A program made the translations under genes and the position numbers. From Zymoseptoria tritici IPO323 (taxonomy: Eukaryota > Ascomycota > Dothideomycetes > Mycosphaerellales > Mycosphaerellaceae), in NCBI RefSeq assembly GCF_000219625.1, contig NC_018218.1, positions 682,001-746,000 of the forward strand: a stretch of DNA of 64,000 bases, given 5' to 3'. The notes beneath the pieces are model-generated. The model saw nothing but the letters and a program-made list of their open reading frames with translations, searched no databases and was not told where the DNA came from. Positions 1-64,000 of the stretch are shown piece by piece; within the stretch, counting starts at the first letter, position 1, and each line of letters begins with the position of its first letter.

Positions 1-215
1 CACCACCGCCGTCTCCATCGTCGAAGAGCCACTTGAGGGCACATCTTCGCTCTTGATGCCGCTGCTGCTCTGTCGTATCGATGGATGTCACGTTTCCGGC
101 GTCGTCGATTCAGCGGCACTGGGAGCTGGAAACGGATCTGGAAGAAAGCGGCGCGCAGGTCGGCCTCGAGTCTGGCGATCATTGCCCAGGGATCTTCTCC
201 ATGTTGGAGATCCAT
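1..215 (-). CDS. Possible 5' fragment of an unidentified gene running off the left edge
   Basis: A reading frame opens with an ATG at 215 on the minus strand and stays open to position 1, about 71 codons. It begins MDLQHGEDPW and then becomes arginine- and alanine-rich. A second minus-strand frame near the edge reads Ser-rich and acidic (SSSGIKSEDV), so an intron or a frame change may lie in between. I recognise no domain. The only support is the open frame and the ATG, so this may be chance. Confidence 0.25.
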   Translation of the reverse strand, partial: MDLQHGEDPWAMIARLEADLRAAFFQIRFQLPVPLNRRRRKRDIHRYDRAAAASRAKMCPQVALRRWRRRW

Positions 216-2220
216 GATGAGTGTGTGATTGTTAATCACTGATCGATGATCAATGTGGTGTGATGTGTTGGTTGAGTGTGGAGGGTGAAGGAAGCTGAGC
301 GTTGAACGAAAACAAACGAGCTTGAACGAGTGCTCAGCTTTTGGCAAGAACTCCGGCGACCCAGACTGCAGGCAACATACTCCAGGGATTGATCAGGATC
401 GAGCCGTACGGCTCTACTGGAATAACATGCCTGTTCGACATCGAAAATGGCAACGAGAGACGGGGTAGAGAAGAAGCACCTACGAACATCATACACGCCT
501 TGCGGCGGTAGCAAGCAATGCTTCAGTTCGAGCACTTGGGCAGCGAATACGTTCTACTTTGACAATACGGTACTACAACGAACGCCTGGGCTGCTGTCTT
601 TACCGACTGAGACCGAACTCACACCTTTGCGCCATTGTCATTCAGCTTGCAAGCAGACCGTTGTGACCAAGAGTCTGTTCTGTCTCGATCCTGTCCGAAA
701 GTTCGCGCCCTTGGAATGTTACGAGCGTGCACTCTCGTAAGCCTGCAATAGCGAACAGAGCCGGCAGCGATATCCACAGTGCCTTGTTGGGTTGTCCTTC
801 ATGTTCACTGCTCGTACCCACTGCTGCGCTCCTCCACAGCGGCACGCGGCCTGATCTGCGGTACGCTCAGTGCTCGTTCTCCTCAAAGGACGCCCTGCCG
901 CGCCTCGACATTGTCCATACATCGTACTCCTCTCCCGTGTCGAAGTCCTGCTCTTGCTCTGCGCGCAGAGTCCATGCTCTTTCATGTGGTGTCTACCGAC
1001 GGGCCATACAGAGCTCGCTGTCTGTTCTACGCTCGTTCGGAACGCGTTGTTCGCTGTGTGATATCGCTTTGCGTTGGGCCAGCACCGCCTAGCAAGGTCG
1101 TGGCAGCTTATAGGGAAGCGGAGATTGAGGTTGCGATCGATCTGCTCCCAGTGCATCCTCAGCAAAGTGTCTCGACGCTCGGCTGCGTGTGAGCGAGGCC
1201 CGCTCGCTGTGTGGTCAAAGGGCTCCGTGCTCTTTCGCTCCATCTCATCGAAAGAGAGTGTACCAACTCAGTCTCGATGTCCCACGCTGCGTTCGTCTTG
1301 TTCGCCAGAACCTATCCGCTCCTGCTACGTCCCGCTACGTGGACACTCCATCTATGCATCGGGTGTCCGAAGGCTCTTGTCGTTCGATCTTCAAATCGAT
1401 CGATCCCCATTCGTCGGCTGAGCGACTGCATTCGAGCCTGCTGTAGCTGCTCCGATGGATGTATGAGCTTCTTCAGTTGCTGCCACGGTTGCTCGCTAGG
1501 GTGGTAGTCTGACCTAGGAGCTCAGGAGCGTGGTCCCTGGGAGGCAATCGTCGAGGTAGCGTGGAGGTTTGTGTCAATTGCGGCATGACTTCTGCGGCGT
1601 ACAGCAGTGGAGGAAGGGATGAGGAGGCTCGGCGGTGATGGTACCTCGTAAGAGTCGAGAACAGATGAGATGGGTGTACCCGCGAAAGATGTCACGAAGA
1701 TTGGGTCAAAGCCATCGATCGAAGCGGAAGCCAGCCCGGTCGCAGACCAGCGATTGCTATCCAAGGCAGCACGCAATGCAAGTGTTACGAATGATCAAAG
1801 CCACTTGGAATGCTCTCGTACACACTGGCAAACGATCGAACAGTAGGCCAGGCGTGTATCGCCCTTCGTCCAGCTCTGGTGTTCAGGCTCGTGGTCCGGC
1901 TACGTTCTGGGCTGAGCCTGAATCCTGCCCGGTCGATCGACGCTGGCGCTCTCTGCAAGGCAAACGATCGAACACGATTACAGGATATCAACGTGCTTCA
2001 ACAGACTGCTGTAACGACGCTGCAGCGATGGTCGGCTAACTGAGACATCAACGACCCTCCTTCCGCCATGTTCAACCCCTATCTGTCCATTGTGAACTGT
2101 TGCATTGCCGGACAAGCTCATGCTCATCGCTCCGGACAACGCGGAGCAGACGCGAGGCGCGAGAACCCCCTGACCTGTGACGTTGTCGCCGGCAAACAAG
2201 TGGCAGTAGTCATCGCCGTT
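216..2220. other. Gene-poor stretch without a supportable gene
   Basis: Several overlapping open frames of 60-175 codons occur on both strands, especially between 640 and 1,500. None shows a recognisable domain, signal peptide or convincing intron structure. Many mirror each other on opposite strands, as expected in GC-balanced sequence low in stop codons. CpA and TpG are common, so this is not RIP-degraded DNA. I see nothing else in it. Confidence 0.5.
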
Positions 2221-2520
2221 GGTCCAAGCTCGGAAATCTCAGATACTTCAACGCCGCCACTTCTGCTTTTCTCCAACTTCCTTTCTCCTTCAACCCTTTG
2301 GCGGTTGGCTACCGACCACACACCATCACGGTTCGTACATCATCATCTGCCACAGTATCATCAGCACCACACCATCATCACCGTCTTCATCGACACCATC
2401 CCTTCACTCATCACTTCAACCGCGCCGACCTCGTTCGCCGCCACCCAAAGGCGTCACCCACGACCATCGACTGACATCTCTTTGCAGACCGCTTCCTCTG
2501 TCCGGGGGATCTCGGGCACT

Positions 2521-2812
2521 CGCTGAGTGGGCTGAAACCCATCTCGAACCCCCACTCACGCGGGTGCCCTCGATGACAACACGACCTCCATGTTCAATGG
2601 CACATCACAGTTCGACGACGGTATGCCCGCAGAGTCACTGTTCGGCAACAGCGCTTTCAACGGGTATGTCATCGTCACCTTCAAGCTCCACACCGCAACT
2701 CGCTGACCACTCGCCACAGCGCTCCTCGCGGCCTCGGTCTCAACAATGGGGCACTCGCTGGGTGGGCTGAAACCAACATTCGAACCCCCACTCATGCGGG
2801 TGCCCGCTGACC
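2521..2812 (+). repeat. Direct repeat of about 55 bp in degraded coding sequence
   Basis: The segment at about 2,521-2,575 (GAGTGGGCTGAAACCC..CGAACCCCCACTCACGCGGGTGCC) recurs at about 2,757-2,811 with a few substitutions. Between the copies lies a short stretch with plausible intron borders (GTATGTCATCG to CCACAG at about 2,662-2,720). The repeat sits at the front of the SDR fragment cluster and looks like part of the same local duplication history. Confidence 0.6.
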
Positions 2813-2884
2813 TGCGCAACGACGAAGACATGCAAGTTTTCCACCTTGATCTCACACCCATCAGAGTACCTACTAACATCGTTT

Positions 2885-3445
2885 CAGCGCAGATTCGGCG
2901 TCCCGGCCGCCTCCCAAGCCGGGGTCATCATGCTGTCGAAGTGCCTATCCTTTGGGGGTGGGCTCCCCACAACATCCGTGTGAACACCATCAGAGACCAT
3001 CACCAACCCTGACATCAAAGGGGCGGTGGTGGTCTCTGGTGAACTCAGCCGGCATTGCGGAGTATGTTCTGCCATGACCTCACCATCGGCCATCCACTGA
3101 CATGACACAGGTCGAACATCCCGGCCGAGAAGTACGCCGGACAGGCCTTCCGCAAGACGATCGACGTCAACCTCATCGGCGCCTTCGTCCCGCAACGATG
3201 GAAATATCGCGGCCGCCGTCAGCAAGGTCTCCGACCACTTCGGCTCCACCAATGTGCTCATCAACTCAGCCGGCATCACCGAGTATGTGCTGCCACCACT
3301 TCATCATCGGCCATCAACTGACATGGCACAGGTCGAACATCCCTGCTGAGACATACGACGGCCAGGCCTTCCGCAAGACTGTCGACGTAGCCTCCGGGCT
3401 GGCATCACTCGCCGCGTGGCTATCTTGGCCCTCGCCAGCTCTCCC
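2885..3445 (+). pseudogene. Scrambled, partly duplicated short-chain dehydrogenase (SDR) pseudogene
   Basis: Several pieces of a fungal SDR (sorbose/mannitol dehydrogenase-like Rossmann enzyme) lie out of order. At about 2,889-2,990 the plus strand encodes a C-terminal piece, AGVIMLSKCLSF followed in another frame by APHNIRVNTI, with the usual SKAG lysine replaced by Gln. At about 3,035-3,185 there is NSAGIAE, a 49-bp intron, and SNIPAEKYAGQAFRKTIDVN. At about 3,185-3,400 a second copy reads VSDHFGSTNVLINSAGITE, a homologous intron, and SNIPAETYDGQAFRKTVDV. The C-terminal piece precedes the middle pieces and frames are broken, so no functional enzyme can be made. The retained homologous introns point to DNA-level duplication rather than retroposition. 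Confidence 0.75.
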
Positions 3446-3580
3446 GACCAGAATGGCTTCAGCACACCGCTCTTCCCACAGTAACGGCGACGTGATGTCC
3501 CGTGAAGTACATAGCCAAGGCGTTAGGACTAAGGGTCCTGGGTCGAAGGAAGTGTTCATTTCGGATCTCACGCGGGATCG

Positions 3581-3907
3581 TTGCACCAGCCGAGCATCCT
3601 CTACATCATGGCGGATCAGCTCGCGGCACCACAATTGAAGATCTACAACGAAGACCCTCAAATCAAGACCCCCAACCTCGACAAGCTCGCCGAACGATCA
3701 GTCGTTTTCGACTCCGCATACTGCACGTCGCCATTGCGCGCTCCCAGCCGCATGGCCATGATCACCGGGCAACCCCCATCCGAGATTGGCGCATACGACA
3801 ACGCTTCACCACGACTCAAGACTCACCACGAAGGCAGCGTCTCGGCTGAGTGGTACGACGGCAAAGCGTTCGGCAGGACCATCGACGTAGCCTCGGCGCC
3901 GCCGTGA
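3581..3907 (+). pseudogene. Choline-sulfatase N-terminal fragment joined to an SDR fragment
   Basis: An open frame of 108 codons starts MHQPSILYIMADQLAAP and continues through KTPNLDKLAERSVVFDSAYC and PLRAPSRMAMITGQPPSEIGAYDN, the N-terminal signature of fungal choline sulfatases. The sulfatase motif Cys (C/S-x-P-S-R) is replaced: the sequence reads PLRAPSR where LCAPSR is usual. After about 80 residues the frame leaves the sulfatase and enters AEWYDGKAFGRTIDVAS, which matches the SDR fragments just upstream. A true sulfatase is over 500 residues, so this is a truncated chimera. Confidence 0.7.
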
Positions 3908-3979
3908 TTCATCATCAAGAAGAGCAAGCCACATCAGCATACACCCACGCACAATCGTCTTACCCAAGACGCCACCACC

Positions 3980-4250
3980 GCCATGTCTTTCATGATGCTC
4001 CCTCGCCGCATCATCTGTGGCAGCGACCCTCAGCTGATGCGCGCTCTCCACCACCGCTCAGAACAAGCTCATCCACTCCAAGGCCGCGACCAATCCTGGC
4101 ATCAAGGTGATGCCATCGTCTTTCGTCGACCTGCCGCCATCGTGGAGTGAGTGCATACCCCGTCCTTGGCGCCTTCATCTGCTAACGTCCTTCAGATCGA
4201 AACTTTCTTCACGCCGCCACTCAGCATCCGGGCATGTGTCGAGGTTTTGC
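3980..4250 (+). pseudogene. Unidentified degraded coding fragment with an apparent intron
   Basis: A frame beginning MSFMMLPRRIICGSDPQLM at about 3,981 runs out, and another continues as NKLIHSKAATNPGIKVMPSS followed by a plausible intron (GTGAGTGCATACC to CTTCAG, about 4,147-4,196). Codon usage looks coding-like but frames do not connect. I do not recognise the family. Its position between SDR pieces suggests it belongs to the same rearranged block. Confidence 0.3.
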
Positions 4251-4439
4251 ATTGGTAATGGAGGGTCATTGGCTGTCATGCCGGGAAGAGTGATTGGAAG
4301 TGATTGTTCGAGGGCCGCTGCTGGGAAGAGTCATGGAGGGAGGATGGTCCGCTCTTCGGAGGGTGTTAGTACGAGGAAGGCTCTCGCTCAAAGGTCAACG
4401 CCTGTGGTGGCTGTTCAGTGTACATCGTCAGCTTGCAAG

Positions 4440-4612
4440 ATCACTCCATCAACAACATCTTCCCCGGCTACATGAACGCTGCACTCAACCATGTTCTCGC
4501 TGTGGATGCCCAGAAGAAGGTCTGAATCAAGTCTTGCTCGATCCAGATCTTCTTTTGGGCATCTAGAGAGGGAACATCGTTGAGTGCCGTGTCCATGTAG
4601 CCGGGTAACATG
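4440..4612. repeat. Inverted duplication of an SDR C-terminal segment
   Basis: The plus strand at about 4,440-4,518 encodes INNIFPGYMNAALNHVLAVD followed by AQKK. The minus strand at about 4,612-4,535 encodes INDMLPGYMDTALNDVPSLD followed by AQKKIWIE. Both are the C-terminal PGYM(D/N)xALN segment of the same SDR type found at 2.9-3.4 kb. The two arms face each other across a spacer of about 16 bp, forming a diverged palindrome. Both copies are truncated. Confidence 0.75.
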
Positions 4613-4619
4613 TCGTTGA

Positions 4620-5260
4620 TGGCGTGCCCTTCATCGTCGGTTTTCAAAGACATGACAGAGATCAAACCCAAGTGTCCCACACGTTCAGTGAAACACCTTA
4701 GACTTGCTCATGGCCATGGAGGTGTTTTGTTACAGTAATCGACGAATCCATGATGTAGACCTTTTGACCGACTCTCAGGCGTCATCAGCGCTTCGACTTC
4801 ATCACAGAGGCGCCTGAGTCTACTCCCTGACCGCTGGCGAGACAGCAATGGCAATTTCCCATGCCAAGTGTACGGTGTTGGCAGACGATCAACCAATTTC
4901 AACGATCAACGAAGAATGAGATCACCCGACCACCGACCAACAAACAATCCTCTTCCACGCAATCTGCATCCGTCGACGCACTCATTATCGCGCCACCCAT
5001 ATCCTCCGCCAAGGTCATGGAAGTGTCGTCCAAATCCTTTGTCTTCCAAACAGGACGTAGTCGAACATTTCCAACGCCCGTCGATGAATGCCTCCTTTGT
5101 CAAAAATCTTTCTTCCAAAGTACAATACTAAGCGTCCCAAGCAATGCAAGCAGTCTCATCTAACCGCACTCTTATACCCCATTCACCTCCCTCGTCCTCC
5201 AACGCCTCTCCCCACCCTCGACAACTCTCAGTCGAAAACCCCCCACTCACCAAACCAAAA
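4620..5260. other. Intergenic region, no gene seen
   Basis: Short open frames on both strands lack recognisable domains. The last 100 bases before the secreted-protein gene are pyrimidine- and A-rich (CCAAACCAAAA just before the ATG), as in fungal 5' untranslated regions. Confidence 0.5.
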
Positions 5261-5687
5261 ATGCGTTTCCCAATCACCCTCCTCCTCCTCCTCGTCTGCC
5301 TCGCAGCCCTCACCCTCGCCGAAACCGACGAACGCTTCTGCCGCATCCGCCGTCCGAAAGCCTACGGCGCCATCGACACTTTCTGCCGCCAATCCCGGCG
5401 CCTCATCGTCCCGTCCGAGTACGCGAAAGTCGGCAAGAAAGATCCCGGTTCCGGTCTCGCTCGGGCCTGGATTACCGGAAACTGTGGTGGAGGCCAGTGG
5501 ATCCCGCAGAGGTTTTGTCGCTCGCAGTTTTTTAGTATGTGTCGGGGCAAGAAGCAGAGTCGGAAGTATGGGGATCGGAATTGTCAGCATTGGGTAAGTT
5601 GATTGTGTTTGCGTGTGGGTTTGAGGGTGTGTGTGCTGACTTGTGTTGTAGCATATTTCTTATGATCCCCTTGGAGGTGCTATTTAG
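5261..5687 (+). CDS. Small secreted cysteine-rich protein (effector-like)
   Basis: Two exons, 5261-5593 and 5652-5687, separated by a 58-bp intron (GTAAGT..CTGAC..GTAG), give 122 residues. The ATG at 5261 follows a CCAAAA context and opens a clear signal peptide (MRFPITLLLLLVCLAALTLA). An upstream in-frame ATG at 5144 would bury the signal peptide and is less likely. The mature chain of about 102 residues has six cysteines (in FCRI, FCRQ, NCGG, FCRS, MCRG, NCQH), enough for three disulfides, and a basic C-terminal half. After splicing it ends HISYDPLGGAI. I recognise no enzyme or carbohydrate-binding family. Small, secreted, Cys-rich and next to a rearranged region fits a candidate effector or antimicrobial protein; that role is inference only. 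Confidence 0.8.
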
Positions 5688-5890
5688 TTGAGCTCTGACA
5701 CTCGTCGAGAAAGGTGGCCTTGTTTTTGCAGGGGCACCGCGATCGATTGTTAGACGGAGACGAAGATGGTATCTTGCGTTGGAAATTGTCGTTAGTGTTA
5801 ACCGAATGTATTGATCTTCCACACTGCTGTGCTCTCAAACACTGCGCTGGTCAGCCACATGGCCTTCTTCTGCCTGTGTACCTTCACCAA

Positions 5891-8800
5891 TCAAATCATC
5901 CCCAAGTTCCCAATCACCACACCTAGACTCTCAAACCAGAATCTCCTCTTCACTCCCAACCCACCTTTCACCGCCTCGCCGGCCTTGTGAGTTGTAGATT
6001 GATCAACAAACTCGCCCGTCTCCTCATCGAACTTCCCCTGACCGGCGCTCGCTCGCCTCAGGACTTCTCGTGCAGGACTGCTGGACGGTCCTCCCGCAGC
6101 GACACTGATGGGCTTCAGCGGCGTCGAGCCTTCGACCATGACCATCGCAAGAGGATAGTGGCGTTCGATACCAGCTGGTGTCCGCTGTGTTTTTTCAAGA
6201 TACGGCTTGATCAACCCCGGAGAGGGTACAGACTGACCCGTTCCATTGTCTTCGTCATGAGGAGAGGGTACTGGATGCTCCGATACCACAATCACCAATC
6301 CCAAGCCAACATCTTCGCCTCGATTCCCAGCTGCGATAGAAGGCGGCGACACAGCTGGGACATTCGCTAGCTTCTCGTTGAAGCTACACCCACCGCGCTT
6401 CATCACCAGCACTTGGTATGATTGGGCGATGTGGGAGGGTAAGCGATGCTCGCAGAGTTGATCGTCGAGCCAGAATATCTTCTTCAAAGGGAGCTTGCCG
6501 AGCTGATGAGCAGGAGCGGCGTCTTCGTCGAGGATGGCGGGAAGAGGAGCAGCACCTGGTCCGGAGGGGAGAATAGCGGGGAGGCTGTGCCGAATGTAGT
6601 GCTGAGGTGGGGACGTAGATGATGGAGAAGACGTTGGACGCGGGGTCTGAAGGCTTGTCTTGACTCTCTCGATGGCGGACGTCGAACCGAGGAGAGTTGA
6701 GAGCATACCTTCGAGCTCGTCCCACATGTTGTCAAGAGTGGTGTTCTCGGCGTCAGAAGAGTCATCCACGTCAACAAGGATGGGAGTCGCTGTGGCTTGG
6801 TGACCAGCAGGAAGCGGGATGTCGATGATGAGATCGAGCATCTCGAGGTCCTTTACGCGAGTGAAATGCGGATCACCAGGACTGATGGCCTTCAGAGCAT
6901 CGCTTGTCAGCAGAACGCGTTCGTCTCGGCCGAGAGCCCAATTTGCGATGCCGTGGATGCGGTACTCTTCACCAACTTCATGGAGAAGGGAGGAGCCGTC
7001 ACTCATGGGCAGCAGGATGGACTTCGGTTCTTGGATCATGTTTAGGCGCAGGTTGGAGAGAGAGTTGATGAGGATTCCATCAGCCAGTTTGTGGAGTGCG
7101 CCTAGTCGAGGCAGACCGTTATCCGTCTCCGGGTTGGTGGTAGAGCTCAGCAATGGGAATGTAAGGGTACTGATGACCGGGTCGGCAACGGGAGAACTGA
7201 GGCCGTTGATAGGGATCAGGTCTTTGGAAAGTGTCCATGGAAAGAATGTATAGTTCGTTGGACTCCGGACGTCGGCAAGAGATATGCCGGGACCAAGAGG
7301 CGAGCTTTTCATAAGCGCGGAAGAGCGAACGGGATTGATTGGTACCATGTGAAGTTGAGCCACTGCCGCAGCATGAAAGAAGTCGCTTCGATTGACCACA
7401 TTGCTGATAGTGAATGGCATCGGAGGCAGCGGAATGGAGCATGTTGGTGCGGGTGAGTTGTTCTTCGGATGATTCTTGTCGGGTCTCTTTGTCGCACCGT
7501 TGCCGCCCGATGGCGACCCATATTTTGATGGAATGACCAGTGGATGACCCTCCGTAGTGAAAACGACGGCTCGATCAAGTTTATTCAGCGGGTGGTCCTC
7601 GCTGAAAAGGAGGTAGAGGTATTTGGCAGTCTCTCCCAAGAAGAAGCTTTCCATGCGATCTCTTTGTTCTCCAGTGTTGACATCGCCCAGATCAGCCCAG
7701 CCGCACTTGGTCCAACACCTTCGACGGATATCTCGCAGTGCCATCTCACCGGTGTGTAAATAGTATGGATCCTTAGTGGCCTGGAAGAGATGAAATGTGC
7801 TCTCAATAAATTCCGGTCGCCCAGCCCAATGTCGGAAGTGAGGATCGATGTAGGCATTGGGAACATGCCATCTTTCAGGAAGCGCACTGTACCTTGTCCA
7901 TAGAGCACTGAACAAGAGATGAGACTCGATGGCTTCATCAAGCTTTCCAGCAAGAACAAGGAGACCAGGATAGTAAGCAGACAGATTGTCCACCCAGTTG
8001 TATCTTGGAGCTCCATTCATCGCGTCGACTTGAGCATAGTAGGGATACTTGTCATGATGGCTCTTTCGGTAGATGTGTCTCTTCACAGCAGCATGAGCAC
8101 CTTCCCACACTCGAAGAAAGTTGTCCGGCGAGTCGATCGAGGAATTGGCTGGGTCGTACGGAAGATTGCTGAGCAAGATGTGAGATTTGAGCGAGTACTC
8201 AAAGAACGAATCGATGCCGGCTCCGATCCCAGCGAGTGGGGGGTTGGTCCAAAGTCCACTCTCCGCGTCGATACCATTCCCGATCAGACCGATCGCAGAA
8301 CGACGTTTCCATATAGCCCAGAAAGCACGCTTGCCAAGATTTTCGAATCGCATGTCACCGGTGAGTCGACTGAGGGTTGAGAACTCTAGGACTAGACTGC
8401 CAGCACCCGCGGCACAGTTCTCCGTAATCTCGCGAGGTTCTGATTGAGAGCCATCAGCCCGGCAGAACCCTTCGGTATCGAGGTAGAATGGAATACCGGT
8501 GCGGAGGTTGACTCTCGGATAGGGAATGTCTGTCGATGTGCTGAATGCTGGAAGGAGTCTCGACGCAAGATCGTGGGCCAGGTTCAGGAGTTGTCCATTG
8601 TAGACCAAGCCGTTCCTCCATCGGATGCCGGGATTCTTGCCTTTCTTCCAGACTGGACTGTAACCACGAATTGGCAGCTCTCCAATGGCGAAAAGATGTG
8701 CCGACAGCAGTCCTCCCACACCACGGATATTCGTCTCGAACACCTGCACCTTGCTGTCCAGATCGAATCCGCAAGCTCTTGTACCGCATCTCGTGCTGTC

Positions 8801-9281
8801 GGTCCCGCCGCCATATAATTCAACCAGACTCTGTATACCATCTTGGAAGTCTCGCAATGGTTGTCGCTTGTCTTGTCTCCCCTCTTCCCGCTCTGAGGCC
8901 AAGATTGCCAGGGTCGATAGCGAATCGATCAAGGTCAAACTGTAGTTTCCCAGCACATCATTCAAACCAATGTCGGCCGGATTGTCGCGGTTTCGGGTCT
9001 GCGGCTTGCAGGCTATCGGCCGCAATTCGTCCTCGGGAAAGGCATGGGCAAGGTAGTTGTCATATCCATGGTAGAAGAGGTCTTGAGTATCTTGTCTGAA
9101 TGGAGTATCAGCTCACGTGTCCGTTGCAGTATATTTCCTCAATATTCTCTGACCTCAAACTCGCAATGGTGTCATCTGTCATGCATTTCACGACTGTCGG
9201 CCAGACTGCCAGCGACAGAAGAATCAACGACAACATCGGCCATAACGGTGATAGTCGACATTTGGTAGCGATCAGGTGCAT
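5891..9281 (-). CDS. GH47 mannosidase of the Htm1/Mnl1-EDEM type, with a protease-associated domain
   Basis: This glycoside hydrolase family 47 protein trims mannose from N-glycans of misfolded glycoproteins in the ER and marks them for degradation. Exon 2 spans 9095-5891; exon 1 ends at 9154; the 58-bp intron is 9096-9153. Joining gives ..ASLR|QDTQDLFYHGYDNYLAHAFP, the conserved GH47 start. The best start is the ATG at 9236, which opens a signal peptide (MLSLILLSLAVWP) and gives 1,095 residues; an in-frame ATG at 9281 is the alternative. Conserved segments include DELRPIAC, LIDSLSTLAIL, GAGIDSFFEY, NWVDNLSAYYPG, PLRPEFIES-like GRPEFIESTFHLF and the TTEGHPL end of the fold. A later segment (LVMKRGGCSFNEK) matches a protease-associated domain as in EDEM3. 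It is divergent from the Tim50 gene across about 400 bp. Confidence 0.92.
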
Positions 9282-9679
9282 CGACGACACGGCGCATGCC
9301 GCGGGAGATCCGGAGAAGAGATTCAAGCGAGTTGGGAAGGAATCATGCTGTGGTCATGTCCTCGTTCCAGTCGGTCCAGAGTCAATGGATATCGACTTTT
9401 ATGCGCAAAGAAGCGATGTGTTTGTTCCAGAGTGTCATGTCGGCAGGGATGTGGTGACCCTTTCGCCGCGGGAGTGCTGGGCTGTCGCTCGGATCGGCTA
9501 AAGTCTCGTGGACCACATTTCCTGGCGTTGCGTCTTCTATTAAAACTTGCGACACACTACCTAACATCCATCACATCCACGCTCGCTGCGGATTTATAGT
9601 GAGAGACTGGACGCCGGCGATGCTCGCTGTATAGGCCGCTCTCTACAACAATCCTCTCCGCGACTTCATTCCTGCCACG
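9282..9679. promoter_or_regulatory. Probable shared promoter between the GH47 gene and TIM50
   Basis: The two genes start about 400 bp apart in opposite directions, so the interval must hold both promoters. I see no canonical TATA box close to either ATG. The segment before TIM50 is pyrimidine-rich (CTCTACAACAATCCTCTCC), typical for fungal leaders. No specific binding site can be supported. Confidence 0.4.
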
Positions 9680-11593
9680 ATGCTTTCTCGAGTGGCTCTG
9701 CGAGCTACGGTCCTCCGACATGGCCCCTCATTCACACCAGTTTCATCACTACAGCTAAGAACATACGCCGCTGCCGGAGGAAAGAAGCCGCCAAAAGCTG
9801 CTGTATCACCCGTCAAAGCAGCCCGACCAAAAGCTTCGCCTCCTCCGCCGAAACCATACACTGGACCCAAACGACAGACATCACCAGGGACAGCTCTGCC
9901 CAAGGATCAGACATGGAAGCCGGAGGATGGCATCAAGCTGAGTGGTGCCCCTGCGGCTGCGGCAGCGACGGCGACGAGCAAAGTGAAGGGTGCGGCGCAG
10001 GCAGCTACATCTCCAGTCGAGGGAGCGAGACCAGACGACAGAAAGACGAGACGCGATTCGCCCATACAGGACAACGCAGCAGCACCGCAGGAACCCATTG
10101 CACAAAAGTTGGACATGGATGAGCCGGTACCGGGATCGATAAGGCAAACTGCACAGGACAAGATTGCGGAATCAGAGAACACACCTCAGCAATCGGAGCA
10201 TGCGGCGCAGGACAAGATTTTGGAGACGGAGGGCACACCTGAGCAGCCAGCTCGACCTCTGCCAGATTTGCGTCAGGGCATCCCATCCACGTTCGATTTC
10301 GAGTTTGGCGGTGCCAAGCAGAGCGCGTCGCAAGGAAGCGCTGCAGAGGGTAAACTTTCCCAAGAGGACAAACTCGACCTCGCATCCGCGCCGGCGGAAG
10401 GAGGCCGTCGTGGAGGCCGCGAGGAGCGAGACTACGACCAGTCCGCATACGAGACATCCGTGGACAGACGTCGCCGGACGATGGCAAGATGGCTTTACGT
10501 AGCGGTCACACTCGGCGCGGTTGGCACTGGCGTATACTTCTCTCGACCCTTCGGCGATTTCGACGACATTCCCAAAGGTCTTGAAGCTCCAGACACCACG
10601 AGCTGGTCGCCAAACAGCATGTACCGCCGCGTTCGCGCTCGCATGGGTCATCAGATGGGCTACTACACAGAACCATCATTTCCCAAACTTCTCCCTGATG
10701 TGCCCGAGTCTCAGCGCCCGCCAATGACTCTAGTCCTTAGTCTTGAGGACCTCATGATCCACACCACCTGGGACACCAAGAACGGCTACCGCACAGCCAA
10801 GCGTCCGGGTATCGACTACTTCATCCGCTACCTCTCGCAATACTACGAACTCGTCCTCTTCACCTCAGCACCACGCGCCATGGCCGACCCAATCGTAGCG
10901 AAACTCGACCCCTTCCACTTCATCATGTGGCCTCTCGGCCGCGAAGCGACCAAATACGAAAACGGAGAATATGTCAAAGACCTGTCCTACCTCAACCGAC
11001 CCCTAAACAAAACCCTCATCATCGACACTCACGCCCCGCACGTCAAGAACCAACCCGAAAACGCCATCATCATCCCCAAATGGAGCGGTGACCCTAAAGA
11101 CCCGCACGTCAAAGACCTTGTGGCTCTCATCCCATTCCTGGAATACGTTGCCACGGTCGGCGTGGACGATGTCCGTCCCGTGCTGGAATCCTTCTCGGGT
11201 ACCTCCATCCCCGAAGAATTCGCCCGCCGCGAATCCGAAGCGCGAGCGAAATTTCAAGCGCAGCTTGCGCAGGAACGTGGACGGAGAGGAAAGTTCTCAC
11301 TTGGCAGTATCGCGGGTAGCTTGGGCGTCAAGGGCGGCGCGATGGGTGGTGGAGGCATGGTGTTGGGAGATGGACAGAGTGTGGCGGAGGGACTGGCGCA
11401 GGGGAAGATGCTGAGTGATCAGATTCGTGAACAAGGGCAGAAGCAGTATGAGCATTTGGAGAAGCAGATTCGGGAGCATGGGGAGCAGTGGCTGAAGGAG
11501 GAGCAGGAGGAGATGAAGAAGTTGCAGGAGGCGCAGATGAAGGATATGAAGAAGGGGGCATTGAGTTGGTTTGGTGGTGGAGGGGAGAAGTAG
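9680..11593 (+). CDS. TIM50: Mitochondrial inner-membrane translocase subunit Tim50
   Basis: A single exon of 637 residues. Tim50 is the presequence receptor of the TIM23 complex and hands preproteins from the TOM complex to the channel. The N-terminus (MLSRVALRATVLRHG) is a basic amphipathic matrix-targeting sequence. Residues about 20-260 are a low-complexity Ala/Pro/Glu-rich region, longer than in yeast. One membrane helix (WLYVAVTLGAVGTGVYF) lies near 271-288. The FCP1/NIF phosphatase-like domain starts near 348, where the DxDxT motif reads SLEDLMIHT, so phosphatase activity is lost, as is normal for Tim50. The C-terminus is a charged, probably coiled-coil Glu/Lys/Gln segment rich in methionine. 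Confidence 0.93.
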   Translation: MLSRVALRATVLRHGPSFTPVSSLQLRTYAAAGGKKPPKAAVSPVKAARPKASPPPPKPYTGPKRQTSPGTALPKDQTWKPEDGIKLSGAPAAAAATATSKVKGAAQAATSPVEGARPDDRKTRRDSPIQDNAAAPQEPIAQKLDMDEPVPGSIRQTAQDKIAESENTPQQSEHAAQDKILETEGTPEQPARPLPDLRQGIPSTFDFEFGGAKQSASQGSAAEGKLSQEDKLDLASAPAEGGRRGGREERDYDQSAYETSVDRRRRTMARWLYVAVTLGAVGTGVYFSRPFGDFDDIPKGLEAPDTTSWSPNSMYRRVRARMGHQMGYYTEPSFPKLLPDVPESQRPPMTLVLSLEDLMIHTTWDTKNGYRTAKRPGIDYFIRYLSQYYELVLFTSAPRAMADPIVAKLDPFHFIMWPLGREATKYENGEYVKDLSYLNRPLNKTLIIDTHAPHVKNQPENAIIIPKWSGDPKDPHVKDLVALIPFLEYVATVGVDDVRPVLESFSGTSIPEEFARRESEARAKFQAQLAQERGRRGKFSLGSIAGSLGVKGGAMGGGGMVLGDGQSVAEGLAQGKMLSDQIREQGQKQYEHLEKQIREHGEQWLKEEQEEMKKLQEAQMKDMKKGALSWFGGGGEK

Positions 11594-12027
11594 ACGCGCT
11601 GAGAGAGGTGGTTTGGTGGGATGAACTTCTTCGCTCTGTTGTGTGTAAGGTATGCGGCTTTCCCGAGAATCAGAGTCGGGGTCTACGAGCTGATGGGCAT
11701 GTGTAAATAAAGGAGGTGGGCATTGGGCTTGTGCATTAGCGTTTAGAGACGAGATATGCACATGTAAAGAGACCAGAGTACCGTATTTATGGCATACTGA
11801 TCTTACATTGGGTCTGTGCCTACACCTTCTTCGTTCATAGGTTGCTCTCGTCCTCATGAGACGACGATTCCCCATCAATTCGGGTCATCAAATTGTGAAG
11901 CCCACCGGAGCCCTCTCCGCTCGGAGACCCTTGCCGAACCACACCTTCCATTGTCACAACTTCGACTGACGACATCAATCACAACAACATCGTCCTGGTC
12001 GTGATATCGGAGACGATTTCGGCCATC
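11594..12027. other. Intergenic region between TIM50 and the SRAP gene
   Basis: This holds the 3' region of TIM50 and the promoter of the downstream gene. An AT-rich segment with AATAAAGGAGG near 11,706 could serve as a polyadenylation signal. No gene is seen. Confidence 0.45.
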
Positions 12028-13383
12028 ATGTGTGGAAGATATGTTCTCAGCATGAGGCCCGGCCAATATCGACAAAGATTGGTAGAGCAAGACATGCCCG
12101 TAGAAGAAGCTCCCGCCGACGACGAAATCCGGTCAACCTACAACTTCGCCCCAAGCTACCACGGCCTGATCTACCGCGCCAACACATCCGACCGCGGCGG
12201 CGGCGATGAACAAAGTGAACCCCGCGACGGCGAATCATCACCCAAAAAGGTCAAACTCTCCCACTCCTCATCAACTCAACCCCAAGTCGACGGCCTCGCC
12301 ACCAAACAAACAAAATACAAACTCCAAGCCGCAAAATGGGGCCTCATTCCCTTCTGGACCAAACGCCCTCCGGACTACGCCAGCCAAATGCGCACCATCA
12401 ACTGCCGAGACGACAGCCTGATTGAAAACCGTGGCCTGTGGAACACGATGAAGCAGCGCAAACGGTGCATCGTCATCGCCGAAGGCTTCTACGAATGGCT
12501 GAAGAAGAACGGCGGCAAAGTCCCGCACTACACGAAACGCAAAGACGGCCAACTAATGTGTTTCGCGGGCCTATGGGACATGGTGCAGTACGAAGACAGC
12601 GAGGAGAAGCTGTACACCTACACCGTCATCACGACGGACTCGAACGCGCAGCTGAAATTCCTGCATGATCGCATGCCGGTGATATTGGAGCCGGGGAGTG
12701 AGGAGATGAGGAAGTGGTTGGATCCGAGCCGGGTGGGTTGGGATAAGGAGTTGCAGGGCATGTTGAAGCCTTTTGAGGGGGAGTTGGAGTGTTATCCTGT
12801 CGATCAGGCGGTAGGGAAAGTCGGGAATAATTCTCCAAGTTTTTTGATCCCGATTGATAGTAAGGAGAATAAGAAGAATATTGCGAATTTCTTCGGGACG
12901 CAGAGGGCGACTGCTAAGGAGGTGGCGGCGAAGAATGAGATTAAGAGGAGGAATGATGAGGAGGCGGAGGGCAAGCAGGATCCGGACGAGGACCGTGAGA
13001 CGATGATGAAGGTTGAGTCGACGGAGGATAATGCTCCGTTGCCGAAGCCGAAGGACGAGTCGGAGCAGGACTTGTCTCAGCGTATTGAGGACGATAATGC
13101 GAAAGTGAAGGATGGAGATATTGTTGAAGCGATGGAAAAGCATACCGAGCAATCGATCAAGCGTGAGCTGTCCGACTTGGATGATGCCTCACTCGCCGAA
13201 GCAGCGGAGGGACCGCCCAAGAAAGCCATCAAGACAGAAGAGTCGAATGCTTCGCCGTCGAAGAGCTCTCAGGTGAAGAAGCCGGCGGGCAAGAAAACCA
13301 GAAGTGCAGTGTCGAATGAGAAGGTTGCGAAGACGCCGACGAAAGGAGGAAATGCCAAGATTACCAGTTTCTTTGGGAAGTGA
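12028..13383 (+). CDS. SRAP-domain abasic-site cross-linking protein (HMCES/YedK family)
   Basis: A single exon of 451 residues starting at the ATG at 12028. An ATG at 12001 is in frame, but the family needs the sequence MCGRY so that Cys2 becomes N-terminal after Met removal. Cys2 forms a thiazolidine cross-link with abasic sites in single-stranded DNA and protects them at replication forks. Other expected active-site residues are visible: the Glu in EGFYEW (about E152) and the His in HDRMPV (about H213). The fungal insert at about 60-95 is acidic and Ser-rich. The C-terminal tail of about 170 residues is charged, contains psi-K-x-E sites resembling SUMO acceptors (MKVES, IKTEE), and ends KITSFFGK, similar to a PCNA-interacting box. 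A second FF motif (NIANFFG) follows the SRAP domain. Nuclear action is inferred. Confidence 0.92.
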   Translation: MCGRYVLSMRPGQYRQRLVEQDMPVEEAPADDEIRSTYNFAPSYHGLIYRANTSDRGGGDEQSEPRDGESSPKKVKLSHSSSTQPQVDGLATKQTKYKLQAAKWGLIPFWTKRPPDYASQMRTINCRDDSLIENRGLWNTMKQRKRCIVIAEGFYEWLKKNGGKVPHYTKRKDGQLMCFAGLWDMVQYEDSEEKLYTYTVITTDSNAQLKFLHDRMPVILEPGSEEMRKWLDPSRVGWDKELQGMLKPFEGELECYPVDQAVGKVGNNSPSFLIPIDSKENKKNIANFFGTQRATAKEVAAKNEIKRRNDEEAEGKQDPDEDRETMMKVESTEDNAPLPKPKDESEQDLSQRIEDDNAKVKDGDIVEAMEKHTEQSIKRELSDLDDASLAEAAEGPPKKAIKTEESNASPSKSSQVKKPAGKKTRSAVSNEKVAKTPTKGGNAKITSFFGK

Positions 13384-14955
13384 GAGACGACCCGAAGAGC
13401 CAGCTAGCGCGGAGGAGGAGGTCCGCGCGAAAAGAACCCTTCGTGCCTATGAGCGGTGCTTCAAATCCAAAGAACATGGAAGTTGAACACATCCTGCCGG
13501 CCCAAGCGCTCCAAAATTCCATGCTCGTTCGCTCACGCCAACTTCCGAAACCAGAACGATATATCCGACATCTCGACCGACTTCCATGCCGACCGCCTGA
13601 CCGATCATCCCCACCGTCATCTTCATCCGAGAACCTATCTTTCACCAAAGAACTGTGCACTGATCAGCATCAGAAGTCTCGGCACAAGATGAAGAACGCA
13701 GGGAATCGACGTACTCCACTGGCGGCGCGCACGCCAAAAGAGCTATGGAGGGGCAGGGCAGTCGAAGTCCTTGGGGCAACACGCCTGCAACGAACGCGGA
13801 GCACTCACTTTTCCCGTCTGCACCCAGGCAGACGCAATTGGAGCCGCAGCCTAAGGAGGATGGAAGGAGGAGGGAGAAGATGTTGAGAAAGTGGAGGTGC
13901 ACGATTGGAATCTGTCGAGTGGCGTGGCCTGAGCTTGAGAAGAGGCTGTTGAGGCTTCTGTCGATTCGTGGAACCGGAGCAGGTTTGTGGTTCTCTTCTA
14001 CGGGAGGAGTGTCCCCTTTAAGGTCGCGAGCAGCAGCAGATCGGCCATAGGGTGAAGATGAAGCCTGGCAACGAGCGTGTATGACCGGCATGCCCCCTGG
14101 CATGGCGATAGATAGTGAGCCGTGCCTCGCTGCATGTCTACTGTTACAGCAGCGATATTCGAGCTTCATCTGGCATAGTTATCTCTGGATTGAACGGGCT
14201 GAGAGTCACAGAATACCGCACAGAGGCCGATTTGAAGTCTTTTAGGTTGAAGCTTGGAGGCGAGGCCTGTATAGATCTTCCCAGCGTACACGAAGCATGG
14301 TGACAGACCGTGGGGCACGCCTCGCCTGTCCGCTTTCTCAGCTATCAGTGTCTCGCACACGAAAAGTGCACGCATCGAACCGGCCACATCTGAGACTGGC
14401 ACTCGATGTTGACGACGAATCAGCTTCGAAGCGGTCAAAGATCCTGGAGCCTGCAAAGACGGTGGCGATCTTCATGTTGACCTTCTGCATGCCAATCTGC
14501 CTTCCTGGGCCTGTCGATTGGGACAGTACTTAGCCAGGTACTGATGGAGCGCTCGTATTCTGTCCTGAAGTACCGGATATACTAAACTTCCGCTATGGAC
14601 GCCCTGCCCTAGTCTTGCCTACCGACCGTGCGCAGGTTTTTGTCGCGGAAACGCACGGTTCGTACAGTGTGTCAGGGGCATGTTCAGGGCCACGATTGAC
14701 TTTAGGCCGCTGGGGCCAGCACTGAAACGGACGGCACTCCGATCAAATCCTGTGCAGTACGAGCTGACGGCTGCAAATAGAAGTGGCGTCAAGAGCCTAG
14801 AACAGTACCGACCGATTCTCCCTTCAAGGAACGGATTTTGAGTTTCGAATACGAATGTTTGTTCGTTTTTGCAAGTGATGAGACCTCCCCATCTCAGGCT
14901 ATCGGCATGTCGCCGGCTAGCCAAAGGGTGCACGGAGAAACCATGCGTGCACGCA
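13384..14955. other. Long intergenic region without a supportable gene
   Basis: Several open frames (for example 13,380-13,886 plus and 13,642-14,169 minus) overlap each other in opposite directions and have no recognisable motif. Composition is normal for unique DNA and not RIP-like. Nothing structured was seen. Confidence 0.45.
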
Positions 14956-14962
14956 ATATAAA
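14956..14962 (+). promoter_or_regulatory. TATA-box-like element of the pepsin-like gene
   Basis: TATAAAG lies about 90 bp upstream of the ATG at 15049, a plausible distance for a fungal core promoter with a short leader. It is an otherwise isolated AT patch. Confidence 0.45.
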
Positions 14963-15048
14963 GCAGCCATTCCCGTGATGAAGACTCCACAAGGCACCTC
15001 CACAACTTACTTCATATCTACCTTCCACCTGCGACTCTTTTACCGAGA

Positions 15049-16372
15049 ATGCGAGACCTTATCTCAATCGCGGCCATCGTGGCCTCCGCTGCGGCAGTAC
15101 CAGCTGTGCCCGCCGGCAAGGGAACCTTCTCCATCCCTCAGGTCCTCGCCGGTCATGTCATCAGGAGTCCTCCCATCGAGATGCTGGAGACGTACCACAA
15201 GTATTCAAAAGCCGGGATCCGATCCATTGAGATACCAGCAGACGTTTCTCGCGCCGCCGAAGCCGCTCGGTTGGTCAAGAGAGGAAGTGTCCAGGCCAAC
15301 CCCAACCATTACGACTCTTACTACCTGTCGCCGGTCAATGTTGGTGGTACCGTCCTCAACATGCTCATAGGCACTGCAAGTGCTGAGTTTTGGGCGTACT
15401 CCAAAGATCTACCCACGAGTACACGAGGTGAACACCATGTGTACACGCCCAGCTCAAGTGCCAAGCGACTGGAGGGTTATACATGGGGCGTCACGTACGG
15501 CGAGGGCTCCAGTGTTTCCGGAATCGTGTACTCCGACACAGTCGTAATTGGTGGGATCACGGCGCATAACCAGGCTGTCGAGGTCGCAACCAACGTCTCC
15601 GCCGGCTTCTCAAATCGGGCAGATGTAGACGGTGTTCTCGGCCTCGGCTTCAAAACCCTCAATTATGTCGAACCGACTCAGCAGAATACCATCTTTGACA
15701 CGATAAAGAGTCAGCTCGCCAAGCCGCTTTTCACCGTCGACTTGAAGGTCCGTCGACCTGGCAGCTATGACTTCGGTTACATCAATCCGAAGAAGCACAA
15801 GGGCATTGTCACTTACGTGCCGGTCGACACGGATCCGGGTTACTGGAAGTTCACCGCCGGCGCATACTCTGCAGGTAAGGGAAAGCCCGCTGGCAGTGTT
15901 GGCGTCGCCTTTCTCGACAGTGGCACCACGTTTCTTTGGCTTCCTGCGGAGGTGGTGACGGACTACTACTCCCATGTTCCAACTGCGACGTACGACACCA
16001 GCATCGGTACGTGTATAGATCGAGAGAATGGTTGCTCTTTCCCATCCAAAGCTAACCTTTGTGCTTACATTTCCAGCTGGATGGACATTTCCATGCAAAG
16101 GAACAGTCCTGCCAGATTTTCACGTGGTTGTCGGCAGCCAGACATTCACGGTGCCCGGAAAAATTCTCAACTACGGACCTGTCGACGAGGCAAACAGTCC
16201 TACGTGCTTTGGCCAGATCGTCGATAATAAGGGATTGGGAGGACAGACCATCTTTGGGATGGTCTGGTACAGGGCCATCTTTGTTGTGCACGATCTGAGT
16301 ACTGGGTCTGCACGCTTAGGATTCGCGCCGAAGTTTTTGAGGAGGGGCCGAGCGGTAGGGACGACGAGCTGA
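15049..16372 (+). CDS. Secreted pepsin-family (A1) protein lacking the first catalytic Asp
   Basis: Exons 15049-16006 and 16077-16372 are joined over a 70-bp intron (GTACGT..TTCCAG) to give about 417 residues. A signal peptide (MRDLISIAAIVASAAAVPAVP) and a propeptide ending near LVKRGS precede the A1 fold. The flap tyrosine is present (WGVTYGEGSSVSG), as is the second catalytic motif (VAFLDSGTTFLWLP) and the C-terminal CFGQIVDN..GLGGQTIFG..LGFAPK. The first catalytic motif, normally DFDTGSADLW, reads LIGTASAEFW, so the Asp is Gly and the following Gly is Ala. The reading frame around it is undisturbed. By family knowledge such a protein should not be an active aspartic protease. A decoy, inhibitor-binding or purely structural role is possible but unproven. 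Confidence 0.88.
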
Positions 16373-16748
16373 AAGGGAATGAGTACTGGACCAGCATGTC
16401 AGCATGATATACACAAGTTTGTGACCTCAACAGCCCTTCACTCGTCTTCGTGTCAGGTCGCCATGTCACCAGTCTCCTCGAAGTGTATATCGCGAGGGCT
16501 AGGCCTCCAGTCAAGCACCTTGGACACTCCGTGAAACATTCGTCCAGAGCGCTCGCCCATCTCCAAGCATTTATTTTGACAAGGTCTCGTTGCTGGGATC
16601 AGGGGGAGGTGAGGTCGGCAAGGGCTTTCCCGCGCGCGGAGCGGGCGCCGAACAGCTCGCCGACGAACGGTCAAAAGTTGATGGAGCATCATCAATGTTT
16701 CGAGGTGATCTTCGACTTCGACAACATCTTCGACGATTGCAATACTCC

Positions 16749-18026
16749 ATGGCGCGGCCTTTCGCATCACAGCCTCTCCGGCAGGCCCTTCGCCAGACCT
16801 TTGGAGCTACCAGACAAATATACGGCGCACCGAGACGACCAGTACGGCTCACAACATGTCGCAACACCTTCCAGCAACAACGCAACGCCAGCTCATTCTC
16901 GCAGAATGCTCGCAATCTCTATTCCAAGCACCCGATCTCCGTCTCAGTGGCAGTATTAGCAATGGCCTGCGGCGTAGGCGGCATCGTGTACGCAAACTAC
17001 CTCTACCAGACCTATATCCTCGAATCATTCCACAAGTACCCAGAGCCCGTGGCCCAAAAGCTCCGGAGAGCACTGTACTTCACCAACATCGATCTGCAGC
17101 CCAAGGAAGCAATCAAGTACTACCGACAAGCCTTGGAGGTCGCGAATGAGCTTGAGATGGATCCTTTCAGCGATGAGATTATTGGCGTGAAGATTCAGGT
17201 CGCAGCATTGATGGAGAGCATTCAGCAATGGCGGAGGGCGATCGAGGTGCTGGAGAGAGTGCGTAGTGACAACTTGGCTTGGATAGAACAATTCGGTGTT
17301 CTGGAACGGAACAAGAAGAGGCGTACAAACGTGTTGGCCAAGACGGTGGGCATTTCGGTCAAGCTGGGAGAGCTTTACGGACAACCCGCAATCTGGGATC
17401 GTGACATGGCGCAGGAGAGGCTTGTGTGGGCAGTGGAGACAGTGCTTAAAGAGCAGACACGACGGCAGAACGGCAATGTCAAGGACCAGGACGAGGGAAC
17501 TTGGATGAGTGGGCAAGAGATCGGTGCAGCTCTGGAAGCGCTGGCGCACAGCTACGAGGAGAAGGAGCAGCACTATCTCGCTGCGCCTCTATTCCTACAA
17601 GCCCTCAACTTGTATCCCACAAAAGACTGCCACTCGGTCGTACTCATGAACAATCTAGCCTCGAGTCTCGCCCAACAATCTCCACGACTAGCCCGCGAGG
17701 CAGAAGCGTACGCAGCGTCTCGGAATATCAACGCTAAGCCCACGGGTCCGGCGGCATCGAGGGAGAGCATGGCCGAGAACGCGAAGATGTGGGCACAGAA
17801 GGCTCTCGACATCGCGGCGAGCATCACGCCACCGGTCAGGAACGAAGAGTGCGATATGGGATGTGCAGTGGCTACGCATAATTTGGGAGAGTTTGCTGAG
17901 ATGAGCCAGAACTATGAGGAGGCGAAGAAGCGGTACGAAGAGGCTATCGCGCTTTCGAGGGCGATTGGGTTCGAGGAGGGCGTCGAGCAGAGCTCTGCCA
18001 GACTGAGGGATTTGAAGAAGGTGTGA
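16749..18026 (+). CDS. Mitochondrial TPR protein, Mgr3-like
   Basis: A single exon of 425 residues from the ATG at 16749 (MARPFASQPLRQALRQ); an in-frame ATG at 16695 would add 18 basic residues and cannot be excluded. The N-terminus is rich in Arg, Ser and Gln without acidic residues, a typical mitochondrial presequence. One membrane helix (SVSVAVLAMACGVGGIVYANYLY) follows at about 65-88. The rest is helical with TPR-like units (PKEAIKYYRQALEVA, AALEALAHSYEEKEQHYLAAPLFLQALNLYP, NYEEAKKRYEEAIALSRAIG). This architecture fits yeast Mgr3, an adaptor of the i-AAA protease Yme1 at the inner membrane. The call rests on architecture and fungal family memory, not on catalytic motifs. Confidence 0.75.
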   Translation: MARPFASQPLRQALRQTFGATRQIYGAPRRPVRLTTCRNTFQQQRNASSFSQNARNLYSKHPISVSVAVLAMACGVGGIVYANYLYQTYILESFHKYPEPVAQKLRRALYFTNIDLQPKEAIKYYRQALEVANELEMDPFSDEIIGVKIQVAALMESIQQWRRAIEVLERVRSDNLAWIEQFGVLERNKKRRTNVLAKTVGISVKLGELYGQPAIWDRDMAQERLVWAVETVLKEQTRRQNGNVKDQDEGTWMSGQEIGAALEALAHSYEEKEQHYLAAPLFLQALNLYPTKDCHSVVLMNNLASSLAQQSPRLAREAEAYAASRNINAKPTGPAASRESMAENAKMWAQKALDIAASITPPVRNEECDMGCAVATHNLGEFAEMSQNYEEAKKRYEEAIALSRAIGFEEGVEQSSARLRDLKKV

Positions 18027-19030
18027 AGGACCACCGGCCACGAAACCTGTCCGAATGATGACACGCCTGGACGGATGCCGGACACATCCACCTCGGAGCA
18101 TGCACGACGATGGCAGGATCTGCAATCCACTCTCATACAGGCTCAGGGGGCCGACGAGCTGCCGTGCTGAGCAACCGCTTCGTGATATGCAGCACGGTAG
18201 GCACATCGACCTCAAAACGCCACCGGACCTTCTGGTCTCGCATGGATGAACTTTTCAGCTATGGCTGTCTCCAGAATTTCATACCTTGAAGCAAGTTGTG
18301 AACCGATGAGGATGCCCGGCGACATGCTCCGGAAGATGGACGAATGCCTGCTGTTATGATCACAGCGAGATATCCGACGAACACCTCCAGCACCGGGCAG
18401 CCTGCAAGAAGACCGAATTTTGCGGCTCGGAGCCATGTAAAGTATCGACAGTCACACCATAGTGGAGAAAACTATTCATGTACAGCTCAATGGTGCTGAT
18501 TGCGAGGCGGCGTATAGCTGCGCCTTGCAAGGCAGCGCTCTGCACGACCAACAACGATCTGAACACACGACTCTTTGGCACGTACAACACGATGCACAAC
18601 TCTTATTCGCTTTCATCTCACGGCACTGTGACGAGTTAATTCTCCGTCGTGGCTTGGTAGCGCTCGAAGGATTCAAAGCTCGGCGGTCAAAGCCACGTAG
18701 GATTTCAGCCTTCACAGACGTGGAGATCGAGACGCCGATCGTGAAGTCATCGCATCTGGGGAAGTGTTGATGAACAGGTGTTTGCGATTGAACTGATGCG
18801 TTCTGTCGCTTTAGAGGATTCATTCGTCAACGAAAAAGCCTCTACGAGGATATTGACTAGATCGTAAGAAGAAGCTGGATAGAGCTTCACATCGAAGCCG
18901 AAGAAAAATTGATGCGATACAATTTGCCCTTGGTCGATCTTGACGCTCACACGACTCCCACGAAAGCAGGGCCCACGCGCAGCCTCACTCGTCAGTTCAC
19001 AGAAGGAATGAGGATTCCAACAGGTACGGG
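18027..19030. other. Intergenic region, no gene seen
   Basis: Open frames at 18,462-18,823 occur on both strands and mirror one another. None has a recognisable domain. No RIP signature or repeat was found. Confidence 0.45.
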
Positions 19031-19036
19031 CCGTGT

Positions 19037-19045
19037 ATCTATATA
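19037..19045 (+). promoter_or_regulatory. TATA-like element of the Kre9/Knh1-like gene
   Basis: TATCTATATAG lies about 60 bp upstream of the ATG at 19100, inside an otherwise GC-balanced promoter, and is followed by the CAAAACCAAA context just before the start codon. Confidence 0.45.
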
Positions 19046-19099
19046 GCAGGGCAAGTTCCCAGCTGTAGCATACTTACACACAACTCGAACAAAACCAAA

Positions 19100-19591
19100 A
19101 TGCTCGCCTCAACCATTTTCACCGCCTGGCTCCTCGCTGCACCAATTGTCAGCGGCTTCACCTTCACAGCACCACCCAAAGGCACCAAGCTGGACCTCTC
19201 CCAAAACATCACAATTTCCTGGACCGGCGAAAACGAACAATTCGAAGAACTCGATCTCACGTTCAATGCAGTCGGGTCGAGCAGATTCGGGTATGGCATA
19301 GCCTATAACCTCTCTTCCTCCACCGGCTCTTTGATCTGGGATCCAAGGAATGTGACAGAGGCACTGCAGAGCACCAACATATCATTGAGCAAGGGCGAGG
19401 ATCACTACTTCGAGGCGAAGCTTCACCCGAACGGTACAGATGGGACGCGGAGTGCTGGCGCGGGACTGGAGAGCGAGAAGTACAAGATTACGGGATATCC
19501 TTTGATCGGTGCGGCGGCGGCGCTGCAGCCTCAGGTTGGAGCAGCGGTTTTGACGGTGGTGTTCATCTCGATCGCATTTGGTGTGCTATGA
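19100..19591 (+). CDS. Kre9/Knh1-like GPI-anchored cell-wall protein
   Basis: A single exon of 163 residues. A signal peptide (MLASTIFTAWLLAAPIVSG) precedes an N-terminal Kre9/Knh1-type domain (FTFTAPPKGTKLDLSQNITI and SWTGENEQFEELDLTF), a beta-sandwich found in many fungal Ser/Thr-rich GPI proteins. Several N-glycosylation sequons are visible (NIT, NLS, NVT, NIS, NGT). The C-terminus ends in a hydrophobic tail (GAAVLTVVFISIAFGVL) preceded by small residues, fitting a GPI attachment signal. The usual Ser/Thr-rich stalk is very short here. A role in beta-1,6-glucan or wall assembly is inferred from the family only. Confidence 0.85.
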   Translation: MLASTIFTAWLLAAPIVSGFTFTAPPKGTKLDLSQNITISWTGENEQFEELDLTFNAVGSSRFGYGIAYNLSSSTGSLIWDPRNVTEALQSTNISLSKGEDHYFEAKLHPNGTDGTRSAGAGLESEKYKITGYPLIGAAAALQPQVGAAVLTVVFISIAFGVL

Positions 19592-21273
19592 GGGATGCTG
19601 TTGCGGAAGTGATCAAGGCGATGGATTATGAAGATGGGAAAGATTTGAGATGTAAGTAAGATATTCTACGAAGTACACAAATCGCCGGAGTTTACCCAAG
19701 CTTCCAGGCTGCTGCGCTATGTCTTCCAGAGTTTCCTTTCACTCTCACGACCTATTTCTCAGTCGAGGTGACCAACGACTTCTTCTTATTTGTGGGTATA
19801 CTTGAGCTGTTTCTCGAAGCATGAACATTTTGGAATCGTCAAGTCTCACGCAGCCGAGAAAGAGCTGCATGGACAAGCCTCAGTGTCGCATTGCGTGCAC
19901 GGTATGGACATGCTCATCGCGAAGAGGAGGCAAGAAAGTAAATGAGGTACCTTCAGACATATGAGGTGGATGACAGATGATCGTACAACAAGCACGGTCT
20001 TTATGTCTTTGCTCCACGGCTACCAGGAAGACGGCGAGGTTTTTGCCGCGCATGCGGTGTGCAGAAGCAGGCGTACGTCTTGGCAGCAGACTTGCAGAAA
20101 TTTTTGCATGTCACTCCTCTGGCTTGTCTGCCTGTGACATGTCGAAGACTGAGAAGAAGAGCGCGCATGAAGGCATGCGTGTCATGGGACATGGGTGTGT
20201 GTGCAGCAGCGTGGCGCTCATGCTGATGCCGGCACGTCCTTCCTCCGCTCCTTCCAACGACGATGCACGGCGGTTGATGCATCCAGTGCCTCGACCTTGA
20301 CACGACGCCATGCTGTAGCATCGTTCCAGAAGTCGATGTCGATAAACACGGGCTTTGGATACATCTGGACCGTCCTCTCGAAGTCTGAACGTGAAAGACG
20401 GTCTTTTCGTCGGCGTCCATAGATTCTTCGGTGCGGTAGTTCAGACCCCCATCGGCAATGTACCTTGTCTCTTCTCCACCCACCACGCGCCTTCAAGGAT
20501 GTTCTGCATTATACAATGCAGCAGCGCTGATTGCGATGCATCGACTTTTCGAATGTCCCAACAAGAATGCAATGGCCTACTCGCGCACATTCCTCATTGC
20601 CCGTGCGGCATAGAACATCTGCTTCAACATCTGCTGTGTTACACATCCTGACCTCTTGCCACCAAAGGCAGTGCATTTTCCTGAAGCGTCCGGCGTAGCA
20701 TATCCGAAGCCGCAACCGAGCTCACCTGCGTGAATTCGAGACGCACCATGACCCTTGCCGACCTTGCCAGACTAAGACGGAGCTCTCTGCTTCCTCCGTG
20801 CACATCCTCGTCTAACACCTCCAGGCGCTAGTTCTAGAAGTCCATCTTGGTCTTCTTGCAAAATACTGAAGTTACCCACGGTCATTCCCTGCCATGTCCC
20901 CACGATCCCCGCGGAGCGAAGCCGAGGAACGAACTGGCGAATAGATATCCCTGTCAAGATTCACAAAGAGCTATCTGAGGAACTGCGGAACAAAACGACT
21001 CATCAACGACCCAACAGGCTGGAGCCGACGTTGCAAAATGTAGCGTTGTGCGTGCCTGCGGGCTGCTGACACAAACCCGACAACACTCGCATACACACTT
21101 TTGAATCCTTCCATGGTACTTCTCATCGAACCACTTGATCGACCGCCCATCTCGAACTCCCACTGATCACTGCACGAAGAACGAAACAAAACGACGACGC
21201 ATTTTCTCTGGTCTCGCAGCCGTTTCACCGAAGACCAATCACGACAAACCGCTGGACAATCCAGCCGGTGGCA
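19592..21273. other. Long intergenic region without a supportable gene
   Basis: Overlapping frames on both strands around 20,000-20,700 and 20,950-21,230 are uninformative and mirror each other. No signal peptide, domain or intron structure could be supported. Composition is that of unique DNA. Confidence 0.45.
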
Positions 21274-23608
21274 ATGGCCTCTCTTTTCGCCCTACTCTCG
21301 CAGAACAATAGAAACCTGCAGACGAGGAAGGGATTGATACTACTCGGACTGCAAAACGACTTCATATCTCCTGATGGAAAGCTGCCTGTGCCGGATACCG
21401 ACTTCCTCAAATCGATCACTGAACTGGTTCCGGCATTCCGCGAGTTCGGCGATGTGATTTGGGTTCGATCCGAGTTTGCGACGACTCGGCCTGTACATGC
21501 TGCCGATACCAATGGCGATGTTGTGATCGCAGGAGGCTCGTCTGGTATGGATCCGGCTTTGGAGTACTCTGATGATGAAGAAACGGCAGTTCAAAGCGAT
21601 CTCAAGGTACCGATCATTCACAGTCAGATACACACATGCGCGCCACTGACATCTGAAGACTCGCAAGACGGCACACTCTCCAACAAACACCGAAGTCAAG
21701 GACGAAGAGGACGACGAGGAGCTGTTTCTTAGTCGCACGACCACTCGTGAGCCATGCTGCATCCGAGGAAGTCGCGGAGCCGAGTACTGCGATGAAGTCA
21801 AGGCCTTAATAAAGAAAGGCAAAGATCTGGAAGTGACAAAGTCTCACTACTCGGCATTCGGTTCGACATCGCTGCTCATGACATTACGTTCCAAGCTCAT
21901 CACAGAGCTGTACGTGTGCGGATGTATCACGAACTTGTCCGTGTATGCTTCTGCCATGGATGCCGCACGTTATGGCATCAAGATTACGCTCATCGACGAC
22001 TGTCTTGGATATCGCAAACAGGATCGACATGACTCGGCCGTCAAACAGCTGAAAGATTTCATGGAGGCCAGAACGATGAGATGGCAGACAGTGCTTGATC
22101 GTCTTCGCAATCCATCCGACGATGCGGACGGCAGCGAGTATAGCTACGAAGAGGCCAGCGAAGCATCGGATGACATGGAACAGATGCCGACCGCAGGACC
22201 AAGACCTGGTGAAATGACTGCACTTGAAGCAGACAGTGAAGATAGCGACGAAGAGGTACAGCCTTCCATTTCTCCATTGGTCCACAGGCACAGCCTCGAG
22301 CTGCGGTACCTGTCTAAGAATTCTGGCTCACATTTGATACCAGCAGCCGGCCGACCCCGCAAGTCTCTTGATGAGCCTTCGCAACTTTCGAGCTCCCGCC
22401 GTACCTCTACCGCCAAAGAAAGCCGCAATGGACAAGGAGCTGAAAATCGCAAATCCAATCGTCCATCAGTCACCAGTACCGGCAAGTTGAGAGCGCATGA
22501 CTCACCACGCCATAAAAAGCAGCCTGGTCCAAATTTGAAGCCCCAAGCGACGCTGAATACTCAGTCTGCTTATGACACGGCACCGAAATCATCTGGTCTG
22601 AAGAAGCGCCCTGACCTGGCTGCACTACCCGCTGTCGCCAACTTGAGTCCGTCTGATATAACAGGCTACGGAACTATGGCTCAAGCAGCAGAGACTCAAG
22701 AGGAGAGTTCGCCACCCTTGGCGCATACTCGTGCAACCAAGGATAGACCGCTACTGGGAGATGACATGGAGAGAGAGAGTGCTGGATCTCGAATCCGGTA
22801 CGACCTGCTTCCAGAACACATTTCGCGAATTATGTTCCATGAGCTGGAGAGGGAAGTGGACTGGCAAAAGATGTACCATCAAGCCGGCGAGGTGCCCCGT
22901 TTGGTCTGTTGTCAAGGTTCTGTCGGAAACGATGGAAGCATGCCAGTGTACCGACACCCATCGGACCAGAGTGTACCCCTACAACCTTGGACAACCAACG
23001 TCGATCTCGTCCGAAAAGCGGCGGAAAAGATCGTCGGTCATCCTCTCAACCATGTCCTGATTCAGCTATATCGCAATGGAAACGACTACATCTCGGAACA
23101 CTCCGATAAGACACTGGACGTCGCACCTAGAAGCAATATCGTCAACGTATCGTTCGGCGCGCAAAGAACGATGCGACTACGAACCAAACGCCGCGCTCTT
23201 ACAAGCGAACCAAAACCACCGGAACGGAGCACCTACCGCATCCCGATGCCCCACAACTCGATGCTCACCATGTCCCTCGCCACAAACGCTCAGTACCTCC
23301 ACGGCATCAAAGCCGACAAGCGACCTCGCTGCGAGCTGGTAGAAGAAGAGAAGGCGTACAATGGTCAGCGTATTAGTCTCACGTTTCGACACATTGCCAC
23401 CTTTATCAACGAGGACTCGAGTAGGATCTGGGGACAAGGAGCGATTGGCAAGACGAGAAAGACTGCGCGGTCGGTAATCAACGGTGACCCGGCCGAGAGT
23501 GAGAGGATGGTCAGGGCTTTTGCGGCGGAGAATCAGGCTTCGAGTATCCGGTGGGAAGGGACGTATGGAGATGGGTTTGATGTCTTGCATTTGAAAAGCG
23601 CGGGTTGA
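21274..23608 (+). CDS. Isochorismatase-like / AlkB-like 2OG-Fe(II) dioxygenase fusion protein
   Basis: Exons 21274-21606 and 21659-23608 (52-bp intron, GT..CTGAAG) join in frame to give 760 residues. The N-terminal half is an isochorismatase-like hydrolase fold: D29 in GLQNDF and K172 in VTKSHYSAF are the expected acid/base pair. The nucleophile site reads CGCITNLSVYASAMDA, with Ser (about S205) where amidohydrolase members have Cys. A disordered, acidic and Ser/Lys-rich linker of about 280 residues follows. The C-terminal part is an AlkB fold: ISEHSD (H592, D594), YLHGI (H659) and RISLTFR (R682, R688) give the complete HxD..H iron triad and the R-x5-R 2-oxoglutarate/substrate pair. AlkB proteins demethylate nucleic acids or modify proteins. 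The N-terminal partner may be non-catalytic or of the Cys-less isochorismatase type. Substrate unknown. Confidence 0.88.
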
Positions 23609-23983
23609 GATGATATAGAGTCTTGCTCAAGCTAGATTACTTGGACGATATCCGCCATTCCGCCCAAGGAGTTTCTCGTTGTCGCTGCCGAGTCCAGAAC
23701 TCCACCCTGCAACTTCTTCATGATCTGGAATAGTCGGCGCCGATCGCCGCTCACCGTGCGGGCAGGCGTATGAAAGTAAGTCGGCGAACGAGACGAGATG
23801 CCTACAAGGTGACCGTTTATCCCAGTCGTGGATTCTGCGGAGCGAGGCCCGGCTATAGTCAGTGGGCATGCTTCCTCGTTCTGACCCAAGATTCAACATT
23901 CCATGGGATCTAAACTCATTCATCCTCGTCGTTGACTAAATCCGAGACGTTGATCTTCCTGCGAATGTCCGGCTAGGAAATGG

Positions 23984-25588
23984 TCAAGCCAGCGATGCGC
24001 CACCCATGTTTGCAACACAACACTCCACTTTGCGAATATATACCATCTCATGTGGGGCCCAATGCGCCGCCGCTCCAAAGGTCTCTCTGACCGAGAGATT
24101 CGGCACATTATCGTCCTCCAAGAATAGGACATTATCACTGCCGACTGCCATGAGCACGTCGCACCCTCTCATCATCGGTCGCAGGAAGTCAGGAACCGTC
24201 AAATCTTTCATTCCACCCCGTAAACCTATCATACGCCTCTGCGCAGGCCGATGAATATTTCTTGCGGCTCGCCTGTCTCCGAACAGATGTTCGTACAATG
24301 CCAGCCTTCCAACGGCTATTATGTTCGCATCCGAAGTCGCCCGCTTTGGGTCTTGCAGCGCCTCCTGTATGGCTCGGACTGACTTGGCGTGGAGGTAGCC
24401 TGTGTATGCGAGTGGAATGGTATCCAGCTGGACCAAGACTCCACCGCCAAATACTAGGCGAACATAGAACAAGGCCGGCTCGGCGAGGGCGGTTTGCGTC
24501 ATGTAACATTCCCATTCGAAGCCTTGCTCATTGGTGAGTTTAAGAGGTGCCCAACCGAGCGGAGCGTAGATTACCATCACTACGGAGCACGTTCAGAAGC
24601 GGTTGAGGATATAACGATGCGTACGACTTGGTGTGAGGCATGATCTGGTCGTACCAAGGGTGGTAGTGGACAGGATAGCAATTGAACGGGTCGAGCATAC
24701 CCGCACTGGGCGATTGCGGAGGACTCCATGCCGCAAGCTGTCGAATACATTGGGGTTCCTTCTGAGACATGCGTGGCCTTCCACTCGTCCGAAATGTGTG
24801 GGAAATATCTGCCGCGAAGCCTCCAGCAAGCCTTCGAGCATCTCTGCATGCTGTGTACGAGCAAGAGGCGTGTTAGACTGTTCTGGAGGCGCGAGGAGAG
24901 CACGTGGCAAATGCTGTAGCACTCTGTTATAAAGAGTCCCGAAGGAAACTAAAGCCTCGTGATCGTCTTCGGTTCTGGGCTCGTTGCAATTGTCGATGGA
25001 CTGGAAGCCTTCATTGCTGGCATCTTCAGGCGGGACGACGATTGGCGGCGGTCGTGGATGATTTAGCAATGAAGGAATTGCTCGCGGCACGAAAGCAAGA
25101 CTGCTCTGGAGTTGTGTTCGGTCGTCGTTCTTGCGAGCCACTCTCGCCTGACGGTCTTCCAGACGCTCGAAAGTCCTCCTTCGTCGTTCTTGCGAGCAAC
25201 TCTCGCCTGACGGTCTTCCAGACGCTCGAAAGTCCTCCTTCGTCGTTCTTGCGAGCAACTCTCGCCTGGCGGTCTTCCAGGTGCTCGAAAGCCCTCCTTC
25301 GCCGTTCAGGCCATCCCTTGAGCGCAGCTATACTTCTCACACGCTTTTTGCCCTTGGTATCGTTCTTGGGATTGTTGGTAGTGACGATGAATTCCATCTG
25401 GTGATCTGGAGGCGTTGCTTTCGCTTGCTTCAGACTTCCGTGATTCCTGCTGATGAGCAGCAAGAGAGAGTTGTCCCATGTTGAATGCGGTGGCGTCTGG
25501 TACGCTCTTCCTTTGCCGATCCGTGATCGTCGCTCGAATGCCCTTCGGCGGCTGAAGTCGGTATCGTGTTTTCTTGTGCCTGAGGCAT
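23984..25588 (-). pseudogene. Fungal transcription-factor-like gene, frame-disrupted by a 59-bp tandem repeat
   Basis: The minus strand encodes consecutive pieces in different frames. Near 25,588 there is an ATG (MPQAQENTIPTSAAEG), then PPDHQMEFIVTTNN with KKRVRSIAALKGWPERRRRAFEHL, then LEGLLEASRQIFPTHFGRVE, then GMLDPFNCYPVHYHPWYDQI, and finally a C-terminal block (24580-23984) with YTGYLHAKSVRAIQEALQD. The order resembles fungal regulators with a short basic N-terminal block and a DUF3468-type domain, but no Zn2Cys6 cluster is seen. A 59-bp unit repeated three times (25,125-25,301) shifts the frame, and another frame change occurs near 24,770. Introns may explain some switches, so the gene could be damaged rather than dead. 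The 13.7-kb transposon sits 7 bp upstream of the candidate ATG. Confidence 0.55.
25125..25301. repeat. 59-bp tandem repeat, three copies, inside a coding region
   Basis: Units lie at 25,125-25,183, 25,184-25,242 and 25,243-25,301. Each starts TCGTTCTTGCGAG. The first two differ at one base and the third at a few. The period is not divisible by three, so each extra unit shifts the minus-strand frame. On the minus strand the unit encodes RRRxFExLEDRQARVARKND in its original frame. Confidence 0.9.
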
Positions 25589-25594
25589 GATACA

Positions 25595-25603
25595 GTATGC
25601 TTA
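25595..25603 (+). repeat. Left 9-bp target-site duplication of the 13.7-kb element
   Basis: GTATGCTTA directly precedes the terminal repeat at 25604 and recurs at 39289-39297 directly after the right end. Confidence 0.9.
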
Positions 25604-25623
25604 TAGTCTCAGGCGCTCAGACC
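25604..25623 (+). repeat. Left terminal inverted repeat of the 13.7-kb element
   Basis: TAGTCTCAGGCGCTCAGACC pairs with the right end (39,269-39,288), with 17 of 20 bases matching. The first nine bases are identical to those of the 565-bp element. Confidence 0.85.
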
Positions 25624-25809
25624 ACCTCGCTTAACGGGCCTATTAGCTGCAAGTAGCTGGCCCTACTGTAGGTAGTCTAAGGGTCTAGACGCGCTTTTTT
25701 CGTAATAGAGCGCAGCATTAGTATATAAATACTACTAATATATAGTGTAGCATTAATAACGGCTAGTAGCGACGATAGCGATACTAGGTATAATATTCAA
25801 ATTTCGGAT

Positions 25810-26027
25810 ACTATAACTTTGTATAACTAGACCTGCTAAACAACCTCTTACTATCTATTTGTCTATATCTCCTTAGTAGCGACTTCTAATAGAGCTCGCG
25901 TACCTCGTATCTTAACAACGCATTTATATAGTAGGACGCGAGCTCTATTAGAGGTCGCAGTTAGCGACTAATGCTAATAAAACTATATCTACTAGAACCG
26001 CACGCGCTCCCTTTACAAAGTTACAGT
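25810..26027. repeat. Nested inverted repeats near the left end
   Basis: The outer arms ACTATAACTTTGTA (25,810-25,823) and TACAAAGTTACAGT (26,014-26,027) enclose inner arms at 25,880-25,901 and 25,936-25,958 built around TAATAGAGCTCGCG. The inner arms are about 23 bp long with one or two differences. The same nested arrangement occurs in the 565-bp element, so it is an inherited structural feature of the transposon, perhaps for transposase binding. Confidence 0.8.
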
Positions 26028-26499
26028 CCTCGATTCTCTAATAGCTCCCCTAAAGGCCCGCCGTAGACAACTAAAGGTCGCTAATCCCCGATCTTACGCT
26101 AGCGATATCTCGAGTAGCTTTAGTACTAGTAGTACCGGATAAGATAAGAACAGTATAGGGACGTCGGTCGTCGAGGAAAATCGATTGTAAGAGTAGTCTC
26201 CTAGTATAGATATCGAGCGTATAGCTGCCCTACTCGACTAGTTCGATAGGTGCCTAGGCGACGACGACAGTAGTAATAGCGGGCTTTCGGACGTACCTAG
26301 TAACTTCGACGATATAGGAGGGCTTTAGGGTAGTCTATAAGCATCCGTTAAGGCGTCCGAGGAAGATTTGTCTATATAGAAGGTCCTAGGTAGAGGGGAT
26401 ATAAGGATCTATTTTACTAGGCGACGCGAATAGGTAGCTAAGATAACCGCCGCTCTATTACGTACGCTAGTAGAGGTTAATAACGTAGGCATAGAGAAG

Positions 26500-28700
26500 G
26501 TTGTGCTTTAGGCGCTATATAATGTATAGCGGCAAAACACTAACCCGGAAGCCGTGCGTTCTACCTAGCTCGGTCCGGTAGGCGCTAACAGCAAGCTATC
26601 CCTCGAGATACCTAAAGATATAGTTAGCAGTCTATTTGTACTATCGCGCCGGCGGGCGTTTCTTTAGGTACGTAATGCAATTAACTAGGCGATCGACGAG
26701 CCTATCCCTATCGATAATAGGCTACCTATAACTACCGCTTAGTAGATGCATTTAGTTTAGTAGGCGGTGCGACTCCTCCTTCCCTACTACGCTCGCCCGC
26801 TGCAGGTCCGGGCACTTTACTAGCTACTGTTTAATAACCGAGATCTTGTCTAGATCGCTGCTATATCTATAGGCAAGAGCCTCGTCTTCTAGGTATAGCC
26901 TATTATCCGTAACAAGATGTCGATCCTAATCTTGCCCTTAAACTAGATTAGCAGGGAATAGTTTAAAAGGATCGAAGGTATAGGAGGCAAGCTAGTTGCA
27001 CTAATATATAATACAAAGGCTAGTACTACGGCGGACAACTAGAAACTCCTATATTCTAGTAGGTACACCTACTTAATATTGTCTCTAGAGATAGCTATAT
27101 AGTCCTAGTTCCGGAAGCTTATAATAAGGACCGACATACGGAAAAGGCTAGGAATACTCGTCTACAATAAGTTTTATCTCGTCTACTAGTAGGGCATTAA
27201 GGGAGGAGGATTCCGGAAATAGTATACCTAGCTAAAGAACCTCCGGACTATACTTTACGAGCGGGTAAAGTTTTACGGCTACTCTGCGACGCTTAATGCG
27301 TCTACTCTGCTCAAATGTTAGGAGGCGGCCGGGTTCGACCTAGACACTTAGCTTATTCGCGATCCGATCGATCGGCCGGAGATATCGATACGGTATTATA
27401 CTATTCTAGACGGGATACTAACGAACTAGCGGGCGCTTTGGTATCTACTCGCAGACCTAGTCGGCCTAGACGGCGTTACTAGACCTTAGAGCGTAGAGAA
27501 GATAGTCGTCTTTATTAATAGCCGTGCCGGCATCTATGCCGCTACTACTAGTCTCCGGGCCTATATCTAAGTAAGGTATCCTAGTTAGCTAAGTTCGGAC
27601 GAAGTATACTAGCTCGTAAGGACTTACTACGGCAGGACCGTAAGGAGGACTTAGGCAAATGTTATCCGAGAGTTCTAAAAGCCCGACTCCTGCATCTATA
27701 TCCTTCTAGCTACTAAGGCGCTTAGCCTAGGGGTTAACTTACCTAATATTAAACGTATTGTGTAGTACCGACTAGCTATAAACGGCACTATACGTACTAT
27801 TATCTAGCGTGCTAACCGCGTAGTCCGAGACAGTCGAAAATAGGGAGCTAGTTCGTTTACGTTCCTATATAATCCGTAGATGCTCGGTAATTAGGTTATA
27901 TAAAGGCTGCCGGACTCTTAGGTCCCTACGAGATAGCAGAGCTAAGCAGACGACAATACCGCAACGCCTACGAGCTCTAACGCTAATATAGATTACCTAT
28001 TAGACGCTAGTTTAGATGTCGATAAGCCTCTTTAGGTTAGCTAATCGAAGAAAAAGAAGGGTAAACTAACGAATTAGCAGAAGCGCGACAAGATAGATAA
28101 ATGTGTCTAGAAGTTTGTTAACGCTTGTCTGCTGAGGAATACGTCCTTTCTACTGTCTTATCGCCGCGTTGCGGCACTTAAGTTGTTTTCCGAGGTACCT
28201 AGGCCGGTAGTAGGACGTATCTGTTACGATATCTGCTCGCCGGCGTCCGCTCTACCTTTAGATTATATACTCGAATAGGCGACTAATCTAGGTACTCGTA
28301 CGGCGGCAAGCATTACCCGGCTATACCTTAAGTCGATCCGCGATAGTCTAATTAAATAGGAGTCCGGAGCCGCTCGGTTATACTATAGTAACGCTATCTT
28401 TCCGGGAGTTCCTAGGTCTCTACTACCTTTGTATGTAGTTAACTACCTCGCTAAAGCGTATAGTATAGAGGACGCGCTACCCGATTTTAGCTATAGCCGG
28501 ATCTAGGGACTCTATATAGGTGTCGACTTCGTAGTCTCTTCTAAGTTATACGACATGCTAGTACCGCAGTTGTCGACCCTACGCAAGGTCGCGGAGTCTA
28601 TTAAAGCCTAGCGGCTATAGGAGCTTACGACTAAGCGCGAGGGTCGGGAGAGGGAGCGCTAGGAGGAGCGCTAGCGCTAGCGGCTCCGATGAGAAGAGGC
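26500..28700 (+). pseudogene. RecQ-like SF2 helicase remnant of the transposon
   Basis: From about 26,860 to beyond 28,230 one plus-strand frame continues without any indel, interrupted only by TAG and TAA. As seen, motif I reads SIGKSLVF (about 26,865-26,890). Motif II reads LVYNKFYLV where DExH is expected (about 27,155). Motif III is GYSATLNAST (about 27,280). Motif IV is VVFINSRAG, motif V ATKALSLGVNLPNI (about 27,710) and motif VI RANRVVRDSRK. A downstream Cys pattern (KCV..NACL..CYDIC) resembles the RecQ zinc-binding region. Such helicases unwind DNA and are carried by several fungal mobile or telomere-linked repeats. All lesions fit C-to-T RIP of CAG, CAA or TGG codons, so the gene was intact before RIP. 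The N-terminal border is not determined. Confidence 0.82.
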
Positions 28701-29399
28701 CTCTTCTAGTCGAGAACGGGATTGTTTTATAGCCTTTTAGGAAGTAAGGTCTACTAGTGCTCCGGACCCTCGTATTATCGCCTTTACTACTAGTAGTGCT
28801 TGTTCGGTCCTTACTCGTATACCCTCCCTAGTATTGCCTACCTCCTTAGTTGTTACTAGTTCTAAGCGCCGCCGAGGGAAGGCGAAAGCTCCTCCTCTGC
28901 CTACTCCCGGCCTGTCTACTAGCGCCTAGCCTCTACCTCTTACGGTAGTTCCTAGCCCTATAGCGGTAGGCTCTCGGAAGGGCAAGAGCGCGGCTTCTAG
29001 TCCTATTGTCGCCCGAGCCTCGCCGGTGTGTAGATTTGGTATAGAATTAGATCCTAATTATCGAGGCTCTCGTGCGCCTACTCCTATTTCTCTAGCATCC
29101 TCCGAAGTAGCCTAGTCGCCTATAACTACGGAAACATCTCGAGGTAGGAAGTAGGTCGTAAATAGGGTTTATTAGCGGCATCGACTCGGGTAGATTAATA
29201 GTTATATAGATAAGCTAAATAAAGAGAAGAGGTAGTCGGCGCTAGGTAGTTTGTTTTGCTAAGAATGCTAAGTTATAAGTGTATTTTTAGCTACTAGGCT
29301 CTTAGTTAACATTAGTTAATACTATCGTCGACCTTATCTTAAGCTAAGTTAATATTAATATCTTATAATATAGATTAATAATAGTTAGCTTCTAGTTCT

Positions 29400-32300
29400 C
29401 GCTATATGCGTAGTCCTCGTCTACCTGCCCCCTAGTCGCTATCTAATTCGCCTAAGGGCTCGCCGCTACCTACGACTAAAGCTAGCTAGCAGACGAAACC
29501 TAAGCCGACTAGGAGGAAGAGAGGGAACAACTAGTATAGCGACTCGAAGTCTACTCGCGAGAAAGTAGACTTTATACTACAGACTATTCGCGGGCAGCAC
29601 CTATCGTTCGAGGACTTCCTAACGCTTTATATAACGACTAAGAAAGAATAGAACATACCTAACTAGGGCGAGCGGGCGGCTACTAGGGCGGCAAAGTTAG
29701 TACGGATTCTGCAGGAGGATAAAGTAGTAGAGTGCATCGCACTACATATATCTAATAGTAAGTAGCTAAGTGCTGCGAGTCTAGCGAAAGAGCTCGAAGA
29801 TCTAAAGGGACGGAAGGTAAGTAATATTAGCACGTATAGGTTCTGTTGCTAAGTCTATATAGGAATTCGGGTCTTAGGATAGAAAACTGCCTGTAGAAGA
29901 ATTAGATTACAGAGACGCGGTAGTAGCTATAGGTTAGTACGTCCTATCTATTTAGGCTCTCGTAAAGGAGCTCTTAGGCTTGCTAGCAACTTAGGATCTC
30001 TCTAAGTTAATGCTCCGCCGCATTAGTCTTATTTCTAGTATGCTTCTGCGCATAAGACATCCTCGATCCGGGAATTAGTTCGCTATATAGTTAGGAGTGT
30101 ACCTATAGAGTTAAGGTGTTAAACGTCGCGTTCTTGCGGTCCTAGCTAGACTAGGTATATACGGATACCTAAAGAGTATATACCGTTGCAACCAAATGCT
30201 CTACGACCTAGCTGCCGGTCGTATTAAGGTATTCGGCCGGTCTAACCTTACCTATAGTATATTCGACAACCTAGACTACTTTGCCCGCGTCGGCTAGCAT
30301 AGCTTTAGTAGGCGGGACGTCCTAAAACATATTACTACTGCAAAATAGTTTAAGAGCATCGAGGTGCTACGCTTAGGCCTAAAGAAAGAACTATTCCGAG
30401 AGGATAGGCCGCTTTAGCTATAAGATATCCTAGATAGCCTAGGCAACCGGCATAATACTTAGTAGAAGGCGATCTTACTCTACTTAATCGCAAGCGCTAT
30501 AGCAAGGGTGTATCTAGCCGATATTATATAGGCATTCGGTGTCGAATCTAACAATTCTGTTTTAAAAAAGAAACTAAAGAAGAAGAAGAATGTTAGCTAG
30601 GACCCTAGTATTAGTAAAGATACTGCTACCGGTAGCGAAGCTAACCCTAACGGCATCGACTAGACTAAAGTAAAGGGCTTCCCTTAATTCCCGGCTTTTA
30701 ATTATATAGTAAAGTAGAAAACTATTAGTACTACTATAAATCTAATCTACGAATAAGAGGGCACGACTAAAGGTACTTATAACGTTATAGAGAATATACT
30801 AGAGGAGCAACTTAAGCTTAGGGAATTATACGAATAGGCCGTTAAAGAATAGAACGTAGACTAGATCTGCCGCCCTAGTAATTTCGACTACTACGAACGC
30901 CCTCCTACTACTTAGACCTAGCCCTCTACTAGGCAGACCTAAGTACCCGCTCCTCTAAATTAGTCGCCTACAGCTAATAACTATTATCCCGGCATACAAA
31001 TTCAGCCCCCCTCCTCGCAATATTAGCCGCCTACCTCGCAAAGCTGCCTTCCTAGCTTATAATACTAGCCGCCTACCTCGTAAAGCTGCCCTCCTAGCTT
31101 ACAATACTAGCTGCCTACCTTACAAAGCTGCCCTTCTAGTTCGTAATATTAGCTGCCTACCTCGCAGAGTTAGCCTCCTAGCTTATAATACTAGCCGCCT
31201 ACCTTGTAGAACCGCCTTCTTACGCTACGGAATCCGCCTCCTACTAGTCGAGACTAGCCCCCTAGCACTCGTAATCGACTACCTACGGACGGAGAACATA
31301 CTAAGGACGACGTTCTGCGTATTCGACAGCTAGTTAAGGACTTTATAGGTAGTACGTATAACCCCTCTAGGTATATTCTACTAATATACAGCAATTAGCT
31401 CTTCGTAAGCAATATGCGGACGTAGCTAAAGGAGTCCTAGGAGAATAAGGACGATTTTAACTACATGCAATAGGTACTACTATTACCTAGGCTCTTCTAC
31501 CTTAAGATGTGTCTAATATAGGCAATCGAGAATAATTTTAACAGTAGAAAGGGCTGCTAGGCTAAATCGTTACTCCTAGTATACTAGGAGATAATAGAGC
31601 GGAAGATATGTCTATTATTTTACGCGCCGCATAGCTACCTAGAACGACTAACACTCGACAGCTTTAATGTAAGGATACTAATATTCGTATATAAAGAAAT
31701 CGACCCGGTAGTTCCTAAGAGGTATGTTATATCTAACTATATCTAGGCGCTATTAGCCGACGGCTTTATAGGTCTAGTCGGAAAGGTGTACGAAAAGGCG
31801 TTCTCGCTGTCTACTTATCGCCTAGAACCCGATACTATTAAAGCTAATACCTAGAAGGCAAAGAATTCGTACTCCTCGAAGAAGTAGCAGGGGAAGAAGG
31901 CAAAGGCGACTAAAAAGGCAGCTGCCCGGATCGATAGAAACGAAGAGCGGAGAAACTATGTCTAATTCCTATATATCGTCGAGATGTATTATATGCTTAG
32001 CCGGGCTATTAAATATGCGGACATTAGCCTACTACGTCGAGTCGTTAACCGCTATATCCTAATCTTCTATGCACGCAGCTATAAGAATTACGCTTTTATT
32101 ATGCTATAGATAAAATAGCTAACCGATTTTAAGGCGTTAGATCTGGTGCTACAAAGAGCGATACTAGCGAATAGGTTCGTAAATATAGCGGGTGCCGAGG
32201 ATAGTTAGTTCGAGATTAACCGGGCAAACGAGTTCCTTAATCGATACCTAAAGACTCTTATTAGCAGCCGCCGTAATAGGACATTCGACGTCGAGAATTA

Positions 32301-32790
32301 ACTAGAAGAGGCAACCCTCTTAGCAACGTATACTAGCTATCTGCGAGAGGTTATAGAAGCTAGCTTCGGGGAGTCTACAAATATAAAGCACACGTCCCTA
32401 AAATTAGTTAAAGAGGTACATGCCGTCGCAGCGGCATGCTAGGACGAGACGTTAAAGACTAAAGAAGTCGATCCGGATCTTAATATAGTAGCCTAGTTTT
32501 ACGCTATAGACCTATATGCTATAGGTATTAAGAACCTAGTAACTCTAGTTAAGAATGTTAGCCGTCTAGAACACTTTAATAAGAACGTAGTAGTTAAAGG
32601 ACAACAGATTGTATAGGCCGACTAGCCCTTATTGTCTATTAGTATAGAGCTTCCGGACCTAAGGACAGACCCTTACTTGCAACGAGCGGTAGCGACCGAC
32701 CTAACACCTAGACTTATTATGTTATCCTAGGATCCGATAGACGGATACGAATTAGAGCTTTTACAATAAGGCGAGGTAGAGTAATGTTAG
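29400..32790 (+). pseudogene. Large DUF6589-like protein remnant, candidate transposition protein
   Basis: A long plus-strand frame with RIP stops starts near FILQTIRGQHLSFEDFLTLY. An apparent retained intron (GTAAGT..CTAAG, about 29,817-29,853) follows, then RRVLAVLARLGIYGYLKSIY and RIKVFGRSNLTYSIFDNLDY. A Pro/Ser/Gln-rich tandem repeat comes next, then a C-terminal domain with LFYLKMCLIQ-like, YARSYKNYAFIML, ANRFVNIAGAEDS, FEINRANEFLNRYLKTL and YLREVIEASFGEST. From memory this order matches multi-copy fungal DUF6589 proteins (N-terminal dedicated region, later GKHKYA-like, N.lvN.tG and E..N..K blocks). Its length of about 1,100 codons, its place in a transposon and the lack of any other transposase make it the best candidate recombinase. 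That function is inference. Confidence 0.6.
31020..31215 (+). repeat. 42-bp in-frame tandem repeat in the DUF6589-like gene
   Basis: About five diverged units of 42 bp (AGCCGCCTACCTCG..AGCTGCC..CCTAGCTTA) encode a 14-residue Pro/Ser/Gln/Cys-rich repeat, in phase with the surrounding frame. This would form a flexible linker between the two conserved parts of the protein. Confidence 0.75.
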
Positions 32791-32839
32791 TTACTTCGCT
32801 AGTCGCTACGTACTACACGGGAGCAAACCGGGCGTAGTA

Positions 32840-34700
32840 GGGCGCTATTATGCGCCTACTATCGTTAGCTAATTTACTAAAATTTATACGCATTAATTGT
32901 GTTAACTACACAGGTGCCTCCTAGTATATCTACCGCCCTATCGACATTATTACTCGGAACTCTTCTATCTACTAACAACATCTCGACTCTACTTTATTAT
33001 CTACTTCCTTATCTACTCTCTTGTCTACTTTATCTACTAATTAACTATCTCTTCTATTACCTACCTTCGCGAACGTACGCGAACTCGAATACTAGCTTAC
33101 TATAAGCACTCCTACGAGCGGTAGAAACCTCTCGGGTCTCTAGCGACTAGCCGACTTTAGCGAAGCCCTACTAGGCACTAATTAAGACTAGTACGACGCG
33201 GCATGTATCTAGATATAGGCGAACTAGTTTAGCTAGCTAAAAATACGGATATCGGAGCTCGAGGTAACAACGTTTATCGTTAAGCTTTATAGCGTCCTTA
33301 CATAAGAGGATAGTGCTATACTAGATCTACTTAAGAGATTTATACCTAGGTTATACACCTCTAGCAGACCGCACACCGAACTTATACTTCTCCTCGACAG
33401 CCGAGCCGACTAGGCGAAGCTTATTCCCCGGGACAAGATCGCTACGCGTATGCGCGGCCGCAACGATTTCTACCTGTATACAAGCACTACTTCGCTTTCT
33501 ACGATCCTAGCTAGCTTTATAGTAGGTGCCGAGTGTATAGGCGAGCCGGAGGAGAAGGATAGTTAACGCGGCTGCGACTAATGCGGTCTATACGATAACT
33601 AGAAAGGCTTCGTTAAAGGCTGCTATACATTCCCGGCGCCGGATAGTTTGTCCAAGCTCTAGTCGGGCGCGTGTACTAACTGCCTACTAGACGGTAATAA
33701 GAAGGGATATAGCATTAGCAGAAGGAAGTTATCGCGAGTTTACGACAGGCTAGCATCTAAAAATACGGCTAATACGTCGACTAGACAGCGCAACGATCCG
33801 CTATTAGCATTACTTAGACGCGTTATAGCTAAAGTTAACATTACAGATATCTTCGATAGAGATAGTATCCTAGATGCTGTTAGCTATCCTACTTCGAACA
33901 ACTCTATCCTACGAGAAGACTATATAGTAGGTATACTTAACATTCTATTCGTCTTTAGCTAGTACGATACTGCGGAGGCTTATGTCGGTCGGATAGAAAG
34001 CGTAGCGGCTAAGACTGTAGAAGCATGTCGGACTGCTATTAGGAATGCCGCTATAGCTCGAGACCAAACTAAGATAGCTGCGGCCGAGGAGAGATAGGTG
34101 TCCTTACCCGGATCTAAAGACTCTATGCTAGTGTTTAGCATGCCGAAGGCTAAGGTCCGAGAGCGTAAGTAGTATAGGAGCACGAGATTAGAGCGACTAA
34201 CTTAAGGTAGGAGGGTTCCTATCGATGAGGACTATTCTAGGCGCCGCTCGGATCGAAAGAATTTGCCTAGTAGCTTTAGAGAAATAGACGTCGAAGATAA
34301 AGACGATCTAGTTGTCCCTTCGGCCTAGAAATCCGGAAGGAAGAAACTAGCACTTACCGACCTGTTTAGCAGCCCCGAGCCGGAGACTACGCTAGCGAAG
34401 AAGCAAGCTTTAATAATAAGCAACATCTTTAGCAGCTTGCTAAGTAGTCGTAATAAGAGTCGTATAGTAACCTAGCCTTCCTAGCCTCGCACCTCGCAGC
34501 CGCCTAGGCGGAGGGTCTACAAGCCGTAACAAATTTCAGACGAGGAGATAGTCGACGCCGGAGGGGACCGAGACGTTACTATAGAGTCTGTGCCTATAGG
34601 CACTATAAGGCCTAGTAGGAGCAACAAAGTAGACAAGAGTAATCGCCGCCGTAAGCGGTAGTTAGATAGCTACACTAAGACACTAGAGCTTGCTTAATTT
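32840..34700 (+). pseudogene. Cys-rich (DUF3716-like) gene remnant, copy A
   Basis: After a T/A/C-rich leader (about 32,890-33,110) a plus-strand frame with RIP stops contains, at about 33,570-33,730, a cysteine pattern C-x2-C..KGFVKGCYTFPAP..GACTNCLLDGNKKGYSIS. This resembles the fungal DUF3716 zinc-ribbon-like module (CxxC, FxxC, GACtNC). Flanking parts are helical and charged: ITDIFDRDSILDAVSYPTSN upstream of the middle region and an Arg/Lys-rich C-terminus. The same architecture recurs in copy B about 2.7 kb downstream. It could be a DNA-binding accessory protein. The family call is from memory and moderate. Confidence 0.5.
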
Positions 34701-34768
34701 ATAGTACCTGCACTGCTATTTTAGATTCGCGTTTTACTTTATTACCTACGTAGCTGCTATACTGCCGT

Positions 34769-34943
34769 CCTGTCGTTAGGATAGCCCTACAGGACTAGCG
34801 ACCGCTTCTTAGTATTTGTTTAGCGCATTGCGCCTTAGATTTTACGAACAGCAGTTGCTCTAACACGACATACTAATTAGCAATAGACTACAAGCCCGTT
34901 ATTAAAGGTCTGTTCGTACCTATCGTTAGGATAGCCCTACAGG
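34769..34943. repeat. Pair of 25-bp hairpin motifs downstream of copy A
   Basis: CCTGTCGTTAGG-ATAG-CCCTACAGG at 34,769-34,793 and a near-identical CCTATCGTTAGG..CCCTACAGG at 34,919-34,943 are 150 bp apart. Ends CCTGT/ACAGG and inner AGG/CCT can pair. Another pair with the same spacing follows copy B. Confidence 0.85.
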
Positions 34944-35479
34944 TCGATAGCAAGTTGCTAGATATATTCTTCGAATTAAACCTTAGTATCCCTATTAGCT
35001 ATCGCCTTATATTACTTAGGTGTTGCGTAAACCTAGTAGTATTATAAACAGGAGCGCAGCTTCTTTATCCGTATTATACTTATTATCTAAGCTACTATAA
35101 CGCCGGAGTCCAGGACTTACATTATGCCTACGCTAAAGTAGGCGGGCCTAGTACATATATACGGACTAAGGAGTCTAACATAGCCTTAAGGCTCGTAAAC
35201 ATAAGAGGAGCTATAAGACGAGGTCTGAACCGTAGACCGGAATGAATCTTAGATCCGGCTATACCGCATACCTTATAATTCCTAGTACTACTAGAATAGC
35301 TAAAGTTACTACTAAGTCCTTACTACCGGAGCGAGGCTAATAAGCTATATAACCGACTTTACGGCTAAGATCTTACTGCTAAAGTAAGCCTAGTAAACTA
35401 TATAACCTAACCGCGACGATAAGTAATATTATGCTCCCTAAACACCTATATGCAAGGCGCGACAGCAAACCTATTACGC

Positions 35480-37610
35480 GCTATTATACGCGCAGGAGGG
35501 GCCGCATAGTAAATTCACGAGCTAGCTAACGCACTAACTAGCCGACTTAAAAGCGGTAATTATGCTAGCTGCATAGAGGGCAACCTAAGTATATCTACAG
35601 CCCTACTAACCTCGTTTCTTAATCTTCTTTCTCTATCCTTTATTAACCTCCTTCCCCTTCTGCCTTCCTTACATTATCTACTACATTATCTACTACACTA
35701 TCTATTACACTATCTATTATACTATCCGCTATACTATCCGCTATCGTCCGCTTGCGTCGAGTAGGCTACTATTCGTAACTGCGCTGCCTTATTAGAAGCA
35801 GCTATTATAAGCTTATAACTTCCTAACATTTACCGCGATTTACAATCTAAAGACTAACGAGACTATAGCACTACCGAAATATCCAAGACTCTAGGAAAAC
35901 GCGCGAAGATTATCCGCGACAGTCTCGAGCGCTTAGCGAGCTAGGGCAATATACTATCCGGAACAGACTAGGAGGAGTACGAGGCCGTTATAAGGTAGCT
36001 GTAGAAGTATTAGTTCGGCTGTAAGCGAGTCGAGCATACGAAGGAGAGCATCGCGGAGTTTATTAGAAAGCTTTACTAGGCTCTATTATAGGAGGATAGA
36101 GCAGTAGTGCAAAAATGTAGAGAGTTTATCCTATCGACTTATACAAATAGTCGCCCTTATAGTAAACTAGAGTCTATCCTAGATTCTTTAGTAAGCTAGG
36201 CGAGGCTTATTAGCCCGCAGGAAATTAAGGACCGTCTGCGTAGCGACATAAACGTTAACCTATAGGGAAGCGCTACGAAGCTTAGCGCTATCCTAGCTAG
36301 CTTTATAAAGGGTACAAATGAAATAGGCGAGCTAGACGATAAGGTAGGTTAACGTAGCTATAACTAATGCGGACTATCTTTAGACGCGAAAGGCCTAGTT
36401 AACGGCTGCTTTATGTTTCCCGCGCTAGACGGCAAATCTCTCCTCTTCGGCAGTGCCTATACAAACTGCCTGCTTAATAGTAGTTACTACTTATACAGCA
36501 TTAGCATAGTCCCGGTAAAGAAGCGCGTATCGCGTATAAGCAAAGGTAGCAAGCGAGAAGAAACTTAGCTATTATTATTACTAAACAGAGTTACCTAGCA
36601 AGTGCGTATTAGCGAGATCTTCGACGATAGTGCTAGTATCCTAGACTCTATTACCTATCCTACCTTAGACAACTCTATCCGGGTAACTAACCGTATAATA
36701 GGTATGCTAAGCGTTCCCTTTACCTTTAGCCGGAACGACGATACTGCTATATACGTTAGACGGATTAAGAGTGTATTAAAGGACGGAGTAGAGGAGTGTC
36801 GGTCGACACTACATAATTAAGAGCTCCGGAACTTATCTAAGTCCAATGCTAGAGATACTTAGTCGATAGGATCGGGCATTTCGAGGCTAAGAATAAAGAC
36901 TACGAGTCCGAAGAAGAAGACGCCTTAGAGGATAACCGGTAGGATAGAGGAAGAGCTAGAGGAACTAAGGAGGGAGCCTAAAGACTTCGCGCGCAATTAG
37001 CGCTGTATTACCCGCTCGCAGAGCACTACCTAGCAGCCCTAGGCGGACGAGATAGAGGTAGACGATTAGCTAGTAAGCCGCCGACGTCGTTACCGCTCTA
37101 AGAAGACTTCCTAACTCTTGCTAGAGTTTGTATAGGAGGACTTAGATAAGGATCTCGAGGGGATCTAGACGTCTAGCCGTCCCCCCTTTAAGGACGGCAG
37201 GATAGTTAGTTTAAAGGTAGATAAGACACCTAGCAAGAAGAAGAAGGGTAGTGTTTTCTCGAATATAAACTTAGGCTTAGGTTTTAGCCTGGATCCTAGC
37301 GTAGAACCGGAACCCCGGACTAGAGCGATAGGGATGTTCGATAGGTTCTATAGCCGTAGTAGCTACTTAGTTGCGCTATTAAGTGTAGTAAAGCCTCGTA
37401 CGGCGGAGGCACTAGCTCGTCGAGCATACAAGCCTTAGGATTAGGATACGCGCATAAAGGATCTCGGTAAGGACAACACGACCTAGGACCTTACTAATAC
37501 GTCTACTAAGGTAGGAAAGTAGAAGCGCCGCGAGTCTAGCTAGGGCGGTTGCTACCGCGACTACTAAGAAACGGAGCGACAGGTGCGGATAATAGGAGGG
37601 CACTATAGAG
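35480..37610 (+). pseudogene. Cys-rich (DUF3716-like) gene remnant, copy B
   Basis: A second, diverged version of the 33-kb gene. At about 36,345-36,520 it has the same cysteine module (YN-x-CGLSLDAKGLVNGCFMFPAL..AYTNCLLN..YSIS). This is followed by RISEIFDDSASILDSITYPT and LDNSIRVTNRIIGML, paralleling ITDIFDRDSILDAVSYPT of copy A. The upstream leader is also repeated (CGCTATTATxCGCG, AGTATATCTAC). The downstream half is acidic and Lys-rich (KTPSKKKKG). Amino-acid similarity despite heavy nucleotide divergence suggests an old tandem duplication predating RIP, with both copies once functional. Confidence 0.5.
35670..35750. repeat. 12-bp tandem repeat (CTATCTAYTACA-type)
   Basis: About six to seven units of the form CTATCTACTACA/CTATCTATTACA/CTATCCGCTATA follow one another in the leader of copy B. 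The corresponding leader of copy A has looser TTATCTACT repeats. Probably simple slippage expansion before or after RIP. Confidence 0.7.
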
Positions 37611-37698
37611 TATACAGATGTTTTAACTTAGATTTTAGTACTTTTATTACATTTACTAGTATCGCGCTACGACTTTAGTAGAGTAGCATCGAACTTAG

Positions 37699-37872
37699 CC
37701 TGTCGTTAGGATAGCCCTGCGGGTAGAGCGATTACTAAGCGAGCATTAGATTTTACGCATCGCGACTCCTATATAAGATAGGAGTAGAGACGAGACATAA
37801 CGTAGACGGCGGTAGACTATAAGTCCTAATATCGCTATTTAATTCTACCTATCGACAGGATAGCCCTATAGG
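37699..37872. repeat. Pair of 25-bp hairpin motifs downstream of copy B
   Basis: CCTGTCGTTAGG..CCCTGCGGG at 37,699-37,723 and CCTATCGACAGG..CCCTATAGG at 37,848-37,872 are 149 bp apart, matching the pair after copy A. Between them the shared phrases TTAGATTTTACG and AGACTAxAAG also correspond. Confidence 0.85.
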
Positions 37873-38323
37873 TTAAAAGCATACTTATAGTTAAGTCCTT
37901 TTTAATACAACCCTAGTGCCTTTATAACCCGAACCGTCTTATTTACTAGTGCTCTAGCAAACGTAAGGCTCCCTTTTATTAAACATTGCTATATAACAAT
38001 AGAGTTCGCTGTAAGATTATAGAATACGCGAGGCGATTGCTATTCTTATAGCACTTTAGCATAACTATTTATTAGATAAAGGCCGGTAACGTAGATAAGT
38101 CGATAGCTACGTACGAATAGCAATTAGTAGCTAATAGAATTTACTAACGAGATGCTAACGTTACGCTGCGTAGCTAGGCGACTAAATAGCATACAAAATA
38201 ACCCCGTAAGAGCCCCTAAGACTTCTCTCGAACACTAATATTAACAACTATTAAGCGAGACTAGTAAGTATGCCTTAGCTGCCTAGGCAAATATCTAAAC
38301 TGTACTAACATTTGCTAGACACT

Positions 38324-39016
38324 ATGTGCTTCTCCTTAGACGACTAGTTAGTCTATCGTAGTGTTAACCGCTACCCGAAGCAAGGTCTGCGAAAGTTGCG
38401 CGCCTTCCGGAACTACTTAGAAGAAGAGCGCTAGGCGTAGCGGTAGGACTTACGTATAGCGTAAGAATAAGACTTCGAATCCGCATACGATCTTCTAGTA
38501 CGGCGCCTATCCGACAACCGCGATTAGTCGCGATACGGAGGCTTAGGATACTATATAGGAAGCTCTAACTACTACTATATAGATAAGACATAAGAATTAT
38601 ATTTAGGATAGCGCATAGAGGGGAGGCTAGGGATAAGGCTAGATAACGGACGTAATACTAGAGATACTAGGCGGACGACCCGGAATCTATAGCCCGCTTA
38701 AGTTAACAACCCGTTTATAACGCGGCTAGCGCCTCGTAGCATAGCGCCGTCGACTTATCGCAACATAGGACAGCATCCCCGTATCGAGACTATAGCAACT
38801 TAGTTAAGTGTACGTAGTCGCTCTAGCTAACGACTAAGAGCTTATTAACTACTATTAACGAAGTAGAACCTGGCGGATTACAAGAGTAGGGCGGCAGCGA
38901 TTAAGGCTAAGGAGGAACGCGCGCAGCAGCGTCTTACTATAGCGGACAAATAATATAGTACTAGCGACGGATATAGGGGCGTAATAGACATAGGTATAGT
39001 AATTTTAAGCTTTTAG
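38324..39016 (+). pseudogene. Small Arg/Asp-rich ORF remnant at the right end of the transposon
   Basis: From an ATG at 38,324 (MCFSLDD) a frame of about 230 codons runs to a TAG at 39,014, interrupted only by RIP-type TAG/TAA. It contains LVYRSVNRYPKQGLRKLRAF, RRLSDNRD, GGLGYYIGSSNYYYID and KSRAAAIKAKEERAQQRL. The protein would be basic and probably helical at the end. I recognise no domain. Its uninterrupted phase argues that it was a real gene of the element. Confidence 0.5.
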
Positions 39017-39220
39017 CATAAGAATCTAGCTACGATACTAGTTAGGAACTAATACCCCTACTACGCACGACAGCGATAGAATTATAGTATAATTTTTATA
39101 GTAGTGCAATTAGATCGACATGCAGCTTCTTATACATACCTTAATTATACGATAAAAGTAGTTTTAAATTTTCGATGTCGCGGCGCTGCACAGCATCACC
39201 CAAAAACGCTGCTAGGCCCT

Positions 39221-39274
39221 CAGACCCTCTCAGGCGAGGCGCTCGAAGAGGTTAGTGCTCGCCAAGAGGGTCTG
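39221..39274. repeat. Subterminal hairpin at the right end of the 13.7-kb element
   Basis: Arms CAGACCCTCTCAGGCGAG (39,221-39,238) and CTCGCCAAGAGGGTCTG (39,258-39,274) are complementary except for a bulge, with a 19-bp loop. The enclosing 65 bp (39,213-39,277) are identical to 53,645-53,709 in the short element. Confidence 0.9.
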
Positions 39275-39288
39275 TGCTTCTGAGACTA

Positions 39289-39297
39289 GTATGCTTA
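39289..39297 (+). repeat. Right 9-bp target-site duplication of the 13.7-kb element
   Basis: GTATGCTTA, identical to 25,595-25,603, immediately follows the terminal TGAGACTA. Confidence 0.9.
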
Positions 39298-39597
39298 GTC
39301 ACAGCTCTACTAGGCCCCGCCGTGTCCGGCATCCTTACGTTCTTCGTCCCTTGATCTCTCTTCTACACAGCCATCCAACAATCATGCATTGGACCATGCA
39401 TCTCGTGGCTTAGCGTCCAAGCATGTCAGACTTGCCCGATTACGAGAGCTCTTACGGCCGATGAGTTTGACCGTCATACGTGTATCGATTGGCTTACGAC
39501 AAGCGACCTTCTCTCGGCACATTTATCATGAGACATGAGGAGTAACATGAGACAACAACCCCGGTCAGGCATGCCGGTCAGACCGGCCATCCGAACT

Positions 39598-39606
39598 CAT
39601 ATATAC
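39598..39606 (+). promoter_or_regulatory. TATA-like element of the P450 gene
   Basis: CATATATACA lies about 55 bp upstream of the ATG at 39658. The sequence from 39,298 to 39,657 is the promoter region and is not RIP-mutated although it abuts the transposon. Confidence 0.45.
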
Positions 39607-39657
39607 ACAGCCATCCATTCATCCTGCGGCCGAGCGAGTACTGTCTAGACACTTACA

Positions 39658-41241
39658 ATGATCTCCTTACAGCTCACCTTGCTTGGTCTGGGCACTCTTG
39701 CCGCTTGGCTACTATGGACTGTGCTTCAACGCCTTGTTCTGCATGATCTTGCCAGCGTTCCGGGTCCCACGCTTCCGGCATTGACGAGATGGTACGAATG
39801 CTGGTATGAGATCTGGCAGCCTGGAAAGTATCCCTTCAAGCTCAAGGAACTGCACGAGAAGTATGGCCCGATCCTACGTCCCGTTCCCGACGAGGTCCAC
39901 ATCAACGACCCGGACTTCCTGGACACCATCTACGCTATACGCAACAGAAACAACCCAACGATCCGCGGGCTGCTCGTTGATCAGAGCGTTGGCGGAGCTG
40001 AGGACTGGCACGTTCACAAGATGAGGAGAGATGCTCTGAATCCATACTTCAGCCAAAAGTTTACCCTTTCCATGCAAGACCTCATGCTCCAGAAACGCGA
40101 CCAAGTCATCGAGCAATTCTTCACAGCGTCTCGGTCCGGCCAACCCTTCAACCTCTCCGACGTCTACTTTGCTTTTTCCAACGACCTCGTCCGCAATTTC
40201 TGCTTCGGCTCTGACAGTGACCTCCTCCACAACCTTCCCGAGGCTCAGATCCAACGCAAGAACCTCACTCGAATGCTCACGGGCGTGAAAGTCAACAAGC
40301 ATTTCCCTTTCGTACCACGTCTCCTTGCTAACATTCTTCCGGTGTTCCTCGGTAACGGAGCCATTCCACCAGCCGTCATGGACCTCATGCGTTTCCGCGC
40401 ACGTTGCCGCGCCGACATTGAAGCTGTGTTCAAAGATCGCAAGAACGACAATAAAGGCCGTCACTCCATTTTCTATGAGCTCCGCGATTCGCCATCCCTC
40501 CCGCCCGAAGAGAAGACCGTCCGCCGGCTTCAAGATGAAGCCCAACTCCTCGTCATGGCCGGAACCGAGTCGCTCGCCAAATCGCTCGCTATTGCATCTT
40601 TCCACCTCATCTCCAACCCGTCCACCCTCTCTACTCTCCGCGCAGAACTCAGCTCCGCTCGTCAAACCTCTCAGCACCCTGATCAACCTGTTCCATTGAC
40701 TACCCTCCTCACCCTTCCCTACCTCAACGCCGTCATCACGGAAGCCAACCGCCTCTCCTTCGGCGTCACCAACCGCATAGTTCGCTATTCTCCAACCGAA
40801 ACTCTCAGCTACACCGCCTCCTCCGGTCCGCACAAAGGCACAAACTATGTCTTCCCACCACGAACCAAGATGTCCTGCTGCACTTACTGCACGCACACGA
40901 ACCCGTCGCTCTTCCCCGACCCGCTGAAATTTCTGCCTGAGCGTTTCCTTGGGGAGGGCGACGAAGTGGCGAAGCGCAAGAGGTGTATGATGGCGCTGGG
41001 CAAAGGGCATCGCAGGTGTTTAGGCATCAACGTCGCGAACGCTGGGATGTGCTTGATTGTCGCGGCGGTGGCTGAGTGGGACATGAAGGCGTGGGATACA
41101 GATGAACGGGATGTGGCTTTCTTGCACGATTATCAGGTGGCGCATGGGAGGTTAGACAGCAAAGGTGTCAGGGTTGTGGTGAAAGGGAGGAACGGGGTGG
41201 ATGCATCTTGTATTGAGGATGGTCCCTTGCTGACGGCATAG
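39658..41241 (+). CDS. Cytochrome P450 monooxygenase (trichodiene-oxygenase-like)
   Basis: A single exon of 527 residues. The N-terminus is a membrane anchor (LTLLGLGTLAAWLLWTVLQ) followed by a Pro-rich hinge (VPGPTLPAL), placing it on the ER facing the cytosol. The I-helix motif is AGTES (near residue 300), the K-helix ExxR is EANR (near 362) and the heme ligand is C454 in ALGKGHRRCLG, where Leu replaces the usual first Phe. FLPERFL is the PERF region. Overall it resembles the large fungal group that includes trichodiene and benzoate/sterol-type oxygenases. There is no neighbouring polyketide, peptide or terpene synthase in the window, so the substrate is unknown. It lies just beyond the right end of the 13.7-kb transposon. 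Confidence 0.92.
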   Translation: MISLQLTLLGLGTLAAWLLWTVLQRLVLHDLASVPGPTLPALTRWYECWYEIWQPGKYPFKLKELHEKYGPILRPVPDEVHINDPDFLDTIYAIRNRNNPTIRGLLVDQSVGGAEDWHVHKMRRDALNPYFSQKFTLSMQDLMLQKRDQVIEQFFTASRSGQPFNLSDVYFAFSNDLVRNFCFGSDSDLLHNLPEAQIQRKNLTRMLTGVKVNKHFPFVPRLLANILPVFLGNGAIPPAVMDLMRFRARCRADIEAVFKDRKNDNKGRHSIFYELRDSPSLPPEEKTVRRLQDEAQLLVMAGTESLAKSLAIASFHLISNPSTLSTLRAELSSARQTSQHPDQPVPLTTLLTLPYLNAVITEANRLSFGVTNRIVRYSPTETLSYTASSGPHKGTNYVFPPRTKMSCCTYCTHTNPSLFPDPLKFLPERFLGEGDEVAKRKRCMMALGKGHRRCLGINVANAGMCLIVAAVAEWDMKAWDTDERDVAFLHDYQVAHGRLDSKGVRVVVKGRNGVDASCIEDGPLLTA

Positions 41242-41595
41242 GCTGTTCGCTTTCTCTCACAGCTTGAGAGGTGGGTCTCTGCATGGGTTGGCAACTCATC
41301 CCACGAGCGATCCAGAGGAGAATCTAGCCTTTGTGGCCGAAATCAAAATTCAGATGCGAGACCATCGTGGTCAGCAACATTCGACTCCTTGTCAGCTTTA
41401 CGACTTCGTTACGTCAAGTTGCAGCCGATGCATCATGCCATCCCCATGCTTTTGCGAGAGTCCTCTGCCGCGACTTCATGGGCGTGGTGCGGGTTCAGCG
41501 GCACTCATCTTTCATGCCTCGTCGTACGCAACAGCCGCCTGCAGCATCGAGGAGCGTGGGCTTCCTTTCCAGCTTCTTTCCCAAACCAGAAGTGA

Positions 41596-41884
41596 TTACC
41601 GGGCATGCGCTCGCCTCCTCCCTTGCGGCTTCTTGCCACTGACGATTGATTTGAAACCCTCCGCAATTGCTGCGATGCTTTTGTCAGAGTCTGTTGGTTG
41701 GTTTGATACGATTTGATCGAGGATACTCACTGACGAGGACGATCGCGACGAGGTATTGCAATATGCCCACTACCCATTTCGCAGGCGCCCATAGCTTGTG
41801 ATCCGGGTCGTAGACTTTGCCGGCATCTCGCATGAACTTTGCTGTGCCGGAGTTTTGTTGTGTTCGTGCTGGAGAATCGGACAT
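41596..41884 (-). CDS. Small single-pass membrane protein, unknown function
   Basis: Exons 41884-41731 and 41669-41596 with a 61-bp intron (GTGAGT..CTGAC..GCAG) give 75 residues: an N-terminal polar part (MSDSPARTQQNSG), then DHKLWAPAKWVVGILQYLVAIVL spanning the membrane, and a basic tail (SGKKPQGRRRAHAR). Without the intron the first frame would stop 15 codons later. The second exon is predicted only from splice signals. I do not recognise the family. Its size and layout fit small ER or mitochondrial membrane proteins. Confidence 0.55.
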
Positions 41885-42527
41885 GGTGGATGGAATGTGA
41901 GATGAGTACTGTGAGACCTCGGGCTGTGTGAAATGAACGATGAATCGGTGTAGCTGGGTATGGTAAAGGGTGAACAACTGCGAGGGATGAGGCTGTGTGA
42001 TGTCTTGTCTTTCCCGTCTGCGTGGCAACGCAGAATTCAATGACGTGCCTTGCGGAATGGAAGTCCGACGGGACGACTTCACTCTCATCAATGCATCATT
42101 TTCCAACTTGGACTCACTCTATGATCATGCTCGAAGTCATCAAGCCTAGCACTGTCCGATGCTTGATCATCGACGAGGTCTTTGAATTTCGCTTCCAACC
42201 TCTACAGCTCCAGACCTCGGTGGCTCGGTGTATAGTTCTTCGCTGGCGTGGCCGACGGCCGAGCTGTTCCTGGAGGGGTCGGTGCCATGTGGGCAAAACG
42301 TGTGAGTGAAAGCGATTGCAGCTACGTAATGATTCTCCCAGCAATCTCGCCCATTCAAGCACCAAGACGCTACGTTCTACCGTTGATTCTGTTGCAAGCG
42401 AACTGCCAATACGTTCAACCGTGAAAGGCCGACGTAGCCGCAGCTTCCGATACAGTCTTCGATAAAGGTTACTTACCACGCTCTGTGTACACTTCTCGCT
42501 GTACCATACTCATACGCCGCCGCCGCC
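41885..42527. other. Intergenic region between divergent genes
   Basis: This holds the promoters of the small membrane protein (minus) and gamma-glutamyltransferase (plus). Open frames here are uninformative. No TATA box or repeat stands out. Confidence 0.4.
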
Positions 42528-44404
42528 ATGCCTCTCAACACGTCCGCCCTTTACCCGGCCGCCAATCCCAAGTTCGTCGCCTTCCCGTCTCGCCGCTCCG
42601 TCGTCCACAGCACAAAAGGCATCGTGTCCTCCACGCAACCATTGGCATCGCAATGCGGTATCGAGATCCTGCAGAAGGGCGGCAACTGCGCCGATGCAGC
42701 CGTTGCGGTTGCGGCCGGTCTCAACATGACTGAGCCAGGCAGCACGGGGATTGGCGGAGATATGTTCTGCTTGTTCTACGACGCCAAGACGAAGAAGGTG
42801 CATTCGCTCAATGGATCTGGTCGATCAGGAAAGAACATGACGTTGGAGAATGTTAGGAAAAGCTTGGGCATCAAGGATGGAGAGGTCGGCAAGATTCCCA
42901 TGGATAGTGTACATGCTGTGTCTGTGCCAGGAGCTGCGGCTGGTTGGGTCGATACTGTGGAGAAGTTTGGTAGTGGGAAGGTCAGCATGGAGGAGATCCT
43001 AGAGCCGGCGGCGAGACTGGGCGAGGAAGGATTCCCCGTCAGCGAGTTAATGAGCTACTACGTAAGTCTGGATATGCGTCGAACAGTTGACAGACCGCTG
43101 ACCGTTGGCAGTGGAATCACTCAGAAGCCCAGATCAAACGAGCCTCGCCGAATGGGTCAGAAATGCTCAAGAAAGATCCGAACGCTCAGGACGGATGCAG
43201 AGCACCAAAGTCTGGTGAGATCATGAAGAACCCGACGTTGGCAAAGACCTTTCGCGAGGTGGGCAAGAACAAGAAGGCTGGATTCTACACTGGTCGGATA
43301 GCGGAAGAGCTGGCAAAGGTCGTTCAAGATCTGGGAGGACACATCACGATCGAGGACTTGAAGAACCACATGGATCTAGGAACTGAGGAGACCGAGCCGA
43401 TCAGTCTGAAGTTCAAGTCGCAAGACATTGGCAAGTCGCATGGTCAACACATGCACGATGGCAGTGAGGAAGGCGTTGAGCTTTGGGAACACCCTCCAAA
43501 CGGCCAGGGAATCGTGGCTCTCATGGCATTGGGAATCATTCAAGAGCTCGAGAAGAACGGAAAGATCCCAAAATTCGGTCGCGAAGATCACAACTCCGCA
43601 ACGTACCTCCACGCTGTCGTCGAAGCTCTGCGAATCGCTTTCGCCGACGCCAATTGGTTCGTCGCAGATCCAAATGTGTCAAAGGTGCCCACAAAGCAAA
43701 TGATCAGCCCGGAGTACCTCGCCGAGCGAGCGAAGCTCTTCAGCCCAGACGCAGCGAATCTCAACCTCGAACACGGCTCTCCAGCTCACCAACATTCCGA
43801 TACTGTCTACTTCGCCTGCAGCGACAGCGAAGGCAACGGCATCTCCTTCATCAACAGCAACTACGGCGGGTTCGGCACATGCATCATTCCTAAAGGCTGT
43901 GGCTTCACATTGCAAAACCGAGCGGCCAACTTCGCTCTCCAACCTGCCAACCATCCGAATATCCTCGAGCCGAACAAGAGACCTTACCACACCATCATCC
44001 CGGCTCTGATCACGAACGTCAGCGACCAGAGCTTACACAGCGTCTACGGCGTCATGGGAGGTTTCATGCAACCTCAAGGCCACGTGCAAGTATTGATGAA
44101 CCAGCTCGTCTTCGGCCACACGCCTCAAGCAGCACTGGACGCACCGAGGGTGTGCATTGGCGCTGGCATGCCGGATGCTGGAGATGTCATGGATCGGACA
44201 GTGTACCTCGAGGAGGGTATGAGCGAGGAGACGGTTGAAGGAATGAAGAAGCTGGGTCATCAGATCAAGGTTGTCAAGGGCATGGATCGAGGACTGTTTG
44301 GAAGAGGCCAAGTTATTCGATGGCATATGGATCCTGTTGAAGGACGGGGCGTATGGAGTGCTGGCAGTGATCCGCGTGGTGACGGTGCTGCTGTGCCTTG
44401 GTAG
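42528..44404 (+). CDS. Gamma-glutamyltransferase family protein (intracellular, YwrD-like)
   Basis: Exons 42528-43061 and 43112-44404 with a 50-bp intron (GTAAGT..GGCAG) give 608 residues. Family members cleave gamma-glutamyl bonds such as in glutathione and mature by self-cleavage before a Thr. Visible landmarks are [20 protein letters not shown] with [31 protein letters not shown], the probable cleavage site [17 protein letters not shown] (Thr of SDT as nucleophile), SNYGGFGT, and [12 protein letters not shown]. There is no signal peptide or anchor, unlike secreted Ecm38-type enzymes, so a cytosolic role is likely. The SDTV context is closest to the bacterial YwrD-type branch. Confidence 0.9.
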
Positions 44405-44893
44405 AAACAGCACATAGGTATAGCTGACGAGGGCATCGAGTAAACAGTATCTTATCCATTTTACAACAAAGCCCAATTGCACTCGTCGGCCTGCAAGCCT
44501 AGCACATGGTTCGGCCGAGATATGCCCTCAATGCCACAGCGACCCTTCCACTAGAGCCTCACAACCCCACTACAGCGGCTTTCGCTCCAGCGGAATCGTC
44601 TCGTTTAGCGTCCAGACCAGGCCCTCAACCCCGCAGGGAGGCTCATCCTCCGGTGGTCGTCCGGCCAGCAAAACGCCGAGCGCAACAATGACATCGGCAG
44701 AATGAATGGAGCCGAGATAGGCACAGAAAGGGACAAGTGGGCGGGCTATTCGGTAAGTATAACTTCGTTCCCGCTGTGAAAAGTCATTCACTTCTTCAGT
44801 TGTCCATCAAGGTTGTTTTATATTCGCTTTCGACCAATCACACCGATCTATACCTGGTTTATCAAGTGACCGAGTCGAAGAGAATCTTACGTC
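44405..44893. other. Intergenic region, no gene seen
   Basis: A short frame at 44,506-44,691 and its antisense counterpart lack domains. The region holds the terminator of the GGT-family gene and the promoter of the next gene. Confidence 0.4.
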
Positions 44894-45416
44894 ATGTCTG
44901 AAGGAGGATGCTTCTGCGGTGCTGTACGCATCAAGTCAACTGGTGATGTGCAGGTGAAGGGTGAGCTTGCAAAATTTCCGCCTCTCATTCACGAGCATGT
45001 GACTGACAATGGTCTAGCACTTTGTCATTGCGCCGATTGCAAGAAGGCATACCATCACCACCTCGATGCATACCCTTTTACCCACTAACATCCCTCAGAT
45101 CACCGGCTCAACCTACAGCACCAACATCGTCGTGCCAGGCGACGGCTTCTCCGTCACGCAAGGCACTCCCAAGACCTACGCCAAGAAAGCCGACAGCGGC
45201 AGCGAGATTACGTCCTACTTCTGCGGCGATTGCGGTACGACTCTGTTCCGCTCGACGCCGAGCTTCGGCGATGCGAAGATCATCAAGGTCGGCGTGATGG
45301 ACAATGCGGAGAAGGCGTTTGCGGATGCGAAGCCTGCGGTGGAGTTGTTTGCTAAGGATCGGGTTAGTTGGGTTGGCGCTGCTGAGGGAGCTGAGCAGAA
45401 GCAGGCTATGTCTTAG
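44894..45416 (+). CDS. GFA/CENP-V-type zinc protein (glutathione-dependent formaldehyde-activating family)
   Basis: Three exons, 44894-44960, 45018-45046 and 45099-45416, give 137 residues. The family binds two zinc ions through Cys clusters: GGCFCG, CHCADC and YFCGDCGT are all visible. The family core (CHC-DC-K-x-TGS) requires joining LCHCADCKK to ITGSTYSTNIV. That makes exon 2 only 29 nt and forces intron 2 (45047-45098) to begin with GC rather than GT, ending CCCTCAG. Intron 1 is GTGAGC..TCTAG. Members act on small thiol adducts, but most are uncharacterised and true formaldehyde activity is doubtful. Confidence 0.85.
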
Positions 45417-45835
45417 ATGAAGACAGGGTGAACGTAGACTGGGCTAGAGAGATCGGTCGCATAGTGAGACGAAGTCCAATATGAATATCGTCTTATATGT
45501 GACTTTCGCTTCGGCCAGCTATGCATCAGGTCCTGTCTCGATCCTTTTCGTGAGCCCGTCCATGTCCTGGTCTGGGGATTGGTGGCTAGAATACGCCGCA
45601 GAGGAAGCTCTTCTGGATCGACACCCGAGTCGTCAAACGTGCGGATAAAGCCAATGACACGGAGTCGGCGGTTGTTGCGGTGGTATCGGGTAGTGCTGGC
45701 GCGTGGGTGGTCTCCACGATCGGCTTCCAGATGAAATGCAAGCTTCTTCGTACTGGAGGCCTTGCCCGCGGGCCATTCGAGGACAGTTGGCCTGTGACTG
45801 GGAACTTGGTGGTCGTTCGTCGAGTGACATTCGTC

Positions 45836-46166
45836 TCAGTCTTCTTCGGAGCTCTCCTCGGCCTCCTTCACGGTGTCCTTAAGCGCCTGTAAAGCAGGAT
45901 TAGCACAATTTTCCGTTCAAACATGCGCTCAATGTATACATCTTTCAGCCACCCCTTCAGGTTCTCTTGCTGCGCAGTTTTGATGAGCAAATGCTCATCG
46001 TCAATATCTTCGATGATGATATCGTGGTTGTGTTCTTTGTCGATCTTGAGAATGATGGCTTTGATTGATGGATCGCACTCAACGAGCACACCTTTGATGC
46101 CTTCGTCAGCTTCATCGTCCGCCATTGTTCTCGGTGAGGATATTTACCTGCGATTGCTTTCGGCAT
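45836..46166 (-). CDS. TFB5: TFIIH subunit Tfb5 (GTF2H5/TTDA homologue)
   Basis: Three exons on the minus strand, 46166-46148, 46091-45940 and 45886-45836, give 73 residues: MPKAIAG|VLVECDPSIKAIILKID and IEDIDDEHLLIKTAQQENLK, then GWLKD|ALKDTVKEAEESSEED. The introns are 56 and 53 bp with proper GT..AG borders. The VLVECDPSIK and DDEHLL blocks are diagnostic of Tfb5, the smallest core TFIIH subunit, which binds Tfb2 and stimulates XPB during nucleotide-excision repair and transcription initiation. Length matches the family (about 70-75). It is convergent with the GFA gene. Confidence 0.9.
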
Positions 46167-46994
46167 CTTCGATGGATGCGAAGGAGTAAGAGGGAGAAGC
46201 TTGGATGATGGCCCTTGTCGAGCAAGAGTGCGGCTTCCTCAGGCATGACTAAGAAGGTTTACCTGGCTTGGTCCGTGCCGACACACCAGTGGAACTGAAA
46301 GGAGACGACATCTGCTGCATATGCACAAACCATACCTTGATCACAAGACTCGATCACTGAGAAGAAGCTGTCCGTGGTCTCGATCTCTCACAACGCTCGA
46401 ATGGCCTCGATGTATCAGACTTAAGCTTCATCGCGAGCGCGTCACCTAGTGCAGCTCGGTCCATGGGGTGAGATCTCGCTCGGTGATGTTGGATGATGCC
46501 GAGAGACGCTTCTTGCGTTCGAAAGATGCTGTGCCTCATCCAACGAAGATTGGCAAGGTCATGCGAACCAAGGTATTGACAATGCGCGTAATCTCCGGCA
46601 AAATCGAAGTGAGCGGGGCCAAATTGCAAGGATCAAATTCGCGTCTCTCAACAGGGAGCGCCAATCACTTCAAAGCACTCCAAGACACTCATTGAGGCAG
46701 CAGCACAGCATCACAGCTTCATTGACTGTATTGACCAACCCACAAGCTCAAGCAGAGAGCCGTACTCGTCCTCGCGCGATACCCAAGACTCCTCACTTGG
46801 AACGCAGGACGACTCTCGACGCCACGACCTTTTCAATTTGGCGTGCTTCGTGAAGGATTGTGCTGCTCGACAACAGCTTTGCCCACGCTCAGCATCGAGC
46901 ACTCGTCATCTTGCATACTGCTCATCTACGCCACCAATTGGCGGCCTCGCACTCGGCACAAAACCCCAAGATCCGCAGCAGGCCGATCTACTGA
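46167..46994. other. Intergenic region, no supportable gene
   Basis: A 75-codon plus frame (46,468-46,695) overlaps a 91-codon minus frame. Neither has a motif. The last 150 bp before the next gene form its promoter and leader. Confidence 0.4.
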
Positions 46995-47468
46995 ATGGCC
47001 AACGTCTCTCCATCATCATCATTTCCCTCTACCACCAGCACACCCTCCGACTGGCCGAAAGACGATCCCAGCAGCGAGACACACAGCATGGTGAACTACT
47101 ACTTCGTCTTCATCGGCCTTGCCATAGTCACGGTCACCATTGCCGCCGTCGTGACCTGGACCCGCAAGCAACGTGTGGACCTCCTTCGCGAAAGACCTCC
47201 GCGCCACGATCCCGCCGCGGGCCCTTGGAACGATCTGAATTCCTGGGAGCAGAATCGTGCTAATCGACACTCCCGCTTCGGACATCGTCGCTCGAACGAG
47301 TACACGCGTGAGGAAGGCCTGAATGAGCACGGAGAGGCTCCGCCGCCGTATGTGCCGCCACCACCGATGCAGAGAGGGGAGGATATTGGCAATGCGCCGC
47401 CAGCTGTGCCATTGAGGACGTTGTCGAGAGATCAGGCGGGTCTGAAGCCGCCGGAGTATGGTGCGTGA
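46995..47468 (+). CDS. Single-pass membrane protein with C-terminal PPPY motif
   Basis: A single exon of 157 residues. A Ser/Thr/Pro-rich N-terminal segment (MANVSPSSSFPSTTSTPSDW) without a signal peptide precedes one membrane helix (YYFVFIGLAIVTVTIAAVVTW) with a basic cytosolic flank (TRKQRVDLLRERPPRH). The tail carries APPPYVPPPP and KPPEYGA, that is two PY-type motifs (PPxY) known to recruit WW-domain HECT ligases of the Rsp5/Nedd4 family. An adaptor for ubiquitin-dependent trafficking is a reasonable inference. An in-frame ATG before VNYYFVF is an alternative start. Confidence 0.75.
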   Translation: MANVSPSSSFPSTTSTPSDWPKDDPSSETHSMVNYYFVFIGLAIVTVTIAAVVTWTRKQRVDLLRERPPRHDPAAGPWNDLNSWEQNRANRHSRFGHRRSNEYTREEGLNEHGEAPPPYVPPPPMQRGEDIGNAPPAVPLRTLSRDQAGLKPPEYGA

Positions 47469-48100
47469 GAGATTATGGTGTTTGAGAGCAAATTTGGCTG
47501 GAAATCCTGGCAAAACTTCACTTTTGACTGTTCGCCGCATGTGTGGGTTAGCGGAGGCGTTTGTGGAGCTGGATGAGACGTAGTCAACGGCTCGGTAAGC
47601 ATTGTCTCTGCCAAAGCCTCGTTTGCTACTAAGATCGTGACAAGTCGGAGTCAAATACATCATGCGTCACTTCATCGGAGTGGTAGGAATCCGTACTTAG
47701 AGGTGGGCCTCTCGGAGTCCCCATCACTGGCCATGGATTCAGAAGCAGGGATGAACGCACAAATGACCTGGCCTCGAACGAAGGTTTAAGACCGTCCATT
47801 CTGCCAATGTCGAAGTCATGCAAACAATCTGGAGTGGTATTTGCGCGCGACGCCTAAATTGCCGAAGCAAGTTTGCTCGGATGAGAAAGGCAGTTTCCAC
47901 GGAGTGTTTTGGGTAGCCCAGGGTGCGCTGGACGATCTCAGGAAGAGAAGAGCAACGTTTAGCATGACAAAGAAGAATCAAGACTCTTGTCAACAAGTCT
48001 GAGCTTGTCAAACGGTAAACGAAGCAGCAAACGAGCATGCCGCCAATCCTGATAAAAAAACGGAATCAGAAACAGATACCGCAACAACGACATCTTCAAC
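47469..48100. other. Intergenic region upstream of the viperin-like gene
   Basis: No gene or repeat was recognised. A run of seven A residues (AAAAAAACGG) lies about 45 bp before the viperin-like ATG. No interferon-like or stress element can be claimed. Confidence 0.4.
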
Positions 48101-49147
48101 ATGGTCAACATGGACTCTCCACACCTCGTCGCTACCAGCAAGGTCGTCGTCATCGTTAGCCTCATAGTTCTCTTCATCTCCTACTTGATCGTCAGCTGTC
48201 CACCACCATTACCACCAACGAAGTCGCTCCGCTCCGTCAACTTCCACTTCACCCGCAAATGCAACAAAACATGCGTCTTTTGCTTCCACACCGAGAAAAC
48301 CTCCCACATCGCCTCCGACGACGAAATGAAGAATGGCCTACGCCTTCTCCAACAAGCCGGAATGGTCAAAATCAATTTCGCCGGCGGCGAACCCTTCCTC
48401 TATCCCTCGAAGCTCGCAATGCTGTGTCAATTCTGCAAGGAAGATTTGAGCATGGAGTCGGTGTCGATCATTTCGAATGGCACAAAAATTACAGAGAACT
48501 GGTTGAGACGGTATGGAAAGTTCGTCGATGTTTTGGGTGTGAGTTGCGACTCGTTCGATGAAGCAACGAACCTTAAGATTGGGAGAGGAACTGGAGAGAA
48601 CGTCAAGACGCTCTTCAAGATCAGAGAGTGGTGCCGCGAATTGGGAATCAAGTTCAAGCTGAACACCGTCGTGTTGCGCTGGAACTGGGAGGAAGACATG
48701 GTCGAGACGATCAAACAGCTCGATCCGTTTCGTTGGAAGGTCTTTCAAGTGCTGCCAGTCGGAGGAGAAAATGATGCCACTGCCACAGAGACGGAGCTGG
48801 ACAAGCGTAAGCGGAGCGTAAAAGACGTTCTCATTACCGATGAGCAGTTCGAATCGTTCTGCAAGCGCCACGATCACTTGGAGTGCTTTGTGCCTGAGTC
48901 AAACGATCTCATGGCTTCAAGCTACGTTATCGTCGATGAGTACTTGCGCTTCTTGGACAAGGGCAATGGGGAAGAGAAGGCGTCGGCAAGCATCTTGGAT
49001 GTAGGGGTGGAGAAGGCTTTTGCAGAGGTGAAATGGGATAAGGAGGCGTATGAGAAGCGGGGCGCGGTGTATGATTGGAGCAAAGATCGGGAGGCTAATG
49101 TTCAGACCTGTGGAATGAGTGGTGCGAATACTGGACTTGATTGGTGA
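48101..49147 (+). CDS. Viperin-like radical SAM enzyme
   Basis: A single exon of 348 residues. Viperins use a 4Fe-4S cluster and SAM to convert CTP (or UTP in some homologues) to the 3'-deoxy-3',4'-didehydro nucleotide, a chain terminator of viral RNA synthesis. An N-terminal hydrophobic helix (VVVIVSLIVLFISYLIV) replaces the amphipathic helix of animal viperin. The radical SAM motif CNKTCVFC (C54, C58, C61) follows VNFHFTRK. INFAGGEPFL is the GGE SAM-binding motif. ISNGTKIT, GVSCDSFDE, NTVVLRWNWEEDM and PFRWKVFQVLPVGGEN are viperin-specific blocks. The protein ends GLDW, retaining the C-terminal Trp needed in animals for cluster loading. Antiviral function in fungi is inferred. It is convergent with GH115, 80 bp apart. 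Confidence 0.9.
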   Translation: MVNMDSPHLVATSKVVVIVSLIVLFISYLIVSCPPPLPPTKSLRSVNFHFTRKCNKTCVFCFHTEKTSHIASDDEMKNGLRLLQQAGMVKINFAGGEPFLYPSKLAMLCQFCKEDLSMESVSIISNGTKITENWLRRYGKFVDVLGVSCDSFDEATNLKIGRGTGENVKTLFKIREWCRELGIKFKLNTVVLRWNWEEDMVETIKQLDPFRWKVFQVLPVGGENDATATETELDKRKRSVKDVLITDEQFESFCKRHDHLECFVPESNDLMASSYVIVDEYLRFLDKGNGEEKASASILDVGVEKAFAEVKWDKEAYEKRGAVYDWSKDREANVQTCGMSGANTGLDW

Positions 49148-49226
49148 AAGACATGGATGACTTCTGCATGATGAGGGTTCAATTGTCGTCTGAACGAGAT
49201 TGCCGCTGTCCTCGAGCACTTTCAGC

Positions 49227-52200
49227 TCACATGATCCTCGTACTCTCGGGCGGTCCTAGATAACTCGGTCTCAAGCCACCAAGATCAATCCAAGCAGTGT
49301 TCAGAACGACGTTAGGCTCCAGCGCCCAGATCCTCAATGTATGCTCTCCATGGCCGGAATAAGTGAAGTTCGAAGTGGTCATCCATGCGTTGTTGGCGAC
49401 CGCAGCCAGCCAGCCGACGGGATTCGCTCCCTTTGGCTGATCCACCACGTATTGCACAGTCTTGATATCTTCCTCATCAAACTGAATAGCATACTTGAGC
49501 GGCCGCTCAGGAATCGTGTTCAGGGAAGGCGTGGTGACAATAGTGATGTTGACCAGGTCCGCAGGCGAGGACATGCCGGTCCCTGCACCCGTGATGAGAT
49601 CGGGAGTCGCTTCGATGCCGCCACTCAGATCGGTGAATGTGTACAATTTGTACTCCAAGCCTGGCGAGTCCGGTGCAGACTGCGAGTCGGCTGTGACAGG
49701 GAAGAGCGAGACTCCTGAAAGGGTACGGCTGAGCCCGGGAATCACTTTGTACTGGACTTCGCTGGATTCGGACGTTACAGCACTATAGTGCTCCAGCTCG
49801 ATGGAAATATGCCCATCGGACTCGACAAATCCATTGGTAAAATTGTTGGGCACCTTGATGTTCTCGTATGGCAGCATGATTTGTGGCATGCCATACTGAG
49901 TTCCGTATTGAGTCTCCTCGCGGTATTGACTAGTGTTGGCGATGATCGAGGAGATATTGACCAGGACTATACCACTTCCTTCCGGGCAGGAGTTCCAATC
50001 GAAACTGGCATAGATTCGCTTGTCTGAGGCTCCATCTGGGGTAATGTGTCCAGTCGTCTCAGAGAACTGCACGAAAGAACCATTTGCAGAGATGTTAAAG
50101 TCGAAAGCATCTGCACCCATGCTGTAGATCTCGATCCACTGGGATGTAGCGCCGTATGGGTTGAATGTCGCCATCGTGAGTGACTGCGATGACAGTTGAT
50201 GAAAGGCGTCGTCGCCCGGTACGGTGGCATTGTTGCCTTCGACGCTGACGCCCATTCCTCCCGCCAGACTGCTCTCTCCCGGCATGTTGTATCGCAAGCC
50301 GGGGAGACGCTGACGCATCGGCTGTTGCCAATACTCATAACCGATGTGCGTCTGGTCCATCATGTGGTCCCACTTGCCATCCAATAGACCATTGTATTGC
50401 TCGGTGAGCTCGCGATCTTTCTTGAACTGGCTTTGAGTATGTTCCGCAATGCTATTGGCACTGTTTCGTCCTTGTCTTGCGTAAAGATTGTTCCTCGCGC
50501 TGGAGATCATGATGTCGTAGTAAACGTAGCCAGCGGTGACTGGATGATACACCATCTCGAAGAAAGCTGGCTGCGTCTCAGCGGGAAGCGAGTCCATGAT
50601 CGACTGCGCCGTAGTCTGCATGGCTTTCCATTCGTCGAGGTTTTTGTCTGCTTCGTCGTAGTTGATCAGGCTGAATGTCGCTGTGTCGACCAATTCGAAC
50701 TTTCTGCGACCCGCTGCGATAGAGTAGTTATTCAACAGAACGGCGGTATTGTGAGCAACTTCGAGCCCAAATTCTCTCGCAGCCCACATCTCGAGGTAAG
50801 ATGGCACACTCCTCTCATTCCAGAGCTTGATATCGTATGCCAGGTCCATGAAGTGGCTAATGGGCAGTTCCTGGGGATGATTAGCTGATTGCAAGAGGCT
50901 CCAAATGGATCAAGCGGCATACCAGAGGCTTAATGTCTCCAACGTTGACGACCCAGATACGTCGCGCATCTCGTTCGTAAGCGAGGTTCATCTGCTGCCA
51001 CGTCTTCTGCAGCGGGATTGTGTTGATCCACTTGTAATTCCGAGGATCGCCTACGTAGTCCTGCAGCGTGTCAATACTTGCCGGTCGGTATCGATTGCGA
51101 GGACGACTTACAAAATGGTAGTAAACGCCCGCATTGCCGCTCCTGCTGGTCTCATTTTTGAGTGGCAGACGACGAATGTTTCCCCAATTGTCGTCCGTCC
51201 AGAGAAGAGTCTATATAGAAGTCAGGAGCGCACACATGAGGAGATGAGGGCTGTGAATCATGACCCCTTGCCCGCATGATTGATCACTTACCATGTATTC
51301 TGGAACGCTCATCCCGGCTTCGTAGTATCCCTGAACTTCTTTGTACAAGCACCACATCTGCGGTACCACATCTGGATTTTGAACGGAGTCGTTTCCCCAG
51401 AGAGCGGTCAATATTTCGGACTGAGTGGCCACAACATCTTCGAGGAGCTCGGTCTGAATGCCGGGGGCAAGAGCAGTGTCGCCAGATCCACGCATACCCA
51501 TCGTAAGGACACCTTCATACGGCTTTGCTCTCTCGGCACCTTCTACAAAGAAGGGATAGATGGACTCGTTGTTGGCGGTCCAGTCCCAAGGCCCATCGCC
51601 GAAGACACTCCACTCTTTCGTTGCTCGCATCATTGGCTCTGTGTGAGAGCTTCCCATCACGATGCCGTACTCATCGGCAAGTGCTTGGGTGCGAGGATCG
51701 TCGACATTCATCATGCTATTCCACGAGGCAGGCCAGAGGTAGTTGGCTCGCAGTCGGAGTAGAAGTTCAAACACAGAAGCGTAGAAATCTGCTCCGTATC
51801 CCGGTCCCCATGGCGAGGGAGGGAATTTAGCGTCGATCCAACCAGTGAGAGCAGGAGCTTCATCATTGATCTGTGGTATATCAGCTTTCAGCTGGCCCAA
51901 TTTGAGGTGGGAGAAGCATCTGAACGTACAAAGAAACCTCGATACTTCACCGATGGCGAGGCTTGTATAACTGTAGTGTTATCCGCATGTATCGAGGAAT
52001 GCTTCTGCGGAGGAGAGTCGGCCCAGTAGTACCACGGAGAGACGCCGATCTGCTCCGAAACGCTGTAAAGTCCAAAGACGGATCCACGTCGGTCGGAGCC
52101 TGGTCGTTCGTTAGTGATGTATGGACGAGGACTTGAAGATACAAACCTGCTATGACCATCGCCTCTTCAACGCCCAGGAGTGGATCATGAACTATTGCAG

Positions 52201-52630
52201 ACACGTATGCCTCCCACGAGCCTTCGATACCAGTCACATCGAGCTTCCCCTCAGCGACCAGTCGATCGATGACTGACGACCTGCCAAGTGTTCCTGCAAT
52301 GATCACACCTCCACTGGCACTTCCACTGCTGATGACACCAAAGGACGGCCGCCCGGTGACGTTGAAGATCATACTCGCATTCAGGCTCGCACCTGTGCCA
52401 TTGCCATTGTGTATCACAGACCCGTTCGTGCCTGTGATTCGCCCAAAGTCCATTGCAAGATCATCGCAAACCCGCAAGACTGCTGGCCAGTCGTTCGGAT
52501 CGGCATAGATATTGACGAAGGAAGTATTGCTTGCGAGAAGAATGCCAGATCCATCGAAGTTGACAGTGGAGCGCTGACCGATAGCCAGCGCACCCGAGGC
52601 TAAAAACGCAATGGCTCGAAGAAAAGACAT
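49227..52630 (-). CDS. Secreted GH115 alpha-glucuronidase-type xylanolytic enzyme
   Basis: Six exons (52630-52147, 52099-51930, 51870-51292, 51210-51112, 51060-50923, 50870-49227), all introns GT..AG of 47-81 bp, give 1,037 residues. A signal peptide (MSFLRAIAFLASGALAIGQ) opens the protein. GH115 enzymes remove (4-O-methyl-)glucuronic acid from xylan. Landmarks include GVIIAGTLGRSS, the exon-joined YSVSEQIGVSPWYYWAD, SPSVKYRGFFINDEAP, the barrel motifs LRANYLWPASW and GSSHTEPMMR, GMRGSGD, LLWTDDNWGNIRRLP, GVYYHFDYVGDPRNYKWINT and the C-terminal beta domain starting near MATFNPYG. Length is typical of the family. Several N-glycosylation sites fit secretion. Confidence 0.92.
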
Positions 52631-53146
52631 GTCTTTAGGGACGGTAAGAGGAATTGAGAGTACACGAACCTGGTCATATCGGTGACACTACATCGCCTTA
52701 TAGCATTGCCCAAAGGCAACAAATAGCCTGTTCCTCGAGAGCTCGCCAATTTCAGACTGGACTTCATGAGGCCAAGCTGCTCCGGATAAAAGCCATGCAG
52801 GTCCTGTGTGACGACGGTGTGCATGTTGCAGACGCATCACGAGACCAGCCGTTTGCGGTGGCAGCGGCACAGAAGAGACCGAATATACGTTATGTAATGG
52901 TATCTTCGACGCAGAGTTGACCGTTGAATTGCCGTGCAAGCGAATGGGCGCCATGTATGGCCTGATGAGACGAGGAGGGGAAGAGGAGAGGAGAAGGCAG
53001 ACGAACTGCGATGCTGCTTGCTGTGAGACCAGGTCGAAGGAAAACGATCGCTGTACGCCGGAGATCCACAAGACATTTTGGTGGAGCGCATCCGAGAAGA
53101 ATGCAGGATGATGCTGCTGGTTCCGAAGGAGTGGAGATCACAAAGA
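52631..53146. other. Promoter of GH115 and intergenic sequence, no gene seen
   Basis: Overlapping frames on both strands lack domains. The region ends at the 9-bp duplication of the short transposon. Confidence 0.4.
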
Positions 53147-53729
53147 GGAGGTGAGTAGTCTCAGTGCCTCAGTCCACGCCCAGTTAGCGCGGATTCGACG
53201 CCTACTGTTCGTAGTCTGAGGGTCCGAACGCCGAATTTGGGAGATAGAGCGCAGCATTAGTATAGAATTTACACCTTAATAAAGCGCAGTATCGTTTCGG
53301 CCCTAATTGCTACAACGCAACAACGAAACTAGTTATTAAAAATCCGAGACTATAACTTTGTAGAGCCGAGTCTTGCGATTTAAACGGTGTATTAATTATT
53401 TAAATCCGACGCTAAACGAAAGCTGTAATAGAGCTCGCGCAAATTCTTCGGAATTCTAATTTATTAGGCGAAAAACAGGAAAATGCGAGCTCTATTAGGG
53501 CACGCAAAACACACTTAAATTTTCTATACGATACGCCGTTCGAATTGCAAGACTCGGCTCTACAAAGTTACAGTGCCGGATTTTTGAAAAAGGTCGTTGT
53601 TGTTGCGCTGTCGCGTGCTGCACTACATCTCCTAAAATCCGGCTTAGGCCCTCAGACCCTCTCAGGCGAGGCGCTCGAAGAGGTTAGTGCTCGCCAAGAG
53701 GGTCTGTGCGCCTGAGACTAGGAGGTGAG
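53147..53729. repeat. 9-bp target-site duplications flanking the 565-bp element
   Basis: GGAGGTGAG occurs at 53,147-53,155 and again at 53,721-53,729, immediately outside the two element ends. Confidence 0.92.
53156..53720. mobile_element. 565-bp non-autonomous relative of the 13.7-kb transposon
   Basis: It begins TAGTCTCAGTGCCTCAG and ends CGCCTGAGACTA, so its termini are inverted repeats of the same type as the long element. It shares AGAGCGCAGCATTAGTATA near the left end, the nested inverted repeats, and an identical 65-bp right segment. The outer internal arms are 28 bp (53,349-53,376 and 53,547-53,574, one mismatch) and the inner arms 13 bp (53,426-53,438 and 53,485-53,497). There is no coding capacity. 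It still contains many CA and TG dinucleotides, so it is much less RIP-mutated than the long copy. It fits an internal-deletion (MITE-like) derivative moved by the long element's proteins. Confidence 0.92.
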
Positions 53730-53851
53730 GTGCACAGTGGAGCCTTCTGAGCCTTGTTTTCCCCAGACTTGGCAGCGACGGTCGAGGACTTTAGCCGTAA
53801 ACTTTTCCTGATCGTCGACATCAACCATCCCATTACTCCCGACATATTGCC

Positions 53852-54214
53852 ATGGCTCAAGGTCCAGCAAAGAAAGCAAAGGCGGCGGCGCCTAAAGCGT
53901 AAGAAAGCTTCCTAGTATACACTGCAAAGCGCCCGCTGATCTCGGTCTAGCACGCAGCGCAAGCAGACTGGCAACCGAGTGATCAAGCCGAAGAAAGCAG
54001 CTCTGATCAAGCAGAACACGATGAAGAAGGTGCGCAGCTTTGGTTCAGATGGAGCAAGCACACACTAATTATGGAGTAGAAGCACTCGAGCGGCCTCTCC
54101 ACATTGACCGAAAAGACACTCGCGACGAAAGCTGGACATCTAGAGCTTCTGAGAGGAGGCAAGAAGGACAGGCAGGCAGCAGAGGCAGCAAAGGCTGCGA
54201 AGGCGAAGAAGTGA
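53852..54214 (+). CDS. DUF2462/UPF0390-type small basic protein
   Basis: Exons 53852-53898, 53951-54029 and 54080-54214 (introns 52 and 50 bp, GT..AG) give 86 residues: [16 protein letters not shown], then [17 protein letters not shown] and [24 protein letters not shown]. It ends in an Ala/Lys-rich helix. The pattern (basic start, VI-PKK, SSGL-x2-TEK, GHLELL) matches the DUF2462 family related to the Leydig cell tumour 10 kDa protein, probably nuclear or nucleolar. Function is not established. The ATG is preceded by the strong context GCCATGG. Confidence 0.82.
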
Positions 54215-54838
54215 GCGAGAGATGCTGAAGAGATGAAGCAAAAGAAGTCGGAGAACACCATACCAGCTCCACCACTCCACTCGATCATGGACAATGGTTG
54301 ATGCGCAAGGATGTTGTCGTGGAAGAGCAGGTCACTGTGAAGCTGAGACTGGCCAACATGCGAGTCCGACCTGCGGGCCAGGCTCAAGCTGCCAGCAAGC
54401 CTGGAACTTGAGGAGGAGTTGAATGCGGAGAGCCGGTATCGAGCGCAAGAAAGCAAGAAAGCACGCAGGATTGTGCCTAGCCCGGAGACTGGGCAAGTAG
54501 TGGCGCTCGTGTGGTGAACGAGGAGCGCTCAACGAGACATTCACCGAATATCTCTCGGCCGAACTGCTGCAATGGGCAGCGTCTGACGCGTGCTTCGCGC
54601 ATCACCTGTTCATGTCAAGCGATCATCAATTGCAGAAGAATTCCTGGACTTAAGAGACTATGGAACAAGCCAGCTTGCAGTTTTTGCATACTCGCACTTG
54701 GTCGTAGCGGACCAGCAGGCTGTCCGACCTCCAATGTCTACATCATGCATCATACATTTCCGAACGAAACCTCCGATCAAGCCCCATTCTCCATTCCTTC
54801 TACCACATTCCTCATCTTGAGAAGACTTCTTTCCTTAG
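54215..54838. other. Intergenic region between convergent genes
   Basis: No gene seen. Frames on both strands are short and featureless. Confidence 0.4.
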
Positions 54839-56121
54839 TCAGACGTGGATCTTGGGCTCGGTCAACCTCTCCTCACTCTGCGTACGTGGGAAAGCGTGGT
54901 CATCATAAGTCATTGCATGCGGACTCAGCGAGGCTCCCGTCTTGGCTGAGAACTCGGTGTATGCCGCGGATTTCTTTCGACCATTGGCCGACACGTCGGA
55001 CGAAGTGTCCACGACATCCTGCACTTGCACTATTTCGTGATGCACGGTGATCTTCCTGTCCTCGAGCCTGATCGCTTCTGCGTGGCGCCGAGCGTTTTGC
55101 AGGTCACTGACATGGCCGTATTGATCCGACTGCACCCGCCTGTGGTGCTTCGAGTTCTTGTCGACCAGTGCTTTGGTTGCGCTGAGCCACCGAACGATGA
55201 GTGGCTTCAGCGCTGGAAGGGAAGCGGCCGTGATTCCCACACACAGCTCAATCATATTCCACACACTGAAAGCGTTGTGCCAGAAGGGATCCTTCTTGCT
55301 GAAGAAAGTATACTGCGTAATCGCCTTCACGATTCCAGCGGCGCAGGCAGTGTATCCAAGACCGAGAATGCCAGCCAATGTGATCTTCGTCCTCGTGTTG
55401 ACCTGCAGTCCCAGGATGATCGGGACCGGCAAAGTTGCGAACATGGCATCCGTGACGCAGTTAACGATGCTGTTAAATAGGCCGAGATCGATGAAGGCTT
55501 TTGTGTTGAAACACCTCGTGCCCGGCTGTTTCTTGAGTTTGTAGTCCCACGCTGCAGAGATCGGTTTGCATTGGAAAACGAGTGTCAGGGCGCAGACGAG
55601 CATGAAGCAGATCAAGAAGACTGCATCGATGTCAGTGGTTCGCCATCACAGCACTTTCGATCCATCAGCATACCGATTGAACCCCAGAGGAACGCCTTCC
55701 AGCTCCTCTTCGGCGGCACCAGTCGCATCAGGAAGAGCGCGATCGAGACCTTGACGAGGACGACACCAGCCATGACCCAAATTGAGTGGTAAAACTGCCA
55801 CTTGGCGAAGATGTAAAAGTCATGCTGGGACATGCACATGATATGACGACCGCCCAGAGTGAAGCTCTCAGCAGCGAAGCAAATCATGGTTCCAACCGCG
55901 AGCAATAGTGAGAGGAGGATGACATAGTCGTCGGCGCCGACCTTTCTGACCATGGTGATGCGGACGAACATTCGTAGTACGACGGCGAAGACTGCCATGC
56001 CGAGCACAGCACCTGTGACGCCGAGGATTTGCCCATTGTTGTTCTCCGCGCAATAGGCCGGATCCAGTGGAGGAAGGGGAGCGAGCGAAGAATCTTGTCG
56101 TGGAAAGAGTGTGGTGTCCAT
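54839..56121 (-). CDS. Seven-helix fungal rhodopsin-domain membrane protein (SAT4/PTH11-like)
   Basis: Exons 56121-55674 and 55620-54839 with a 53-bp intron (GTATGC..CTGAC..GCAG) give 409 residues. Hydrophobic helices include ILGVTGAVLGMAVFAVVLRM, YVILLSLLLAVGTMICFAAE, IWVMAGVVLVKVSIALFLMR, FLICFMLVCALTLVFQC, LFNSIVNCVTDAMFATLPVP, ITLAGILGLGYTACAAGIVK and MIELCVGITAASLPALKPLI. Family signatures are VGADDY, the CxP-x-aaWD motif (QCKPISAAWD), CFN near loop 2 and the NMIELCVGITAASLP end. These proteins are common in Pezizomycotina, sometimes in secondary-metabolite clusters or as putative GPCRs. The C-terminal 110 residues are a charged cytosolic tail. Ligand unknown. Confidence 0.88.
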
Positions 56122-56589
56122 GGTATCAGGACTTCACGGATGCCTCGTCCGCCGTGTGGTCTCAGAGTGAGGTCCTGTATGAGGGTGCATATTTGAGGAA
56201 GGACATCGAGGATGTCTCAAATCTCACTGGAAGTCCTTCGCTGATGCCGACCTTTCAAAATGCCAGATCCCCGCCGGGTGAGATCTGTGCCGTGATTGAG
56301 GTGCCGTCACAGCACCCAGGTGACCCCAGGATAGTGGAAGTCAAACATGTTTGAACTAGGGTCAGAGCGTTTTCCAGTTGGCCGAAACGCCGCGACGAAC
56401 GCAAGCATCAACCCCACTGCATAGCTTTGGAAACGCAAATATCAAGAATCTAGCACTGGCGAGGTCATTCTCGTGGACTGCTGCGATCTGGATCTCATCG
56501 CAGCAGAGTTGCGCCTCGTCGAGGTGTCGCACTCCCCACGCAAGCATGCCTGTCCAGCCCCTCCAGGATTTTCCAAAAGTCTGCAGTAG
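56122..56589. other. Intergenic sequence left of the copia insertion
   Basis: A minus-strand frame (56,362 into the LTR) contains TFGKSWRGWTGMLAWGVRHL and DEAQLCCDEIQIAAV but no recognisable domain. It would have been contiguous with the sequence right of the retrotransposon (from 63,207) before insertion. Possibly an interrupted gene, but unproven. Confidence 0.3.
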
Positions 56590-56594
56590 CATCA
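56590..56594 (+). repeat. Left 5-bp target-site duplication of the copia element
   Basis: CATCA precedes the 5' end of the left LTR and recurs at 63,202-63,206 after the right LTR. Confidence 0.88.
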
Positions 56595-56832
56595 TGTTAA
56601 TTGAGTAGTGCAATGCAGGGGTGAACTTCAAGATTGAGAAAAACCATGTGTTTCTTAAGGTTATCGACCTAAAGACTATATAGACGCCGTAATTCCAAAT
56701 ACCTAAAAGGGGTTGGGGTCTTATCGCTAATATCCTATAATATTATATAGGACACTAACTACGTAATTAGGCTGTTAGAGTTAATATCCCTAGTCTTACC
56801 CTATTTTATGAATTAACGCTAATAGATCGATA
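56595..56832 (-). repeat. Left LTR (3' LTR of the minus-strand copia element), 238 bp
   Basis: It starts TGTTAATTGAG and ends ATAGATCGATA. It aligns end to end with 62,964-63,201. Differences are nearly all C/T or G/A transitions as left by RIP. The last CA is TA here. Confidence 0.92.
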
Positions 56833-56868
56833 TACCCCCGAGATCTGTTTATGTTATACTAAACGATC

Positions 56869-57585
56869 TTAATCCTCGCTTTCCTTGCTGTTAGAGTCGT
56901 CGTCCGGACCTTCGATTTCGGGGCCGGGTAGTAGAATGTTAATAAGCGCTAGGGCGGCGGCTTAACGACGGCGTTGAAGTTTGAGAGATTCTGGCTCGAA
57001 CTCGCTGGATCCGCTGGCTATAGCGTTAAAGACGGCGGCTCCTTAGCCTCTTCTACGTTAGTTCCCCGCTATCGCGGTTATAGCGTCCTCCTCGGCGTAG
57101 GCGTCTCTTATTATCTAGTCGGGAGTAGTAACGTTGCTCGATCGAGGTCCTTTAGGTAAAGGTAAGGAAGCGACCTTCCTAGCGTTACGGTTTATCTTTC
57201 TAGTCTTCGATTGCTTAGACTTAGTATTAACGCCTATTACGTTTTCGTCTTCGTCCTTATCTTAGCGTTTGCGTTTCGCGGGCTTCTCGACCTTAATAGT
57301 AACGGCCTTAGTAGGTTGCTTCTTTGCTAGTGCCTTCCTCTTAGTCGGCTTAGGCACAGGTATAAGCTCCTTCTCCTCTTCGTCGGAAGAGTCGTTAATA
57401 GGCTAATTACGTCGTAGGCGAGCTAGTAGTCCGGAGTAGTACGGAGTAAGGTAGTTTTCTAGATCGTTATCTCCTTTAGACTCTTCGTCGAGGGCGTCTA
57501 GGGCAGCCTAAGCGACCTGTCTCCTCTTTTTACGTTCCTTAGAGGCCTTAGACTTGCGATCATGTTCTTTTACCATCTGGCGCAT
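56869..57585 (-). pseudogene. Extra lysine-rich ORF after pol in the copia element
   Basis: From an ATG at 57,585 (MRQMVKEHDRKSKASKERKK) one minus-strand frame of about 239 codons runs to a TAA at 56,869, interrupted by a handful of TAG/TAA of RIP type. It contains several basic nuclear-localisation-like clusters (KERKKRR, KPAKRKR), acidic runs (DDDSNSKESED) and a moderately conserved-looking middle (AYAEEDAITAIAG). No domain is recognised. It lies between the end of pol and the 3' LTR, where typical fungal copia elements have no gene. A captured host sequence or an accessory nuclear protein are possibilities. Confidence 0.6.
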
Positions 57586-57979
57586 GGTGCTAATGTTAAC
57601 ACCTCTGCTAATGCAAAATGAGGTAATTGAAGAAAAGAAGAGAAAGTGGAAGTGCAAACGGAAAAGATATAAGCTCTAAGAATAAGTATAGACTAGTGCT
57701 AAGGAATGCGTTACGGGTTTAGAAGTACGCGTAGTTCGGTATGTAATAGCTATTTAGGCCTTTAATAGCTGCTAATTTTAGTTTAGCGCAAAAAGTAAAG
57801 TAAATTTAGCTTTAAAAGGGTAATCCGGTCGATAGATCCCTAGATGTATACGTCCTAGACTACTTGTTAAGGTAGTAAACGTAATAATTTAAGTCCGTAT
57901 GTAATGTGCATATAAGGCTATATAATAGCCCCTAATCGTTATGCAGACTTCTTTCTAATAGTAAAGTTAGGCTAGGTAT

Positions 57980-60900
57980 TTGCCTAGCCCTTACCCCCGA
58001 GATCCGGTAGTAAAGTTTTACTGTTAGCGTAGTCCTTACCCCCTAGATCTAGTAGTATTATTATTCGGAGCTAGTCTAGAAAGGCGCGATGCCGTTATAC
58101 TAATAGCAGTTTTGTTATCCCGTCTGCGGGCATTAAGGTAGTTTCGACCTATTCGACCTTAAGGTCTCCGGCTTAGTACCTCTTACGTAGCTAGCACTAC
58201 TATATATCTACATGCCTTATCTTAGTGTCTAGCTTTTGGCCTTATATAGTAACAACTCGAATAGTTTGCTTGTTGTTATATAATAACCTGCCCTTGCTGT
58301 TAAGGCTTAGGTCTATGCTTTTAAATACTCGTTCCTACTAGATTATCTCCGTTCTAGTATAGCTAAGTATATATAGCTCTAACTCCGTAGATAATTTAGT
58401 AACTATAGTCTGCTTCGTAGACTTCTAGTCGACAATTCCTCTAAACAAAAAGAAAACTATACCCTCTAAGCTTCTTCGCGTCTCTAGATTGTTTGCGAAC
58501 GAAGCATCTAAGGCTCCGAAGAACTCTAGTAGTTGTAATAGGTATATTAGCCTGCCGTCGTCTTTGCTATACTAAACGCTTAATTAAGAGCTCTATAGTA
58601 GATATCTAATATAGTAGTCTACTGCTTTTAGATAGTACTCGGCTAGATTTACTAGATAACATGCTAGTAATAATACTGCAAAGGTAATATCCGGTCTTAT
58701 GTAGGATGCTGCGAAGTTAAGTAATCCAACTTTGGACTGCATCTCCTTAATTATGTAGGGTTTTGCCTTCTTGTTAGCCGGTTCTTAATTAAAGTTTACT
58801 AGTAGAGGTGTATCTGCCCTCTTTTCCGTTAATAAGATATTATATCTTCTAGCTACCTTCTTAATATAGGTATCTTAGTTAAGCTATATGTCCCTAGTCT
58901 CTCTGTTCCGGATAATCTTAATTCTATAGAAGTAGTCGATAGGTCCTATAACCCTTATCTCGTATTTAGCTATAAGCCTCTTTTATATATCTTCGGCGTA
59001 AACTCTGTAAACACAATAAAATGCTAATATAATATTATCTACAAAGAAGAAGATTATAACCTTTCTATTAGTATATAGGTAGTTAACGACTTGTCGAAGT
59101 CCAAGTTCTTCTATACCTTCGCTTAGATCTCCCTACTATAATGCTAGGGACTCCTTAAACCCGTATAGGGCGCGAATATACTTTAATAGCTTGTTCGGGT
59201 CTCGAAAACCGTCTAGGGGTTGTAGGTAGATTAGCGTTAGTAACTCGGAGTTTAGAAAGGCGTTTACTGCGTCTATCTATATTATCTCGAGGTCGAAGTG
59301 TACTATAATTGCTATTAATAACCTAAACAGCCTCGCTGCGAGGGTAGTAGCGTATGTATTAAGTTCGGTTAATTGCAAATTACCTCTTGCACAGATTCGA
59401 GCCTTAAACTTCTCTAAGTGCCCTTTTAAGTCTTGCTTGTATTTAAATACCTACGTTAATAGGACGGTAGGGTTGTTTTCCGCTTAACTTTTAGGGATCT
59501 AATAGAACGTTCTAGTATCTAAGGCCTTTTAGAATTTAGCTCTTACTACTTTCTTAAACTCCTCTAAGTACTTATGCATAATAAGATCTTTCTAGCGTTT
59601 TAGTTCTAGCGGTAAATCTCCGATAAGGACTAGTGCGTCTTTTACGGATGCTCCTTCCTCTATAACCGCCTTTATCGTAGTAATAGCGTAGACTTTAGCT
59701 ATCGTCGTATAAGTCGCGAACATTCCCGTAGTATCGAATAAGGTTATTTCGCCGAAGTTAAAGTCTATAACCTCGCAGTTAAAGCTTAGAGGTAGCTAGT
59801 AGTCGATTATTCTCTGCTGTTAAGTTAATAACGTTAGTTTATCGAGCTTATCGTCCGGATCTATCTGTTCCGGTCCCTGCTTCTAAGCTTAATAGAAAGG
59901 GAAGAGTTAATTGTCTATATATTCGATGCCTTAGATACTAACAAACGTTTCTACGATGTCCTCTCGCATCTCTTTAGGTCTGTCGTAGGGGATTGTATAT
60001 TCGATATTACTGTCGTTTTAAATTAGAGCACCTCTTCGGAAGGATTCCGGAATTTCGACCTTATTACCTTGTCTAGCGATGTAGCTTATGTATATAGCCT
60101 CTTGTAGGTTATAAAATTAATGTGCTTCTGCAGCGTAGTCTAGTTCGATATTAATCGCAAGATTAAGTGGTACTACTATGTTTAGATTAAAGTCGTAGAG
60201 TCCTTCGTACTTTATCTTCTCGTTAAATACTATATCTCTTGTCCTAATTACCCTATCTAGGCTTAGAATCCAGATTCGAAAGATGTTATATCCCTCGAAG
60301 CCGACTAGGTATCCGATTCTTGCTCGCTCTATTATCTTCTCCCTTTTAGGGACGTCTTTTAGATTAGTTTTGTGTGCATACGCTCTCGACCCGAACTTAT
60401 AGATGTAGGCGATATCTAGCTTCTAATTTGTCGCTATTTCCTATAGAGATTTATAACCTAATACTTACGTTAGGGCCCTATTTATAATATAGGCTGCTAT
60501 TATGTAGGCTTTATTCTAGAGATCCTTTAGGAGCCTCGATTCGATAATTAGTGTCCTTGCTATCTCGACGATAACGCCGCCGGCTCGTTCTGCTAGGTCC
60601 TATGCTTGCGTATATAGTACTAAGGGCTTCTACATTACTAATCCCTTGCGGAGTGCGGATTAAAACGTTAATCCGTACTTGGGGTCTGCGTCCGATCTAA
60701 GGGCGAATATTTTACGACCTATACTCTTTATAAAGGTCTAAAGTTCCTCGAAGTATCGTACTAGGCTCGCTTAATTAGCGTTCGGCATCGTCTAAACGAA
60801 GTGTAGGTGTGTTGTTAAATCTACGGCGTAAAATATGTATTTATCTCTGTTCTTTGCTATATTAAATTCTATAATATCGGCCGCAACGTCGGAAAAAGGT

Positions 60901-62950
60901 GCTAGTATCCTAATCTTAACCGGTTTTCTTCGAGAAACGACTCTTTTCGACTTACTCTAGGTATATAAGTAGTATTCGTGCATTTTAGGGGCCGCATCTC
61001 TATCTTTTAGATACTCTATGCCTTTAGCGGCTCGATAGAGTTCTAATATACGATTACCCCCGATATAGCCTATAACTCGGTGCTATTAGGCCTAAGAGAG
61101 GACTCTAGGTCGTCTCGTAGCCCTACTGTCCGTCGCGAATGCGACGAGCTGTCTATCGGCTAGTTAATCCCTTTTTAACGCTATCTCGACGCTTAGGGGT
61201 TAACTATTCTCGTTAAGTAGCTAGTTAATAATTTTAATCCTTACTTTCGGCGTAGTCGCTAGGTTTAGGTATAGTAAGCCGCTATATCGCTTAATCTTAG
61301 TAATAACTACTCCGGACTTATCTATCTAGTTGTCGGTCCTCTTGTCTAAGAACAGGCCGAAGTCTCTATACAGCCTAGTCGACACGATATTAACGTAAAA
61401 TCCGGGTATATATAGGACGTCCCTTAGTAATAGCGTAATCGGCTTGCCTAAGGGTAATAGGAACTACACTTTTGCCGTGCCTCTTACAGTAGCCTTTATC
61501 TGCTAGTTCCCGGTGTAAATCGATACGTTATATAGTATATTAACGACCTCGAATCCCGCTATAGTTAGGTTGTTTATAATGTAAACGTTCGAGCTACTAT
61601 CTAGAAGCTATCGATTCTTCTTATTATAAGCTTCGGTCGATATTACTCTAAACTAAGTTACCGCTCTAATAGCGTAACTGCTATACTACGTCTTTAGTTC
61701 GTTAGAGACGATTGTCCTATTTAAACTAGGTATTCCGGACCTAGTCTATTCCTTTAGTACCTTAGTAATCTTGTAGTAATCCTTTAGTCCTATAGTAATA
61801 GGGTCTCTAAACTTTATCTACTAGAGGCACTTAGCCTTGTCCTTCTTAAGGACGTTCCGGTAGTTGTTAAGGAATTTCTTATCCTCTTTTGTTATATCGG
61901 CTTTATTAGGTCGAAGACGATAATTAATAATAGGACAATCTCCTAGTTTTAGATACGCTTTGTCGGCGTCTTTACCTATATACGGTCGATAGGTCCTATC
62001 CTTGTTGTTAGGCCTATTCCCTCTGTTTTAATTACCTAAATTAGTCGTTGCGTTAAATGTTACCTAACCTATTCCGGTAATTTGAGCCTCTTTAGACCTA
62101 AACGTAGCGTTTGTACGGAACTACTTAGCTAAGTTGCTAGGGTCTCTGTTAATAAACGTAGTTACGTCGTAAACGCATTAACTAAGATTATTCTTACTCG
62201 CTAATAGCCTTCCTGTAGTAACATTAATCTTGTCTTCTACTATCCGCACGAAGTCGTCTTTTAGGATGCTAGCGGCCGGATAGTGTCCTCTAACTATCTT
62301 CTTTTTAAGCTTAATCTACTTCTATAGGTGTATAAAGATGTTAGACGACTTAGGTCTAGATAATAGGTCGTTATGTTGTTTAGAAAGCATTCTGCGCCTC
62401 GTTACGTCGTCCGGCGCGAATGTCTTAGTTACGAAGTCTATCTAGCTTGCTAGTGTCCTAGATTAATTGTTAAGGTCGTCTAGGTACGTTAACGGAATAG
62501 TCCGGCTAAAGTATTTTTTAAAATCTTCTTTCTTCTTCCTAAACGTCTCGTAGATAACGGATTCTCTAGTATAGTTCTTTATTTTAGAGTCGAAAATAGC
62601 TTTATTTTGTTGCTACTTTATAAAGTTCTCGCTTTCTAGAAGTTAAGTGTCTGTAAGGTCTAATTCCGTCTTGTTCGGCATATTTAGGACCTTTAGTTCT
62701 AGAGTTCGGTCTACGGCTATACCGTCTATAACTATTAGGGTTGTCTCTCGCATATATTGCTATATATAGTTGTTAATTGCCGCCGACTTAGTGTTTAGGT
62801 ATTATTCGTCGTACTTAGTTTAATCGGTGTAGACGATTTCTCGACGCTTTAGTCCTATTGCGGTTAGAAAACCTAACGAGTCTAGCTTAAGACCTTCTAT
62901 TATTACTTGTTAATGCGAATTTGTCTTTAATCTTGTTGTTTAAGTCGAAA
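57980..62950 (-). pseudogene. Copia Gag-Pol remnant
   Basis: Minus-strand domains in order: Gag (about 62,900-62,050), where a degenerate knuckle (IGKDADKA..LGDCP) is visible; protease with LLDSSSNVYI (about 61,610), the expected D-S-G reading DSS; integrase with HRVIGYIGGN and later RSDADPKYG and AQDLAERAGG, the D,D,E residues (about 61,090-60,450); reverse transcriptase with DAVNAFLNSELL (about 59,280) and FFFVDNII where VDD is usual (about 59,045); RNase H region ending MPADGITKLL (about 58,110). Pol terminates near 57,983. Lesions are overwhelmingly RIP-type stops and transitions, so the element is dead. Integrase before reverse transcriptase is diagnostic for Ty1/copia. Confidence 0.9.
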
Positions 62951-62963
62951 CCGGGCTTATAAC

Positions 62964-63201
62964 TGTTAATTAAGTAGTATAATGTAGGGGTAAACTTCAA
63001 GATTAAGAAAAACTATATGTTTCTTAAGGTTATCGACCTAAAGACTATATAGACGCTGTAATTCCAAATACCCAAAAGGGGTTAGGGTCTTATCGCCAAT
63101 ATCCTATAATATCATATAGGACACTAACTACGTAATCAGGCTGTTGGAGTTAATATCCCTGGTCTTACCCTGTTTTATGAATCAACGCTAACAGATCGAC
63201 A
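62964..63201 (-). repeat. Right LTR (5' LTR of the minus-strand copia element), 238 bp
   Basis: It starts TGTTAATTAAG and ends ACAGATCGACA. In its right half it keeps several CA/TG dinucleotides that are TA in the left LTR, so RIP hit the two LTRs unequally. Confidence 0.92.
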
Positions 63202-63206
63202 CATCA
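63202..63206 (+). repeat. Right 5-bp target-site duplication of the copia element
   Basis: CATCA directly after the right LTR matches 56,590-56,594. Confidence 0.88.
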
Positions 63207-64000
63207 GCACTCCAGCAGTAAAGTTGAGGCTTCATCCTAGCAAATACAGGCCATGTGTATACAGGAGTTAGGGCCCGCCCTGTGGAAGAGTTCCGCCCCA
63301 ACATCTCTCGAAATCTGTCGAAACCTGGGTGAAAAGAGCATCGATTGGGGCACTACTCCTGTATGCACTATACAGTCTGTAGCGTCACTCGGCGATGAAA
63401 GGCAATGCTCTGTCATGTTGTGGAAATCGGTTCCTGGGCTCCCGGAGGCTGGTGCGCCCTGCCCAAGGTTCGAACAGTCGATGGGAATCGCCGATAGCCT
63501 TCGAACCCCAGAGGTCCGGACAAGGCCAGGCGAGAGTGCCAACGACCAAATAGGATTGGTTGCCCACTTCTGGAGGCTGCATCTCCGCACCCCCGGCAGA
63601 TCAGACCGCTGATGCCAAACGAGGTGAACCCGACTCTTCCTTGGGGCAATCATGCTCGCAGAGGCTGAACCTGATCAACGCCAGGAAGGTGACCTATAGA
63701 TTGGGAGCAAGGCTGCATCCGTTGCGATCAAGTCGACGAGGAAGAAGCCATTGCCAGGTGCGTGATCGCGGCATGACTGCAGCCCTGAATGTTCGGGCAG
63801 CTTCTCATCGGCCAGGTCAGCAAATCTGCTCTCTCCAGTCGCACCTTGAGACGATGTGTTCTGCTTAAGCCTCTTCGACAAGGCCACCTTGATCCAAACC
63901 GCGATGCTGTATTCTCGATATCTACACTCCCAGCTCAGTCCTTCCGAACGGCTCTACAACTTCGCTCCCTTGGGCATAAACTTCATCGCCTGCCTCACGC
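63207..64000. other. Right-edge single-copy sequence, no identified gene
   Basis: Overlapping frames on both strands (63,237-63,653 minus; 63,253-63,612 plus; 63,675-63,887 minus) have no recognisable domain. A minus-strand reading near the edge (RQAMKFMPKGAKL) could be exon sequence of a gene continuing outside the window. CA and TG are at normal levels, so RIP did not spread from the retrotransposon. Confidence 0.35.

Follow-up and report, generated by a model that had tools for sequence, protein, structure and literature searches.

The question raised by this locus is whether the interval between positions 25604 and 39288 of the window (the whole stretch of 64,000 nucleotides of Zymoseptoria tritici IPO323 that was analysed) is one large DNA transposon and, if so, which of its proteins might move it and to which lineage it belongs. 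The interval is a complete DNA transposon of 13,685 bp in + orientation, referred to as family A, and both of its ends are common to 18 elements in the genome. The terminal inverted repeats lie at 25604-25623 (left, + strand, with a perfect TAGTCTCAG) and 39269-39288 (right, - strand, CTGAGACTA); 17 of the 20 terminal bases agree between the two ends, which was equalled in 0 of 20,000 shuffles. A perfect 9-bp target-site duplication, GTATGCTTA, was read directly from the sequence at 25595-25603 and 39289-39297, so that inverted repeats and duplication lie exactly where a sequence-only reading of this DNA had placed them. A further inverted repeat, imperfect and subterminal, lies close to the 5' end (25879-25958), and an Rfam search of 25.5-39.4 kb of the window gave zero matches. 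Our main reading, to which we assign a probability of about 0.75, is a cut-and-paste transposon of the AcademH lineage that has a DUF6589 protein as its DDE transposase.

The genome search covered 21 contigs (39.69 Mb), and the copy counts of repeats given here are lower bounds. A 2-kb probe from the left end detected further long copies at 91-95% identity and a probe from the right end detected copies at 89-95% identity. At least 18 family A elements, window included, have both ends, and the 9-bp duplication, which the sequence-only reading had proposed to look for at other copies, is present in 18/18 (17 perfect, one with 8/9 positions). Ten further copies were compared in full or for the greater part of their length, the others separately at their ends. 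In seven of these ten, both ends lie within the stretch compared, and the duplications are perfect in six and 8/9 at C2:1975813; the remaining three are lengthened by nested inserts and have perfect duplications. Duplicated 9-mers compared in 16 of the 18 elements showed no strong consensus.

It might be argued that the interval is a composite of separate nested elements. Indeed, a later retroelement is nested inside three of the ten compared copies, and two of the 18 have grown to lengths of 26.5 and 28.4 kb, presumably because of insertions (at C5:2402601 the right end lies 26.5 kb away). However, the same two ends recur in all 18 elements, and each element matches the helicase, the DUF6589 protein and both Cys-rich proteins described below. 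The composite was rejected on the grounds of these common ends and this common layout, its probability being practically nil, and the earlier proposal of a single large transposon is upheld.

Nearly all differences between the copies are transitions of the RIP type. Between the window copy and the ten others, 8,251 of 8,365 differences are transitions; the share of C/T columns (among columns with invariant C or C/T, on both strands) depends on the base that follows (93% for A, 46% for G, 8% for T, 4% for C), a pattern in agreement with the expectation for RIP. The RIP indices of the element are 2.02 (TA/AT) and 0.40 ((CA+TG)/(AC+GT)), those of its left flank 0.49 and 1.25. The mean transversion divergence among the eleven copies is only 0.05%, and the family appears therefore to have spread recently and to have been mutated afterwards. 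We regard the element as a member of a real transposon family that amplified recently and has since been damaged by RIP.

Reading through the RIP stops recovered a RecQ-like helicase and a DUF6589-like protein, as had been claimed from the sequence alone. The helicase (superfamily 2, RIP-broken, predicted extent 26506-28605, + strand) has a Helicase_C match at 27496-27828 when stops are treated as X (E 6.6e-7 in the window copy), in the same frame as DUF6589. Both DEAD and Helicase_C are found in less damaged copies, with E values of 5.5e-9 and 5e-11 in copy L027, of which the best PDB chain is RecQ (E 7.9e-13), and by similarity the helicase of the element is RecQ-like. The DUF6589 protein, likewise RIP-broken, has a predicted extent of 30160-32760 (+ strand) with the Pfam match at 31363-32391 (E 4.5e-21 in the window copy); a tandem repeat within its reading frame (31018-31210, + strand), at which the alignment shifts from copy to copy, was recognized from overlapping matches and from the read-through. 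All of the genes lie on the + strand, in line with the initial description, and in the three minus-strand frames Pfam matches with E <= 0.1 were absent.

A RecQ helicase in a fungal element also calls to mind KolobokH. Kolobok duplications are TTAA, in contrast to the duplications of this element, which are 9 bp long and differ at each site listed, and it is very unlikely that the element is a fungal Kolobok transposon of this kind. The helicase and the host would fit such an assignment, while according to the available part of the description the KolobokH helicase lies downstream of the transposase domain (PMC9587614); here it would lie upstream (26.5-28.6 versus 30.2-32.8 kb), if DUF6589 is the transposase.

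The DUF6589 protein is constrained at the codon level, and with its preserved columns (D...D...FH...E) this suggests that it is a DDE transposase; it is the best candidate for the recombinase of the element, in support of the corresponding proposal of the sequence-only reading. Two predicted structures were both of low confidence (VIA-align was applied to the first model), and no relatives were found by sequence in the PDB at E <= 1. The RIP-damaged protein of the window yielded no homologue at E <= 0.001 among the 7,999 candidates with the largest number of words in common with it. An intact DUF6589 exon from contig C18 yielded four proteins and a profile six, among 7,999 candidates chosen in the same way for each; one protein found with the C18 locus, which bears the name of Z. 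tritici ST99CH_1E4, matches 95% of the query with 100% identity. A Mutator (MULE) relative that acquired a helicase, which had been put forward as an alternative, is compatible with a 9-bp duplication, since 4-10 bp are quoted for IS256/MuDR in the accessible part of PMC10045372. No MULE domain was detected in the six read-through frames of the window copy, a weak absence because this copy is RIP-damaged, yet DUF6589 and the helicase were found despite the same damage, and a Mutator origin is not supported and very unlikely.

Two related Cys-rich proteins had also been noticed in the first description, and they are indeed DUF3716-like paralogues (39% identity, E 5e-46). The first is RIP-broken with a predicted extent of 33300-34799 (+ strand); its DUF3716 match in the window copy (33558-33704) is sub-threshold (E 0.018; 15.4 versus 22 bits) and lies in a frame other than that of DUF6589 and Helicase_C. 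The second, RIP-broken as well, lies at 36089-37090 (+ strand). In less damaged copies the first protein reaches 27.2 bits and the second 21.6, just under the cut-off of 22. The DUF3716 model matched 13 places in the genome, ten of them inside family A copies and three elsewhere; 12 of the 13 exceed the cut-off. Each Cys-rich protein was found at 18 places, both being present in every family A element (18/18). The sister family B, described below, has one distant homologue in six elements (25-29% identity, E 2e-8 to 2e-5), located just downstream of DUF6589, and none among the matches listed for the other five. Given the pair in all family A elements against the single homologue in six of family B, a duplication within family A is the best reading of the pair. 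The 'small basic protein' proposed for the tail of the element (38000-39001, + strand) is a doubtful gene: its frame had no Pfam match and, apart from one marginal stretch of 25 residues, matches only the 18 family A elements, so that its status as a gene is unsupported.

The same ends and the same duplication length are shared by a sister family, by internally deleted derivatives and by MITEs. Family B has 11 left ends, of which ten are paired with a right end and all ten pairs have a perfect 9-bp duplication; seven elements measure 11.57-11.65 kb and three are longer (17.2-20.3 kb). In the internally deleted derivatives, three in number (123, 421 and 1,371 bp), the duplication is perfect throughout (3/3). 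The MITE family consists of 17 copies of 565-576 bp, one with a shortened left end; in the 16 examined, the duplication is perfect in 14, 8/9 in one (C4:1253391) and absent from one (C12:1084678). One MITE, a second relative that the sequence-only reading had missed, lies in the window itself: a 565-bp non-autonomous element at 53156-53720 (+ strand) with the terminal inverted repeat TAGTCTCAG and its own perfect 9-bp duplication GGAGGTGAG (53147-53155 and 53721-53729). No plasmid record resembling the MITE was found. The pattern GGTCTGNGCNNCTGAGACTA with at most one mismatch occurs at 89 sites in the genome and its reversed control at one. By hand sorting, 80 of the 89 sites were assigned (36 to family A, six to its derivatives, 17 to the MITEs and 21 to family B), and nine are unpaired.

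In annotation, a repeat of this kind might be filed as a Helitron. A 2014 repeat study of the same species named three helicase-containing families helitrons, two of which combine a 5' TA with a 3' hairpin that precedes CTRR, and its repeats include also a family of MITEs whose duplications measure 8-9 bp and a family of telomere-linked RecQ helicases, as far as the accessible part of the study goes (PMC4522978). According to the same part, helitrons lack both terminal inverted repeats and target-site duplications. In contrast, the element has inverted ends, and 9-bp duplications are present at 46 of 47 loci when family A, family B, derivatives and MITEs are taken together (44 perfect, two with 8/9). 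Since the window element has both features, the Helitron reading was rejected, with a negligible chance of being correct.

Helicase matches were obtained in the 18 family A elements and one derivative, in 11 elements of family B (identity to the family A helicase 47-50% over the main matches) and at eight other loci. In families A and B, helicase and DUF6589 are co-directional. At six of the eight other loci (on C1, C2, C3, C5, C7 and C18) a DUF6589 match lies at most 15 kb from the helicase, on the opposite strand and, as read by eye, convergent each time, unlike in the window element; none of the listed DUF6589 matches lies within 15 kb of the helicases at C14:214621 and C18:374805. The DUF6589 match at C18:115874 contains no stop, and no inverted ends with a 9-bp duplication were found at this locus when 108.5-114.4 kb was compared with 122.9-125.7 kb. 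Occurring together in A, B and six differently ordered loci, helicase and DUF6589 look like a core module.

These convergent loci might point to a separate, undescribed superfamily, in which DUF6589 would represent a transposase lineage of its own, unrelated to Academ, that acquired its RecQ helicase independently and arrived at 9-bp duplications by chance. In such a RecQ-assisted superfamily, rearrangement of the helicase-transposase pair would have given rise to at least two gene orders, and in the window family a duplicated DUF3716-like factor would have been added to the pair. The literature searched by word, in which neither DUF6589 nor DUF3716 is mentioned, would be compatible with this. 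However, a helicase, a duplication of 9-10 bp and a fungal host are the combination reported for AcademH in the part of the source available (PMC10045372), and a separate superfamily is in our opinion improbable.

As an AcademH-type element, the transposon would be of the helicase-bearing, 9-bp-duplication kind and would presumably move by cut-and-paste. The DUF6589 protein, as an RNase H-like DDE transposase, would bind the TAGTCTCAG ends, cut them and join them to the two strands of the target DNA with a spacing of 9 bp between the joints, and gap repair after joining would generate the 9-bp duplication. The RecQ-like helicase of the element may open the DNA at the ends or the target, or else process the excision product, and the DUF3716-like Cys-rich proteins might be zinc-binding factors with an accessory or DNA-binding role. 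The MITEs and the deletion derivatives would have been mobilized in trans.

A better knowledge of this system is of interest, since DUF6589 and DUF3716, both families of unknown function, are now tied to a transposon with exact ends. Large elements of one system are available together with their deletion derivatives and MITEs in a single genome, and the exact ends, the derivatives and the fixed duplication length make the transposase assignment directly testable. Moreover, the element is useful for the correction of annotations in which a helicase-containing repeat may pass as a helitron.

AcademH reportedly comprises, following Kojima in 2020, those DNA transposons of the Academ superfamily that encode a helicase. 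In the accessible part of PMC10045372 it is a helicase-encoding lineage of animals and fungi with target-site duplications of 9 or 10 bp; its occurrence in fungi is also documented in the available part of PMC10799480, and the AcademH paper is cited in PMC9970103. The window element likewise has a helicase, 9-bp duplications and a fungal host, and it is therefore filed, by this match of descriptions, as a probable new AcademH member. It differs by its two DUF3716-like Cys-rich proteins, which are absent from the AcademH description in that part of PMC10045372. The earlier statement that no fungal element with exactly this combination is known to have been described is therefore not supported as regards the helicase with a 9-10-bp duplication, the Cys-rich pair being absent from that description. 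In PMC12612061 and PMC10652580, 105 consensus sequences are unclassified and the word Academ is absent from the main text as far as it was available. Styx (IS3EU) resembles the element in being large, in having four reading frames and in occurring in the same host genus; in contrast, about half of its copies are 7,927 bp long, the quoted examples have 6-bp target duplications, its transposase is of the IS3EU-type DDD/E kind, and the word helicase is absent from the available main text (PMC10853768). Within the superfamily to which AcademH belongs, AcademX has duplications of 3 or 4 bp and a nuclease, as opposed to the 9 bp and the helicase of the window element, and the accessible description ties the size of the duplication to the presence of helicase or nuclease (PMC10045372).

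The first ATG of a cytochrome P450 gene (window 39658-41241; E 3.9e-31) lies 360 bp past the right 9-bp duplication of the transposon, and the element is therefore located in the upstream region of this gene. Further along the window, a 565-bp MITE related to the element was found at 53156-53720 with a perfect 9-bp duplication (GGAGGTGAG); genome-wide it is present in 17 copies, one of these truncated. The second AT-rich, RIP-damaged block, at about 56,900-63,000, is a minus-strand retrotransposon of the Copia type, with an RVT_2 match at E 6.5e-17. A 2-kb probe from it matched 17 further places over its full length, with identities of 86-91%, and 8 over part of its length.

Three copies of the element elsewhere in the genome, located at C13:933530 (stretch L019), C8:2192866 (L013-L014) and C6:2427876 (L025-L026; contig:position), carry nested inserts of 756, 790 and 1,553 bp. 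These inserts have a common 5' end, terminate in (AAAC)n-like repeats and have duplications of 13-14 bp on both sides; they are a short retroelement.

Matches to protein families of the element were also observed elsewhere in the genome. On contig C18 (stretches L049 / L069), a DUF6589 gene, probably with one intron, matches without stops at 114284-117397, and a convergent helicase match with one stop follows after about 5 kb (122013-122942); a search of 108.5-114.4 kb versus 122.9-125.7 kb for inverted ends with a 9-bp duplication found no element ends. Outside the transposon, reading frames at C7:1709132, C7:1715393 and C1:5994392 gave uninterrupted DUF3716 matches above the cut-off, and might represent resident genes related to the Cys-rich proteins of the element.
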